From positions 33,665-97,664 of the forward strand of contig NZ_JACXAE010000082.1 of the NCBI RefSeq assembly GCF_014698965.1: a stretch of 64,000 nt of DNA, in the 5' to 3' direction. The notes beneath the pieces were generated by a model that made no database searches, was not told where the DNA came from, and was given only the letters and a program-made list of their open reading frames with translations. A program made the translations under genes and the position numbers. Below are positions 1-64,000 of the stretch, one piece after another (the first letter of the stretch is position 1; each line of letters opens with the position of its first letter). The DNA is from Iningainema tapete BLCC-T55. GTDB lineage: Bacteria > Cyanobacteriota > Cyanobacteriia > Cyanobacteriales > Nostocaceae.

Positions 1-7
1 CCCAAAT

Positions 8-781
8 TTGGAAATCGTTACATATACACAGATGATTTCTGATTCTGACAATGTACTATCTAGTTGTGATGGTGTAGTCAATCTTGCCGGAGAATCCATC
101 GCTGAAGGACGTTGGACACCAGAACGCAAGCAAGAAATTCTCAATAGCCGTAAGCTAGGTACACAAAAAATAGTCGCAGCTATAGTCAAGGCTAATCCTC
201 AGCCTAAGGTGTTAGTTAACGCTTCAGCTATTGGTTTCTACGGTACTAGTGAAACTGCTAGCTTTGATGAAACCAGCCCCACTGGTAAAGATTTTCTCGC
301 TGAAGTTTGTCAAGCTTGGGAAGCAGAAGCACAAAAAGTTACACAAGCTCTTGTGCGACTGGTGATTTTACGATTTGGGATTGTTTTAGGTAACGGTGGT
401 GCTTTGGGTAAAATGATTACCCCTTTTAAACTTTTCGCCGGTGGTCCTTTGGGTAGTGGAAAACAATGGTTTTCATGGATTCACTTAGATGATGTGGTGA
501 ACTTAATTGTACAAGCTCTCACTCAACCAGAAATGCAAGGAGTATATAATGCTACGGCTCCTCATCCTGTACGGATGGCACAACTAAGTACAACTATGGG
601 GCAAATTATGAACCGTCCTTCTTGGTTACCTGTGCCCGCTTTTGCTCTTGAGGCTCTTTTGGGAGATGGGGCAATGGTAGTTTTAGAAGGTCAACAAGTT
701 TTTCCGAAACGCACTGTCGATAGTGGATTTCGATACCAGTATTCTGATTTACAATCAGCCTTGCAACAAATTTTGAAATAA
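8..781 (+). CDS. TIGR01777-type NAD-dependent epimerase, possibly 5'-truncated by the window edge
   Basis: Motifs VVNLAGESIAEGRWTPERKQEILNSR, VNASAIGFYG and FSWIHLDDVV are typical of the YfcH/SulA-like epimerase family. Confidence 0.85.
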   Translation: MEIVTYTQMISDSDNVLSSCDGVVNLAGESIAEGRWTPERKQEILNSRKLGTQKIVAAIVKANPQPKVLVNASAIGFYGTSETASFDETSPTGKDFLAEVCQAWEAEAQKVTQALVRLVILRFGIVLGNGGALGKMITPFKLFAGGPLGSGKQWFSWIHLDDVVNLIVQALTQPEMQGVYNATAPHPVRMAQLSTTMGQIMNRPSWLPVPAFALEALLGDGAMVVLEGQQVFPKRTVDSGFRYQYSDLQSALQQILK

Positions 782-857
782 CCGTAGAGACGTTCCGGCG
801 GAACGTCTCTACGTGGGTGGGGCGGCGGAACGTCTCTACATAGGTGGGGCGTCTGTA

Positions 858-1112
858 CTAATTAGTCGAAAATTTGCGAGAAATCCAACCGATCACACCA
901 CTAATAATTGCGCCCGCCATTAAAATACCAATGGCTGGAGTAAAGACTGGTTGCCAAAGCTTGTACCATAAGTCTAAGCCCAGTGGGACTCCAGCTGTGT
1001 GACCTATGACGGCAACCGCCAACCAGACAAAGCTTAGTATCACTACAAAGACATCTGCCACTAACACTAAGTTGAGCCAATGCAAAAATTTATCTTTCAT
1101 AATATGGTGCAT
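858..1112 (-). CDS. Small conserved membrane protein
   Basis: 84 aa with two or three hydrophobic segments; clean ORF between genes. Confidence 0.55.
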   Translation of the reverse strand: MHHIMKDKFLHWLNLVLVADVFVVILSFVWLAVAVIGHTAGVPLGLDLWYKLWQPVFTPAIGILMAGAIISGVIGWISRKFSTN

Positions 1113-1184
1113 TTTCCATATTCAAGGTTGTTAATTGCTAATTGAAGACTGGTAAGAGGACAATTAACAATTAACAATTAGCAA

Positions 1185-1607
1185 TTATTCTTCAAATAAC
1201 CAACTTTTTATTTTTGCTAAACTCTGCCAATCTGGTTTTCGCGTTAAACCTTCATCAATGCTGGCTTTGATTTCTTCAAGCCATTCTGGGTTGACAAACA
1301 TTAACTGTTGTGCAAAGTCAACATGTTGGCGTAAACCTTTTTCACCTGTTTCTAGCATTGCCACCGCCAGATTTACCCTTGCCTGTGGATCTTGTGGATT
1401 TAACTTTACAGCCTTTTGAGCTGCTTTGTAAGCTGGGTTAGGCTTGTTATCTAGCAGATATAACCACGCTAAACAAGTCCAGGCTGAACTACTTTTTGGC
1501 GCGCGATCGCATACTTCTTTAAACAGGGGGATCAAAGCAGAAGCTGGTTCTCCTGCTTTATAACGTTCCAAACCTGTATCAAACAACGAATCTACTGTTT
1601 GAGTCAT
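1185..1607 (-). CDS. Tetratricopeptide repeat protein
   Basis: TPR pattern SSAWTCLAWLYLLDNKPNPAYKAAQKAVKLNPQDPQARVNLAVAMLETGE. Confidence 0.75.
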   Translation of the reverse strand: MTQTVDSLFDTGLERYKAGEPASALIPLFKEVCDRAPKSSSAWTCLAWLYLLDNKPNPAYKAAQKAVKLNPQDPQARVNLAVAMLETGEKGLRQHVDFAQQLMFVNPEWLEEIKASIDEGLTRKPDWQSLAKIKSWLFEE

Positions 1608-1675
1608 AGATAAGAGTCAAATAAACAAGGCATTTTAGATTTTAGATTGAGTGAGGAATCAAAAATCTAAATCCA

Positions 1676-2032
1676 CTAGACGCCAAATGACTTACCGCAA
1701 CCACAGGTTTGACTAGCGTTGGGGTTAGTGAATTGAAAACCGCCACCAATCATAGCATCGCTGTAATCTAACATCAAGCCATAGAGATATAGTAAACTTT
1801 TGCGATCGCTAACAATTTTAAAGCCATCATATTCAAAAACTTCGTCATGGGCGGAAATCTTGCTTGTTTCCTCAAAATCCATCATATAAGACATTCCTGA
1901 GCAGCCACCTTGACGTACTCCCACCCGTAGGCATAAATCTTTGTCTTGCTTGTCTCTTAAAAGTTTAACCTGAGCTAAAGCCGCTGAGCTTAACAGAATT
2001 CCTCGTGTTTGGGGCGTTTGTGTTTGTGTCAT
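1676..2032 (-). CDS. Iron-sulfur cluster assembly accessory protein (SufA/IscA/ErpA family)
   Basis: Conserved Cys motifs [17 protein letters not shown] and C-terminal TCGCGKSF. Confidence 0.93.
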
Positions 2033-2313
2033 TTGCGATTGCTACTCCGTAATCAGATCAAGTTTTTGTCTTTATTGTAGCGACTATGAAGTCATTCCTT
2101 GGCAAATTGTAAATACAAAGGTCAAAAGCACACAAAGATTTTTATTCTAGAATTGAGAGATTCAATGTGTTTAGAGATTCGTGCCTGGTTTGGATTTGAA
2201 GTCTTGCTTGAGTCCCACCGCACAACTACTCTTCACCAATAGCCAGGTAGTTTCACCCGTGGCTTTTGCCCTAACTCCATGTATAAGCATACTTCTTTTA
2301 ATTAACCTACTCT

Positions 2314-3930
2314 ATGACAAGTTTTAATCGCTCTACCAGTCGTCGGCTACAGAAATTAACTCAAATTCCTTCTGTATGGGAGGGCGATCGCCGTCCATTG
2401 TCATCGCAATATCGAGTCGAGGAATCAGAAGCACAGGGCGAATGTATTCTTTGGGTGGATGGTTCACAAGGTATTGTCAGATCGATGGACGTGGTAGCGC
2501 CACAAACCGGTCCAGAAGCGATTGTTCGGACCCTAATGCGAGCAATGGAGTACCCCCATAGTCCAGCCAAACCAGCTCGCCCACAAAAAATTGTCGTCAG
2601 AGATCGAGAAATCCAATTTTACCTGCGTGGAGTGCTACAAGATTTGGACATTGCGATCGACTACGTACCAGAACTGCCATTGATTGACGAACTATTTCGT
2701 GGGTTTGCCGAAATTATCGATAGCCAAGTTCCCGATTTACCTCCACAGTATGCACAAGCAATGCTTGATAAAGCATTTGCCATTTGGGAAGCATCTCCTT
2801 GGGAATTACTGGAAGAACAACAAATTTTGTCCATAGAAATTAATCAATGGGATGTTGGCACTCTCTACGCCAGTGTGATGGGGATGCTAGGAATGGAGTA
2901 CGGAGTTTTGTTGTATCGTTCCGAAGACTCCCTCAAGCGGTTTCGAGCCACCGTTTTACAAGATGACGACTCACAAGGGCATTTGGAAGAAGCCTTTTTG
3001 AAGCAAGATTGTTTATTCCTCACCTTTGAACTTGGTGACGAAGACGAAGACGAAGATGAATTTAGTGACTTAGCAGATCTACCAGTATCGGAAATCGATC
3101 CCACTTTTGGCAATATTCATCCTTTAGAAGGATTGCGTTCTGTTCTGTATGATGAAGAAGCACTAATTGTCTACGTTGCACTAGAAGCTATTTGCCGTTT
3201 TGTGCGCGATTTTCGTCGTCAGCTCAGTGATGATTTCCCGAACCTCAATCGTCGCTATCGCATTACCCTACCTGAGTCAAATGAACCAATTAAATCATTG
3301 TCTGTCACTGTCTCTACTCTGCCAGAGTTAGCAGCAGAATTAGAGGAAATGGCAGGTGATGTGATTGAGGAAGAAGACGAACAAACGGCTATATTTAGAT
3401 CTTTACGAGATGACTTGATCCCAGAAGACTCATTTCTGAGCTTAGGTGTCGTGTCTTGGGAAATGTTAGAGTTTTTACGTAAGGGCGTTAATTACCATAA
3501 AGCTGGGGAAATTACACAAGTTGGGGAAGGTTTGCCCGTGATTTTAATTCAAACTTCCCGTCCTAAAGCAAAGACTGTAATTGAAAATATCGAAGAAGCT
3601 GGAGGACTTAAAGCCATTTGTTTTAATCCTGGTGCAGATCCTATGGATGATAAACACTACGACTTGGGTTTATTACAAACCGAAAACGGAGAATTATTCC
3701 TGTTTGGTGAGTTTGAAGATGATGATCCAGTTCATGTAGAAGCTAGAAAAAAATGGAATCAGCGGTGTAAAAATACGCAGGGCTACTGTGGCTTGATTAT
3801 CGCTAAAGGTTTAACGGGTGCTTCTCGTGGAAATCCTCAGTTACGAGACATGATGGCTTTATTTGAAGCGAAATCTCTTTCACCCAAAGATTTAGGTATC
3901 GGTATTCTTCAACTCATGCCTCAACTATAG
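2314..3930 (+). CDS. Conserved cyanobacterial hypothetical protein (DUF6930-like)
   Basis: Long ORF with an acidic stretch GDEDEDEDEF; family label from memory only. Confidence 0.7.
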   Translation: MTSFNRSTSRRLQKLTQIPSVWEGDRRPLSSQYRVEESEAQGECILWVDGSQGIVRSMDVVAPQTGPEAIVRTLMRAMEYPHSPAKPARPQKIVVRDREIQFYLRGVLQDLDIAIDYVPELPLIDELFRGFAEIIDSQVPDLPPQYAQAMLDKAFAIWEASPWELLEEQQILSIEINQWDVGTLYASVMGMLGMEYGVLLYRSEDSLKRFRATVLQDDDSQGHLEEAFLKQDCLFLTFELGDEDEDEDEFSDLADLPVSEIDPTFGNIHPLEGLRSVLYDEEALIVYVALEAICRFVRDFRRQLSDDFPNLNRRYRITLPESNEPIKSLSVTVSTLPELAAELEEMAGDVIEEEDEQTAIFRSLRDDLIPEDSFLSLGVVSWEMLEFLRKGVNYHKAGEITQVGEGLPVILIQTSRPKAKTVIENIEEAGGLKAICFNPGADPMDDKHYDLGLLQTENGELFLFGEFEDDDPVHVEARKKWNQRCKNTQGYCGLIIAKGLTGASRGNPQLRDMMALFEAKSLSPKDLGIGILQLMPQL

Positions 3931-3954
3931 TTTGAGTACACCTATGTATGTAGC

Positions 3955-4015
3955 AGTCCTGCGTGGAATTGGGTACTGGGTACTAGGTATTGGGTACTGG
4001 GTACTAGGTACTGGG
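3955..4015. repeat. Short tandem repeat (GGGTACTgggtactaggtatt units)
   Basis: attgggtactgggtactaggtattgggtactgggtactaggtactggg followed by C-rich ccaatccccaatctccaattcccaat. Confidence 0.8.
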
Positions 4016-4181
4016 AAAAATTCTTCCCCAATCCCCAATCTCCAATTCCCAATCCGTTTTACTGTAATTTATGCCATTTCTCCACAAGCTGGCTACACAC
4101 GATATCTTCGTCTGTTTTGTTTTAAAACTTAAACAAAATCTCTAGGATTACTATTTGATTTTTTGAAATACATGTAAGTAA

Positions 4182-4220
4182 GGTAATGCCCACCAAAACC
4201 TGGATGTGGTGGGCATTGCC
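4182..4220. repeat. Hairpin-forming inverted repeat
   Basis: ggtaatgcccacca (4182-4195) pairs with tggtgggcattgcc (4207-4220). Confidence 0.8.
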
Positions 4221-5490
4221 CTACCTACTTAGATCTATTCAAAAATAAAATACATGTTTACAAGTTATCAATTTAACATTTTCCTCAGTGTAATTAGTTA
4301 AAGATACAAATAATTTTTAACTATAAATTTAAAATTTTCATAATACATTTTTATTCTTTTTATCGGAATAATAAACTTTTTTTAATTTATTTTTTGGAAT
4401 AAAGATTCAATAAAGGAGCAGAAAACCCGCAAAAAACATCATACAATTAAAAATTAATAACCTCTTTAGATTTAACCGCAAATTCTAATAGGTGAGAATA
4501 GTTATGAGCGTATTTATTGGTAATAAAAATGAACATTTTTCTGCAGAATACAATTATCTAATCTTTTCTTCTTTAACACGTATGTATGTTTAAAAGTATG
4601 TACATAATCCCCATTTTATCGCTAAATATGAGGTAAATAATGACAAACTAAAGTTAACAAGTATAGTGTCGCAAACTGAGCGATCAAAAACATTCCAAGT
4701 ACAAATGTAATTAATCACTTTTGGACAACATTCCAAGTAAACCTTTAATTTTTAAACTGGAAACAAAGTTTTAGCTTTGTTGTCAAGAGAAGTAAAATGA
4801 CAACGACTAAACCCAAATTTGATTAATTTTAGTCGAAATTGCAGTATATTCTTTTATATCTGTCCAAAGCTTTAGCTGTCTCTGTACAGCGAAGAATATC
4901 TCGTCTCTTGATTCAAGTTATGACAATAGCATTCCGGGTTTCTCAGATGAGCAAGCTATGGTAATTTAAACAAAACTCTAGACTCAGAGTTAGTACAGCT
5001 TCGGTAATTGGTGTACATGTAAGTGTGATGAGCAAGAAATATACAGGTATTGGTTTTAACCTAATTAGCTTTGCTAGTATGCAGTTTCATCTCAATGACT
5101 ATAGATGGCTTGAAGTATTTTCATTTTCGTAAGGAAATATCACTGCTATGCAAGGAGATTTATTTCTTTTATGTATTGAAATATACATTTATTTACTCGG
5201 AGTGTTCGGTAAGAGATGCTATGTACAAAGTTAGGAACTATGTTTGTTTAACAGGAGGATGATTTATACATTTCTTAGAGATATGTAGAATTAACCGGGT
5301 TGACAAGCAAGTTCTATATGCAACGAGTGTGCGCTATTGATACTGTCACAACTGTAACTAGGAGGTTTTTCTATTTTATTGAGATATGAAGAATAATGTT
5401 ATGAAACAGCAACTGTTTTTGTGCAAAAAATTGCTTGTTTTTTCTGAAAAACTCTGATATGAAACTTTTCATCTTTAGTTCGATTTGTAA

Positions 5491-5694
5491 ATGATGTTAC
5501 TACACAGCAATCAACATAATAAAATGACAAATAAAAAGTGGGCTGTAAAACGAATAACTGTTAACTTAGCTGCACAAGAAGCAGAAAAACTAGAGAAATA
5601 CTGTCAGCAGACAGGTAGACCTGCAACTGATGTCATTCGAGAACTGATTCGCGGGCTATCTGTCTCTGAGGACACCAAAAACTCAGCAGGGTAG
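5491..5694 (+). CDS. Small ribbon-helix-helix (CopG/Arc-like) protein
   Basis: [38 protein letters not shown]: beta strand plus two helices. Confidence 0.75.
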
Positions 5695-5764
5695 ACAAAT
5701 AAATGCGCAAATTCCGACCCCAACACAGTTACAATCTGTAAAGGAACAAAAAAGGAAAGACGGA

Positions 5765-7204
5765 ATGCGCGTTGCAATTGTGGGTGCGGGACTAGCTGGG
5801 CTAGCAACTGCTGTAGATCTGGCTGATGCTGGCTGTGAAGTCCAGATTTTTGAGTCCCGTCCATTTGTAGGTGGTAAAGTTGGCAGCTGGGTTGACAGTG
5901 ACGGCAACCATATTGAAATGGGGCTGCACGTATTCTTTGGGTGCTACTACAATCTTTTTGACTTGATGACAAAGATGGGAGCGGTAGAAAACTTTCTCCC
6001 CAAAGAACACATCCACACCTTTATCAACAAAGGAGGACGCACGGGTGCGCTGGATTTTCGCTTTTTCACAGGCGCTCCTTTTCATGGGTTAAAGGCGTTC
6101 TTCACTACTTCCCAACTTTCGGTGCAGGATAAATTGCAAAACGCGATCGCTCTGGGTACTAGCCCAATAGTACGGGGTTTGGTAGATTTTGACGGGGCAA
6201 TGAAAACTATCCGCAATTTGGATAAAGTTAGCTTTGCTGACTGGTTTCGCAGTCATGGCGGTAGTCAGGGTAGTATAGACCGCATGTGGAACCCGATCGC
6301 CTATGCTCTGGGTTTTATTGATTGTGAGCATATTTCAGCCCGTTGCATGTTGACAATATTTCAATTCTTTGCTGTCAGAACGGAAGCGTCGGTACTACGA
6401 ATGCTGGAGGGTTCTCCCTATGAATACCTGCACAAGCCAATTTTAAACTATCTAGAAGCTAGGGGAACAAAAGTTTACACTCGGTGCAGGGTAAGAGAAG
6501 TACAGTTTAGTTCCTCTGGTGAAGAAACTCGCGTCACTGGCATTGTCGTGGCAAATGGTGATACAGAAGAAGTTGTTACGGCTGATGCTTATGTCGCTGC
6601 TTGTGATGTACCGGGAATTCAGCGTTTGCTACCACAAGAGTGGCGCAAATGGTCAGAGTTTGATAATATTTACAAGTTGGATGCGGTGCCAGTGGCAACG
6701 GTGCAGCTACGTTTTGATGGTTGGGTGACGGAGTTGCAAGATGCAGAAAAACGTAAACAGTTGAATCATGCGGCAGGAATTGATAATTTGCTTTATACTG
6801 CAGATGCTGACTTTTCTTGTTTCGCTGATTTGGCTTTGACTAGTCCGGCTGATTATTATCGCGAAGGACAAGGATCTTTGTTGCAGGTGGTGCTAACTCC
6901 GGGAGATCCTTTTATTAAAGAGAGTAATGAGGCGATCGCTCACCATGTGCTCAAACAAGTGCATGAGTTGTTTCCCTCGTCAAGGGATTTGAATATGACT
7001 TGGTTTAGTGTGGTGAAGTTGGCTCAGTCTCTGTATCGCGAAGCGCCTGGTATGGATGTTTATCGTCCAAATCAGAAAACGCCTGTTCCTAATTTCTTTG
7101 TAGCGGGGAGTTATACTCAGCAGGATTATATTGATAGTATGGAGGGGGCGGTGATTTCAGGTAGGCGTGCTGCTCAGGTGATTTTGGAGAATGTGAAGAA
7201 ATAG
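5765..7204 (+). CDS. crtQ: 9,9'-di-cis-zeta-carotene desaturase
   Basis: N-terminal FAD motif [40 protein letters not shown]-terminal [28 protein letters not shown]. Confidence 0.93.
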
Positions 7205-7244
7205 GGAACCGCCAAGGCGCCAAGGACGCCAAGGAAGAAGAGAT

Positions 7245-7688
7245 ATGGCAGATTGGCTAGAGCATAGTGTGCAGGTTGAGGTGGAGGCTCCGATTGAGTT
7301 GGTATGGAGTCTCTGGGCTGATTTGGAGCAAATGCCCCGTTGGATGAAGTGGATTGATTCGGTGAAGATTCCTCCAGATAATCCGGATTTGTCTTTGTGG
7401 ACTTTGAATACTGGTGGGTTACAGTTTAATTGGAAGTCTCGGATTGTTAAGGTTGTACCTGAGCAGATTATTCAATGGGAGTCCATTGATGGTTTGCCGA
7501 ATCGTGGTGCTATTCGGTTTTATGACCGTCATGGTAGTAGTATTGTGAAGTTGACTTTTGCCTACGCGATTCCTGGTATTCTGGGTAGGATTATGGATAA
7601 TTTGTTTTTGGGACGAGCGGTGGAGTCTACTGTTAAAGCTGATTTGGAAAGGTTTCGGGAATACGCTCTTCAGGTTAAGTCATCTTAA
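7245..7688 (+). CDS. SRPBCC family (polyketide cyclase/dehydrase-like) protein
   Basis: VEVEAPIELVWSLWADLEQMPRWMKWIDSVK and IQWESIDGLPNRGAIRF. Confidence 0.85.
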   Translation: MADWLEHSVQVEVEAPIELVWSLWADLEQMPRWMKWIDSVKIPPDNPDLSLWTLNTGGLQFNWKSRIVKVVPEQIIQWESIDGLPNRGAIRFYDRHGSSIVKLTFAYAIPGILGRIMDNLFLGRAVESTVKADLERFREYALQVKSS

Positions 7689-7725
7689 TGTTTATTGTCC
7701 GTTGATTTTTTATACTTCTCATCTA

Positions 7726-7869
7726 TTAGGTGGTGGGCAACTCTCGAATGAGTTGTCGAATCACTTCAGTTGCTGCTTTGTTCGTGCGGTGGCAATACTT
7801 TTCTAGCTTCTTGGCTTCTTCTAATTCTAGGTCTACTGTGATTTGCTTGACCGTCAATTTTTTACTCAT
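7726..7869 (-). CDS. 47-aa ribbon-helix-helix protein, absent from the supplied ORF track (below size cutoff)
   Basis: Manual translation MSKKLTVKQITVDLELEEAKKLEKYCHRTNKAATEVIRQLIRELPTT*; closely similar to the 5491..5694 product. Confidence 0.75.
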   Translation of the reverse strand: MSKKLTVKQITVDLELEEAKKLEKYCHRTNKAATEVIRQLIRELPTT

Positions 7870-8219
7870 GCTGAACATCGAATCGGATTACAAAAACTTA
7901 TTGAATACAAATGAAAGCACAATTTCTTCAGAAACTGGGCAATACAAGTTTTTCTTTGCCTAGAATGTCAATTTTGAACCGTTTTTACCAGTGAAAATAG
8001 AGATTTTGAGCTTTAACTTAAGCTTTTATTGTCATTGATCTGCGCCTATTGAAGTGAAGTTGTCGAGAGTCTGTATTTTTAAAAATTCTTAATATACTAC
8101 ATCAGCAAATATGATGTTATTGCTTAACTAAATAGTGATATAGTCATATCAGATTTGCCGTAAACGGTAAATAACAACCGTTGAACAAGTCGCTTGAGAA
8201 CTAGGCTGTCTTTCAAAGT

Positions 8220-9206
8220 TTGTGCATTTACAATTTGCCTACTATGGACGCCAAATTTCAGGATATGAAAGCAACGGCTGAACAGTTGAACTCGTCTGAA
8301 CAGCCATCCGATAGTCATCAATCTGTGCCTGTTTTGAGAGCAGAGATTGATATTGAATGGGCGCGTGTTGCGCCTGACAAAGTGGTGGTGGCGACAGGCG
8401 ATCGCGCTTGGCTGCATCGTCCCGGTTCTGAGGAAACAGATGCTGCCTTCGCTCAACCAATGGTCGGCGCAGGCAGCATAGCAACAACTCGAAAGCTGTT
8501 GGATGGAGCTATAGCAGCTGCTAAGAGTGCTGTATCCTCCTGCTTTAGACCACTAGCCTTTACCAACGCACGATGGGTATGGCAACTAGTAGGTGCCTAC
8601 CATTTGACTCACTCCTATCCCCCACTGATAGAGGAAGCCGCTCGGCGGTTTGAAAAGATGGGTCGTCAAGATTTATCGCAGTGGGCAGCGCAGAAAGCTA
8701 GAGAGGAACGAGGGCACGATCAACTTGCCCTGCTCGACATCAAGTCGATGGGATACAAAGCTGAAGCTGTAGTGGAAGCACTCACTATTCCTCCTAAAGC
8801 AGTGGCTATTGTAAATTACTTGACTCAGAGTGTACATGCGATCGATCCAATCGGTTGCGTTGGCTATTCCTATGTCATGGAACGTATAGCCACAGGTATT
8901 AAAGAAAAACACATCCAGTCGCTTGAGGCTTTGCTGCCACCAGGCATTCGTGCCACCCGCTGTCTGCGCACACATAGTAGTGTTGGCGCTGATGTGGAGC
9001 ATCTGGAAGGAACATTTCAGATGATTACAGGGCTTGTTCCTGAGGAGCGCACCCGCGTAGCTACTACCAGTTACGAAACTGCATTGCTGTACTTCAACTC
9101 AGATGAAGATTACATTTCAGAGGAGGAACTGCAACGTGTATTAAAACCTCTAGAGTCACGTACATATCTACAAGCAAGAGTTGACATTCCCTCGCTCACG
9201 CGATAA
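8220..9206 (+). CDS. Heme-oxygenase-like (HDO/UndA/SznF-type) putative metalloprotein; start may be the ATG at 8244
   Basis: AYHLTHSYPPLIEEAARRFEKMG ... AREERGHDQLALLDIKSMG ... THSSVGADVEHLEGTF carry E/H/D ligands in the arrangement expected for this fold. Confidence 0.6.
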   Translation: MCIYNLPTMDAKFQDMKATAEQLNSSEQPSDSHQSVPVLRAEIDIEWARVAPDKVVVATGDRAWLHRPGSEETDAAFAQPMVGAGSIATTRKLLDGAIAAAKSAVSSCFRPLAFTNARWVWQLVGAYHLTHSYPPLIEEAARRFEKMGRQDLSQWAAQKAREERGHDQLALLDIKSMGYKAEAVVEALTIPPKAVAIVNYLTQSVHAIDPIGCVGYSYVMERIATGIKEKHIQSLEALLPPGIRATRCLRTHSSVGADVEHLEGTFQMITGLVPEERTRVATTSYETALLYFNSDEDYISEEELQRVLKPLESRTYLQARVDIPSLTR

Positions 9207-9226
9207 TCGAAGATTTCCATGTTCAT

Positions 9227-9685
9227 TTGCTCTCACTAATTCCACTGAGGATACTAACAATGTTGCGCAAATTGCATCCTTATATTGCATTTACTTTGTT
9301 GGCAAATGCTACCTTGATTGGTGGATTATTGACACCAGCACATGCTAAATCAGCGGAGACTATTGAATCTAGAAATTTTGTAGAGAAGCTAGCTCTGAAT
9401 CCATCACAGGAAACTTGTGCAACTCGCACCTTGCGCCAAGGTAATAGTGCAGAAATTTACTCGACTCAGTCTAATCAAGGCGAAGTGATTCCATCTGCGT
9501 TTACCTCTAATACTTCGGGTTTAATGACAACCACAAAAACCACAGGTATCGGGCAGCAAAATTTTGTTCAACTCCTGGAAACCTATCTCAATGTTTCAAA
9601 TGGTAGTGAGCTTGATTTAGACAGTGTTTTGGCTAATGAATTTGAGCAAGAAGGAATTCTCCTAGCAAAGTGCTGCGCCTTTTAG
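9227..9685 (+). CDS. Secreted hypothetical protein
   Basis: Signal peptide-like MLRKLHPYIAFTLLANATLIGGLLTPAHAKS. Confidence 0.5.
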   Translation: MLSLIPLRILTMLRKLHPYIAFTLLANATLIGGLLTPAHAKSAETIESRNFVEKLALNPSQETCATRTLRQGNSAEIYSTQSNQGEVIPSAFTSNTSGLMTTTKTTGIGQQNFVQLLETYLNVSNGSELDLDSVLANEFEQEGILLAKCCAF

Positions 9686-9770
9686 AGCAAGTATTGCTTA
9701 TACCAAAGCTAACAATTGATAAGCCTGACTATCTCACTCTGTAAAATAGAAATCTCCAAAAAACAATCTT

Positions 9771-9800
9771 TGTAGAGACGCGCTATGGCGCGTCTCTACA
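9771..9800. repeat. REP-like palindrome (TGTAGAGACGCGC TATG GCGCGTCTCTACA)
   Basis: Perfect 13-bp arms; same family at 784-812, 15713-15741 and 40445-40474, degenerate at about 38959 and 58714. Confidence 0.9.
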
Positions 9801-9808
9801 TTATTTTT

Positions 9809-12800
9809 TCAATCAACTGCTCCTAGTGCTTTTAGTGTAGTAATAGTTGCTGGAGATAAATTTGTAACTCCCCTAATGTTCATGCGCTCATAAGGTTTCT
9901 CTGCTTTCAGCGTTTTTAAGCAATTACCTGTTGTTATATCCCATAACCTAATTGTCTCATCTTCACCACTGCTAGCCAGAGTTCGACTATCAGGATTAAA
10001 AGCGATTGAGCAAACCCTGCTTGTATGTCCTTGCAAGGTTCTTTTGCATTGACCCGTACTGACATCCCATAACTGAACTGTGAAATCTTGGCTGCAACCT
10101 GCTAGTGTCCGGTTATCTGGACTAAAAGCAACTAACTGTAACCAAACTGTACTTACCTGCAAAACTTTAAGACATTCATTTGTGTAAACACTCCACAATC
10201 TAATTGTCCCATCGGGACTAGTACTTGCCAGTAGCTTGCCATCCGGACTAAAGGCAACTGACCACACCCAAGCCGTATGCCCTTCTAATGTTCTTTTACA
10301 CTCACCAGTACTGACATCCCATAACTTTACCGTCTGGTCATGACTACCACTAGCTAAGAAATCGCCCTGTGGACTAAAGCCAACAGACCAAACCGCTGCA
10401 CGATGTCCCTGGAGAATTCTCAACATTTGACCAGTATTAACATCCCACAACCTCACCGTTTGATCTTCACTGCTGCTTGCCAGTTTTTGACCGTCAGGAC
10501 TGAAGGTAACTGACCAAACTAGAGCGCGATGTTTCTGAAAAGTTTTGAGGCATTGCCCCGTGCTGACATCCCACAACCTCACCGTTTGATCTTCACTGCC
10601 ACTTGCCAGTGTATTACCTTGTGGACTAAAAGCAACTGACCAAACCGCTGCACGATGCCCCTGGAGAGTTCTCAAGATTTGACCTGTGGTGACATTCCAC
10701 AACCTCACCGAAGAATCGTGACTACCACTTGCCAGCGTCTGCCCATCCGGACTAAAGGCAACTGAGAGTATCTGATCGGTATACCCTTGGAACGTTCTGA
10801 GGCACTTACCATCCGAGACACTCCATAATTTTGCCGTCTGATCGAAACTACCACTAGCCAGGAGATCGCCCTGTGGACTAAAGGCGACCGAATATACCCA
10901 ACTTGAATGTTGCTGAAAGGTTCTTTTGCATTCACCAGTACTAATATCCCACAACTTCACCGTCTGGTCATGACTACCACTTGCCAAGAGATCGCCCTGT
11001 GGAGAAAAAGCAACTGAATATATTTCATTGGAATGTTCTTGCAAGGTTTTGAGGCACTCACCAGTACTGAGATTCCACAACTTCATAGTTTGGTCTTCAC
11101 TGCTACTCGCCAGCATTTGTCCATTTGGACTGACAGTAATTGCTCTTACCCCATCACGGTGTCCTAGTAAAGTTTTGAGGCATTCACCTGTGTTTATATC
11201 CCATAATTTCACCGTCTGGTCATCACTACCACTTACCAACATCTGCCCATCCGGACTAAAAGCAACCGAGTGTACCCAACTTGTGTGTCCGTGGAACGTT
11301 CTTTTGCATTCACCAGTGCTGACACTCCATAACTTTACAGTCTGGTCATCACTGCCACTCACTAGGGTACTACCATCTGGACTAAAAGCGACTGACCAGA
11401 CCTCTTTATCATGTTCTTGCAAGGTTTGCAAGCATTGACCTGTATCAACTTCCCACAGCTTCAGAGTGTTATCACTACTACTGCTGGCAAAAACTCTACC
11501 ATCTTGACTAAAGGCAAGTGATACAACCCAGCTAGTATGCCCTTTCAAGGTAAGGACATGCCTGCCATCCGCAACTTGCCGCAAGTGAATCTCACCATTG
11601 GTATCACCGAAAGCCAAGAGTTTGCCATCAGGGCTAAAGGCTACTGACAAAACACCACCAAAGGTATCAGCAAACACAGACTTAGCGAACTGGGCATGAG
11701 CAAAATTGACCCCTTGCAACTGCACACACTTGAGATCGGCTTGCCAAACTGTTAAATTTGAAAAGTCATAGCCTCTCAAATTAGTTTTCAGTTGAGAGAA
11801 TAAATTAATAATGTTCCCAGTAGTGTACCCGGGTTCCAAGGGTGATGCCTTCCGCAACTTTGCTAGAATCTGATTTAACCGCTCTTCAATACCTCGCTTA
11901 CTTTTGAATGCTATGAGTAGTTCATCTAGAACTGGCTGGAGAATCAGCCGAACTTGTGTTTCTTTGATGTAGTCTTTAGCTGTCGCCTTCATCAGAGCAT
12001 GGCTCCTAAAAAGCTCAATATTCTGAGTGGCAATCTCTTCACAAACTTGCTCTACCAATCTATTAGTCACATACTCCATAACTACAGATTGTAGCGTGAA
12101 TGATGCATTTTTCTCCACTAGCGATCGCCTGACCAGAGATTCTATTGCCTCCAGTGTTTTTTGTGGTAATATTGGTGATATAATATCATCTTTCAACTCT
12201 GATAGCGATATTGGCTCACAATTAATTGCCAGCCAGTACATAATGTGCTTTTCTAAATCTGATAAGCGTTCAAACTGCTGGTCTAAAAGGTCACGAATAT
12301 CTCCAAAAACAGTTGTATTTTGTTGCAAAAATTCACACACATTACCATCAAATACATCTTGAATGGTCGTAGCAACTATCTTCAAGGCTAATGGATTGCC
12401 TGCATAGCGCTCGACTAGTGTTCTCAATTCGTCGTCTGCTGCAGATAGCCCTTTGACTTTAAAGATTTCCTGCCCTTCCACCAGCTTCAAACCACTTAGT
12501 TGTAGTGAGCGAATTGGTAGTGCTTCTCCCTCCTGTGATGCCACTTGTTTAAGTTTTTCTCGACTAGTTAGCACCAAGCAGCTTTGGTGAGTTTCTTCTC
12601 CTACCCTTCTGAGAAGCTCACCGTACCCCTCATAACCTTCTCGATAAAGTCCTGCTCGACTACCACTGCGCAAAATTGACTCGGCATTATCAAGTATTAC
12701 CAGACAGCGTTGATTTCGTAAATAATAGAGTAGTCGCGATATCCTATCACTTAAGTTTTCTGGTAAGTTGACTTCTGTTTCCTGCTCGTTAGATAAAACT

Positions 12801-13321
12801 TGGATTAAGTTAGCTAGGATAGTTTTAACGGGCGGTGCTTCTCGAAGCGATCGCCAGATCACATACTCAAAATTTTCTTGAATCTGTTGCGCAAGCTTGA
12901 AAGATAGAGCCGTCTTACCAATGCCGCCCATGCCCAATACTGCCACCAATCGGCAGCGATCGTCAACAATCCATTGCTCTAACTCGCTAAGTTCTTCTTT
13001 CCTGCCATAAAAAACTGATGTACAGAGAGCTTCTCCCCAATCTATCCTAGTATTTGAGCTTAAATAGTCACTTTTGTCTATTTTTAGGTCAAAAATTTCA
13101 AATAGTTTCTCTAGAGTTTGTTTATCAACTCCTCCTTCCCGATTCAGTACTTTCGAGATGGTACTGGAATATAACCCAGACAGGGCGCTCATTTCTTCGA
13201 GAGTGTACCTGTTGCCAAAATTTTCCTGTGCTTCTAACTGACGCTTCGATTCTTGGAGTTTTTGCAAGCCCTTAGTAGTGAGTGTAACACCACGCTTACG
13301 TCTCCAGTTCTGTATGCCCAT
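9809..13321 (-). CDS. HTH-like N-terminus, NB-ARC STAND NTPase, pentapeptide-like linker, 14 WD40 repeats
   Basis: P-loop VLGMGGIGKTALS; LVILDNAES; 14 consecutive 42-aa WD repeats such as VWSVAFSPQGNTLASGSEDQTVRLWDVSTGQCLKTFQ. Confidence 0.93.
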   Translation of the reverse strand: MGIQNWRRKRGVTLTTKGLQKLQESKRQLEAQENFGNRYTLEEMSALSGLYSSTISKVLNREGGVDKQTLEKLFEIFDLKIDKSDYLSSNTRIDWGEALCTSVFYGRKEELSELEQWIVDDRCRLVAVLGMGGIGKTALSFKLAQQIQENFEYVIWRSLREAPPVKTILANLIQVLSNEQETEVNLPENLSDRISRLLYYLRNQRCLVILDNAESILRSGSRAGLYREGYEGYGELLRRVGEETHQSCLVLTSREKLKQVASQEGEALPIRSLQLSGLKLVEGQEIFKVKGLSAADDELRTLVERYAGNPLALKIVATTIQDVFDGNVCEFLQQNTTVFGDIRDLLDQQFERLSDLEKHIMYWLAINCEPISLSELKDDIISPILPQKTLEAIESLVRRSLVEKNASFTLQSVVMEYVTNRLVEQVCEEIATQNIELFRSHALMKATAKDYIKETQVRLILQPVLDELLIAFKSKRGIEERLNQILAKLRKASPLEPGYTTGNIINLFSQLKTNLRGYDFSNLTVWQADLKCVQLQGVNFAHAQFAKSVFADTFGGVLSVAFSPDGKLLAFGDTNGEIHLRQVADGRHVLTLKGHTSWVVSLAFSQDGRVFASSSSDNTLKLWEVDTGQCLQTLQEHDKEVWSVAFSPDGSTLVSGSDDQTVKLWSVSTGECKRTFHGHTSWVHSVAFSPDGQMLVSGSDDQTVKLWDINTGECLKTLLGHRDGVRAITVSPNGQMLASSSEDQTMKLWNLSTGECLKTLQEHSNEIYSVAFSPQGDLLASGSHDQTVKLWDISTGECKRTFQQHSSWVYSVAFSPQGDLLASGSFDQTAKLWSVSDGKCLRTFQGYTDQILSVAFSPDGQTLASGSHDSSVRLWNVTTGQILRTLQGHRAAVWSVAFSPQGNTLASGSEDQTVRLWDVSTGQCLKTFQKHRALVWSVTFSPDGQKLASSSEDQTVRLWDVNTGQMLRILQGHRAAVWSVGFSPQGDFLASGSHDQTVKLWDVSTGECKRTLEGHTAWVWSVAFSPDGKLLASTSPDGTIRLWSVYTNECLKVLQVSTVWLQLVAFSPDNRTLAGCSQDFTVQLWDVSTGQCKRTLQGHTSRVCSIAFNPDSRTLASSGEDETIRLWDITTGNCLKTLKAEKPYERMNIRGVTNLSPATITTLKALGAVD

Positions 13322-13707
13322 GTATTAAAGTAGTAATAATAACTTAAATTTTTTAAGTTTTCCATCAATATTTCTTTTATCTTACGCCTCAATATCCCGT
13401 TCTTCCCTGTTTTATTAATGACATCGATTATATATTTGATAAATATATAAGAAAGCCACTGCCGCAGCAGTGACAAAAATAGCCATTCAACACTATTATC
13501 CACGTAGTTGATTGTCAGTCTGCTGCCTTTTTGCTAGATAGCTAAAAATATTTCTAGCACGTCTAAAAATATGTCAAACTGATTGCCAAGTGTGTCAAGG
13601 TGTTGTCACGTGTTCTACTGGCTCTAATTATTCTGGCGATTTGCGGCAAAATGTTAAGAAATCTAAAGCTAGAATTAGCCCAGGGAGATAATTAAAAGAG
13701 GTCAAAT

Positions 13708-15120
13708 TTGACCTTTTGGCAGAAATGCAAGATAGAGTTTATGTATGAGTCACGACAAGGTAGGCAGTCACCATCTTTAATTACTTCACTTGAGTTCTTT
13801 TCTCAATATGCCAGTATTGGGGCTATCTTGATTGGGATAGCTGTGATACTAGGATGGATTTTTGACGTTCAGCTCCTCAAGAGCGTCTTACCAGGATTGG
13901 TAGCAATGAAAGCCAACACAGCCACGGGTTTAATCTTAGCAGGAGCTTCAGTGTGGTTGTGGCATCGGCGATCGCCACCAATTACCCAGTATACAGCTCA
14001 AGTCTGTGCTGTGATTGTCCTGCTTATTGGTCTGTTGACTCTAATTGAGTATGGCTTTAATGTAGACTTGCATATCGATCAACTCTTGTTCAAAGCTCCA
14101 CTTGACCCAATTAACGATGCTGCTCCTGGTAGAATGGCAGTCCATACTGCATTTAACTTTCTCTTACTTGGCTCTGCCTTACTACTATTCAACATCCCTC
14201 ATCCTAACTGGTTCGCAGCTCAAGTTTTGGCGTTAATGGTATTTCAAATTGCTTTTCTTGGTATATTAGGCTATTTCTATGGTAATGCCTACTTTTACAG
14301 ATTTGGCTCAATTACATCTATTGCCATACACACTGCTGTGGCATTTATCCTTTTAAGCTGTGGCATTTTGTTTGCTAATCCCACTCAAGGAGTTGTCGCT
14401 GTAGTTGTCAGCCTTAATGTGGGTGGATTAATTGCTCAACGCCTGTTGCCTACAGCAATTGTAGTTCCGCCGTTAGTGTGTTGGTTAGGTTTGTTCGGAT
14501 ACCGAAAGCAAATTTATACAGCAGAGTTAGGAATTTCGCTGCTGGGGATTTTAAATGTTATAATATTTTCCATTTTAATTTGGTGGAATGCTCTTTTCCT
14601 GAACCGAGTCGATTACAGACGTCATCAAGCAGAAACAGCACTAAAACAAGCGAAAGAAGAGCTAGAACAAAAAGTTGAAGAGCGCACAATTGAGTTAAGA
14701 CAAGCCAACGAGCAACTACAAACAGAAATTGCTAGCATTGCTAGAAGATTATGGTGAGCAACTAGATTCTCTTGGGCAAGATTACGCTCGTTACATCAGT
14801 GATGCTGCTTTACAAATGGATACTTTAATCTCCGACTTATTGGGCTATAGTCGTCTGAGCCGTAGAGACATTAATCTTCAACCCACAGACTTGACAATTG
14901 TCGTTCAAGATGCATTAAACCAACTTGGTGCGTTACAAGAGGGAGCGGAAGTACTCGTTGAATCCCCCCTTCCTCATGTCATCGCTCATGGCACAAAGCT
15001 GGTGCAAGTAGTGACCAATTATATTAACAAACGCGATAAAATTTGTAGAGCCTGGTGTTCAACCAAAGGTGCGGGTGTGGACTCAGGAGCGACAGAATTG
15101 GATACGCCTGTGGGTAGCAG
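13708..15120 (+). pseudogene. Decayed membrane sensor histidine kinase
   Basis: Multi-TM N-terminus and coiled coil end at 14757; H-box start lost; DYGEQLDSLGQDYARYISDAALQMDTLISDLLGYSRL continues in another frame (14729..15124); the ATPase part (VADNGIGIAPEYQERI) is in a third frame and then stops. Confidence 0.8.
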
Positions 15121-15123
15121 ATA

Positions 15124-15570
15124 ATGGAATTGGTATTGCACCTGAGTACCAAGAACGAATTTGAGGATAACTCCCGCGATGTGATTTTGATGCAAAGAGC
15201 TTTCCGCAAGGCGGCAATTACTAAACCGCTTCAGGTTGTGAATGACGGAGAAGCAGCAGTACTATATTTATCAGGACAAGAACCTTACAGCGATCGCAAT
15301 CAATTTCCTTTGCCCGTACTAGTTCTATTAGACTTGAAGCTACCTCGTAAATCTGGTGCTGAAGTGCTATTGTGGCTACGACAACAACCAGAACTTAAGC
15401 GTATGCCTGTTGTGGTACTGACTTCTTCTAAAGAGTATGCTGATATTAATAAAGTTTACGATCTTGGTGCTAATGCCTATATGGTTAAACCTGTAGCTTT
15501 TGACGATCTAGTAGAAATTGTCAAAACCCTCAATATGCACTGGATCATGTTAAATCAGAAGCCACAATGA
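15124..15570 (+). CDS. RcpA-like response regulator receiver, fused to the kinase remnant at its N-terminus
   Basis: VLVLLDLKLPRKSGAEVLLWLR ... VVVLTSSKEYADI ... GANAYMVKPVAFDDL. Confidence 0.7.
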   Translation: MELVLHLSTKNEFEDNSRDVILMQRAFRKAAITKPLQVVNDGEAAVLYLSGQEPYSDRNQFPLPVLVLLDLKLPRKSGAEVLLWLRQQPELKRMPVVVLTSSKEYADINKVYDLGANAYMVKPVAFDDLVEIVKTLNMHWIMLNQKPQ

Positions 15571-15716
15571 CAGCTTATGCTACAATTGAAGACCAGAGAA
15601 AAGCTTTTTTAGCAGGTTTTCAATCTCATATCTCTAAGCCAATTGAACCAACAGAAGTTGTAGCGGCGATCGCTAATCTAGCGCAAAAAGTCAACGTTAG
15701 GCCATCATGTTCGTAG
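15567..15716 (+). pseudogene. C-terminal fragment of a second receiver domain
   Basis: TAYATIEDQRKAFLAGFQSHISKPIEPTEVVAAIANLAQKVN without an N-terminal half. Confidence 0.7.
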
Positions 15717-15741
15717 AGACGCTCCGGCGGAGCGTCTCTAC
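15713..15741. repeat. REP-like palindrome GTAGAGACGCTCC GGC GGAGCGTCTCTAC
   Basis: Perfect 13-bp arms. Confidence 0.9.
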
Positions 15742-15760
15742 AGATATTTATGAAAAATTA

Positions 15761-16891
15761 TTAACTATTCACTTCCAATAAACGCGAATTTTGTAGCCTA
15801 TCTAACCACTTCTTGATAAAGATTCGGTTAGCATTTCTCTCATCTACATCTTGAGTATCCAACGGATGTGGTAATAGTCCCAAAATCGCTGCACTTGTTA
15901 CACAGAACATTGATTTTTGGAAACTAATACAAATCTGTACTCGTAAATCATCTTCTCCACGAAGACTGCGACGATAAACTTCGTGTAAGTAATCGGGTAG
16001 GTAGTGACGCATATCCTGCATTAACAAGGTGGGAGGAATACCAGCACCACCAATTGGTAGAGGATCGGCATATAAAGCGCCATACTGAAATCGACTTTGA
16101 TCCGGGGGAATTTGATAAGCTTGAGCATTATATGAAACAGTCCCTTGGAAAGGTGTTCCTCTGAAGAATATTGCTTCTACATAAGGTATTGCTGTATCCG
16201 CAAGGAAGGTTAAACCAGCTTGGGAGGGAATAATTTCATACACTTTATCATGAATTTTTACTGAGTAGGTAATTGGGTTATTGGCATTTGCGACTAAACC
16301 TGCTTTAATATGGTCTACAACCTGGGGAATAGTTTTGATCTTACCGTGATCGTAGAGATCTGATAAACTGAGAAAAATATCAGCCATTACATGCCAAAAT
16401 TGTCCCAATCCACTGTAATAGGCAGAGACACGCAACTGTTCAATTAAGAAGTTAGGAAACAGTTGGTTAAGTCCGAGAATAAAGGGATTGTTTTTAAATT
16501 TTGCGGCTATAACAGCTTTTGCTCTCTCGATAAATTCTGGAGAATCTAAATATTCATCTAACCCACCACCTCCATGCCAAAGCATCCCTTTCATGCAATA
16601 CTCGGCATATTCAAAATTTATTCTTTCATGCCACCAGTGACGGAATAATTTTTGGAAACTAAATTCACCGTTAAAGTATTTGAAAAACGGGAAAAATACT
16701 AAAAATTGCTCTTTGGCAATGTAAGTAAGATTTTTCCAGTAAGCATCTAAAACTACGCCGTAGCTTTTGAGAATGCCTACTACTTCTAGCACGTTTTCTG
16801 GAGTATCGGGAAGTAATGCCCCTCCTGATTCTAAACGCTCTATGTACTCTATTAATGGATAATTAACGAGTTTTTGTTGTAAATTTACCAT
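15761..16891 (-). CDS. CO2 hydration protein (ChpX/ChpY = CupB/CupA family)
   Basis: Position after ndhD, and FRHWWHERINFEYAEYCMKGMLWHGGGGLDEYLDSPEF; CupA versus CupB not certain (gene context favours CupB). Confidence 0.88.
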   Translation of the reverse strand: MVNLQQKLVNYPLIEYIERLESGGALLPDTPENVLEVVGILKSYGVVLDAYWKNLTYIAKEQFLVFFPFFKYFNGEFSFQKLFRHWWHERINFEYAEYCMKGMLWHGGGGLDEYLDSPEFIERAKAVIAAKFKNNPFILGLNQLFPNFLIEQLRVSAYYSGLGQFWHVMADIFLSLSDLYDHGKIKTIPQVVDHIKAGLVANANNPITYSVKIHDKVYEIIPSQAGLTFLADTAIPYVEAIFFRGTPFQGTVSYNAQAYQIPPDQSRFQYGALYADPLPIGGAGIPPTLLMQDMRHYLPDYLHEVYRRSLRGEDDLRVQICISFQKSMFCVTSAAILGLLPHPLDTQDVDERNANRIFIKKWLDRLQNSRLLEVNS

Positions 16892-16925
16892 TGACAGTCT
16901 TCCTTTGCAACTAGTTTTCTGTAAC

Positions 16926-18482
16926 TTATTGGTTTTGTGTCGCAGTGGCGATCGCTTCTACCTTTATCATTGCAGTAGTAGTTGGTTCGCTCCAGTGTGT
17001 TAACCAATTAGGTTGGACACCATAAATAACAATTAGCACAGCTAAAACTACCGCTGGCGCACGCTCTGCCCAAGACACGCATGGTAAGTTAACAACTTGT
17101 GGAGACAAGCGCCCAAAAAAGGCATTGTTGGTGAGAATTAAGAAATAAACAGCGGTTAAGCCTGTACCGATAATACATAACAGAGTTTGGACTGGGAAAA
17201 CTGCAAAACTACCGCGAAAAACCACGAATTCTGCAATAAAGCCTACCATTCCTGGTATACCAGCACTCGCCATCACGCCCAAAACCATTAAGCTACCAAT
17301 TACAGGCATACCTCGTTCTGGATTGAGTAGTCCCCGAATGGTATCTAAATCACGGCTCTTGGCTTTTTGATATACAATGCCTACTAATAGGAACAACAGT
17401 GCGGAAATTAAGCCGTGGCTAATCATTTGCATAACTGTTCCTAACAAGCTCAGTGGTGTAGCAGCAGCGGCGGCTAAAAGTACGTAGCCCATATGTCCGA
17501 TGGAACTGTATGCTACCATTTTTTTCATGTCTTTTTGGGCGATCGCACAAGATGCCCCATACAGCACACTGACTACTGCCCAGACTGCTAAAGCAGGAGC
17601 TACATAACTCCAAGCTTCTGGCAACAAGCTCATGCCAAATCGAAGTAAACCGTAAGTTCCTAACTTCAAAAGCACCCCAGCTAACATGACTGAAATTGGT
17701 GTAGAAGCCTCGACGTGAGCATCAGGTAACCAGGTGTGGAATGGTACTAGAGGTATTTTGATGCCAAAACCAATTAAAATTCCTGACAGGAGCAGAATTT
17801 GAGTTGCTAAGGATAGAGATGTGGTGTCTAAGGTTGTTAAAGCAAAACTAGGGGATTTACTCAGCCAAACTAAGCCCAGAAAACTCGCTAAAATGAGAAT
17901 TCCCGATACAGCGGTATAAATGAGAAATTTTGTGGCTGCGTAACCCCGCTTTGCACCGCCCCAAATGGCGATTAGTAAATACAGCGGTATTAATTCTAAC
18001 TCATAGAACAGGAAAAATAGAAGTAAATCTTGGGCGACAAAAGCGCCTGTAACTCCTGCATTTAACAGCAGTAGTAAAGAGTAATAAAATCGCGAGCGCT
18101 CTATAGTTACATTACTACTGTAGATGGCAATACAAGTTAATAGACCATTTAACAGCAGCAAAGGCAAAGACAAACCATCTATTCCTAGATTGTAGTTTAA
18201 TCCCAATGCATCTACCCAAGGAATGAATTCAGTAAACTGTTGACCAACTTTGTTGGGGTTAAACTGAATTGCTAATACTATTGTCCAAAAGAAAGAGACA
18301 CAGGCGATAACTAAAGCTACTAAACGGGATTTTGCGGAGCTGCCACTGTCAAAGAGAGTGACTAACAGCGCTCCTAATACTGGAATCAAAATTAAAGCAG
18401 TAAGCATAATTATGAGGTAAGGGTATGGGGGAGCCATTGCCGCTGCGAGTTTCGCCCGTGGAGGCAACTGGCGTGAGGGCAA
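16926..18482 (-). CDS. ndhD: NAD(P)H-quinone oxidoreductase subunit NdhD (D3/D4 class)
   Basis: VPFHTWLPDAHVEASTPISVMLAGVLLKLGTYGLLRF; operon with ndhF and the CO2 hydration gene. Confidence 0.92.
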   Translation of the reverse strand: MPSRQLPPRAKLAAAMAPPYPYLIIMLTALILIPVLGALLVTLFDSGSSAKSRLVALVIACVSFFWTIVLAIQFNPNKVGQQFTEFIPWVDALGLNYNLGIDGLSLPLLLLNGLLTCIAIYSSNVTIERSRFYYSLLLLLNAGVTGAFVAQDLLLFFLFYELELIPLYLLIAIWGGAKRGYAATKFLIYTAVSGILILASFLGLVWLSKSPSFALTTLDTTSLSLATQILLLSGILIGFGIKIPLVPFHTWLPDAHVEASTPISVMLAGVLLKLGTYGLLRFGMSLLPEAWSYVAPALAVWAVVSVLYGASCAIAQKDMKKMVAYSSIGHMGYVLLAAAAATPLSLLGTVMQMISHGLISALLFLLVGIVYQKAKSRDLDTIRGLLNPERGMPVIGSLMVLGVMASAGIPGMVGFIAEFVVFRGSFAVFPVQTLLCIIGTGLTAVYFLILTNNAFFGRLSPQVVNLPCVSWAERAPAVVLAVLIVIYGVQPNWLTHWSEPTTTAMIKVEAIATATQNQ

Positions 18483-18488
18483 AAATAG

Positions 18489-20357
18489 TTATGGTTTGGC
18501 GATCATCATACCCCAATGTCCCATAATTAATGACCAACTAATCATAAAACCCAGTACAATAGTGCCGACCACGATGGTTAAAATGTATCCTTGAGAACGC
18601 CCGGAAATGCTATATCTTAAACTTTGTCCACTTAAGATAGCAGCAAACCCAACTAAATTCACAAAACCATCTACGAGGAAGCGATCGCTCCATGCCGAAA
18701 TCTTAGATAACAAAGCTACTGCACCAACTAATGTCAATCGATAAACGCGGTCTATGTAAAAATCATAACCTAATAAATCTTGCACAAATCTCCATACCAG
18801 AATTCTCGATCTTGACCAAGCCTTGTGCAAATAGATTGTCGAGCCGATGATTACTCCTAATATACTTGAGGAAACCAGCAAAGATGTATCGTACCAATTT
18901 ATACTTTCCCAATCAGGAAGTAAATACCATTGCTGTAACATGAGGGGCAATAACAAAGTTAGCACCGTCAAAAATACCATTGGCACAGCCATTTGCCAAC
19001 CAACTTCTGGTGTACGGCGAGTTTTTGGTTGCGGTTCACCCCAGAATACCAATCGGAATACCCGTGTTAAATTCAACGCCGTTAAGCCATTGACTAACAC
19101 CAAAACTCCTATCACCCAAGGGCTAATCAAAACCAAACCGTCAGCCCAACCTAACATAGCCCAAAAGCTTCCTAACGGCAGTAGCGTTACCATTCCCGCC
19201 GCACCAACAACAAAAGCAGTAGTCGTTGCTGGCATCCGTGACCACAAACCACCCATTTCTGTTAAATCTTGAGTAGTAGTAGTAGAAATCACTGAACCAC
19301 AACTCATAAATAACAATGCCTTAGCGATCGCATGAGTCAACAACAACATTAGGGCTACTCCCCCTTGCTGCATACCCACTGCCAAAAACACTAATCCCAT
19401 ATACGCACTAGTAGAATGAGATAGCGTGCGTTTGATGTCGATTTGGGCAATTGATACTAACGACGCGCCTACCGCTGTTACCGCACCTATGACGATCAAA
19501 GCATTTAAAGCTACTGGTGACAGTGCTAAAATTGGCTGAAGTTTAAACAGTGTAAAAGCACCACCAGCTACTACCATTGAATTTCGCATTACCGAAGCTG
19601 GATTAGGACCTTCCATTGCTTCATCTAACCATAAATGCAGCGGAAACTGGGCGCATTTACCTGAAGGTCCGGCAATTAAGGCAAAACCTAGTAAAGTAGA
19701 GGTGACAGGATTTAATTGTGCAGTTTGCGCCCACTCATATAAGTCAGAAAAGTTTAAACTGCCTGCTAGGTTAGAAAGTGTCACTACCCCCATCAACAGT
19801 AACAAGTCACCTACTCGCTTGGTTAAAAATGCATCTCGCGCCGCCGTTACTACCAAAGGCTGGGCGTACCAAAATCCTACGAGCAAGTAGGTGGAAAGAG
19901 TCAGCATTTCCAACAGGGCATAACTGAGAAACAAAGAGTCACTGATGGCTAAGCCACTAATAGCTGCTTCAAAAAATCCCATCAGCGCAAAAAAACGCGC
20001 CAATGCCCAGTCTTTTTCCATGTAACCTAAGGCATAAGTTTGTGCCAACAAACTTAAACCGATAATCAAAACTGTTGCCCCTACAGTAACAGGTGAAATT
20101 TCTAAGGCAAAAGATAAATTTAAATCTGCTGCTTGGAACCAGTTAACCACTAGGTACTCTGGTTCACGATTCCAAATGTCTTGAAGAACAAACACGCTAT
20201 GGACAAAAGCCAACACAGTCGTCAACAAGTTGAGGTAAGAAGCAGGTCTTGGTCCTGTACGTCGAATTAATCCTATTGCCCACGGTAGAGTGAGAATAGC
20301 CCCTATTAAACCATATAGAGGTATACACCAACTTGTTGAAAATAGCAATTGATTCAT
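18489..20357 (-). CDS. ndhF: NAD(P)H-quinone oxidoreductase subunit NdhF (F3/F4 class)
   Basis: GPSGKCAQFPLHLWLDEAMEGPNPASVMRNSMVVAGGAFTLFK. Confidence 0.92.
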   Translation of the reverse strand: MNQLLFSTSWCIPLYGLIGAILTLPWAIGLIRRTGPRPASYLNLLTTVLAFVHSVFVLQDIWNREPEYLVVNWFQAADLNLSFALEISPVTVGATVLIIGLSLLAQTYALGYMEKDWALARFFALMGFFEAAISGLAISDSLFLSYALLEMLTLSTYLLVGFWYAQPLVVTAARDAFLTKRVGDLLLLMGVVTLSNLAGSLNFSDLYEWAQTAQLNPVTSTLLGFALIAGPSGKCAQFPLHLWLDEAMEGPNPASVMRNSMVVAGGAFTLFKLQPILALSPVALNALIVIGAVTAVGASLVSIAQIDIKRTLSHSTSAYMGLVFLAVGMQQGGVALMLLLTHAIAKALLFMSCGSVISTTTTQDLTEMGGLWSRMPATTTAFVVGAAGMVTLLPLGSFWAMLGWADGLVLISPWVIGVLVLVNGLTALNLTRVFRLVFWGEPQPKTRRTPEVGWQMAVPMVFLTVLTLLLPLMLQQWYLLPDWESINWYDTSLLVSSSILGVIIGSTIYLHKAWSRSRILVWRFVQDLLGYDFYIDRVYRLTLVGAVALLSKISAWSDRFLVDGFVNLVGFAAILSGQSLRYSISGRSQGYILTIVVGTIVLGFMISWSLIMGHWGMMIAKP

Positions 20358-20933
20358 TTATGTTTCCTTGAGTTTTTGACTTTAAATTATTTTTCCTTAA
20401 AGATTTGTCTATCTTCATTGTGGCAAACAATGTAAATTGCATTCTAGATTATTTAGGCATTTTTTTGCTGCATAACTTAGAAAAATCTATAAATTTATTC
20501 ACAGATATCTCTCCCATGTTTACTAATACTAAAACATCTGTTTATATTTATTATAATTAAAATTTATATATTTCTCAAGCACTTTTTTACATAAATAGCA
20601 AAAAGCAGGGATATACTGCAACAACACTCTTCGAGTTTTTCGTCATTCCTCTAAAGACTGAATTTCCACCTGTATGAACTTGATTTAGCTGTTAATATAA
20701 AAAAATTATAAAACACGAAGTGACTGCTATAGAAAGCAGTGAACTTTGATTGAGCAGTCGTGAGTATTAAATTTAGTTAAGTTTTCTAAAACTATTTTAT
20801 CATAAACTATTATAGTGATTTATATTGCCAAGGGCGCAAAGCTTTTTTATGCTTAATTTGGTAATGCTTAGATAGCTCAAGATGAGCATCTTCGTCAAAA
20901 TTTTACGTAACAGTACTGGGAGGAAGTTCTGCG

Positions 20934-21242
20934 ATGCCTATTGCAGTGGGAATGATTGAAACTAAAGGTTTTCCAGCAATTGTGGAAGCGGCTGATGCGA
21001 TGGTGAAAGCTGCACGCGTCACATTGGTAGGATATGAAAAAATTGGCAGCGCACGAGTAACTGTGATTGTCCGAGGTGATGTTTCTGAGGTACAAGCTTC
21101 AGTAGCAGCTGGTATAGAAGCAGCGAGAAGAGTTAATGGTGGTGAGGTAGTATCCACTCATATAATTGCTCGTCCCCATGAGAACTTGGAATACGTCCTG
21201 CCAATTCGCTACACCGAAGCTGTAGAACAGTTCCGTACCTAA
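20934..21242 (+). CDS. ccmK: Carboxysome shell hexamer protein CcmK (BMC domain)
   Basis: [53 protein letters not shown]; preceding gggaggaa RBS. Confidence 0.97.
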
Positions 21243-21379
21243 AAGATTTTGGTGGGATGATAGTTAACAGTTGACAGTTAACCCTCAACTGTCAGCAGTT
21301 AGCATCCTAGTTAAAATTCTCTTTGTTTAGCTTCGTTTTGTGTTGATTTAGTTGGAATCATAATCAGGAATCAAAAGTT

Positions 21380-21724
21380 ATGTCAATTGCAGTGGGAATG
21401 GTAGAAACGCTGGGCTTTCCAGCAGTTGTAGAAGCGGCTGATGCGATGGTGAAAGCTGCCCGTGTCACATTGGTAGGGTATGAAAAAATTGGTAGTGGTC
21501 GTGTTACTGTAATTGTCCGAGGAGATGTTTCTGAGGTGCAAGCCTCGGTAGCAGCTGGAGTTGAATCTGTCAAGCGAGTTAATGGCGGACAAGTACTCTC
21601 TACTCACATCATTGCTCGTCCCCATGAAAACCTCGAATACGTTCTGCCGATTCGTTACACTGAAGACGTAGAGCAATTCCGTGAAAATGTTAACGCTATC
21701 CGTCCTTTCGGCAGAAGATCGTAG
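21380..21724 (+). CDS. ccmK: Carboxysome shell hexamer protein CcmK, second paralogue
   Basis: Near-identical BMC domain with extended C-terminus [13 protein letters not shown]. Confidence 0.97.
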
Positions 21725-21730
21725 AGTGTA

Positions 21731-22027
21731 ATGCAAATTGCCAAAGTTCGCGGTACAGTAGTTAGCACTCAAAAAGACCCCAGTCTTAGAGGTGTCAAAT
21801 TTCTGTTATTACAATTAGTGGATGAAGAAGGACGCATTCTGCCAGAATACGAGGTGGCGGCTGATAGTGTTGGTGCTGGAGTGGATGAGTGGGTACTCTT
21901 AAGTCGTGGTAGTGCCGCCCGTCAGGTTCTTGGCAACGAACAGCGTCCTGTAGATGCGGCAGTAGTGGCAATCATTGATACGGTATACGTTGAAGATCGT
22001 TTAATCTACGGCAAAAAAGGTCAATAG
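21731..22027 (+). CDS. ccmL: Carboxysome shell vertex protein CcmL (EutN/CcmL)
   Basis: MQIAKVRGTVVSTQKDPSLRGVKFLLLQLVDEEG. Confidence 0.97.
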   Translation: MQIAKVRGTVVSTQKDPSLRGVKFLLLQLVDEEGRILPEYEVAADSVGAGVDEWVLLSRGSAARQVLGNEQRPVDAAVVAIIDTVYVEDRLIYGKKGQ

Positions 22028-22118
22028 TTAAGAATGAGCGGAGACAGAAGACAGAAGACAGGAGAGGCTCCTGAGTCCTGAATTCTTCTCCACAGACAAC
22101 AGAGGAGGAATCAACGCG

Positions 22119-23765
22119 ATGGCAGTCCGCAGCACGGCGGCACCCCCAACCCCGTGGTCAAAAAATTTAGCTGAGCCAAAAATCCATCCCACTGCCTTTG
22201 TACATTCGTTTTCCAACATTATTGGAGATGTACACATAGGTGCAAATGTAATCGTAGCTCCGGGGACTTCGATTCGAGCGGATGAAGGAACACCTTTTTA
22301 CATTGGTGAAAATACCAACCTCCAAGATGGTGTGGTAATTCACGGTTTGGATCAAGGTAGAGTAGTTGGCGACGACCAAAAAGAATATTCGGTCTGGATT
22401 GGTAGCAATGCTTCCATTACCCACATGGCTCTCATTCATGGGCCTGCTTATGTGGGGGATAATTGCTTTATTGGCTTTCGCTCTACGGTATTTAATGCCA
22501 GAGTGGGTGCCGGTTGCATTGTCATGTTGCACGCTTTAGTTCAAGATGTAGAAATTCCCCCAGGGAAGTATGTTCCGTCAGGTGCAATTATTACTAATCA
22601 GCAGCAAGCAGATCGCTTACCAGATGTACAGTCACAGGATCAACAATTTGCCCATCATGTGATTGGCATTAATCAGTCGCTGCGGGCTGGCTATCTTTGT
22701 GCGCAAGATAGTAAATGTATTGGCAATATAAATTCTGAGCTAGCTAAATATTATACTAGCGTTGATGTTAATGGGTTAGAAAGGAGTTTAGAAGTGGCAG
22801 GCAATAACTTGGGTGTAGAAACCGTAGAACAAGTACGCTATCTATTGGAACAAGGGTATAAAATTGGAACGGAACACGTAGATAGCCGACGGTTCCGCAC
22901 GGGATCTTGGCAAAGTTGCTCACCAATAGACGCTCGTAATGTCGGAGAAGCGATCGCCGCCTTAGAAGGATGTCTGGCAGAACACAGTGATGAGTACGTC
23001 CGTTTATTTGGCATCGATCCTAAAGGCAAGCGCCGTGTATTAGAAACCATCATCCAACGACCAGGTGAAGTGGTAACAGCTACCTTTAAAACTCCTCAAT
23101 ATAGTAGTGGTAATGGTAGCTACAATGGTAATGGTCACGGCACAAGTGGTAGTGGCAGAATTAGTGAAGAAACAGTAGATCAAGTACGTCAACTGTTAAA
23201 CAGTGGTTATAAAATTGGCATGGAACACGTAGACGAGCGCCGCTTCCGGACAGGATCGTGGCAAAGTTGTACGCCCATAGACGCCAAATCTACACAAGAG
23301 GCGATCACTGCCTTAGAAGAATGTATTAATAACCATCAAGGTGAATACGTGCGCTTGATTGGTATTGATCCTAAAGCCAAGCGTCGAGTACTGGAGAGCA
23401 TTATCCAAAGACCAAATGGAGCAGTATCTCCATCTAGTAGCCAAAAAACCAGTAGCTACACACCTTCCTCTTCTACTACAACAAGCGAACGTGTTACCAG
23501 TAACCGCTTGGACTCTGAAGTAGTTCAACAGCTACAGCAACTAATTAACAACGGCTACAAAATTAGTGCTGAACACGTAGATCAAAGACGCTTCCGTACA
23601 GGCTCTTGGGCTAGTTGTGGACAAATTCAAGCTAGTTCCGCAGGGCAAGCAGCAGCAGTATTGGAAGGATATCTATCTGAATACCAAGGCGAGTATGTGC
23701 GGTTAATTGGTATCGATCCCAAAGCTAAGCGTCGAGTGTTGGAATTAATTGTCCAGCGCCCATAA
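22119..23765 (+). CDS. ccmM: Carboxysome assembly protein CcmM: gamma-CA-like domain plus three SSUL (RbcS-like) domains
   Basis: Left-handed beta-helix hexapeptides, then three repeats of [17 protein letters not shown] ... [23 protein letters not shown]. Confidence 0.97.
22780..22796 (+). promoter_or_regulatory. Candidate internal Shine-Dalgarno and GTG start for the CcmM short (M35-like) form
   Basis: AAAGGAG (22780-22786) with GTG at 22794-22796, in frame with ccmM (codon 226), just before SSUL1; predicts 323 aa. Confidence 0.7.
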
Positions 23766-23869
23766 GAACAGGGGAGTAAGGGAGTCGGGGAGTTTGTGAG
23801 ATTAAATCGGTTTCTCCTAGCTCCTTCCCCCACCCTTACTCCTTAACAACCTTTTGAGGTAAAAATTTT

Positions 23870-24673
23870 ATGTCTTTGCCGCCACTACGTCTGGGCAATA
23901 GCTTTGATTCTTACATTAGTGGCGAGGTGATTATTCACCAAAGTGCAGTCATTGCACCAGGGGTGATACTCCAAGCAGCTCCCAACAGCAAAATAGTTAT
24001 TGGCGCAGGAGTTTGTATTGGCATGGGATCTATTCTCCATGTTCATGAGGGAACACTAGAAGTAGAAGCAGGAGCAAACTTAGGAGCAGGTTTTTTGATG
24101 GTAGGTGTTGGTAAAATTGGCGAAAATGCTTGCATTGGTGCAGCAACAACAGTTTTTAATTGTTCCGTTGACGCGGGACAAGTAATACCACCTGGTTCAA
24201 TTTTGGGTTCTCCCACTCCCGAACACAAGGAGAAGGACACACAAACAAGGAAACAGGCAAACGCTGAAAATAAATATTATGTCTCCCCCACAGCCCCCAA
24301 CCCCAAAGGGGATCCCTTGCCCCCACAGCCCCCAACCTCAGAGGAAACCCCTAGCCCCCACAGCCCCCAACCCCAGAGGAAACCCCTAGCCCCCACTCCC
24401 CTATCCGGCTTCCGTCCTAGTGCTCCCTTACCTGCCTCGCCATCTATACCAAATCTCAATCCCACTCCAGAAAATTCATTAGTACAAGAGGGTAATGAAA
24501 ATCTTAACGGCACTCAAAAGGGTGCGTTGGTTGCACAGTCACAAGATGAATCAGTAGGAAATTTTGGTAGCGTTATTTATGGGCAAAATAGCATTAAACG
24601 ACTGGTGGGTACACTGTTTCCCCATCGGCAATCTTTGAGTAAACCTCTCTCTGACGATGGTCAGTCTGAATAA
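23870..24673 (+). CDS. ccmN: Carboxysome adaptor CcmN
   Basis: Hexapeptide repeat N-terminus and amphipathic C-terminal peptide GSVIYGQNSIKRLVGTLFPHR. Confidence 0.93.
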   Translation: MSLPPLRLGNSFDSYISGEVIIHQSAVIAPGVILQAAPNSKIVIGAGVCIGMGSILHVHEGTLEVEAGANLGAGFLMVGVGKIGENACIGAATTVFNCSVDAGQVIPPGSILGSPTPEHKEKDTQTRKQANAENKYYVSPTAPNPKGDPLPPQPPTSEETPSPHSPQPQRKPLAPTPLSGFRPSAPLPASPSIPNLNPTPENSLVQEGNENLNGTQKGALVAQSQDESVGNFGSVIYGQNSIKRLVGTLFPHRQSLSKPLSDDGQSE

Positions 24674-24719
24674 GTGTTAATTGTTATGTTGTTAGTATTG
24701 ATAATCCTGGAGAGTTTAC

Positions 24720-25469
24720 ATGGAGGCATACAATCAACGTGCTATTAACACAATTAAGGACAGTGCCTTGGGTTTAGTATCTACAATCAGTTTTCCGGCG
24801 ATAGTAGGTACAGCGGACATGATGCTCAAATCAGCAGGTGTTCATTTGGTTGGATATGAAAAAATTGGCGGTGGTCATTGTACTGCTATTGTTAGAGGTA
24901 CGATCTCTGATGTACGTCTAGCGGTAGAAACTGGTACTCAACAAGCTAAAGACTTTGGTCAATGGGTTTCTAGTTTGGTGATTCCTCGTCCTTATCCTAA
25001 CTTAGACGCGGTACTTCCAATTACTGGCAGACTGAGTGAACTTACTTCCAACGGCGCTAACAATCGTTTGAGTAACCAAGCAGTTGGTTTGGTAGAAACG
25101 CGAGGGTTTCCTGCAATGGTAGGAGCCGCCGACGCCATGCTCAAAGCTGCTGATGTTCAACTAGCCGCTTATGAAAAAATTGGGGCTGGTTTGTGTACAG
25201 CGATTATTCGCGGTTCTGTGGCAAACGTCGTGGTAGCTGTGGAAGCTGGGATGAATGAAGCAGAACGCATTGGTGAGTTAACTGCTGTGATGGTTATTCC
25301 TAGACCATTGGATGAATTGGAACAAACTTTACCAGTAGCAAGTTGTTGGTTAGAAGAACGCCCAATTATCAGATTACCAGTCAATATCAAGGAACAAGTG
25401 GCTCAAACAGAATTGTTACAATTACCAGATTTAGCTCAACTCCCTGCAAAAATTACCGAGGATTTGTAG
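24720..25469 (+). CDS. ccmO: Carboxysome shell protein CcmO (tandem BMC domains)
   Basis: Two BMC domains: LGLVSTISFPAIVGTADMMLKSAGV and VGLVETRGFPAMVGAADAMLKAADV. Confidence 0.92.
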   Translation: MEAYNQRAINTIKDSALGLVSTISFPAIVGTADMMLKSAGVHLVGYEKIGGGHCTAIVRGTISDVRLAVETGTQQAKDFGQWVSSLVIPRPYPNLDAVLPITGRLSELTSNGANNRLSNQAVGLVETRGFPAMVGAADAMLKAADVQLAAYEKIGAGLCTAIIRGSVANVVVAVEAGMNEAERIGELTAVMVIPRPLDELEQTLPVASCWLEERPIIRLPVNIKEQVAQTELLQLPDLAQLPAKITEDL

Positions 25470-25752
25470 ACGAAAAAATAGTATGATGGTAGCACAATGG
25501 ACAATAGGAAAATGGTAATAGGTAATGGGTAATGGTAATTAAACTAATTACCAGTTGCCAATTACCAACCACCATCAGTTGGAAGGAATCTTACGCTTCG
25601 CTTGTTATTTTGATCATAACTTCTCAATTTCATAAGGAAAATACTGTCTTTTTAATAATGAGAATAGATTTATATCTATATCTCAAATTTTTTGCTAAGT
25701 ATTCGGTGATACTAAATAATATTTAGAAATAGCCATTAGAGGAGAATCACCC

Positions 25753-26676
25753 TTGAACCAAGCGACGCTACACCAACTGAAGGTGTTTGAGGCGGCTGCA
25801 CGACATGGAAGTTTTACTCGTGCCGCTGAAGAACTTTTTCTTACCCAACCCACTGTTTCCATGCAAATTAAGCAACTGACAAAATCAGTGGGTTTACCAT
25901 TATTTGAGCAAGTAGGTAAGCGCTTGTATCTCACTGAAGCAGGACGGGAATTATTTGCTACTTGTCGCCAGATTTTTGAGACAATCGCTCAATTTGAAAT
26001 GAAAGTCGCTGATTTAAAAGGGCTAAAACAAGGGCAGTTACGTTTAGCAGTGATTACAACAGCTAAATATTTTATACCACGTCTATTAGGTCCGTTTTGC
26101 CAACTTTACCCAGGAATTGACATATCGCTACAGGTAACAAATCATGAAGGGATACTGGAACGGATGAGCAGTAATCTAGATGATTTGTATATTATGAGCC
26201 AAGTTCCTGAACACATGGATGTAAATTTTCAAGCATTTTTAGAAAATCCTTTGGTAGTTTTGGCACCGATTAATCATCGTTTAGTCAAAGAGAAAAATAT
26301 TCCGATCCAAAGTTTAGCCGATGAACCTTTTATTATGCGAGAACCTGGATCGGGAACACGTCGTTCGGTGCAGAATTTATTTGACGAACATGGGGTGACG
26401 GTGAAAGTTAGACTAGAATTGGGAAGTAACGAGGCGATTAAACACGCGATCGCCGGAGGTTTGGGAATTTCTGTTTTATCTCGCCACACCTTGTTACCAG
26501 AAGCAGCAGATTTAGCCATTTTGGATGTACAGCACTTTCCCATTAAACGGAACTGGTACATAGTGTATCCATCCGGAAAGCAGTTATCTATCGTCGCTCG
26601 GACTTATTTAGACTATCTCATAGAAGCTGTAAAAAAGATGACAAATTATTCTGTGGACAATACGGAGAAAAATTAG
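25753..26676 (+). CDS. LysR-family regulator (RbcR/CmpR/CcmR group)
   Basis: LHQLKVFEAAARHGSFTRAAEELFLTQPTVSMQIKQLTKSVGLPLFEQVGKRLYLTEAG; adjacent to the ccm cluster. Confidence 0.9.
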   Translation: MNQATLHQLKVFEAAARHGSFTRAAEELFLTQPTVSMQIKQLTKSVGLPLFEQVGKRLYLTEAGRELFATCRQIFETIAQFEMKVADLKGLKQGQLRLAVITTAKYFIPRLLGPFCQLYPGIDISLQVTNHEGILERMSSNLDDLYIMSQVPEHMDVNFQAFLENPLVVLAPINHRLVKEKNIPIQSLADEPFIMREPGSGTRRSVQNLFDEHGVTVKVRLELGSNEAIKHAIAGGLGISVLSRHTLLPEAADLAILDVQHFPIKRNWYIVYPSGKQLSIVARTYLDYLIEAVKKMTNYSVDNTEKN

Positions 26677-26774
26677 TGGTACTAGCAACAAAATAATCTC
26701 AAATGGCTTGACTATTAGTTGTTTAACAATTAAAACTTAACAAGCAAAATCTTTGACTATAGGGAACCCTGGCA

Positions 26775-28385
26775 GTGAATAACCCGGAAACACTATCTGT
26801 GCGCAAAACACTCAATAGCCAGATTGTCGCTGTTACCGTCTACTCTAACCAAGCTCTAGTGACAAGACGGAGTGTCGTGTCTTTGACAGGGCAAGAACGA
26901 GAATTGGTAATTACCCCACTGCCAGATACTCTCGAAACAGAGTCTTTTCGGATTGGGGGTGCAGGTGTGGCGATGCGAATACTTGGCGTCAGCAGTGAGC
27001 GCCTGCTCTCCACCACACTCCTGACAGAAAGGCTGGCACAGTTAACAAGACAAATTCAGCAGTTAGAAGCACAGCATCGCTATTTACAAGCTCAAGTAGA
27101 TGCTTTAGCTGTACAATCAAAGTTTATCGTCGGTTTGCAAGAAAAAACTCTTGAACCTTTCGCGCAAAGTTTGTCACGCAAAAATTTGAGTCTCAGTGAA
27201 ACTTTAGATTTTCTCAACTTTCTTGGTAGCCAGTATAGCGAGTATGCGATCGCTACAGGAGATTGTACGCACCAACAACAGGAAATAGACAAGCAGTTGC
27301 AAATCCTGCGTCAGCAGTTAGAACAAACACAAACACCTGTGCCACAAGAAAGTTTTAGTTTGATGATCGCAATTGAACCACAAGGTGCAGGCGAGTTAGA
27401 ACTAGAAGTATCATACGTAGTTAATCAAGCTAGTTGGACTCCACTGTACGACTTACGAATAAATACGGCAAGCAACAGCTTAAATTTAACCTACCTTGCC
27501 GAAATCACCCAAACTACTGGCGAAGATTGGAATGACGTAGCTGTTACTCTCTCCACTGCTAAACCAGGGCTAGGAACTCTACCGCCCAAACTCCAACCTT
27601 GGTATATTGATGTACTAGATAAACCAGAGTTTTTAATGCGACGACGAGCGGCTGTACCTGTGCTGACTATGGCATCTGCTCCTAGTAGCGTTGATGAAGG
27701 TACAGAAACCGAAGCATTAGAGGATTTAGCCATTGCTCAAACCGTTGTCGCAGAAGTATCCCATCAAGGAACTGTGGTCACATTTGATCTGACTAGTAGT
27801 AGTAACATCAAAAGTGATGGCGCACCTCATAAAACCACAATTTTTAACGATGATTTTCCTTGTAGCTTAGATTATGTTGCAATGCCGCGTTTAGTCAGCT
27901 TTGCTTATTTACAAGCAAAGGTGAGAAACAGCGCCAATAGAGCAACTTTATTACCAGGTAAAGCTAATATTTTTCGAGACAACACTTTTGTTGGCACAAC
28001 TCAATTAGAGAATATCGCACCAGGGCAAGAGTTCAAGCTTAACTTAGGTATTGACGAAGGAGTGAAAATTGAGCGTGACTTAGTTGAGCGTCAGGTAGAC
28101 AAAAAACTCATTGGCAATAACCGAAAAGTAACTTATGGTTATCGATTAATAATTACTAACTTGCTCAACAAAGAAAATTATCTCAATCTTACCGAACAAC
28201 TACCAGTAAGCAGGAACGAACAAATTAAAGTCCGCCTCACTCGCAGTAACCCACAAATTCAACTAGGTGAAATGGGGATATTAGAATGGGTTTTAACTTT
28301 GCCACCTCAAGAAAAACGAGAGATTTATTACCAGTTCACTGTTGAGTATCCTTCTGAGCTAACAGTTGTTGGTTTAGATATTTAG
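26775..28385 (+). CDS. DUF4139 / MuiA-family protein
   Basis: IVAVTVYSNQALVTRRSVVSL N-terminus and YVVNQASWTPLYDLRINTASNSLNLTYLAEITQTTGEDWNDVAVTLSTAKP. Confidence 0.85.
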   Translation: MNNPETLSVRKTLNSQIVAVTVYSNQALVTRRSVVSLTGQERELVITPLPDTLETESFRIGGAGVAMRILGVSSERLLSTTLLTERLAQLTRQIQQLEAQHRYLQAQVDALAVQSKFIVGLQEKTLEPFAQSLSRKNLSLSETLDFLNFLGSQYSEYAIATGDCTHQQQEIDKQLQILRQQLEQTQTPVPQESFSLMIAIEPQGAGELELEVSYVVNQASWTPLYDLRINTASNSLNLTYLAEITQTTGEDWNDVAVTLSTAKPGLGTLPPKLQPWYIDVLDKPEFLMRRRAAVPVLTMASAPSSVDEGTETEALEDLAIAQTVVAEVSHQGTVVTFDLTSSSNIKSDGAPHKTTIFNDDFPCSLDYVAMPRLVSFAYLQAKVRNSANRATLLPGKANIFRDNTFVGTTQLENIAPGQEFKLNLGIDEGVKIERDLVERQVDKKLIGNNRKVTYGYRLIITNLLNKENYLNLTEQLPVSRNEQIKVRLTRSNPQIQLGEMGILEWVLTLPPQEKREIYYQFTVEYPSELTVVGLDI

Positions 28386-28560
28386 GTTCGCTCTAACTAA
28401 GTAGGTAAAATCTCTAAGTTCAACGTTCCGCGCAAAGAGCGCTCATTGCCTATGTTATAAGGGCTGAAGCCCTTACTACAAACGAGCATTTATTTACGCC
28501 TACCTACTTATGATAGCTGAGTCAGCTGAAGCACAAAATTTACAAAACTTTACATTAGGC

Positions 28561-28786
28561 GCTGTTAAGCTAAATTTATCGCACTTTAAAACATGGGGTA
28601 AGTATCCGAATGTAATTGTCGAAATCCTCTCCGATAGTACCGCTAAAACTGATAAGGAATTAAAGAAACAAATATATCAAGATACTTTCCGCACACCAAA
28701 TTACTTCTGGTTCGATCCAAAAACTTTGGAATTTGCCGGGTTTATTTTGCTTGGTGGTAGTTACCAACCAATCGAACCTAGTAAAC
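28561..28786 (+). pseudogene. Deletion derivative of the Uma2-family gene at 30888..31577
   Basis: 28561-28594 matches 30850-30883 and 28595-28780 matches about 31182-31361 (nearly identical); intervening about 300 bp missing. Confidence 0.88.
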
Positions 28787-29235
28787 CTGAACATACTGTG
28801 TCATGGCTTCCCTAGCAATTTTGTAAAGTGTATTACTGCTAGCTTCGGGAGATGAGTTACTAGCGTCAAGTTCTTCTTGCATAAATATGAAATTCTCCTT
28901 TCTTGTTTGTCGATACCTTGACGTTTTTCTAACACCCAGCGATTGCCTCGTGTCCGAATTTCAATTTTCACTATAGCAATCCAGCGTTGGGTTATGAACC
29001 GCCAAGACGCCAAGAAAAGAAAGATTTGTGTTTATAAATCATTTGGGACTGCTATATTTTAAATCCGTTTTCTTGCATTAGCTTTGATAGTAACTGCATA
29101 AGGGAAGTTGATAAACCAGAAAATGGATCAATTAAAATCTCTGAAGCCTTTAAGTCAGCTTCTTGAATACACGCAGTAACGAACTCAGGCGAAAAACCAG
29201 CAATGAAGTTGAACCATCTGTGTATGGGATGGCGA
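28787..29235 (-). pseudogene. Decayed remnant of the restriction-modification cassette at 33881..36200
   Basis: catactgtgtcatggcttccct..., cgataccttgacgtttttctaacacccagcgattgcctcgtgtccga and gaagcctttaagtcagcttcttgaatacac...gaagttgaaccatct recur at 34843-35040 and 35995-36130 in the same order. Confidence 0.88.
28972..29056. mobile_element. MITE-like 85-bp insertion with 11-bp terminal inverted repeats
   Basis: TATAGCAATCC ... GGACTGCTATA; the functional R-M copy (about 35020-35035) lacks it, giving an empty site. Confidence 0.65.
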
Positions 29236-30300
29236 ACAGACTCTAAGCAAGAGTTCCTCATTAGCACCGGGAAGACGAATAAACCCAATCAGTTGTTGCT
29301 CCATTGTCTTGTCAGCTAAAACGTCAACACTGCTACTGGAGAATACAATACAATTGCACCCAATCAGTTGTGGCAATATTTCGGAAATATCCTCATTACA
29401 AGCGACATCACTTATGACTGTACTAGATGCGGCGTTCACCGGCGTTGTGCGATCGCACTCATCATCATGTACACATGTTATAGTCTGTTCTGAAACTGAA
29501 CTGGAGTTTTGGGGGAAGTTGTCGGCTGAACAATCCTCGTCTACCTCGAAATCTTGCTCACTATCGCTTTCAACTTCATGTTTTGAGCTACTAGACAAAT
29601 CATCCAACTGCGATGCGTCTTCAACTAATATCAGCCGTCCTTCTTTGTATGCTTGGCGTAGTGATAGAGCCGACTTGATAATGGCTTGTGCTGTTAAGCC
29701 TTCCTCATCCATCATGTTTTGTAGTGCTACCCCAGTTTCTTGATCGTGAATAGGAGGTATCTGACAATACCTTACTCCACTAGAAGTGCTTCTCCAGATG
29801 CTAGGTTTTTCAGATTTTGGCTTTTTAGGCTTGCGTTGTTCTTCGATTAACTCTTGCACACGCTGTTGGGTTATTTCGCCTAAATCCAGCAACTTGTCTA
29901 ACACTGGCTGGTACTTCTTGCTGTTGTTAGCAAGCAGGAATAGGGTACTGGGTTCTATCTGGGCTAAATCTTCGGGAGAGAACTGAGAAAATACTTTAGC
30001 AATTTTCAGATATTTTTTGTCTTCCACATCCCAACCCCACGAGTGCAGTAACTGTTTATACTCTTTTTTCGATAGCCTTTGTTTTTCTTGTGCTAAATAG
30101 AAAGCGTGCTCAACTATAGATTGTGTCGCTTGAGTGAGCGTAGCAAAGGTATGATCTTGTCTTTGGGGAACTGAGTCTATCTGGGCTGTGCCAATGCTGA
30201 ATAATTGTGTCATCATAATTATGTAAGTTTTTTTTGTTTGGCGATCGCTTCTTCTCGCAAAAGGAGCGATCGTTTTTGTTTTTCTAATTTTATTATACAA
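29185..30300 (-). CDS. Hypothetical protein, C-terminus altered by fusion to the R-M remnant; start likely about 30213 (MTQLFSIGTAQID)
   Basis: Long ORF; last codons (LHCWFFA region) read through remnant DNA. Confidence 0.55.
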   Translation of the reverse strand: MYNKIRKTKTIAPFARRSDRQTKKTYIIMMTQLFSIGTAQIDSVPQRQDHTFATLTQATQSIVEHAFYLAQEKQRLSKKEYKQLLHSWGWDVEDKKYLKIAKVFSQFSPEDLAQIEPSTLFLLANNSKKYQPVLDKLLDLGEITQQRVQELIEEQRKPKKPKSEKPSIWRSTSSGVRYCQIPPIHDQETGVALQNMMDEEGLTAQAIIKSALSLRQAYKEGRLILVEDASQLDDLSSSSKHEVESDSEQDFEVDEDCSADNFPQNSSSVSEQTITCVHDDECDRTTPVNAASSTVISDVACNEDISEILPQLIGCNCIVFSSSSVDVLADKTMEQQLIGFIRLPGANEELLLRVCSPSHTQMVQLHCWFFA

Positions 30301-30424
30301 TCTTAGCTTTTATAATACAACTACAATTACTTGTTATAATATATCTTTAAGTTTAAAAAGTTAAAGTCAAAAGCTGGTGTACTAGTGTGATAGCAGTAAA
30401 AGTACATTGGAGATGTTGAGTTGT

Positions 30425-30805
30425 ATGGTTGCGACATTGATTAGGTGGAGACTAAAAGAAGTAATGGCTAGGTACAGCATCAAAGGCAAAGACCTAGCCA
30501 AAAAGTTAGATATCAGCACCAACGCGATGTCTTCTTTAAAAAATGCAAAGACGATGCCACGATTAGACGGAGTAGCATTGAATCTATTGTGCAACGCTCT
30601 CAACGAGCTGGCATCCGATTTGGATAAGCCGATTACACCTGCGGATTTACTAGAGTACTCGCAAGACCCCTTTAGCCCAAAGGACGCTACGACCGTATTT
30701 AGTCTATCCAAACGGCGCAAAGCAAGACTTAATCAAGCAAGTTTTGTTGAGGCAAATAATACTTCTAACTCAAAATTGATTACAGTAAATTCGGGAATTA
30801 CATGA
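30425..30805 (+). CDS. XRE/Cro-type HTH regulator
   Basis: MVATLIRWRLKEVMARYSIKGKDLAKKLDISTNAMSSLKNAKTMPRLDGVALNLLCNAL. Confidence 0.8.
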   Translation: MVATLIRWRLKEVMARYSIKGKDLAKKLDISTNAMSSLKNAKTMPRLDGVALNLLCNALNELASDLDKPITPADLLEYSQDPFSPKDATTVFSLSKRRKARLNQASFVEANNTSNSKLITVNSGIT

Positions 30806-30887
30806 ATAAAGTTTTAAAAAGGCGCGGGTGTGATGTAGCAGAAAGTAACTGTTAAGCTAAATTTATCGCACTTTAAAACATGCTGTT

Positions 30888-31577
30888 ATGTCGGTTGCTG
30901 AATACTTAGAACTACCAAAAGATGTTATCTTTCCAGATAGCGATTTATACAGTAATGAACCACCGTTGGAAACTGAATTACATCTCAAGCAGATGATTCT
31001 GCTGATTCAATGCCTAGAATGGTTGTGGCAAAACCGTGACGACTTTTATGCAGCAGGCAATATGACGATCTACTACAGTCCATACCAGCTCAAATCCGAG
31101 GACTTTCGTGGACCAGATTTTTTTGTCGTACTGGGGACACAGCGTAAAATCCGTAACAGCTGGGTGGTGTGGCACGAAGGGGGTAAGTATCCGAATGTAA
31201 TTGTCGAAATCCTCTCAGATAGTACCGCTAAAACTGATAAGGAATTAAAAAAAGAAATATATCAAGATACTTTCCGCACACCAAATTACTTCTGGTTCGA
31301 TCCAAAAACTTTGGAATTTGCCGGGTTTATTTTGCTTGGTGGTAGTTACCAACCAATCGAACCGAACGAGCAAGGCTGGTTGTGGAGTCAGCAGCTTGAT
31401 TTATATCTGGGAATACATACTTCAAAGTTACGTTTTTTTACTCCTGATGGACAATTAGTTCCCACGCTTCAAGAAGTTGCGCAAACAGAGACACAACGTG
31501 CAGAACTTGAAAAGCAACGTGCCGATCGCTTAGCCGAGAAATTGCGAGAATTAAATATTGACCCAGATACTTTGTAG
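30888..31577 (+). CDS. Uma2-family (DUF820) PD-(D/E)XK nuclease-like protein
   Basis: SVAEYLELPKD...ETELHLKQM...RGPDFFVVLG...YPNVIVEILSDSTAKTDKELKKEIYQ. Confidence 0.88.
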   Translation: MSVAEYLELPKDVIFPDSDLYSNEPPLETELHLKQMILLIQCLEWLWQNRDDFYAAGNMTIYYSPYQLKSEDFRGPDFFVVLGTQRKIRNSWVVWHEGGKYPNVIVEILSDSTAKTDKELKKEIYQDTFRTPNYFWFDPKTLEFAGFILLGGSYQPIEPNEQGWLWSQQLDLYLGIHTSKLRFFTPDGQLVPTLQEVAQTETQRAELEKQRADRLAEKLRELNIDPDTL

Positions 31578-31721
31578 AGTTTACGCTCTGCCGCGATGTC
31601 AATATTTAGCTTTTTAACGTAAAATTGACATTACCTGTAGCAACCCACAAATTCAACGCTTGTGAAATTGGCATATGAGAATGGGTATCAATGCCACCTC
31701 AAGAAATAAGCAACTAGACTC

Positions 31722-32321
31722 GTGCAATGGCTCGGAATGAACAGTGTTAATCCTATTAAAATCCTGTTTTTAGCATCTGATCCCAGTGATGCTTCTCGGC
31801 TACGCTTAGGGCAAGAGTTACGAGACATCCAGCAAGGGCTGCAACTTGCCAAACAACGAGAAAAATTTGTGCTAGAACAACGGATGTCAGTCCGTCCTGG
31901 CGATATAAGTCAGGCAATTCTGGATGTCGAGCCTCATATTGTACATTTTTCTGGTCATGGCTTAAACACAGGGGATCTGTGCTTTGAGGATGAATTAGGA
32001 AAAATTCATCCTGTAAAGCCGGATGCTCTAGCTGCATTGTTTGCACTTGTAGATGAACAAGTCAATTGTGTAGTCCTGAATGCGTGTTATTCCCAGACTC
32101 AGGCGGAGGCTATTGCTGAACACATCAAGTTCGTTATTGGCATGAATCAAGCAATTGGTGATAAGGCTGCTATTAACTTCGCTGTTGGTTTTTACAAAGC
32201 ACTTGGTGCAAATCATTCAATTGGGAAAGCTTACAAGTTTGGCTGTGTTGAAATTCAACTACAAGGTATTTCAGAGCATTTAACCCCAATTCTCTACGAA
32301 AAAAAAAAAATATGTAAATAA
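31722..32321 (+). CDS. CHAT-domain (caspase-like) protein; ends at a poly-A tract
   Basis: Catalytic-type His in PHIVHFSGHG and Cys in VNCVVLNACYSQTQAEAIAEHIKFVIGMNQAIGDKAAINFAVGFYKALG. Confidence 0.85.
   Translation: MQWLGMNSVNPIKILFLASDPSDASRLRLGQELRDIQQGLQLAKQREKFVLEQRMSVRPGDISQAILDVEPHIVHFSGHGLNTGDLCFEDELGKIHPVKPDALAALFALVDEQVNCVVLNACYSQTQAEAIAEHIKFVIGMNQAIGDKAAINFAVGFYKALGANHSIGKAYKFGCVEIQLQGISEHLTPILYEKKKICK
32299..32310 (+). other. A12 homopolymer joining the CHAT and HetZ-related reading frames
   Basis: gAAAAAAAAAAAAt; A11 would fuse the frames as ...ILYEKKKYVNNSTEPAKYILVLSATIDEVNKPLAEAIIAHLRQ... Confidence 0.9.
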
Positions 32322-32352
32322 TTCGACCGAGCCAGCTAAATATATACTTGTA

Positions 32353-33852
32353 TTGAGTGCCACTATTGATGAAGTTAACAAGCCACTAGCAGAAGCTATT
32401 ATTGCTCATTTGCGTCAAATTTCGGGAGATGCATCCTTGACACTAAAAAAAATTGAGGCAGGCAGTGTAAAGCTAGTATTGGAAGGTTCTCAAGAGGGAT
32501 TAGAGCGAATTTTGGCTTTGCTTAAAGAAGGCAAGCTGACTGAAATATTGGGTATTCCTGTCCAGGATGTGCAGATAGTAGCTGCCAAGGAACAGGTAAT
32601 TGCAACCTCTCCTAGAAGAGTTTCGACCATGAACTCGGCGCAAGCTTATATTGCCGTTGCAAATGGGGGGTATAGCGTTTCCACCATAAAACAGGGTATA
32701 GAGGAACGTAATCTCACCATGACACCAGAGGCAGAAAAACTGGCACAATATTGGCGATCGCAGTTAATGGTAGATTGTCCAGAGCTAGGTGAAGCTAACA
32801 GAGAAAGTATTGTTCTCTGGTTACTAGGTAGCGATTCGGACAGGTTAGAGCAACTTGAACCAAAGGAACTAGACATTGCAATTCATGCGATGGGGTATCG
32901 TTGGCGGATATTAAATCAACGTTACTTGGGCAAAAGTAAAGAACGTGCTTACCGTAATCTCATCACCCGGTTAGGAAGTTTGGTAACCTTAAGAAATAAG
33001 ATCCAAACTTGGGTAGCACTAAGTCGCGATCGCCAACGCAGTGTGATGGATGTACTGGTTGAAGTCATCCAAGAATTACTGCAAAGTGATAACTATATGC
33101 AACAGCAAATGAGTTACATTGCTAGCTTTACCAGTGATAAGCGGCTACAAAACGCATTGCTGTTTGCCAGCATAGAAGAATATTGCCTACGCCCAGTACG
33201 CAATCAACCGTTAATAGCTTACCGTTTTGTGAACTTTTTGAGAAGAACACAGCGTGGTGGTTTAACTCAAGTACCTACCAGTGATAATGTGAAATTGATT
33301 TCTGAAGAAATTCTGACAGATGATAGTGACAATCGGGTAAATTTAGTCGATAGTCAAGCGATCGCAGAATATTCGGAAGTAATCGAAGCTCAAGAGCAAC
33401 TTGAACAGCGTCATGCTGTCAAACAGGAGTTTGAAAATTATCTACTAGCAAATCTTGGGCAAGAAGCTGTGGAGTGGCTACAACTTTACCTCCAAGGTAA
33501 GTCTCAAGACGAAATCGCCAAAAAATTAAATAAACCAATCAAAGAAATCTACCGTTTACGAGAAAAAATAAGCTACCACGCTGTACGTGTTTTTGCGGTA
33601 AAAGGTGGACCAGAACTGGTAGAGAACTGGCTGTCAATTTCTATCAGAGAACATAATCTGGGACTAACACCTAAGCAATTCGATTTTTTGCAGGAAAAAC
33701 TGACGATTACACAACGCCAGGTTTTATCCATGCTCAAAGCATCTCAAACCGTAGATGCGATCGCCTCTCATCTAAAACTCAAAACCCATCAAGTTATAGG
33801 AGAATTGACTAAAATCTATTTGGTTGCACAAGCTTTAAGAACTCAACAGTGA
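32353..33852 (+). CDS. Effector-associated-like small domain plus HetZ-related protein 2
   Basis: N-terminus ATIDEVNKPLAEAIIAHLRQISGDASLTLKKIEAGSVKLVLEGSQEGLERIL; then MTPEAEKLAQYWRSQL...AMGYRWRILNQRYLGKSKERAYRNLITRLGSLV...LRPVRNQPLIAYRFVNFLRRTQRGGLTQVP. Confidence 0.75.
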   Translation: MSATIDEVNKPLAEAIIAHLRQISGDASLTLKKIEAGSVKLVLEGSQEGLERILALLKEGKLTEILGIPVQDVQIVAAKEQVIATSPRRVSTMNSAQAYIAVANGGYSVSTIKQGIEERNLTMTPEAEKLAQYWRSQLMVDCPELGEANRESIVLWLLGSDSDRLEQLEPKELDIAIHAMGYRWRILNQRYLGKSKERAYRNLITRLGSLVTLRNKIQTWVALSRDRQRSVMDVLVEVIQELLQSDNYMQQQMSYIASFTSDKRLQNALLFASIEEYCLRPVRNQPLIAYRFVNFLRRTQRGGLTQVPTSDNVKLISEEILTDDSDNRVNLVDSQAIAEYSEVIEAQEQLEQRHAVKQEFENYLLANLGQEAVEWLQLYLQGKSQDEIAKKLNKPIKEIYRLREKISYHAVRVFAVKGGPELVENWLSISIREHNLGLTPKQFDFLQEKLTITQRQVLSMLKASQTVDAIASHLKLKTHQVIGELTKIYLVAQALRTQQ

Positions 33853-33880
33853 GCAGAGCGCTGATTGAAGTCGCACTTAC

Positions 33881-34954
33881 TCAATTAGCGGGACTAATTG
33901 AAAAGTTAATTTGCCATTTCAGCTTAGATCTGTCACCTTGAATGTATTCAGAAATAGCCTGAGCTACATCAGCACAACGATTAAGAGGTACAACATAATC
34001 GAACACTCTTGTCATCACTTTCAAAGTCTCGGATGTCCATTCTCCATCCACCACAAGCACCGCTAGTAATTCCTTGTTTTTCCCTTTCCAGTTGATAGCT
34101 GAAAACATCTTATCTTTTGCATAAAGCGAGGCGTGTCTGGAAGACGACTTTCTTACCTCTATAAAAGCTTTTGGGAATTTTTCATCGGGAATAACAAAGT
34201 CTGCTCGGAAGTTGTAAACAACACCTTCAAGATAGCTATATTCAGACTCTAACTTGTAGGGAACATCAGCATCGTCAAGAGCCTTGGCAACAATACTTTC
34301 AAGTAGTACTCTGCCAACCAAATCTCGGACAATACCCTCAAGCGTCGGTTCAATACTCTGCAATATCTGTTCACGAGTCATAACCTGACCGGGCTTTCGC
34401 TCATTCAAAATATCAGCTAGTTTCTGAGCAGCTGATTGTGAAATAGCATTGTCCGTGACATTGCCAATTTGTTTCTTGAGCGCCGCTTTACTCGTAATAT
34501 TAGCAAGGCGTTGAAGAATCGGAAGCACATAGGGATTTGATTGAATATAACTAGCGTCAAATTCCTGAAGTTCTTTTGTGATCGCATACAACTCATTCAA
34601 AATATCTTTTACTCGATTTCGTAACTGAATGTACACCCCTTTTGTAATAGCTGACTCCACATCAAAAGGGACAGCTTGCATCCGAAGCAGTTCTTGCACA
34701 ACCTGCTGAGCAGTGACTTTACTTGGGTCAAGCGAACTGTCAAGACCACTAAGAATAATTAGTTTTTGTTCAAAAGTCTGAATCTGCTCTGGTAAAATGT
34801 TTGCAAAGCCACTAGTTTGTTTACTTAGTTCTAGGTAAACCTCAACATACTCTGTCATGGCTTCCCTGGCTATTTTGTAGAGCGTATTACTGCTAGCTTC
34901 GGCAGATGTGTTATCAGCATCAAGTTCTTCTTGCATGAATATGAAATTCTCCAA
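33881..34954 (-). CDS. Putative restriction endonuclease of a type II R-M system
   Basis: Overlaps the methyltransferase gene by 35 bp; possible PD-(D/E)XK core FRADFVIPDEKFPKAFIEVRKSS. Confidence 0.65.
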   Translation of the reverse strand: MENFIFMQEELDADNTSAEASSNTLYKIAREAMTEYVEVYLELSKQTSGFANILPEQIQTFEQKLIILSGLDSSLDPSKVTAQQVVQELLRMQAVPFDVESAITKGVYIQLRNRVKDILNELYAITKELQEFDASYIQSNPYVLPILQRLANITSKAALKKQIGNVTDNAISQSAAQKLADILNERKPGQVMTREQILQSIEPTLEGIVRDLVGRVLLESIVAKALDDADVPYKLESEYSYLEGVVYNFRADFVIPDEKFPKAFIEVRKSSSRHASLYAKDKMFSAINWKGKNKELLAVLVVDGEWTSETLKVMTRVFDYVVPLNRCADVAQAISEYIQGDRSKLKWQINFSISPAN

Positions 34955-36200
34955 GAGGTTTGTCGATACCTTGACGTTTTTCTAACACCCAGCGATTGCC
35001 TCGTGTCCGAAGAGTTTCAATTTTAACTATTTCAAAACCGTTTTCTTGCATTAGCTCCGATAGTAGCTTCTCAGTTTGGATGTGAACTCCATATAGAGCT
35101 GCATCTGCTACAACCAAATGTAAGTTGCTCTTATGTCGTAAAACCCGTTTTAATTCTCGAAATACTCGCTGCATTTGTGCAAAGTAAGGATACACAAGTA
35201 AGTAATAATCTTTCTTGCCTTTTTTTAATTCCTTTTGTTGCTGAAGCTCATTAACAAGCGGTTGTAGAGAATAGCGAAGATTTGTCGATAGTGATTCTGA
35301 AAATATATTTTGATTACGCTTGATGTCAGAAGGGGCAGTTGTGGTGTTAACAATTAGTTGGCGACGCACTCGTTCTGTAATTTCACGCCAAGAGCCAGCA
35401 TAGCGCCAAAAATAAAGTTGCATTCTTGTCATTTCAGCAAAGTCAAAATTGTTGAGATAAGGCGGTGAAGTAACGCAAAGTGAACAGCTTTCATCCTCAA
35501 GAGGAGACATTGTTTCAGAACTCATAAAATGTAATTTTGCTTTGGTTTTAAATTTATCACCAAGCAGTTCAATGTCGTCTCTAATCTCATCACAAACTTT
35601 TTGCAGAGCGATTTGATATGGAATAGATTTCTTTTGGCTGGTAGGAGCTTTGTAAATCCCATCTGTTTGAGAGCCAGATGTCAGTTCAAGTATGCGAGAA
35701 ATTATGAGACGATAAAGCGGACGATCGCTAGGAGCAATTTTATTTTCCAGTAAAAGAGACGATGCTAAAAGCCGCAACTCCTGCCCTGGGATAAGTTTTT
35801 CCAAAAAAAGTGCTGCATCTGTTGTCCAAATTTGTGTAATATCGCAAGTGTTTGGTTCAATAAATTGACAAATTCTCTTGATTTCATCTACCTGCTGTAT
35901 GCAAGTAGGTGGAAATAGTTTTGCCAGGGAAATATCGTAGAAAAAAGGGTGAGCTTCAAACCCCACAGAACAAATACCTTGAGAGTTTGCCTGCACAAGG
36001 GAAGTTGACAAACCAGAAAATGGATCGATTAACATCTCTGAAGCCTTTAAGTCAGCTTCTTGAATACACCTAGTAACGAACTCAGGCGAAAAACCAGCGA
36101 TGAAGTTGAACCATCTATGTATGGGATGGCGATCGCTTGTCAAATTAGTAGGAAGCTTTTCTTTCGGTGGTTCATCTTCAAAAAGCCTGAGTTGTCTCAT
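34920..36200 (-). CDS. Site-specific DNA methyltransferase
   Basis: SAM-binding-like IDPFSGLSTSLVQANSQG and catalytic TSPPYLNNFDFAEMTRMQLYFW. Confidence 0.88.
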   Translation of the reverse strand: MRQLRLFEDEPPKEKLPTNLTSDRHPIHRWFNFIAGFSPEFVTRCIQEADLKASEMLIDPFSGLSTSLVQANSQGICSVGFEAHPFFYDISLAKLFPPTCIQQVDEIKRICQFIEPNTCDITQIWTTDAALFLEKLIPGQELRLLASSLLLENKIAPSDRPLYRLIISRILELTSGSQTDGIYKAPTSQKKSIPYQIALQKVCDEIRDDIELLGDKFKTKAKLHFMSSETMSPLEDESCSLCVTSPPYLNNFDFAEMTRMQLYFWRYAGSWREITERVRRQLIVNTTTAPSDIKRNQNIFSESLSTNLRYSLQPLVNELQQQKELKKGKKDYYLLVYPYFAQMQRVFRELKRVLRHKSNLHLVVADAALYGVHIQTEKLLSELMQENGFEIVKIETLRTRGNRWVLEKRQGIDKPLGEFHIHARRT

Positions 36201-36323
36201 CGATTCACGCTTATTGCTTTACGGTCATGCTCTATGATAGCTACTTCCACTATCAATTTGACCTCTGAAAACCGCTAGAGGTTGAGAAATAGTGGTTTAT
36301 CAGAGGCAAGAGCATATGCATGT

Positions 36324-36746
36324 CTAGGGTTTTTGGGTGGCTATCGCTAACTTCGCTCCTTCAACCCGTCGTACTCTATCCATAACTGCTACAACTTGAC
36401 CGTGATTTACCCCTTTATCAGCATTTAGTACAACCATCAATTGTTTTTGCGGCTCTACTTTCTCCCGTACCCCTTGTTCGAGTTGCTCGATACTAATAGC
36501 CTGCTTATTCAAAAATACCTTCCCTGCTTTGTCAATTGTCACCGTTACTTGTGCCGGACGTTCTGCTTTTCCCGTCGCTGCTTGAGGTAAATTGACTGGC
36601 AAACCTTCGGTACGAGTTAAGAATAGCGTTGACATGATAAAAAACGTCAAAATCGCAAAGATCACATCAATCATTGGTACGATGTTAATCTGTGCTGGTA
36701 TATCTGGTTCATCTTGTAGACGCATAAGTTCTCTCTCCTCTTTCAT
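36324..36746 (-). CDS. exbD: ExbD/TolR biopolymer transporter
   Basis: INIVPMIDVIFAILTFFIMSTLFLTRTEGLPVNLPQA. Confidence 0.92.
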   Translation of the reverse strand: MKEERELMRLQDEPDIPAQINIVPMIDVIFAILTFFIMSTLFLTRTEGLPVNLPQAATGKAERPAQVTVTIDKAGKVFLNKQAISIEQLEQGVREKVEPQKQLMVVLNADKGVNHGQVVAVMDRVRRVEGAKLAIATQKP

Positions 36747-37362
36747 AGCGACGGCGATAGAGTAATTCTAGTTGTCCACCAAACTCTTGGATCAAAGCGA
36801 TTTGCCGTTGGTAAAGTCCTCGGAAGGTATTGGCAAATAATAGTGTAAAAATTGCTACTACTAACCCTGCTGCTGTAGACACCAACGCTTCACTAATACC
36901 GCCAGTTATGCCTGCGGTTCTCGCTCCCCCGACATCACCGATGTTGAGAGAAGCAAACGAAGTAATCAATCCTAATACTGTTCCTAAAAGACCTAACAGA
37001 GGAGCTAGAGAAATAATTGTCTCAAAAATATTTTGAAAACGCTTGAGTAAAGGGATTTCAGCTTGAGCCTCACTTTCCAATGCCAACCGAAACTCTTCTG
37101 GATTTGGTTGATCTAGCTCTAAAGCTGCTAAAAAAATTCGTGCAATGGGCAAATCAGCATTTTTATTTAATTTATCCAAAGCACCAACTACATTATCGAG
37201 ACGGTAAAGGTTTAGCACTTCCCGTACCACACGGTTTTGGCGATGATTAACGCGATACCAAAATACTATGCGTTCGATGATTAGTCCCACTGCCAAAACT
37301 GAAAACGCTAGCAGAGGCCACATGACTACGCCACCTGCCGTGAACAAATTGTTAATTCCCAT
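36709..37362 (-). CDS. exbB: MotA/TolQ/ExbB proton channel
   Basis: ISLAPLLGLLGTVLGLITSFASLNIGDVGGARTAGITGGISEALVSTAAGLVVAIFTLLFAN. Confidence 0.92.
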   Translation of the reverse strand: MGINNLFTAGGVVMWPLLAFSVLAVGLIIERIVFWYRVNHRQNRVVREVLNLYRLDNVVGALDKLNKNADLPIARIFLAALELDQPNPEEFRLALESEAQAEIPLLKRFQNIFETIISLAPLLGLLGTVLGLITSFASLNIGDVGGARTAGITGGISEALVSTAAGLVVAIFTLLFANTFRGLYQRQIALIQEFGGQLELLYRRRYERGERTYASTR

Positions 37363-37763
37363 GTACCGTTTTCAACTCACTAACTTTGTTAGAGTACCAG
37401 CTAACTGGTTAAAGCTGATATTAGTTCTCAATATAAATTAAAGGAAATGATAAATTTTGTCAAATACATAGACTGTGTAAATAGCAATTTATCATCTCTA
37501 GTTCTGGAAGATTATTTCATGTAAGCTTCACATTCATGAGATTTCTAACTATTACGGGTTGTCAAATGTAAGTAATTGCAATCGTTTAATGATTGACTTT
37601 TGCTCTTGAATGTTTTATGATTTTATATTTATTGCAAAAATATAGCAACAAATACCCTAATAACATAACTCCTTTAATGTCGGCTCTACTATAGCCTTGA
37701 GCTAAGAAAGCTTTGTAATATATAAGCACTATTCTTCGCTCATATTGTGTCTGCCCCTAACTA

Positions 37764-38954
37764 ATGAAAGATTTTAGTAATCTACTGAAAGATAAAACTC
37801 AAACTATTATAGACAACTGGGTGATAGCGGTTCGTCAAGACAAAAATATTGTCCACACGAACCATTTACCCCGTTTAGCTATAGAAAATCACATTGATCA
37901 TGTTCTGATGGCGATGGCAACCGTACTGTCGCAATATCAAGAAAATGACGTTCAGCCCATCAAAGACGCAAGTTTAGAACATGGCTCTCTACGTGCTGAG
38001 CAAGGTTTTGAAGCAGCGGAAATTGCTAGAGAATATCAAGTGTTACGTAATGTAATATTTAATACTTTAGAACCAGAACTACTACAAGCATCAGCTAAAG
38101 AAGTGATTCGAGCTATAGGTTTAATTAATATTGTTTTAGATGAAGCGCTCGCCTACTGTTTTCAAAGTTACACTGAAAAGCGATTAAGTGAATTAGAGCA
38201 ACTGCAAAATCAGTTATTTCTGAACAATCAAGAATTGACTCGTTTAGTTCGGACTAATCAAGAAAATATTTCTTTTCTCGCCCATGAATTAAGAAGTCCT
38301 TTAACTTCAATTATTGGTTACTCAGATTTATTTTTACGACAACAACAGAAAACAGAAGTTAAGGAATCTGCGAAAAATGTAGAACACATTGAGCGAGTAC
38401 TAATCAGTGGCAGAAAATTACTCCGCTTGATTAACGATACATTAGAAATTTCCCGGTGTGATGCAGGGCAGATGAAAATAGAGCCAGAACTAACAAATGT
38501 GTGCGAATTAGTTTATGATGTGTACAAAATGTTAGAGCCTTTAATTGGAGAGAAAAATTTACAAATTTCCATCGATTGCTCTAGCTCTCTATCTCAGGTG
38601 ATAACTGATCCACTACGATTACAACAAATTGTGACAAATCTTGTTAGTAATGCCATACGCTACACACAATTAGGCAAAATAGAAATTAATTGTCATAAAT
38701 TAGACAATAAAAAGTGGGCGATCGCCGTTTCTGATACTGGGATTGGGATTGAAAAAGAAGCACAGAGTCAAATTTTCCAACCCTACTTTCGCGTTGCCAC
38801 TGAGCAAAAATCTTACCTTCATGACAGCACCGGTTTAGGGTTAGCAATAGTTTCACGTTTAGTAAAACTCTTACATGGCAAAATAGAAGTAGTTTCTCAA
38901 GTAGGAGTAGGTTCAACTTTCACAGTTACTTTACCATTGCAAGTAGAATCCTAA
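37764..38954 (+). CDS. Sensor histidine kinase with RsbRD-like N-terminal region
   Basis: H-box FLAHELRSPLTSIIGYSDLF; N-box IVTNLVSNAIRYT; DTGIGIEKEAQSQIFQPYFR. Confidence 0.9.
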   Translation: MKDFSNLLKDKTQTIIDNWVIAVRQDKNIVHTNHLPRLAIENHIDHVLMAMATVLSQYQENDVQPIKDASLEHGSLRAEQGFEAAEIAREYQVLRNVIFNTLEPELLQASAKEVIRAIGLINIVLDEALAYCFQSYTEKRLSELEQLQNQLFLNNQELTRLVRTNQENISFLAHELRSPLTSIIGYSDLFLRQQQKTEVKESAKNVEHIERVLISGRKLLRLINDTLEISRCDAGQMKIEPELTNVCELVYDVYKMLEPLIGEKNLQISIDCSSSLSQVITDPLRLQQIVTNLVSNAIRYTQLGKIEINCHKLDNKKWAIAVSDTGIGIEKEAQSQIFQPYFRVATEQKSYLHDSTGLGLAIVSRLVKLLHGKIEVVSQVGVGSTFTVTLPLQVES

Positions 38955-38994
38955 CTACTGTCGAGACGCGAGCTATCGCGTCTTTACAACTAAC

Positions 38995-39669
38995 TCATCC
39001 TAATTTTAATTTGAGCAGTGCATCAACAGCCGCCGCTTTCTCAGCATCTTTTTTATTAGTACCTCTACCTTGTCCGTACTCTTGTTCACCTACAAATACC
39101 TTAGCGATGAATTCTGGAGCGTGAGGTAAACCACCTGCTTGAACAGTGACATATTTAGGTGGAGTTAGGGTGACATTACGTTGTACCCATTCCTGAAACC
39201 GATTCTTAGAATCTACATTAGAGCGGAATTCAACAATGCTTTGAGGTACAGAATCAAATAGCAGTTTCACAATAGCCCAAACAGCTTGCATATCCGAATT
39301 GTTGTCCAAATAGTAAGCGCCAATAACTGCTTCAAAAGTACTGCTGAGGAGATTAGGATTTTGTAAACCACCTTCAAGTATCGCACCTTTACCTAATCGC
39401 ATCCTTAAATCTAAGCCTACCTGAATTGCAAACCTTGCCAGTTGCTTCTCATCTACTAATGCAGAACGCCTTCTTGTGAGTTCATCTTCTCCCTTATCTG
39501 GGTAACGCTCGTAGAGATATTTGCCACTCAAGAAGTTCAGCAAAGCATCACCAAGAAACTCTAGACGTTCGTTGTGTTCTCCTGCTTGGGGATTTTCATG
39601 GATGTAAGAACGATGAGTTAGCGCATGATCTAAGAGTTTTTCATCTTGGAATCTCAGAATTTCATGCAT
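38995..39669 (-). CDS. rnc: Ribonuclease III
   Basis: HNERLEFLGDALLNFLSGKYLY and C-terminal dsRBD GRGTNKKDAEKAAAVDALLKL. Confidence 0.95.
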   Translation of the reverse strand: MHEILRFQDEKLLDHALTHRSYIHENPQAGEHNERLEFLGDALLNFLSGKYLYERYPDKGEDELTRRRSALVDEKQLARFAIQVGLDLRMRLGKGAILEGGLQNPNLLSSTFEAVIGAYYLDNNSDMQAVWAIVKLLFDSVPQSIVEFRSNVDSKNRFQEWVQRNVTLTPPKYVTVQAGGLPHAPEFIAKVFVGEQEYGQGRGTNKKDAEKAAAVDALLKLKLG

Positions 39670-39876
39670 AACATTTCCTTTTAGCTTTAGTACAACAACA
39701 AGCCCATCACCTAAAAACTAATTCTACCCATAGAAGGAATGAGCTTTAAGCTTCCGACACTGTAAAGATGGAGTAGGTCGGATTGCTAATTGCTAATTGT
39801 TAATTATTAATTTTTATCATTGACCATTAGCTTTTGGCTTTTTATGGTATAATTATTTACTCAGGGAAAGCATAGT

Positions 39877-40419
39877 ATGAGTTTGTCTGTCACCGTGGTC
39901 GAAATTCTCTCAGCGCAAGAACTACGTCGCACCATTAATCGTCTTGCATCTCAAATCGTAGAGAAAACGCGAGATTTATCCGAGTTGGTGCTAATAGGTA
40001 TTTATAGTAGGGGCGTGCCGTTAGCCGAGTTATTGGCACGTCAGATTGAGGTTTTGGAAGGTGTACCTGTAGCGGTGGGGGCGTTGGATATTACATTTTA
40101 TCGAGATGATCTCGATCAAATTGGGTTACGGACTCCCGCAAAAACTGACATTCCCTTTGACCTGACGGGAAAAACAGTCGTACTTGTGGATGATGTAATA
40201 TTCAAAGGTAGAACAATTCGTGCTGCGTTGAATGCAGTTAACGAATACGGTAGACCAGAGTTGATTCGTCTAGCTGTGTTAATCGACCGGGGTCATCGTG
40301 AAGTACCAATTCACCCAGATTTTGTTGGTAAGCAAGTACCCACCTCTCAAAAAGAAATTGTCAAAGTTCACCTCCAAAACTGGGATGGACGTGATGCGGT
40401 GGAATTGATTGAGGATTAA
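39877..40419 (+). CDS. pyrR: PyrR bifunctional regulator / uracil phosphoribosyltransferase
   Basis: [57 protein letters not shown]. Confidence 0.95.
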
Positions 40420-40444
40420 CTAATAGACATTTTGTGAAAAATAA

Positions 40445-40474
40445 TGTAGAGACGTTCCATGAAACGTCTCTACA
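40445..40474. repeat. REP-like palindrome TGTAGAGACGTTCCATGAAACGTCTCTACA
   Basis: Inverted repeat of the same family as 784-812. Confidence 0.85.
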
Positions 40475-40505
40475 AGGATTATGAATATTAACTCTTGAGT
40501 TTTAT

Positions 40506-40895
40506 TTAACGCATCACAGGACTAGCATGATGATGCACTATATACCACTTACCACCAAGAAGCTCAAACACGTTTGTCGCTAATGATTTTGCTTGATGTC
40601 TTGTACCACCTGCAACTTGAAGGATGTTTTCCACAAGTAAGATGTAGGCGATCGCATCACGTACTTCTATAGTAATGATTTCCGTGTTAATCTCAATGTA
40701 AGCAGTATTTTTGAATATCTTCACCCAAGAGTCACGAATTTCTTTCCAACCCCGCAGTACATCCCATCCAGGATGAACACAGACGCTACCTGTTCCACTA
40801 GACCATACTGCATCCATTGCCTCAATGTCTTTCTTTTCCAATGCTCGATAAAAAGCTTCATTAACGGCTAAAACTTCAAAATTTTTGTTGGTCAT
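40506..40895 (-). CDS. NTF2/SnoaL-like protein
   Basis: VNEAFYRALEKKDIEAMDAVWSSGTGSVCVHPGWDVLRGWKEIRDSW. Confidence 0.85.
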   Translation of the reverse strand: MTNKNFEVLAVNEAFYRALEKKDIEAMDAVWSSGTGSVCVHPGWDVLRGWKEIRDSWVKIFKNTAYIEINTEIITIEVRDAIAYILLVENILQVAGGTRHQAKSLATNVFELLGGKWYIVHHHASPVMR

Positions 40896-41133
40896 AACGA
40901 TGAGTTAGGTACGAGTTCAACTCCTCAAGCACACCAGGTATAGATATCCGTAAGATCGCCCAATACGCCCATTATTTAGTTGAGTTGGTAGACGCTCATT
41001 TCTCGGTCAAGCCGATTTGTTTACTGCCACTGCCACTGGCGTTGTTACAGTGACAACGCTTAACCCTGATGACTTTGAAAATTTATCTTAGGTGGTGAAA
41101 GGAAACTGCCCAAGCTGGATTATGCGTTCTTCT

Positions 41134-42126
41134 TCAATCATCCATTACTTGCTTAGAGCCTTGACCAGATTTTGCTAGGTATATGCCTGCCAAAACCACG
41201 AAAAAAGCTACCCAGTTGAAAATACTTAACCTTTCACCAAAGATTACCCAGGCAAAGATTGCCGTCATTAGTGGCTCCAGCAACAAGAAAAGGGAAATAA
41301 ATCCTGCCGAAAAATTTTTGAGGCTATAAGTTACAATTCCCTGACCGATCACTTGGCAGAGAACACCTAAACCAATTACTGCCAGCCATCCCGAAAAAGA
41401 ACTGGGGAAAAGTTTATTTTCGCGGCTCAGGACAATTGGCAGTGTCAATAAACCGCCAACGATGCAATTCCACAGGAGTATGGTTGTTACGGAAAACTTG
41501 CTGAGGAGATGTTCTCTAATCAGAAGGTTACCACCATAGAACACAGCAGATAGTAAAGCAACAGCATCACCTAAGAAGTGATCTGGAGCCACTTGCAAAT
41601 CTTCAATTCCAACGGCGATCGCTCCCCTTAATGCTAGTGTTAAGCCAACGAGAAATCTACCATCAAAGTAATAACCCAAAAATAACCAATCTCCTAAGGT
41701 CGCGAAAATTGGGGTAAGATTATGTAGTAAATTTGAGTTGGCAACGCTGGTTTGAGTCAGTGACCAAGCCCAAGTAAGTAAGCACAGCGCAGAAACACTA
41801 CCTACTGCCACAAACAGGAATAAATCGCGAATTGTGTATGGCTTAGATTGCACTTTGTAGTCGTGGGATTTTTTGTGACGTGCCTTCTCGATCGCTTTGC
41901 ACAGTCCTAATGTTAAACTCCCTATCCAAAGGCGATTAAAGATTGTCGCATTTGGACCTAGTTCGTTTTCGCTCAATTTAATGAAAATTGCGGCTAAGGA
42001 TAAAAGTAATACTGCTATAGGTAATAATATTAACTCAATCAAATCTAGTTTTGGCTTTGTTTGTTGCTGCGACAATTCTAATTTATTGAGCATAATTAGC
42101 ATTAATAAGGCAACCAAAAAACACAA
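41134..42126 (-). CDS. DMT/EamA-family transporter
   Basis: Ten hydrophobic segments; LLLEPLMTAIFAWVIFGERLSIFNWVAFFVVLAGIYLA. Confidence 0.88.
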   Translation of the reverse strand: MCFLVALLMLIMLNKLELSQQQTKPKLDLIELILLPIAVLLLSLAAIFIKLSENELGPNATIFNRLWIGSLTLGLCKAIEKARHKKSHDYKVQSKPYTIRDLFLFVAVGSVSALCLLTWAWSLTQTSVANSNLLHNLTPIFATLGDWLFLGYYFDGRFLVGLTLALRGAIAVGIEDLQVAPDHFLGDAVALLSAVFYGGNLLIREHLLSKFSVTTILLWNCIVGGLLTLPIVLSRENKLFPSSFSGWLAVIGLGVLCQVIGQGIVTYSLKNFSAGFISLFLLLEPLMTAIFAWVIFGERLSIFNWVAFFVVLAGIYLAKSGQGSKQVMDD

Positions 42127-42458
42127 GGATGAGCAGGAAATTATTCAATTTTGTCTGGACAAGATAATTAGCGAACAAGGATATTTAATTATAATTGTAG
42201 GATTTAGTTATGGCAACCATCCAGATCATAATCTGTTTGTTCGAGCCGAATGGCTACAAAAGTTAGTAGAAGAAATGCTGGAAATTGCTCAGGCAAACAT
42301 TGTTTACGAGAATTCCCTACAAATCGGCTGGGAAAAAAAATTGGGCAGCAAAAAGTTTTGCCAAAATAGACCTAATTAGCTAGATGTAGTTGGCGATTTA
42401 TTGAGGGGTTTGACCCCTCAATAAATTAAAAACGGCAAACCGCCTACCGATGGGTTAA

Positions 42459-44045
42459 TTAGGCTTGCTGTACTCCCGGACGACCATTTTCTACTACAAA
42501 TGAAGCACGAGTACTAATCGTGCCAGATTGGGTTGTCACGTTTGACATAACTTGATAGTCTGATTGCCAGTTTGAAGGAGTCACGATGCAGCGAACATAG
42601 CCCCGTTGATTATTGAAGAATTTAATGTGGGGGTTGTCTGGTAGGTAAGCTTCAACACCAGGGCTAGAGTCTGCCCCATCTCCACCGGAGGTAATTGAGG
42701 TACAAACGAATTCACTTCCAACTATAGCAGATTCTGGGCGATCAAAGTCAGCTTTGAGATCCATTGCCCAGTTGTTATGCACATCGCCCGTTAAAACGAC
42801 TGGATTAGAAGGTTTGCGTTGTTCTAAGAAATGTAGTAGGCGATCGCGAGAAGCCAGATAACCATCCCACTTATCCATACTGAAAGTTGCGCCTTCCCCT
42901 GGTGTAAAGTCTCTCTGTGCAACAATCACCTGTTGGGCAAGTATATTCCATTGTGCCTGCGAACGATCTAAACCACGGTACAACCAATCTTCTTGACGCT
43001 TGCCAGTAATTGTTGCTGAGGAGTCGAAATTCTCTGGGCAACGTTCTTTTGTACCATCTCCACAAGGCTGATCTGTGCGATACTGGCGGGTATCTAGCAC
43101 ATGGAAGGTTGCCAATTTACCGAAGTTAAGCCGACGATAAAGTTGCATATCCGCTCCCCTAGGTCGCGAGAATGGTCGTAGCGGCATATGTTCATAGTAT
43201 GCTTGATAGGCAAGCGCACGTCGTTGTAAAAAGACAGCGCGATCTTGATCTGGTTCGTTATCAACTTCCGAAATGTCATTGGCGTAGTTGTTTTCCACTT
43301 CGTGATCGTCCCAGGTGACAATCCAAGGAAACGCCGCATGAGCCGCTTGTAAGTTTGGATCGGTTTTGTAGAGGGCGTGACGATTGCGATAATCTTCTAA
43401 AGTGAATATTTCTGAACCATTATGCTGTCTGACACGACCTGGGGTGATTCCTCCCTCATATATATAGTCGCCTACATGCACTACTAGGTCGAGTTCTTCC
43501 TCTGCCATGTATTTGTAAGCTGTGAAGTACCCCTGCTCGTAGTGTTGGCAAGAAGCAAGTGCAAAGGCAAGTCTACTGGCGTTACTTTCTGGGCGAGGAG
43601 CTGTTCTGGTGCGACCAATTGGACTTGCTTCTGTTCCTGAGATAAACTGATACCAGTACCAAGTATCTGGTTTAAGTCTATTTACCTCTACTCGCACTGA
43701 GTGAGCGAATTCTGGAATGGTAATCTCAGTGCCTTTTGCGACAATGTTCTTCATCTTGGGATCGGTTGCCACAAGCCATTCAATTGGCACGTTGACAGAT
43801 GGCATTCCTCCTCCATTTAAGGGATCGGGAGCTAGACGAGTCCAGATTACCACGCTGTTGGGATCGGGTTCTCCCGACGCTATACCGAGTGTAAAAGGAT
43901 AACTGGGAAATTTGACTTGGGCGATCGCACGTTGGTGGAATTGGTTGGCAATCAAAAAACCAGTTACTGCCCCAGCCCCAACGATTAAGTTGCGTCGCTT
44001 AATGGGACTGGAAAGAAGCTGCTCAAAATTCCTATAATTTACCAT
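42459..44045 (-). CDS. phoD: PhoD-type alkaline phosphatase with Tat-like signal
   Basis: KRRNLIVGAGAVTGF; FTLGIASGEPDPNSVVIWTRLAPDPL; VVHVGDYIYEGG; TWDDHEVENNYAND; VVLTGDVHNNWA. Confidence 0.93.
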   Translation of the reverse strand: MVNYRNFEQLLSSPIKRRNLIVGAGAVTGFLIANQFHQRAIAQVKFPSYPFTLGIASGEPDPNSVVIWTRLAPDPLNGGGMPSVNVPIEWLVATDPKMKNIVAKGTEITIPEFAHSVRVEVNRLKPDTWYWYQFISGTEASPIGRTRTAPRPESNASRLAFALASCQHYEQGYFTAYKYMAEEELDLVVHVGDYIYEGGITPGRVRQHNGSEIFTLEDYRNRHALYKTDPNLQAAHAAFPWIVTWDDHEVENNYANDISEVDNEPDQDRAVFLQRRALAYQAYYEHMPLRPFSRPRGADMQLYRRLNFGKLATFHVLDTRQYRTDQPCGDGTKERCPENFDSSATITGKRQEDWLYRGLDRSQAQWNILAQQVIVAQRDFTPGEGATFSMDKWDGYLASRDRLLHFLEQRKPSNPVVLTGDVHNNWAMDLKADFDRPESAIVGSEFVCTSITSGGDGADSSPGVEAYLPDNPHIKFFNNQRGYVRCIVTPSNWQSDYQVMSNVTTQSGTISTRASFVVENGRPGVQQA

Positions 44046-44385
44046 TGTTTTTCCCTGATAAATCTACGAATAAGTGACGAGGTTTCCCTACTTTATTACC
44101 TTTGTTAGCGGGGATAGTTATACTGTGATATGTGGTAATCTTCACTTAGTTATGAACATTACTTTTTTTATGAACCGCCTTCGCGCAGCGTCTCGCAGAG
44201 AAGACGCCTAGAACGCCTTCACGCAGCGTCTCCGACAGGAGAAGAAAAGAAAGAATTGTGTTTACTAATTATTTGGGTGTGCTATATATGAAAACTGCTT
44301 GATTTTCCAGCTAGAGCTAAGGAGTTAGCTGTTGCTTTGCCTAAATAAATTTACCAATTAAAGATTAATTTTTTGCAAAGGAATA

Positions 44386-44404
44386 GTTAATATCAGCTTA
44401 ATCT
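44386..44404 (+). promoter_or_regulatory. Candidate PHO-box (two repeats) upstream of nuiA
   Basis: GTTAATAT-CAG-CTTAATCT; 11-bp periodicity; second unit fits PyTTAAPyPy(T/A). Confidence 0.4.
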
Positions 44405-44444
44405 GCTGAAAATAGCAAACTTTATCGAGGGTTGAGGAGGAATT

Positions 44445-44837
44445 ATGAGTATTGTAGAAACCTTGTCTCAAGCAAGTAATGCCTTGCTAATGCCAAGCGA
44501 GTCTGATTATCCTTTCGAGCCTTTTATCTGGTTAGGTGAAGGTAAAGAAGTATTAACAACTGAGAAACTCCTGCAACTGACAAATCACCCTATCAATTCA
44601 CCAGTTGAGACAGTAGATTTGGATTATTTATTTCGCAACGTTGCTCAAGAACAAGAATGGCATGATGCACAACAGAAAGCGAATGTCTCAAAATTTAAGT
44701 CGCTTATAGATACGCTCAAAGCTAATCTCAAAGACTTGAAGGTTTATCGGGTTGGCATAATCGAAATTGATGTTTACATTGTTGGGAAAGCAGCAAATGA
44801 TTTAGCGGGGCTGGCAACCAAAGTTGTGGAAACTTAG
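44445..44837 (+). CDS. nuiA: Nuclease A inhibitor-like protein
   Basis: LLMPSESDYPFEPFIWLGEG...VDLDYLFRNVAQEQEWHD...VYRVGIIEIDVYIVGKAANDLAGLATKVVET resembles Anabaena NuiA. Confidence 0.88.
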   Translation: MSIVETLSQASNALLMPSESDYPFEPFIWLGEGKEVLTTEKLLQLTNHPINSPVETVDLDYLFRNVAQEQEWHDAQQKANVSKFKSLIDTLKANLKDLKVYRVGIIEIDVYIVGKAANDLAGLATKVVET

Positions 44838-44918
44838 CAAGTTAAAAACCCCTCCCTACCCTCTCCTTATAAGGGGAGGGAGGGGGTGGGGTGTGGGGTA
44901 TTTTGAACCGTCAACAGT

Positions 44919-45776
44919 TTATGAAGTAGGACCATTATCAACTCTAGATTCAATCACAGATTGGACAGACGTACTAATATTGGAAAGGAAGTCGTAGCCT
45001 GTTTGGGATTCGATGTAATCCACAGTGGTGCGGAATGCTCCCCAATTAGCAGAGCGATTCCCCTGAGTATTCGGGGTATCAATAGCAATGACTCGCGTAT
45101 TCGTATTGACGCCACCAGTACCAGTGCCGGGGTTTGTCACGACAATAATTTTGAAGAGTCGCTCAGGAACTGTAATATAACCATTAGCTATGGTTCCTCC
45201 ATAGCCGTATCCCCCCGCAATGATGTACAGTTCTTTACCCTGTTGCGTTACCAATGTCCTAGCGTAGTTTTCCAATTGTGCCCAATAGCCTTGATTGTTA
45301 TCAGGTGCTTGGGGTACTATGTTGGTCATTAAGAATGTTGCTGAATTATTGGCGACTGTATTGGTTCGGTCAGCCGAAGGACACATATGTCCCCTGTCAT
45401 ATCCACTACCAGTGTAATCGGAACTGGTGACTCGATAATACCCAGCAGGCAGTGTAGTATCTTCGCGAAAGTTATCTTGTCTGGGAGCGCTACCGAGCCA
45501 TGAAGAGTTGAGTTGCCAACTTACCCAGTTAGGAGTACTGTTTGAATCGCTGTAAGATAAAGCGTACTGGGTTTTTACCATCAAATAATTGTCGTAATTT
45601 GCTGCATTTGTAGTCGCTCCACTCGGGTTGCCCATTGTCAAGTGAACGCTAGTTTGAGCGGTTGCCTTTTTTAAAGAACTGTAAATACCAGCAGAGGCGA
45701 TTAGTAAAACTACCAGCAGAAATAAAATTAATCTGCCTGCTAACCTTCTGGAGAATAGCGACTTAAACATTATCAA
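44919..45776 (-). CDS. nucA: Secreted DNA/RNA non-specific endonuclease (NucA-like)
   Basis: Catalytic motif YDRGHMCPSADRT; NIVPQAPDNNQGYWAQLENYAR; N-terminal signal/anchor. Confidence 0.92.
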   Translation of the reverse strand: MIMFKSLFSRRLAGRLILFLLVVLLIASAGIYSSLKKATAQTSVHLTMGNPSGATTNAANYDNYLMVKTQYALSYSDSNSTPNWVSWQLNSSWLGSAPRQDNFREDTTLPAGYYRVTSSDYTGSGYDRGHMCPSADRTNTVANNSATFLMTNIVPQAPDNNQGYWAQLENYARTLVTQQGKELYIIAGGYGYGGTIANGYITVPERLFKIIVVTNPGTGTGGVNTNTRVIAIDTPNTQGNRSANWGAFRTTVDYIESQTGYDFLSNISTSVQSVIESRVDNGPTS

Positions 45777-45836
45777 TCAGTAAACTCACCCAATAAGTTA
45801 AGGGTATCTCTATAAGCAATATGACAGTAAGTTTTT

Positions 45837-45866
45837 AGATTAAATAAGGAATAAGCTTTAGTTAAA
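45837..45866 (-). promoter_or_regulatory. Candidate PHO-box (three repeats) upstream of nucA
   Basis: Minus strand TTTAACTA-AAG-CTTATTCC-TTA-TTTAATCT; two units fit PyTTAAPyPy(T/A) fully, exact 11-bp spacing, 61-90 bp before the start. Confidence 0.55.
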
Positions 45867-45918
45867 AATAGGAGAACAGGAATGGCGGTCGCCATCCCAG
45901 TAAAATAGCACTAGCTTT

Positions 45919-46320
45919 CTACAAGCCTTGCTGCATAACTTGAGCGATTTCACTATACGCATCTGTCCAAGCTTGTTTCACCTCTGGGTTCCAATCATCT
46001 CCCAAGTAATACTCAAAAGTTTTCAACAGTGTTGCGCCAATCATCGGATAATGCTCGGGCAACACACTATACTCTAGATGTCTTGCACCTAATCCTCTGA
46101 GAGCTTGGTTTAGCACATCTGACTTGCGAAGATTCTCAACTACCAAAACTAAAGCACTTAGCAAATGTTTCCTCTGTTCTACCATGTTGGTATGAGCAAA
46201 CAAAGGCTGAACATCAGGATAGTCAGCAAATAGGTTGTCGTAAAAGCTAGCTGCAAACTCTGTAGAATGAGGCTTGATCTGAGCAAAACTCTGTTCTAAT
46301 ACTTCGACATTTAATGACAT
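45919..46320 (-). CDS. Globin family protein
   Basis: LEQSFAQIKPHSTEFAASFYDNLFADYPDVQPLFAHTNMVEQRKHLLSAL. Confidence 0.9.
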   Translation of the reverse strand: MSLNVEVLEQSFAQIKPHSTEFAASFYDNLFADYPDVQPLFAHTNMVEQRKHLLSALVLVVENLRKSDVLNQALRGLGARHLEYSVLPEHYPMIGATLLKTFEYYLGDDWNPEVKQAWTDAYSEIAQVMQQGL

Positions 46321-46563
46321 TGTTAGCTTAAACCTTTTCCAATCTTCTTAACGAATTGAAGATACAGCGTCACGATAACCACTTAATCATCTCTTGAAGC
46401 TTATATCGATTGCACATTATAGCAGGCGTTAGCAAAACTGCCAAGTAGGAAAAGTTTAGCTGTCTTGTTAGCTACGATTAGATCCCGCTAACCCCCCTTA
46501 AAAAGGGGGGCTACGTCTCTTTAAACCCCCTTTTTAATAAGAGGGTCACTGTAGACGGGGGGA

Positions 46564-48975
46564 TTAAACAAATTTGCCTTTGGCTTTGAGCCGACGGATG
46601 CCAATTACAGTAGGACGAGGTAAACCTTTTGGTTCACCTTTACCACCATCATTAACAGAAATGTTACTAGGCCAGCTACTGCCACGAGGTACGGTACGTG
46701 TCTGGTTGAAGGTAACACCATCCAAATCAAGAATTTCAATGCTGCGGCTCAGTATTGTGCCATCATTAACTGGACAGTCTTCTCCAGGATGCTGTACGGA
46801 GATAATTAGTGTATCACCAACAAAAGTTGGTCCAGTCATCTCGCAACGCACTGGTCCTTGAGCAAAGGGTACTACAGTTCCCGCTTTTGGTCCACTGGTA
46901 GGAATGAAGAACAACCAGTTATTACCAAAGACGCCTGTAAAGTTAGAAACATTTCCACTAGCTGAGTGATTGATAGTAGTTGGGGTTGCCGCAGCACCGA
47001 CATTAAAACCGTTGTGAGTACCGGTAGACATGTCAGTTACACCCCAGACATTTCCTTGCGCATCAAATACCAGGTTATCCACATTGCCAAAACCTGCACC
47101 TGACTCGGAACCGGCTTCTCCACCTTGGGCAAATCTCTCCCACCGGAAGGTATTACCTGTACCGTCTGCACTATCTTCAATAATCTTGTAAATTCCGCCA
47201 GACTGCTGAGTAGCGTTAGGTGCTGTGCTTAATTTGGCAACTTGGAAAATGCGGGAATCTGGGTATCCGTCACTTCCTGGCGCACCGTCAGTGTAGGAGA
47301 TAAATACTTCTTTAGTGCGGGGATGCACTTCTAAATCTTCGGGACGGGCTGTGGGGGTTCCTCCAGCTAAGTTGGCGGCGAGGAAAGCATCACTGAGAAC
47401 CGCACCTTGAGTTGTATAGAAGTCAGAAAGAGTCTTGTTTTGATAATCGCTCAGGGCTGTTGCTTCGTTGGTGCGATCGCAATTAAAAGCACCACCATCA
47501 ACTGTTTGTCCAGCAATGCCATTGCGTCTGGGCAGTTTTAACAAACCATTTGTTTGTGCTGAACCCAAAGCAGCAAATTCTACTGAAGAAATCACTGATG
47601 GTGTAATGGGGTTAGTAGCAGTGTTTAATAGTAAAGGTATCCACTCTCCTGTACCGTTTGGATTGTAACGAGCCACATACAGAGTTCCGTCTTCCCACAA
47701 CTGACTATTATTTTTATCAGTTGGTGAGTCGATCGTACCTGTACTGACAAACTTCCAGGTATGTCCGCCGCGTCTGTCATCTCCCATGTAGCCAATTAAT
47801 TTTCTACCAGCTTCAGCACGCATGGCTATGTTTTCGTGGCGGAAACGACCTAGCCAAGTGTGTTTGCGCGGACGGAAATCAGGATCTGCGGGATCGACTT
47901 CTACCATCCAGCCATATTTTTCTCCCACTAAACCAAAAGTTTTGCCCGTGGTGCTGTCGGTGTAACCTGTTTGTGTACCATCTGGCTTAACTGATTCTGT
48001 CACACCAACGAAAAACGCTGTAGCGCCTTGGAAGTTTTCTTCGGCAGAGAGAATAGTTCCCCAAGGAGTTGTCCCACCAGAACAGTTATAAGCAGTACCT
48101 ATAATTTTGTTACCTAGTCCATCAGCACTGAGAGGGAAAACTTCTTCTGCCGTAGGACCAGTACCAATCAAATAGTTGTCGTCGCCTTGTTGGTAGCTTA
48201 AACTTCCCCAAGAGGTGACATCTTGGTAGCCATCTGTACGTTCTTTGTTAATTCCCAGCCCAGATAAACCATGCAGGCGACGGTTTTTAGGATCTCTGAC
48301 TACAGCGAAACGACTGTTGTCATTGCTGCGGGAAATACGGACGATGGAACCGCCCAAGTTATATAAAAATTCACCATCAACTTCTAGATTTCTGGTGGTG
48401 GGGAACTCGCGTCCGATGACTGCGGCAAAAGTACCGGGGAGTGCTTGTACGTCTGTAGGTGCTTCTGGTGCTAAGCCAGAAAATGGGTAACTGACGTATT
48501 CGTGATTTACCCACAAATAACCATCGTTGCTACCGTTGATCGGTACAAAACCCGTGTAGTCACAGTTGTAACCAAAGTACTCTTCTGTGTTCGGGAAGAC
48601 GCGATCGCCCCAACCAACAATTACATACCGTTCATACTGTGGTGGTACGATCACATCGTCTAAGACATTGTAGCTAGGTAATTTCACATTAGCTGATGCT
48701 TCAATAATGTTTCCTTGTCCAAAAGCTATAGGCAAGAAATTTTTGTATTCTCTATAAATAGGTAGAGGATGAGGTAGGCGTACTGGTGTAAAACTCAAAG
48801 GAATAGTCTTTGCTTCTACTACGGATGCTGCATTACCTAGTACTTGATCTACTAGTACAGCACCTGCACTTCCGGCAAAAAATAGTAACACCTGTCTCCG
48901 ACTTAAGTTAGACATTGAATTGTAATGCTCCTGTTTTGTAAATTTTGACCCTAGCAGTTTTTTCCAGCACAACAA
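46564..48975 (-). CDS. phoX: PhoX-family (DUF839) phosphatase with Tat signal; likely start at 48915 (MSNLSRRQVLL)
   Basis: SRRQVLLFFAGSAGA; GTILSAEENFQG; EDLEVHPRTKEVFISYTDG; GPVRCEMTGPTFVGDTLIISVQHPGE. Confidence 0.92.
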   Translation of the reverse strand: MLCWKKLLGSKFTKQEHYNSMSNLSRRQVLLFFAGSAGAVLVDQVLGNAASVVEAKTIPLSFTPVRLPHPLPIYREYKNFLPIAFGQGNIIEASANVKLPSYNVLDDVIVPPQYERYVIVGWGDRVFPNTEEYFGYNCDYTGFVPINGSNDGYLWVNHEYVSYPFSGLAPEAPTDVQALPGTFAAVIGREFPTTRNLEVDGEFLYNLGGSIVRISRSNDNSRFAVVRDPKNRRLHGLSGLGINKERTDGYQDVTSWGSLSYQQGDDNYLIGTGPTAEEVFPLSADGLGNKIIGTAYNCSGGTTPWGTILSAEENFQGATAFFVGVTESVKPDGTQTGYTDSTTGKTFGLVGEKYGWMVEVDPADPDFRPRKHTWLGRFRHENIAMRAEAGRKLIGYMGDDRRGGHTWKFVSTGTIDSPTDKNNSQLWEDGTLYVARYNPNGTGEWIPLLLNTATNPITPSVISSVEFAALGSAQTNGLLKLPRRNGIAGQTVDGGAFNCDRTNEATALSDYQNKTLSDFYTTQGAVLSDAFLAANLAGGTPTARPEDLEVHPRTKEVFISYTDGAPGSDGYPDSRIFQVAKLSTAPNATQQSGGIYKIIEDSADGTGNTFRWERFAQGGEAGSESGAGFGNVDNLVFDAQGNVWGVTDMSTGTHNGFNVGAAATPTTINHSASGNVSNFTGVFGNNWLFFIPTSGPKAGTVVPFAQGPVRCEMTGPTFVGDTLIISVQHPGEDCPVNDGTILSRSIEILDLDGVTFNQTRTVPRGSSWPSNISVNDGGKGEPKGLPRPTVIGIRRLKAKGKFV

Positions 48976-49107
48976 CTCGCAACTGTTTTACTTTTGCCTT
49001 TGCCGCTGAAAAATTAAAAATATTAACTGTGATGGCTAATCCAGCCCCGAAAAAAATTTTGGAGCTTCCGTGAGTGCAAACTGTAATAATCGGAATCTAC
49101 GACGTAT

Positions 49108-49137
49108 AAGTTAAGACCAGGTAATCAGATAATTAAT
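49108..49137 (-). promoter_or_regulatory. Candidate PHO-box upstream of phoX
   Basis: Minus strand ATTAATTA-TCT-GATTACCT-GGT-CTTAACTT, 11-bp spacing; middle unit weak. Confidence 0.35.
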
Positions 49138-49424
49138 CTTTAGACGTAGTTTTTTTATTTAGATACAAAATAAACTTTTAATTTTTTTCTTGACTTTTAT
49201 TTTATGATGCAAGTGTAAATACCAGGGCAGGCAATTATAACTTGGAACACAACATAGTTTTGTGATATGCCCTATAATTGAATAGGCTTTCTTGTTTATG
49301 GGAATAAAGTATAATATTATACTTTATTCTAGGCAGGCAAGAATCATAACACTAAATTGTCGTTGAATTAACACACATTGCCAAAACATTGGTGAGTAGT
49401 TAGTAGTAATAGAAGTAGGATTCC

Positions 49425-49985
49425 ATGTTTATGAAATATCTTCAGCAAGAAGCCTTCTACACAGCAAGACACTGGCTAACTCAGTTGTGGACATGTGTAC
49501 CATTTTTGCTATCTGTTGCTGTGTTCTTGACAATTATTACTTGGAAAAGTCCTGTTATGTTGTTTTGTCTACTCATAGGTACTGTCGCTACCTTAGTATT
49601 AGAGCAAATAGGACGAAATACTCGCTTATCCAAGTACTCTGTGATTATATCACAAATAGCATTCGTAGCAATACTGAGTTTTTTTTGGATAGATCACTTT
49701 GCCGATCCAGCCGCAGCTCAGTTTTTTGGTAGAGCTGAATCTTTCTTTAAAAACAACTTCCAAGGTGCAGAAGGAGGAGGCGCTCAAGCAGCAGTTAGCC
49801 TTATATTCAACGTGCTGCGGGCAATTTACCTGCTCTACATTGCGGTTTCTCTCATTGGTGTAATCAATGCAGTCCGCAAGGATGAAGACTGGCAAAGTAT
49901 TGCGCGAACTCCTTTATTAGTCGTTGTCGCGGTGACAATTGCTGATGTACTTACAGGCTTCATCATTGGCAATACTAACCCATAA
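49425..49985 (+). CDS. Membrane protein, candidate VirB2/TrbC-like component
   Basis: Several hydrophobic segments, first gene of the T4SS-like run; assignment by position and topology. Confidence 0.45.
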   Translation: MFMKYLQQEAFYTARHWLTQLWTCVPFLLSVAVFLTIITWKSPVMLFCLLIGTVATLVLEQIGRNTRLSKYSVIISQIAFVAILSFFWIDHFADPAAAQFFGRAESFFKNNFQGAEGGGAQAAVSLIFNVLRAIYLLYIAVSLIGVINAVRKDEDWQSIARTPLLVVVAVTIADVLTGFIIGNTNP

Positions 49986-50166
49986 ACTAAGCATCTGTGG
50001 TTTTCAACTTGCGTATTCGTAAGGGGTGCTAATGGTTCATGGCTAATAGCAATTAGCGATTAGCGATTCTTCTATTAGCGACTAGATAAGAAAATATGCA
50101 ACTTACACCTACAAAAGGTTAATAATTTATCTAAACTAAGAAAGAGGAATAACTCAGCAATTAGTT

Positions 50167-50538
50167 ATGACCAAAGAGCGAGAAGATGAATTTCGTCCAG
50201 TCAACCAAATTCTAGGGGCACAACCTTCACTAGGACCAATTCCTGCCGATCAAGTCTTTCCTTGGACACTTATTATCCTTGGTTCCTACTTGATCGTCAA
50301 CGGTGTTTTTGGAGGCATTTTTCAAAATGATTTCCAAAAATGGTTGTGGACGCTTCTCATCGCGGGATGGGGCATGGCTACTTGGTGGATATTAACTGGT
50401 GGTAGGAGCTGGCGTTTTTTAAGCAAGTTTATTGCGGTTCCCTCTTGGACAAGAGGTAGCGCACGTTATTTAAGCCTTATGGAAGTTAATCATGAAGCAA
50501 AAAATCGGAAAACAAAGCGTCGGCGGAAGCGGCGGTGA
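50167..50538 (+). CDS. Small two-TM protein, candidate VirB3-like component; overlaps the VirB4 gene
   Basis: Two hydrophobic segments followed by a basic tail; 47-bp overlap with the next ORF. Confidence 0.45.
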   Translation: MTKEREDEFRPVNQILGAQPSLGPIPADQVFPWTLIILGSYLIVNGVFGGIFQNDFQKWLWTLLIAGWGMATWWILTGGRSWRFLSKFIAVPSWTRGSARYLSLMEVNHEAKNRKTKRRRKRR

Positions 50539-53242
50539 GACGACTACTAGATTAACACCATTTGAAGATGCTTTACATCTGTCTTCCATGCTCAGAGTGG
50601 CACTGGATGGGAGAGATGTAGGTGCTTACCTTTTGACAAAGGGCAACCAAAAAGATCAGTTCTGTTTTGTTTTTGGTTTTGAGTGCCGAGGTATTCACAC
50701 TACCTTGACAACTGACCAGATTGACACAATTTGTAATAATATCGAAGTCGGGTTAAAAGATATCCCCACAGGTGAAAGAATGACGTTTCATATGGGGTCT
50801 TTTAGTTCAGATAAAATACGCCAAAAAGAACTTACAGAACTAATTAAAAAAACGACATCGCCAAATATTAAATATCTGCTGATGGCAGAGCGATCGCGCA
50901 TTCAAGAACTGACTCGTTCTGGGATCCGCAAACCAAAGTTTCTGCGGGTGTATGTAACATACACTGTCGAACCAAACTCGACAGAAACCTCAGATTGGAT
51001 CGAGAGGTTTTTGGCAAGAGGTGAATTATGGTGGTTAAAATTCAAAGGTGATTTTACAGAAGCAGAAAACCAGCGCATTGAGACTGTAATTACCAATGCT
51101 TATAAAGAAGGTTTTCGTCGTTGGGAACAAATATTATCTAACCAAATGGGCTTGGATATCAAGCCAATGAATGCTGTTGAACTTTGGGGAGAAATTTGGC
51201 GAAGATTTAACGATACTCAGCCCATAGATATTCCCCAATTGGTTACATTAGATGAAAATGGACTGCACGAACAAGTTTATTCAGATTTAGCTAGTACTAA
51301 GTTGCTCATAGACAATCTCCATAGTACAACTTTGTTGATGGAGTCTAGTGTACCATGTGCCGATCGCCGCTGGGTTCACGCTAACAATCGTTATATTGGC
51401 GTGATGACATTTCTAGAAAAACCAGGAGGTTGGTCAAGTAAATCTTCTCAATTACGCTATTTATGGGAACTTCTGGCTAGAGAAAGGGTTGTTGATACAG
51501 AAATTATTTGTCAGTTGACGGCAGCTAATCCAGCTATAGTAAAAGGTACTTTGCAAAGGGTACTGAAGCAGTCAAATACTACCGCATTGTTAGCGCAGGA
51601 AAAAAGTAAGACTATTGATGTTAGTGCGCAAATGAAGATGAGGAAATCGGTGGCGGCGCAAGAGCAATTGTATGAAGGAGCAGTACCGATTTACACAGCT
51701 ATAGCAATTTTAGTGCATCGCCCCAATCTGGAGCAGTTAGAAGAAGCGACAAGATACATTGAAAGCTGTTTTACTCGCCCTGCACAAGTAGTTAGAGAAG
51801 TAGAGTACGCTTGGAAAACTTGGCTGCAAACACTACCAATAGTGTGGGAAAGCTTGTTAGCAAAACCCTTTAACCGTCGCCAGCTTTATTTAACTAATGA
51901 AGTGATGGGATTGATGCCGTTAGTGCAAACTAGGGCAGGTGATAAAAAAGGTTTTGAGTTGATAGCCGAAGAAGGGGGAACGCCGGTTCATCTGGATTTG
52001 TTTAACCAGCATAAAAATTTAGCGCTGTTTGCGACAACTCGTGCTGGTAAGTCAGTATTAGTTTCGGGGATTTTGACTCAAGCTTTGGCGCATAACATCC
52101 CTGTAGTGGTGTTGGATTATCCCAAACCGGATGGTACATCTACCTTTACAGATTATACAGGATTTATGGAGGAGAATGGAGCTTACTTTGACATCTCGAA
52201 ACAATCGAATAACTTGTTTGAGCAGCCAGACTTGCGATCGCTGCCCCCAGAAGAACAACGTGATCGGATGCTTGATTATGTCTCGTTCCTAGAGTCAGCT
52301 TTGATGACAATGATTTTAGGATCGTCAACGGAAAATCAGCTACTTGCACAAACGGTACGCTCAATTATCAACTTGGCTTTAGGAACCTTCTTTACTGATG
52401 AGGGGATCAAACAGCGATATCGAGATGCAATTGAGGAGGGATTAGGTTCTGTAGCTTGGCAAAAAACCCCTACATTACAAGATTTTGTCACATTCTGCTC
52501 TCCAGAACATCTGGAACTGGATAGTTTAGGGGGGGCGATAGAAGATGCGCTGAGTCAAATTCGTTTGCGCTTGCGGTTTTGGCTTTCTAGTCGCGTAGGG
52601 CAAGCAATTTCTTCACCATCTAGCTTCCGTACTGATGCTCAACTTCTGGTTTTTGCGCTGAGAAACTTGTCGGATAGTGAAGATGCTGCAGTATTATCAT
52701 TGAGTGCTTATTCAGCAGCACTAAGGCGATCGCTAAGTAGTCCATCTTCAATCTTCTTTATCGACGAAGCACCAATTCTATTTGAATTCGATCAAATTGC
52801 CAGCTTAGTTGGGAGAATTTGTGCCAACGGTGCTAAAGCGGGGATCAGAGTCATTCTATCAGCACAAGACCCAGATACCATTGCCAAATCTAAAGCCGCA
52901 TCGAAAATTTTGCAAAACTTGTCAACCCGATTAATTGGGCGTATTCAGCCAGTAGCAGTAGATAGTTTTACAAATATCTTAAAATATCCCCGCGAAATTA
53001 TTGCCCGCAATGCATCAGAAAGCTTCTTTCCTCGCAAAGAAGGTGTATATAGTCAATGGCTACTAGATGATAACGGTATTTATACCTTCTGTCGCTATTA
53101 TCCTGGTTATGAGCAATTGGCAGTAGTTGCTAACAATCCCCATGAACAAACTGCTCGTACACAAGCTATGCAGGAATACGGTGATAAGTATGAGGCGATT
53201 TCTGTCTTTGCGCGTCAGTTATTGGCGGCGTTGCGGGGATGA
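50492..53242 (+). CDS. VirB4/TraC-like conjugative ATPase
   Basis: GTPVHLDLFNQHKNLALFATTRAGKSVLVSGILTQAL; Walker B SSIFFIDEAPILFEFD; VILSAQDPDTIAKSKAASKILQNLSTRLIGRI. Confidence 0.88.
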   Translation: MKQKIGKQSVGGSGGETTTRLTPFEDALHLSSMLRVALDGRDVGAYLLTKGNQKDQFCFVFGFECRGIHTTLTTDQIDTICNNIEVGLKDIPTGERMTFHMGSFSSDKIRQKELTELIKKTTSPNIKYLLMAERSRIQELTRSGIRKPKFLRVYVTYTVEPNSTETSDWIERFLARGELWWLKFKGDFTEAENQRIETVITNAYKEGFRRWEQILSNQMGLDIKPMNAVELWGEIWRRFNDTQPIDIPQLVTLDENGLHEQVYSDLASTKLLIDNLHSTTLLMESSVPCADRRWVHANNRYIGVMTFLEKPGGWSSKSSQLRYLWELLARERVVDTEIICQLTAANPAIVKGTLQRVLKQSNTTALLAQEKSKTIDVSAQMKMRKSVAAQEQLYEGAVPIYTAIAILVHRPNLEQLEEATRYIESCFTRPAQVVREVEYAWKTWLQTLPIVWESLLAKPFNRRQLYLTNEVMGLMPLVQTRAGDKKGFELIAEEGGTPVHLDLFNQHKNLALFATTRAGKSVLVSGILTQALAHNIPVVVLDYPKPDGTSTFTDYTGFMEENGAYFDISKQSNNLFEQPDLRSLPPEEQRDRMLDYVSFLESALMTMILGSSTENQLLAQTVRSIINLALGTFFTDEGIKQRYRDAIEEGLGSVAWQKTPTLQDFVTFCSPEHLELDSLGGAIEDALSQIRLRLRFWLSSRVGQAISSPSSFRTDAQLLVFALRNLSDSEDAAVLSLSAYSAALRRSLSSPSSIFFIDEAPILFEFDQIASLVGRICANGAKAGIRVILSAQDPDTIAKSKAASKILQNLSTRLIGRIQPVAVDSFTNILKYPREIIARNASESFFPRKEGVYSQWLLDDNGIYTFCRYYPGYEQLAVVANNPHEQTARTQAMQEYGDKYEAISVFARQLLAALRG

Positions 53243-53386
53243 GAACCCCCCTAGCCCCCCTTAGAAGGGGGGAATAAAGCCCCCTTTACAAGGGGGGTTG
53301 GGGGGTATCAACTATATTGTGGGAGATGGGGTGTTGAAAATAGGCAAAATATCAACTAGCTAAATTTATTTTTTAGGTAAAAATTT

Positions 53387-54262
53387 ATGCGCAAAACTAC
53401 CATTTTGACTCTTTCTTTAGCATTGCTAGGAATATTACCAGTTCTAGCACAGCAAATTAACCCTGATGATTTTACTAATACTTTCATCGGTAATAATAAT
53501 GAGAATCTGGGCAAGGTTCAAGATGATTTTTTTAATTATGCAAACGCTTTACAAGAATATCTCAATAATAACCTAACCAGAAAATTACAGCCAGTAGAAG
53601 ACTACGCTTCTAAAAATGCGATTGACGCTTCTCGAGGCAATCTTCAAATACACGATCCTTTTGCATTAGAAGACAGAGTTAAAGAGTACATCATTAACAA
53701 TCCCATCCCAAATAAATTTGAAAATAATCAAGAGCTACAAACATTGAGTGCTAGCAATGAAATTAATCGCCAAATTGCTCTGAGCGCAGTACAAGGTAAT
53801 TTAGGTAGAGAAGGGCAGTATCGATTACAAGGGAAGTTTAATGATGTGCAAAGTTTCCTGGAAAGAGTTGATAAATTTGTAGACAATGTTAAGGAAAATC
53901 AAAATAATTTCCTCAATCAATTAGTACAACAAGCTTGTCAAGTCAATCCTACTACTAATGTGATTGGCACAGCATGTGGAAGTGCAATTCAATCAAATTT
54001 ACAGGTTCAAAGCTTAATCATTCAGGGTGGGCAAGCAAAGATGATGGGGGAAACGCTTGTTACTACAACGCAACTAAATCAAGCTATGCAGTACTCTAAC
54101 TTGAATTTGGCAAATATTTCTCAACAGATGGAAGATGTAAATCGGGCGAGAAGAGTGGATGCATCAGTAGAGACAGCGCGACTTTTAAGAGCTACTGCTC
54201 AAGTAGATTTGCTGGGAATAGGAGAACAGGATTCAGACGGCAGGAATCAGGCATCAAACTAA
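53387..54262 (+). CDS. Secreted protein at a VirB5-like position
   Basis: Signal peptide MRKTTILTLSLALLGILPVLAQQ; coiled-coil-rich C-terminal half. Confidence 0.5.
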   Translation: MRKTTILTLSLALLGILPVLAQQINPDDFTNTFIGNNNENLGKVQDDFFNYANALQEYLNNNLTRKLQPVEDYASKNAIDASRGNLQIHDPFALEDRVKEYIINNPIPNKFENNQELQTLSASNEINRQIALSAVQGNLGREGQYRLQGKFNDVQSFLERVDKFVDNVKENQNNFLNQLVQQACQVNPTTNVIGTACGSAIQSNLQVQSLIIQGGQAKMMGETLVTTTQLNQAMQYSNLNLANISQQMEDVNRARRVDASVETARLLRATAQVDLLGIGEQDSDGRNQASN

Positions 54263-54280
54263 ATTTTTCTATCTTCTTAA

Positions 54281-55333
54281 ATGTGGCTAAATAGTTCAGA
54301 CATGTTTGCACAAATTGGTGTTAATGAGATTATTAACAATGGTGCGGCGACGGCAAGAAGTATTGCTAGTAGCTGGAATCAGCAATGGTTAAGTTTATTG
54401 CAGAATGACACCAACAATAATATATATGGAGCGCTGACAAATCTAGGTGTCTTTTTTGCAGTGGGAACTCTGCTATTTTTCATGATCCAATGGTTAAGAG
54501 ATGTTTTAGATGGTGAATATTCGCGTCCAATATCTGCATTAATTTGGCCATTTGTTGTTGTATTACTGTTAACAAACTCCGGACAAGGAACGATGTTGTC
54601 TAGCCTTACTCTGGGTGTGCGAGATTTACTTAATGGAGTGAATCAGCAAGTAGTTGATGCAGGCAATATTGAGCAAAATTACCAGCAAGCATTGAATATG
54701 AGTATTGCGGAAGAAGTAGCTGGTTCCTACTTACGTCCTTGTCAGTCACTTACCGGACAACAACAAGCTGATTGCTTGATTATCGCTAGAGACAAAATTA
54801 ACGAGCTTTGGGATGAGTATAGAAGTTTATATGGCGATCGCCCTTGGATAACTAGACTACAAAATCAAGTTGTTCTATATTCTGAGAATACAGGCAATGT
54901 ACCAGAGATTGCATTTAATTCCTTCTTGGGTTCGACAGTACAAACAAGTATCAAAACTTTTTTCATTTCCTTGCAATTTGCTTTCCAGAATCTGCTAGAA
55001 TCTGCAATGTTGCTTGTAGCAGTTTTAGGACCATTGGCTGTAGGTGGATCTTTGCTACCTGTAGCCGGTAAACCTATTTTTGCATGGTTGACAGGGTTTT
55101 TATCGGTGGGAATTGCTAAAATTTCCTTCAACATTATCGCCATTGTTACTGCTACAGTGATTGTCAATGGACCAGCACAAGATGCCAATGCTACTAATCC
55201 CGACTTAATGTGGTTCATAATTTTTCTGGGACTTTTGGCACCGATTTTATCTTTAGCTCTGGCTGCAGCTGGGGGATTTGCAGTATTTAACGCGATCTCG
55301 AATACAGCTTCTTGGGTGAGGGCAAGAGTGTAA
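54281..55333 (+). CDS. TrbL/VirB6-like polytopic membrane protein
   Basis: Multiple TMs: LLESAMLLVAVLGPLAVGGSLLPVAGKPIFAWLTGFLSVGIAKISFNIIAIV. Confidence 0.7.
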   Translation: MWLNSSDMFAQIGVNEIINNGAATARSIASSWNQQWLSLLQNDTNNNIYGALTNLGVFFAVGTLLFFMIQWLRDVLDGEYSRPISALIWPFVVVLLLTNSGQGTMLSSLTLGVRDLLNGVNQQVVDAGNIEQNYQQALNMSIAEEVAGSYLRPCQSLTGQQQADCLIIARDKINELWDEYRSLYGDRPWITRLQNQVVLYSENTGNVPEIAFNSFLGSTVQTSIKTFFISLQFAFQNLLESAMLLVAVLGPLAVGGSLLPVAGKPIFAWLTGFLSVGIAKISFNIIAIVTATVIVNGPAQDANATNPDLMWFIIFLGLLAPILSLALAAAGGFAVFNAISNTASWVRARV

Positions 55334-55361
55334 CAACTTTTGCGCTGGAATACTTATAATA

Positions 55362-56234
55362 ATGACTAATGGGGGATACGAAAGGTTTAGGGGAACGGGA
55401 GGGGTAATGGTAAGTTTACTAGAAAAACGAAAAAAACGCACTGGGGGTATTCTGACGCTCTTTGCGCTGACTACTTTTGGGCTGCATGTAGTAGCTTTAT
55501 TTTTATTAATATCTCAAGGGTTAGCTATTCGCAACCTCAGTCTGCAAAAATCTCCCACTTTCGAGCAACTAATTGATGGTAAACCAGTCACTGTTGCCAA
55601 CGATTTGGAACGGGAGCCACAAGCAATTCGTCAGTTTGTCAGTCAAACAATGACATCTATGTTCAACTGGTCAGGAACCCTACCAGCACAAAGTATAGAA
55701 CAAGCTACTAACCCTATACCAGATCAAGGAATATCTGTTCAAACCTCAACAGGCTCCAGCAAAAAAGTTACGACAAGCAGCTGGATTGCTAGTTTTGGCA
55801 TATCAGAAGATTTTCGCAAGGGTTTCTTAAGCACAATTGCTCAAATCACACCCGCAGAAGTCTTCACGAAAAACCCTAATCAAGCTATTTCAGGGCAATT
55901 AGTTATTAAACGGGTTTATCCTCCTGTCAAAATTGCCGAAGGTAAGTGGCGAGTTGGGATAGTTGCTGATTTGGTACAAAAAAAACGTTCTCAAGAAGAG
56001 CAGAAATTAATAGTTCCTTTTAACAAAGATTTGCTAGTCAGAGCAGTGGACACTTTTGTTTATCCACTATCTAACACAACAACTGATTTGCAAAAAGCAG
56101 TATATAGTATCCGTAATGCAAAAATGGAGATTTATGAAATTCGGAATTTATGTTTGATAGATGGATATAACACACAGACAAATGATAGTTTGAATTCTTG
56201 TGTTCCTGGTAGTTCCGGTAGTTTTATTAAATAA
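55362..56234 (+). CDS. VirB8-like protein, copy A
   Basis: Single N-terminal TM then FEQLIDGKPVTVANDLEREPQAIRQFVSQTMTSMFNWSG; paralogous to the next ORF. Confidence 0.55.
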   Translation: MTNGGYERFRGTGGVMVSLLEKRKKRTGGILTLFALTTFGLHVVALFLLISQGLAIRNLSLQKSPTFEQLIDGKPVTVANDLEREPQAIRQFVSQTMTSMFNWSGTLPAQSIEQATNPIPDQGISVQTSTGSSKKVTTSSWIASFGISEDFRKGFLSTIAQITPAEVFTKNPNQAISGQLVIKRVYPPVKIAEGKWRVGIVADLVQKKRSQEEQKLIVPFNKDLLVRAVDTFVYPLSNTTTDLQKAVYSIRNAKMEIYEIRNLCLIDGYNTQTNDSLNSCVPGSSGSFIK

Positions 56235-56249
56235 TATTATTAATTATTA

Positions 56250-56930
56250 ATGCAGTTACTTAAATCAGAAAACAAGAAAACTAACATACTGCCACTATTA
56301 GCAGTAGCAACATTTGGTTTAAATATAATTACTTTGTTAGTTTTAATGTTTCATGGAACTATATTACAGCAGTTGAACCGCAAAAATGCCACTCCAAGTT
56401 TAGCGCAACTGGCTGATGGTAGTGCTATCACAGTAGATCCGAAACAAAATATAGAGCGTCATCCAGAAACAATTCGGCGTTTTGTGGGTGAAACTATGAC
56501 TTTATTATTTACATGGTCGCAAAAACAGCCACCAAAAAATGTTTGGTTAATTGGTTCTCAACTACTAGCTAATGGTTTTCGGCAAAAATTTGAGACAGAA
56601 ATTTATAATTTAGGTCCTGAATATCAATCAGGAAATATAAGTAGAGGTACAGAAGGTTTATTGCTGTTACAAAGAGTTTCTCGACCAGAACAAATAGGTA
56701 AAGGCAAGTGGAAAGTGGAGGTGTTAGCAAATTATTTAACTTTGACAAGTTATGACTCTATAGGTAAGTCAACTCCTTTGAATAAACAAATATTAGTGAG
56801 GGTAGTAGATGATATACCAACTTCACCACCCAATGGACAACTTCCTTTGCAATTAGCAGTTCACCGCCTGGGTGAAGCAAAGCTAGAAATCTATAATATT
56901 TGTGACATTACAGAAAAAAACTGTTCCTAA
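56250..56930 (+). CDS. VirB8-like protein, copy B
   Basis: LAQLADGSAITVDPKQNIERHPETIRRFVGETMTLLFTWSQ aligns with copy A. Confidence 0.55.
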   Translation: MQLLKSENKKTNILPLLAVATFGLNIITLLVLMFHGTILQQLNRKNATPSLAQLADGSAITVDPKQNIERHPETIRRFVGETMTLLFTWSQKQPPKNVWLIGSQLLANGFRQKFETEIYNLGPEYQSGNISRGTEGLLLLQRVSRPEQIGKGKWKVEVLANYLTLTSYDSIGKSTPLNKQILVRVVDDIPTSPPNGQLPLQLAVHRLGEAKLEIYNICDITEKNCS

Positions 56931-56951
56931 AAATAAATCTTATTTAAAACT

Positions 56952-58712
56952 ATGACTAAAGATAAAATTCCCTCAGAACCTCCTCTAAATAGTTCAAATA
57001 CTCCAACCGTCCATGATTCTCAAAATAATGCTTCGAATTGGGAATCACGGATGGCAAGATTGGTTGGTTTGGAAGAAGAATCTCACTCTTCTGGAGAAGC
57101 AACCACTACAAGACAGCCTCTGCCTGAACCAGAAGAACCACAATCTGTTCAAAGTCGATCGCCTCTGTCATCTAACCCCTTTGCCAAGCTAGGCTTAGTA
57201 GGAGCAGGAACCTTGGCTCTGATTGTGTTTGCAGGCGTGTTTTTGACACTGGCAATGAATATCGGCAATCAAAAGCCCAAACCAAATCCTAATCTTGTAG
57301 TACAACCGCGATCGCAACCCACAACCAAACCAACTCCAGAACTACAACAAGAAGAAATAGAAGCACTAAAAACGAAACTTGCCCTAGCAGAACAAGCACA
57401 AGCTGTGCAATTAGCGCAACGACAACTGAGAAATCAAAAATCAACACCAACACCGCGAATTACAACTCAGCCCACTCGACGCCCAGAACCGCCACGAGTT
57501 GTCTACAGAGATAGACCATCAGTGGTAGCACAAAGAATACCAACACCTGTACAAACAGTTTACTTGCCTGCACGAGAGCCAGTAAAGCGCCCACAACCTC
57601 AACCAACCCGAATTACTCAACTACGACGAGAGCCGCCTCGGCAAGTAGCGACTGTACCCAGAAGAACCCTACCACCTGTATTGCCACCACTCCAACCTTC
57701 ACAACCGATCCCCACACCACCACCTTTGACACCAACTCCATCTTCTACACCAGATCCCATGCAAGAGTGGGCAAGGTTGGCGAAGTTGGGTAGCTACGGT
57801 CAAGTACCAGGTACTAAAAACCAAGGCGTAAATAATGCTACAATTGCTCAAGCAAACACAATTCCAGCACCACAACCTCTCACAGTCACTAAACCACCAA
57901 TTAGAGTTATCAATCCGCCCAGCCCCAGCCCGGTAAGTACTGCTACGAAGCAAAATTCCAAATCAGCAGTGGTAGGAAGTACTGCTAAAGCTGTATTAGT
58001 AACAGCTGTATATGGGGAAACTACTCCTACTAACAGAAGTAATACTCGTAGTGGAAATAATAGTGGCAATAATAATAGCGATAGTGGCAACAAAGAAGTA
58101 TTTGTAGCGCGGTTAACTGAGCCATTAAAAGCTGCTGATGGTACTTCTATCCTACCTAAAGACACACAAATATACTTGAACAATGATTCCACTTCCGATT
58201 CTGGTTTGATGAGGCTTAATGTCATCAAAGTTAGTTGGCAAGAAAAGAATGGTAATCGCGTAGAAAGGAACATCCCAGAAGGTAGTTTAGTGATTCGTGG
58301 TTCCAATGGTCAACCTACAGTAGGAGAGCAAAATCAAATTAGTACTGGCGGTTCACGCTTGGGAAGTGATATTAGAACAGGCATTTTCTCCGGTATTAAT
58401 AAAGGAGCAGAGTATGTTAACCGTCCCAGACAAGAGTGCGATACTCTTCCTTATCCAGTATTGAACGGTAATACTAATCCAAACGAAAACAACTCCCAAA
58501 ATACTATCACTTACAGAAGTTGCTATAACGCTAGCCCAGATCCAAGCATTGCCGCTGGATTTGTAGAAGGTATTACAAGAAGTATTGGTACTAATTTAGA
58601 GCAACGTAGTCGAGCGTCAAACGTTCCTAGACCACCACAACGAACTAACCTTTGGGTTTTGTCAGCAGGAAAACAAGTTGTACTGTTTGTTAATCAACCA
58701 ATACAGCTTTGA
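56952..58712 (+). CDS. VirB10/TrbI-like protein
   Basis: N-terminal TM, Pro-rich linker, C-terminal VFVARLTEPLKAADGTSILPKDTQIYL...GSLVIRGSNGQP...IRTGIFSGINKGAEYVN. Confidence 0.8.
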   Translation: MTKDKIPSEPPLNSSNTPTVHDSQNNASNWESRMARLVGLEEESHSSGEATTTRQPLPEPEEPQSVQSRSPLSSNPFAKLGLVGAGTLALIVFAGVFLTLAMNIGNQKPKPNPNLVVQPRSQPTTKPTPELQQEEIEALKTKLALAEQAQAVQLAQRQLRNQKSTPTPRITTQPTRRPEPPRVVYRDRPSVVAQRIPTPVQTVYLPAREPVKRPQPQPTRITQLRREPPRQVATVPRRTLPPVLPPLQPSQPIPTPPPLTPTPSSTPDPMQEWARLAKLGSYGQVPGTKNQGVNNATIAQANTIPAPQPLTVTKPPIRVINPPSPSPVSTATKQNSKSAVVGSTAKAVLVTAVYGETTPTNRSNTRSGNNSGNNNSDSGNKEVFVARLTEPLKAADGTSILPKDTQIYLNNDSTSDSGLMRLNVIKVSWQEKNGNRVERNIPEGSLVIRGSNGQPTVGEQNQISTGGSRLGSDIRTGIFSGINKGAEYVNRPRQECDTLPYPVLNGNTNPNENNSQNTITYRSCYNASPDPSIAAGFVEGITRSIGTNLEQRSRASNVPRPPQRTNLWVLSAGKQVVLFVNQPIQL

Positions 58713-58761
58713 ATGTAGAGACGCCATATATTGCGTCTATATCTTAACAAAAAATCGAATA

Positions 58762-59481
58762 ATGAACAACATCATCTACCAAAAGAACATCCCCAAAAAT
58801 CCCTATTTACAGCCTTTAATTTCCCTTTTTGTTTCAGCAGCAGCGTTATTACTAGCAGATAGTGCCATAGCTAATAATTCTGTTTTACGTTCTATATTTT
58901 CCTGCCAAGCTCAGGGTTTAGGGGGAGCAACACCCAACATTACAGTTTGGTTTCAGCAAGGTACAAACTTGAGCTTTATTCCCACTGGAGAAACAATTAA
59001 AAAAGTTTGGTTAGACGACCCATCACAGGTAACATTAGATTTTGATGGTCCAATGTGCCAGTTTGGTCAAGATAACAACACAGGAAATTGTGAAAACTCC
59101 GGTGCAAATGTCATTCACCTGCGACGAATTAAAAAACTAAATATTCCCGGACTTCCTAATACTGATACTACTCTTTTAACAGTGATAACAGAAGGGCAAG
59201 GCAGAAGAAATTTGTACACTTTCCAAGTTAACTATGGTGATGGTGATCCTGAATATAAAACTTTAGCAGTTTATCCTGATGCCGCTTCTAATACTGGAGC
59301 ATCTTGTATTAGACCAAATAATCCACCAACTCAAACTCCCAGAGTTACTCCGTTACAACCAACCAGAAACAACAATACACCAACAAGGAACAATAAGCCA
59401 GTAATACCTCCGGCAAACGACGAGAATACTCCAAGTTCTGGCGAACCGCTAGAATCACCCAACGAGAGAAGAGATGACTAG
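58762..59481 (+). CDS. VirB9-like secreted protein, copy A
   Basis: SIFSCQAQGLGGATPNITVWFQQGTNLSFIPTGETIKKVWLDDPSQVTLDFDG...VIHLRRIKKLNIPGLPNTDTTLLTVITEGQGRRNLYTFQVNYG. Confidence 0.6.
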   Translation: MNNIIYQKNIPKNPYLQPLISLFVSAAALLLADSAIANNSVLRSIFSCQAQGLGGATPNITVWFQQGTNLSFIPTGETIKKVWLDDPSQVTLDFDGPMCQFGQDNNTGNCENSGANVIHLRRIKKLNIPGLPNTDTTLLTVITEGQGRRNLYTFQVNYGDGDPEYKTLAVYPDAASNTGASCIRPNNPPTQTPRVTPLQPTRNNNTPTRNNKPVIPPANDENTPSSGEPLESPNERRDD

Positions 59482-59493
59482 ATTAATAATGAT

Positions 59494-59514
59494 TTATACC
59501 TTAATATTATAGCA
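59494..59514 (+). repeat. 21-bp direct repeat, left copy (ttataccttaatattatagca)
   Basis: Identical to 60549-60569. Confidence 0.9.
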
Positions 59515-59524
59515 GTAAACAACA

Positions 59525-59557
59525 AGATCCCCGACTTCTTTAAGAAGTCGGGGATCT
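59525..59557. terminator. Perfect 16-bp hairpin (agatccccgacttctt / aagaagtcggggatct); terminator or interspersed repeat
   Basis: Perfect inverted repeat downstream of VirB9-like copy A. Confidence 0.6.
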
Positions 59558-59752
59558 GAGGCTACTTCATTCCCTACGCTCGCACCATGTACTCAAGTAT
59601 ATGGCGCGAGTAGCACCAAGTCCGTTAAAACGGACTGAAAATCAACAATTTATTCGGTTTTAACCGACTTGAGCTATCAGCCTATAACTTCAATTCTAGG
59701 CTGTAGATTGTAAAAGAACGAAATAGCCCAGGAAACTAGGTTTATGAAGGTA

Positions 59753-60157
59753 CTAATAACTGTACTGACTTATGTACTCGATAAGAAGTAACCGCAGATA
59801 GTTGAGTTTTTCTACATAGTTTTTTAGCTGTGGATACTCATTTTCTTCATGAAAATACCATTCGACAAAGTAAGAGTTATAAAATATTTGTAGTTGCTTC
59901 AATTTTTCAAAAATTTCTTGAGGATTTTCTAAAAAATTATTGGTTATTAATTGAGAGGTGTACCCTCTGATATCGGTTGTAAAAATTTCTATTTCCCCCA
60001 AAATTGAAAAATCTCTTGACTCTTCCCAATGAGTAAGTTTTCGTCGTTCTTCTCGTGTATTTTTATAATCAATCAATAATTGATTTAGTACTTTAGTAAT
60101 ATAATCTTTTGCCGTGTTAGGATTGTTAGAAATATTTCCGGTTTCTAAGTAACGCAT
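59753..60157 (-). CDS. Putative immunity/antidote partner of the upstream toxin-like gene
   Basis: 134 aa, 17 bp after the toxin-like ORF on the same strand; no recognised family. Confidence 0.4.
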   Translation of the reverse strand: MRYLETGNISNNPNTAKDYITKVLNQLLIDYKNTREERRKLTHWEESRDFSILGEIEIFTTDIRGYTSQLITNNFLENPQEIFEKLKQLQIFYNSYFVEWYFHEENEYPQLKNYVEKLNYLRLLLIEYISQYSY

Positions 60158-60174
60158 AATCTCTGTTTAAAGGC

Positions 60175-60516
60175 TTAATTTTCCCCGTATGATACTATTT
60201 TCCCATTCCTTTCAATCAGAAACTCATTTCCTTTATTCCACCTAACTGCACCGTCACTAAGTATTTTCTTACGAGCGCCCTTTTTGTTAAAATTCTTTGC
60301 TTTTCTTAAATATTTTAAATAATTATTCTCAAAATCATGTCTATCAGCATGATCTACAATGCTTAAGGCTAAAGTAGAGTAGGTAGCTTTATCCCAATTT
60401 TCCATGAGAATTTTAATTTCGGCTATCTCGTCCTCTGTATATCCCCTAAATAAAATTTGCTCATAGGGATCTGTTGGCTGAGGTTGGGCAGATTTGCCTT
60501 GATTGTTGGGATTCAT
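60175..60516 (-). CDS. Putative secreted-toxin domain (polymorphic-toxin C-terminus-like)
   Basis: SIVDHADRHDFENNYLKYLRKAKNFNKKGARKKILSDGAVRWNKGNEFLIERNGKIVSYGEN resembles toxin C-terminal domains; 113 aa. Confidence 0.45.
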   Translation of the reverse strand: MNPNNQGKSAQPQPTDPYEQILFRGYTEDEIAEIKILMENWDKATYSTLALSIVDHADRHDFENNYLKYLRKAKNFNKKGARKKILSDGAVRWNKGNEFLIERNGKIVSYGEN

Positions 60517-60548
60517 CTAAACACATAACGAAACTAGGGTGTAGGGGA

Positions 60549-60569
60549 TTATACCTTAATATTATAGCA
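60549..60569 (+). repeat. 21-bp direct repeat, right copy
   Basis: ttataccttaatattatagca identical to 59494-59514. Confidence 0.9.
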
Positions 60570-60579
60570 ATCCTAAATG

Positions 60580-60637
60580 ACGAAAACGCTATTGCTACTA
60601 AAACAGCAGTGATCAAATACTTTGAATCTAAAGATAA
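60580..60637 (+). pseudogene. 58-bp identical fragment of the photolyase 3' end
   Basis: acgaaaacgctattgctactaaaacagcagtgatcaaatactttgaatctaaagataa = 63051-63108. Confidence 0.93.
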
Positions 60638-60733
60638 CAGATAAAATGCAAGTCTTATGATTTTTGTAGAAACGCGAAATTTTTCATCTCTATTTTTGGT
60701 ATCCTAACAATAAATATAATTCAGTATTCATAG

Positions 60734-61564
60734 ATGCACAACATCCTCTGCCAAAAAAACATCCCAAAAAATCCCTATTTCTTCCCTGCGGTTTCCCTTT
60801 GTTTCTCAACGGCAGCGTTATTATTGGGAGAACGTGCCATAGCTAATAACTCTGTTTTGCGCTCCATATTTTCCTGCCAAGCCCAAGGGTTAGGGGGAGC
60901 AACACCTACCATTAAAGTTTGGTTTAAGCAAGGGACAAACTTAAACTTCATTCCCACTGGAGAAACAATTAAAAAAGTTTGGTTAGACGACCCATCACAG
61001 GTAACATTAGATTTTGATGGTCAATTGTGTCCGGAATTTAGTCCACAAAGCAACAACACAGAGAATTGTGAAAACTCAGGTGCAAGTGTAATTCACATGA
61101 GGCGAATTCAAAAACTAAATATTCCTGGACTTCCTCACACTGACTCTACACTTTTAACAGTGGTAACAGAAGGGCAAGGTCGAAGAAAGTTGTACACCTT
61201 CCAAGTTGACTATGGTGATGATGCGCCTGAATATAATACCTTAGCAGTTTACGCTGACCCTCCTTCTGCTAGTGGAGCTTCTTGTGTAAGAGCCAGCAAT
61301 ACATCAAACAATGGCGGCACACTAAACTACGAGGAGTATACACTACCATCCGATGGCGGCACACCAAACTATGGGGATACACCACTAAAAGATGGCGATA
61401 CACCAAAATATGAGGGTACATCACCATACGATAGCGACACCCAAAACTACGAGGATACATCACCATACGATAGCGGCACACCAAACTACGATGCTATACC
61501 AAACTATAAGGGTATACCACCAAACTATAGGGGTACACTACCAACCGATAAGGAGAAAATATAG
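60734..61564 (+). CDS. VirB9-like secreted protein, copy B, with repetitive C-terminal tail
   Basis: Strong similarity to copy A through LYTFQVDYGDDAPEYNTLAVYADP, then tandem GGTPNYGDTP / SPYDSDTQNYEDT repeats. Confidence 0.6.
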   Translation: MHNILCQKNIPKNPYFFPAVSLCFSTAALLLGERAIANNSVLRSIFSCQAQGLGGATPTIKVWFKQGTNLNFIPTGETIKKVWLDDPSQVTLDFDGQLCPEFSPQSNNTENCENSGASVIHMRRIQKLNIPGLPHTDSTLLTVVTEGQGRRKLYTFQVDYGDDAPEYNTLAVYADPPSASGASCVRASNTSNNGGTLNYEEYTLPSDGGTPNYGDTPLKDGDTPKYEGTSPYDSDTQNYEDTSPYDSGTPNYDAIPNYKGIPPNYRGTLPTDKEKI

Positions 61565-61576
61565 TACAATTGAACC

Positions 61577-63142
61577 ATGAAGATCATCTGGTTCAGACGA
61601 GATTTACGTATAGCTGATAATGAAAGCGTAGCTAAGGCAACTGCCGAAAACGCTCCTGTATTACCCTGCTTTATCATCGATCCTTGGTTTTATCAATGTT
61701 CCGATGTCGGGAAAGCACGGGTTAGGTTTTTGTTTGAGTCTTTGGAAAACCTGGATAACAATCTACGCTTATTGGGTAGTAAGCTGTATTTATTTGAGGG
61801 GAATTCGGTCAATATCCTACAAGAACTAACTCAACAGCTAATACAGCTTGGACATAAACCCAAACTTTATTTTAACCGTGATGTACAGGTTGAATACGGG
61901 ATTGAACGCGATCGCACGCTCATTAACTTCTACACTCAACTCAATCTAGATTACCACATCGGTTTAAATAACTTTTTGCAAACTGATAACGACCGTCGTG
62001 ACCAGTGGATTGAGGAGTATTATACTTACGTTAGACAATTACCACCACCAACTCCTACTCACATTAACACCCCAGATTTATCCTTAAACCTACCTCAATT
62101 AACTTTTGCTGAACTTAAGCGCAAGTACTCGACTTTTTATGAAACCAAGAAAGTATACTTCAAAGGTGGAGAAACGCTTGCACAAAAAACTTTAGACTCA
62201 TTTCTGACTAAAAGATTTTATGGGTATCATTGGAAACTTTCTCGTCCGTGGTTAGCACAGCAGAAAGCAACGTCTCATCTATCACCTCATCTAACATTTG
62301 GTACAATCTCGGTGAGAAATGTGTATCAAAGTACTAAGGCACGAGCAGCAGAACTTACGGATCAACCCAAAGCCCAATTTTCCTTGAAAGCGTTTCGCGT
62401 TCGCGAAGCGTGCGCTCTGCGCTCTCGCTTACGTTGGCATGATAGTTTTACCCAACGGTTGTACTTTCATCCCGAAATAGCATACACCAATTGTTACCCG
62501 GAATTTGATGAGTATTATCGACCTGATGAACTGACTTCATCGCAGCAGGAATTATTTCATGCTTGGTGTGAAGGTATAACTGGTTTCCCAATGGTTGATG
62601 CGAGTATGAGGCAGCTAAGAACAATGGGGTGGATGAACTTTAGAATGCGAGCGATGTGTGCCACTTTCTTAACTATTAATTGCGGTATCTCTTGGCATCA
62701 TGGTGCTAAGCATTACATGAATTATTTAGTAGATGGAGACTTGGCAATTGATAATTGGCAGTGGCAGATGCAAGCAGGAATTACTAACCCCTTGAGTGAT
62801 ACTTTCCGGATATACAATCCTAATAAGAATATTGAGGAGAAAGACTCAGATTTGCGCTTTATCTACCACTGGATACCAAAGCTATTGGGCTATGGCTTAC
62901 AAGACATTCTTGAAGGCAAGTGTACAGAGCATGGTTTGTACCCAGCACCGATTTTAGATTGGGCGCAGACTAGGCGAGTTAATGGCAAAATTGTTTCCGA
63001 TCTTCGTAAGCGTGTACGAGAACGACTGTTGGCTGAAGGTGGTGAGGAGTACGAAAACGCTATTGCTACTAAAACAGCAGTGATCAAATACTTTGAATCT
63101 AAAGATAAACAATACAAGCACTTCAAGGATCAACAATCCTAA
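61577..63142 (+). CDS. Cryptochrome/deoxyribodipyrimidine photolyase family protein
   Basis: MKIIWFRRDLRIADNESVAKA; GITGFPMVDASMRQLRTMGWMNFRMRAMCATFLTINCGISWHHGAKHYMNYLVDGDLAIDNWQWQMQAG. Confidence 0.95.
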   Translation: MKIIWFRRDLRIADNESVAKATAENAPVLPCFIIDPWFYQCSDVGKARVRFLFESLENLDNNLRLLGSKLYLFEGNSVNILQELTQQLIQLGHKPKLYFNRDVQVEYGIERDRTLINFYTQLNLDYHIGLNNFLQTDNDRRDQWIEEYYTYVRQLPPPTPTHINTPDLSLNLPQLTFAELKRKYSTFYETKKVYFKGGETLAQKTLDSFLTKRFYGYHWKLSRPWLAQQKATSHLSPHLTFGTISVRNVYQSTKARAAELTDQPKAQFSLKAFRVREACALRSRLRWHDSFTQRLYFHPEIAYTNCYPEFDEYYRPDELTSSQQELFHAWCEGITGFPMVDASMRQLRTMGWMNFRMRAMCATFLTINCGISWHHGAKHYMNYLVDGDLAIDNWQWQMQAGITNPLSDTFRIYNPNKNIEEKDSDLRFIYHWIPKLLGYGLQDILEGKCTEHGLYPAPILDWAQTRRVNGKIVSDLRKRVRERLLAEGGEEYENAIATKTAVIKYFESKDKQYKHFKDQQS

Positions 63143-63156
63143 AAACCTACGCCCAC

Positions 63157-63663
63157 CAAGGGATGCGATCGCTTAACTAGCACCAACCGTTCGTCAAATC
63201 CTATCACATCCAGATACAGGACTGCTACCCTATCTTCGTAACCTACTCCAAAGTGAGGAATTTTCCGAGTTTAAAGCGCAACGCACGTTTTCATGTAGAC
63301 GAGTCTAGTACTCAGGTTAATAAGAGCAATGATTCAAGAGAAATGTATTGCACGCTCTCCATCACTTTAAAGTTATTGATTGTTGTAACCAGCCAAACCT
63401 TACCAGACGATGCAACATTACACGCTCTTGAATTTCAAGAAGTATTTGATGCAGAACTTATTAATTGGAGTCAGCGTAGTAAGCAGTTACTAAAACCAAT
63501 TTCAGAAATCAAGGGGACGCTCAGTAATTTTGAAGAAATACCATATCAAGGCGGTTATCTTCCTGGTTTGGAACTTCAACGTAAGTATACTTTAACCTAT
63601 ACCTCCCTTTAATCTACCTATCCCTGAAGAAAAACTTATTTCAGCCGCTCAATTTAGACTACA
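63157..63663 (+). pseudogene. Possible decayed gene spanning ORF 63253..63612
   Basis: Coding-like segments in different frames: VRQILSHPDTGLLPYLRNLLQSEEFSEFKAQRTF, then LPGLELQRKYTLTY, then PPFNLPIPEEKLISAAQFRLQ. Confidence 0.35.
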
Positions 63664-64000
63664 ATGAAAGTAAGTATTGATCACGTAATTTCACAGCATA
63701 CTGAAGCGTTTCAGAGACACGGCTTCACAGTTTTGTTGCTGCATACTCAAACAATTAATTATCTCTCTCCAATTTTAACCGATGAACAAACTTGGGCAAA
63801 AATTCTTTAACGATACTACCATAACTAGAAAGTAGCGATTGCCATTTGTCAAATTGTTTAGTCAATTTCTACAACGTGTTAATGTAGTAGGCTTGGAAAA
63901 AAATCAAACTGAACTGATTGATTGTAACTTTTCACTCCCCCCCCATTAGCAAGATGACTTGTGAGTTAGTAAAAGAATAAAAATGATTCGAGTGTGAGCG

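What the first reader, a model, noticed from the sequence alone, without database searches (positions are those of the whole stretch)
44386..49137. PHO-box-like arrays point to a DNA-phosphorus scavenging regulon (NucA-NuiA-PhoX-PhoD)
Seen: upstream of nucA, TTTAACTA-AAG-CTTATTCC-TTA-TTTAATCT; upstream of nuiA, GTTAATAT-CAG-CTTAATCT; upstream of phoX, ATTAATTA-TCT-GATTACCT-GGT-CTTAACTT; all with 8+3 spacing. Known: cyanobacterial SphR/PhoB boxes are repeats of PyTTAAPyPy(T/A) spaced by 3 nt. Inference: a secreted nuclease would supply nucleotides from extracellular DNA, PhoX/PhoD would release phosphate, and the NuiA inhibitor would protect the cell under the same control.
Basis: partly seen in the sequence, partly recalled or inferred. 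Interest (0 to 1): 0.66.

Follow-up and report, generated by a model that had tools for sequence, protein, structure and literature searches.

The report
Phosphate-starvation promoters flank a secreted nuclease

Summary
The quoted sequences are present and two of three assignments hold. A matrix trained on published cyanobacterial Pho boxes finds the nucA array (45866-45837, -) as the best three-unit site in the 64-kb window; it beats all 193 background promoters sampled from the same genome. The phoX array (49137-49108, -) ranks second. Both are conserved: 26 of 29 phoX and 31 of 92 nucA upstream regions score above 12 at the 3-nt spacing, against 0-8 at other spacings.

The nuiA box is a misassignment. 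It is the other strand of a four-unit array (44402-44362, -) that points at the divergent phoD gene. 29 of 32 phoD promoters have the array (p<0.05), but only 1 of 78 nuiA promoters has a box.

The convergent nucA/nuiA pair is conserved in nearly every relative; linkage to phoX is seen only here. The structurally studied Anabaena NucA belongs to a plasmid-borne lineage without the box.

So this is an ordinary cyanobacterial Pho regulon with a nuclease member (NucA) for which I found no earlier report, and an inhibitor apparently outside it. Nothing was tested at the bench.

The parts
42459..44045 (-). phoD, PhoD-type phosphatase (528 aa) with a twin-arginine N-terminus (KRRNLIVGAG)
   Evidence: Pfam PhoD 5e-122 and PhoD_N; NCBIfam PhoD model matched below its cut-off
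44362..44402 (-). four-unit Pho-box array of phoD: ATTAAGCT-gat-ATTAACTA-ttc-CTTTGCAA-aaa-ATTAATCT, -357 to -317 from the phoD ATG
   Evidence: p=0.003 against shuffles; 27 of 30 phoD promoters (own included) p<0.05 for a four-unit array; 3-nt spacing mean 11.1 against -1.2 to 1.2 at other spacings; also in L315 and L316
44445..44837 (+). nuiA, NucA inhibitor (130 aa), no signal peptide, C-terminal Thr as in Anabaena NuiA
   Evidence: Pfam NuiA 1.3e-48; aligned to 2o3b chain B to its C-terminus, 7.5e-33
44919..45776 (-). nucA, secreted DNA/RNA non-specific endonuclease (285 aa), Sec-type signal sequence, DRGH motif; convergent with nuiA
   Evidence: Pfam Endonuclease_NS 6e-58; PDB 1zm8 and 2o3b, about 1e-90; only PF01223 gene in the genome
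45837..45866 (-). three-unit Pho-box array of nucA: TTTAACTA-aag-CTTATTCC-tta-TTTAATCT, -90 to -61
   Evidence: score 19.8, p=0.0005; top three-unit site of the window; 0 of 193 background promoters as high; conserved in a large clade of nucA
45919..46320 (-). single-domain globin between nucA and phoX; no Pho box; not next to nucA elsewhere
   Evidence: Pfam Globin 9.8e-19; box p=0.34; no globin near nucA in 40 other loci
46564..48918 (-). phoX, PhoX-type alkaline phosphatase (784 aa from the ATG at 48918) with twin-arginine N-terminus (SRRQVLLF)
   Evidence: Pfam PhoX 6.8e-128
49108..49137 (-). three-unit Pho-box array of phoX: ATTAATTA-tct-GATTACCT-ggt-CTTAACTT, about -219 to -190
   Evidence: score 15.8, p=0.0025; 26 of 29 phoX promoters (own included) score above 12 at 3-nt spacing against 0-7 at other spacings

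Best explanation
The stretch holds three promoters of the SphR (PhoB-type) Pho regulon: nucA, phoX and phoD, each with an array of 8-nt units repeating every 11 bp and pointing into its gene (sites shown computationally; binding inferred). When phosphate runs out, the phosphorylated regulator would bind and switch on three exported enzymes (export inferred from the N-termini). NucA cuts extracellular DNA and RNA, and the PhoD and PhoX phosphatases release phosphate from small organic phosphates such as the products (chain of steps inferred from the enzyme families). NuiA, encoded tail-to-tail with nucA and lacking a signal peptide, stays in the cytoplasm and neutralises NucA that has not been exported. 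It has no conserved Pho box, so it is most likely expressed independently of phosphate, as an immunity protein would be.
For: An independent matrix from Su et al. 2007 (PMC1906773) finds the nucA and phoX arrays as the two best three-unit sites in the 64-kb window. Scores against shuffles and 193 genomic promoters. Orthologue footprinting with spacing, strand and reversed-matrix controls: phoX 26/29, nucA 31/92, nuiA 1/78; phoD 27/30 plus 2/2. Aligned nucA sites show conserved core columns at 11-bp phase with variable spacers, mostly starting at -82 to -104. Box presence is clustered on the NucA tree: 10 changes against 29.5 for shuffled labels. Positive controls in the same genome: a PstS-family gene with a box at -86, p=0.01, and a motif resembling the PCC 7120 sphX site (p=0.12) before another PstS-family gene. 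Protein identities. phoD (alr2234) about 30-fold up and nucH up in P-starved Nostoc PCC 7118 (PMC7564538). A NucA homologue (Alr7261) was found in the Anabaena PCC 7120 exoproteome (PMC4390845).
Against: About two thirds of nucA promoters in the family lack the box. The window's nucA sits on a long branch outside the main boxed clade, so its box could be a separate gain. The 11-bp array shows a PhoB/OmpR-type regulator but does not by itself name SphR; the genome has many PhoB-like regulators and none passed the curated PhoB cut-off. The third phoD unit (CTTTGCAA) is off consensus. No expression data exist for this strain, and orthology of this phoD with alr2234 was not shown.
Confidence: 0.75

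Rival explanations
1. One reading: nuiA is itself a Pho-regulon gene, so nuclease and inhibitor are induced together.
For: Two-unit match upstream of nuiA, p=0.003 against shuffles for two units. SphR bound to the phoD array 40-80 bp upstream of the nuiA start could in principle act in both directions.
Against: The match is the complement of the phoD array. nuiA orthologues have no box: 1/78 at 3-nt spacing, same as other spacings, although nearly all sit next to nucA. Two-unit matches are no commoner than the reversed control genome-wide.
Confidence: 0.12
2. The arrays are bound by another OmpR/PhoB-family regulator (for example RpaB) and respond to light or general stress rather than phosphate.
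For: nucA middle units such as GTTTACAT resemble the RpaB HLR1 half-site (from my own knowledge); many PhoB-like regulators in the genome.
Against: HLR1 has a 10-bp period (own knowledge); an HLR1 model at that spacing finds 2 of 96 nucA promoters above threshold, while the SphR-trained matrix at 11 bp finds 31 of 92. The same array type lies before phoX and phoD orthologues.
Confidence: 0.12
3. Chance matches to an AT-rich loose consensus, with no regulation.
For: At two units and two mismatches the consensus is everywhere; a whole-genome three-unit scan gives 101 hits against 58 in the reversed control, so many single hits are chance.
Against: Background ranks, spacing-specific orthologue conservation and three such promoters within 5 kb.
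Confidence: 0.04

Closest known systems
SphS-SphR Pho regulon of cyanobacteria (Synechocystis PCC 6803, Suzuki 2004; Su 2007, PMC1906773)
   Same: 8-nt YTTAAYYW-type units with 3-nt spacers, two to four units, upstream of secreted phosphatases and a secreted nuclease; alr2234 and alr4976 of PCC 7120 (both listed there as PhoD family) already predicted as members
   Different: The nuclease member here is NucA (DRGH, Endonuclease_NS family), not NucH; I found no mention of NucA as a Nostoc Pho member in the text of PMC1906773 that I read
phoA-nucH operon of Synechocystis and nucH (alr0276) of Nostoc
   Same: Secreted nuclease under Pho boxes, induced by P starvation (PMC1906773, PMC7564538)
   Different: nucA is a separate gene with its own array and a dedicated cytoplasmic inhibitor
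NucA-NuiA of Anabaena PCC 7120 (PDB 1zm8, 2o3b)
   Same: Homologous nuclease and inhibitor, convergent gene pair
   Different: The structurally studied NucA matches a plasmid-borne lineage (99.6% to Trichormus variabilis plasmid copies) whose promoter lacks the box (score -1.2); the boxed genes form a different, partly chromosomal clade plus this one

Membership tests
SphR Pho regulon | tandem 8-nt units of YTTAAYYW type with 3-nt spacers upstream of the gene, same orientation (nucA, phoX, phoD) | tested here: met
SphR Pho regulon | the same for nuiA | tested here: not met
   1/78 nuiA promoters; the box belongs to the phoD array
SphR Pho regulon | induction by Pi limitation, dependent on SphR | not testable with these tools
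   needs RNA work; literature support only for phoD and nucH in Nostoc PCC 7118
SphR Pho regulon | SphR encoded in the genome | tested here: inconclusive
   many PhoB-type regulators, best 246 bits against a cut-off of 296; the SphR orthologue was not singled out
NucA (DNA/RNA non-specific endonuclease) | Endonuclease_NS domain with DRGH motif and signal peptide | tested here: met
NuiA | NuiA domain, C-terminal Thr, next to nucA | tested here: met
RpaB/HLR1 promoters | two (G/T)TTACA(T/A)(T/A) units with a 10-bp period | tested here: not met
   2 of 96 nucA promoters above threshold

The most novel reading that the evidence does not exclude
nucA-nuiA is a mobile two-gene effector-immunity-like cassette that has been wired into the Pho regulon, and lost again, on several branches through the nuclease promoter only, while the inhibitor stays outside phosphate control. 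The physiological role of the textbook Anabaena nuclease would then differ between lineages: P scavenging where it is boxed, something else where it is plasmid-borne and unboxed.
Probability: 0.35. Interest if true: 0.55.

Novelty: new member of a known kind. Interest (0 to 1): 0.42.

Why it matters
NucA is a well-studied enzyme whose purpose in the cell is, to my knowledge, not settled. A conserved phosphate-starvation array in front of it in many Nostoc relatives gives a direct, testable role: feeding on phosphorus in extracellular nucleic acid. It also identifies which nucA lineage to test, since the classical plasmid copy lacks the array. The correction on nuiA changes the expected logic from co-induction to standing immunity.

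Tried and rejected
Two-unit consensus counting genome-wide: uninformative. A 300-bp scan of phoD missed its array because it lies at -357 (corrected). HLR1/RpaB model: rejected. Cluster conservation: phoD lies next to nucA-nuiA only here and, as a 55%-identical PhoD, in G059 (L253); phoX and globin only here, so the clustering is not evidence of a conserved operon. Annotating the genome's other top box hits gave a mixed list with few clear Pho genes. A search for phosphonate genes next to phoD, to tie it to alr2234, gave nothing. Literature searches for NucA under phosphate starvation found no report of it.

Full report
What is there. The window lies in a 9.5-Mb genome whose closest held relatives are Nostoc- and Calothrix-type cyanobacteria. 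In order: phoD (42459-44045, -), nuiA (44445-44837, +), nucA (44919-45776, -), a globin (45919-46320, -) and phoX (46564-48918, -). NucA and NuiA match the solved Anabaena nuclease-inhibitor complex. NucA has a Sec-type leader, PhoX and PhoD have twin-arginine leaders, and NuiA has none (read from the sequence).

Noticed in passing
window 49425-58712 (+): Run of genes right after phoX whose 916-aa member is a divergent VirB4/TraC-like ATPase (NCBIfam 1e-14); neighbours look like a type IV secretion or conjugation module but have no family match.
   Followed up: partly
window 58678-59481 and 60734-61564: Two similar secreted proteins without a Pfam match, an apparent duplication.
   Followed up: no
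G000:C37:6196-8589 (L202): Second PhoX (70% identical) with a three-unit array (score 19.9) in the intergenic region on the opposite strand, pointing at a neighbouring secreted-protein gene.
   Followed up: partly
L078 (Tolypothrix PCC 7910 plasmid): Cluster of NucA, NuiA, a second NucA and an S1/P1 nuclease on a plasmid; L079 has nucA near C-P lyase genes.
   Followed up: no
L071-L073, L075: Bacteroidales NucA proteins; three of them (L071-L073) branch beside the window's NucA (98/79 support), suggesting transfer between phyla.
   Followed up: partly
G000:C76:21767-21796 (L200): Highest-scoring three-unit Pho-type array met (25.9), in front of small uncharacterised genes.
   Followed up: partly
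window, about 44304-44361 between the array and phoD: Beyond the array the phoD orthologues share a further conserved block (GGCAAAG..AACAGTTGACA type) that could be the core promoter or a second site.
   Followed up: no
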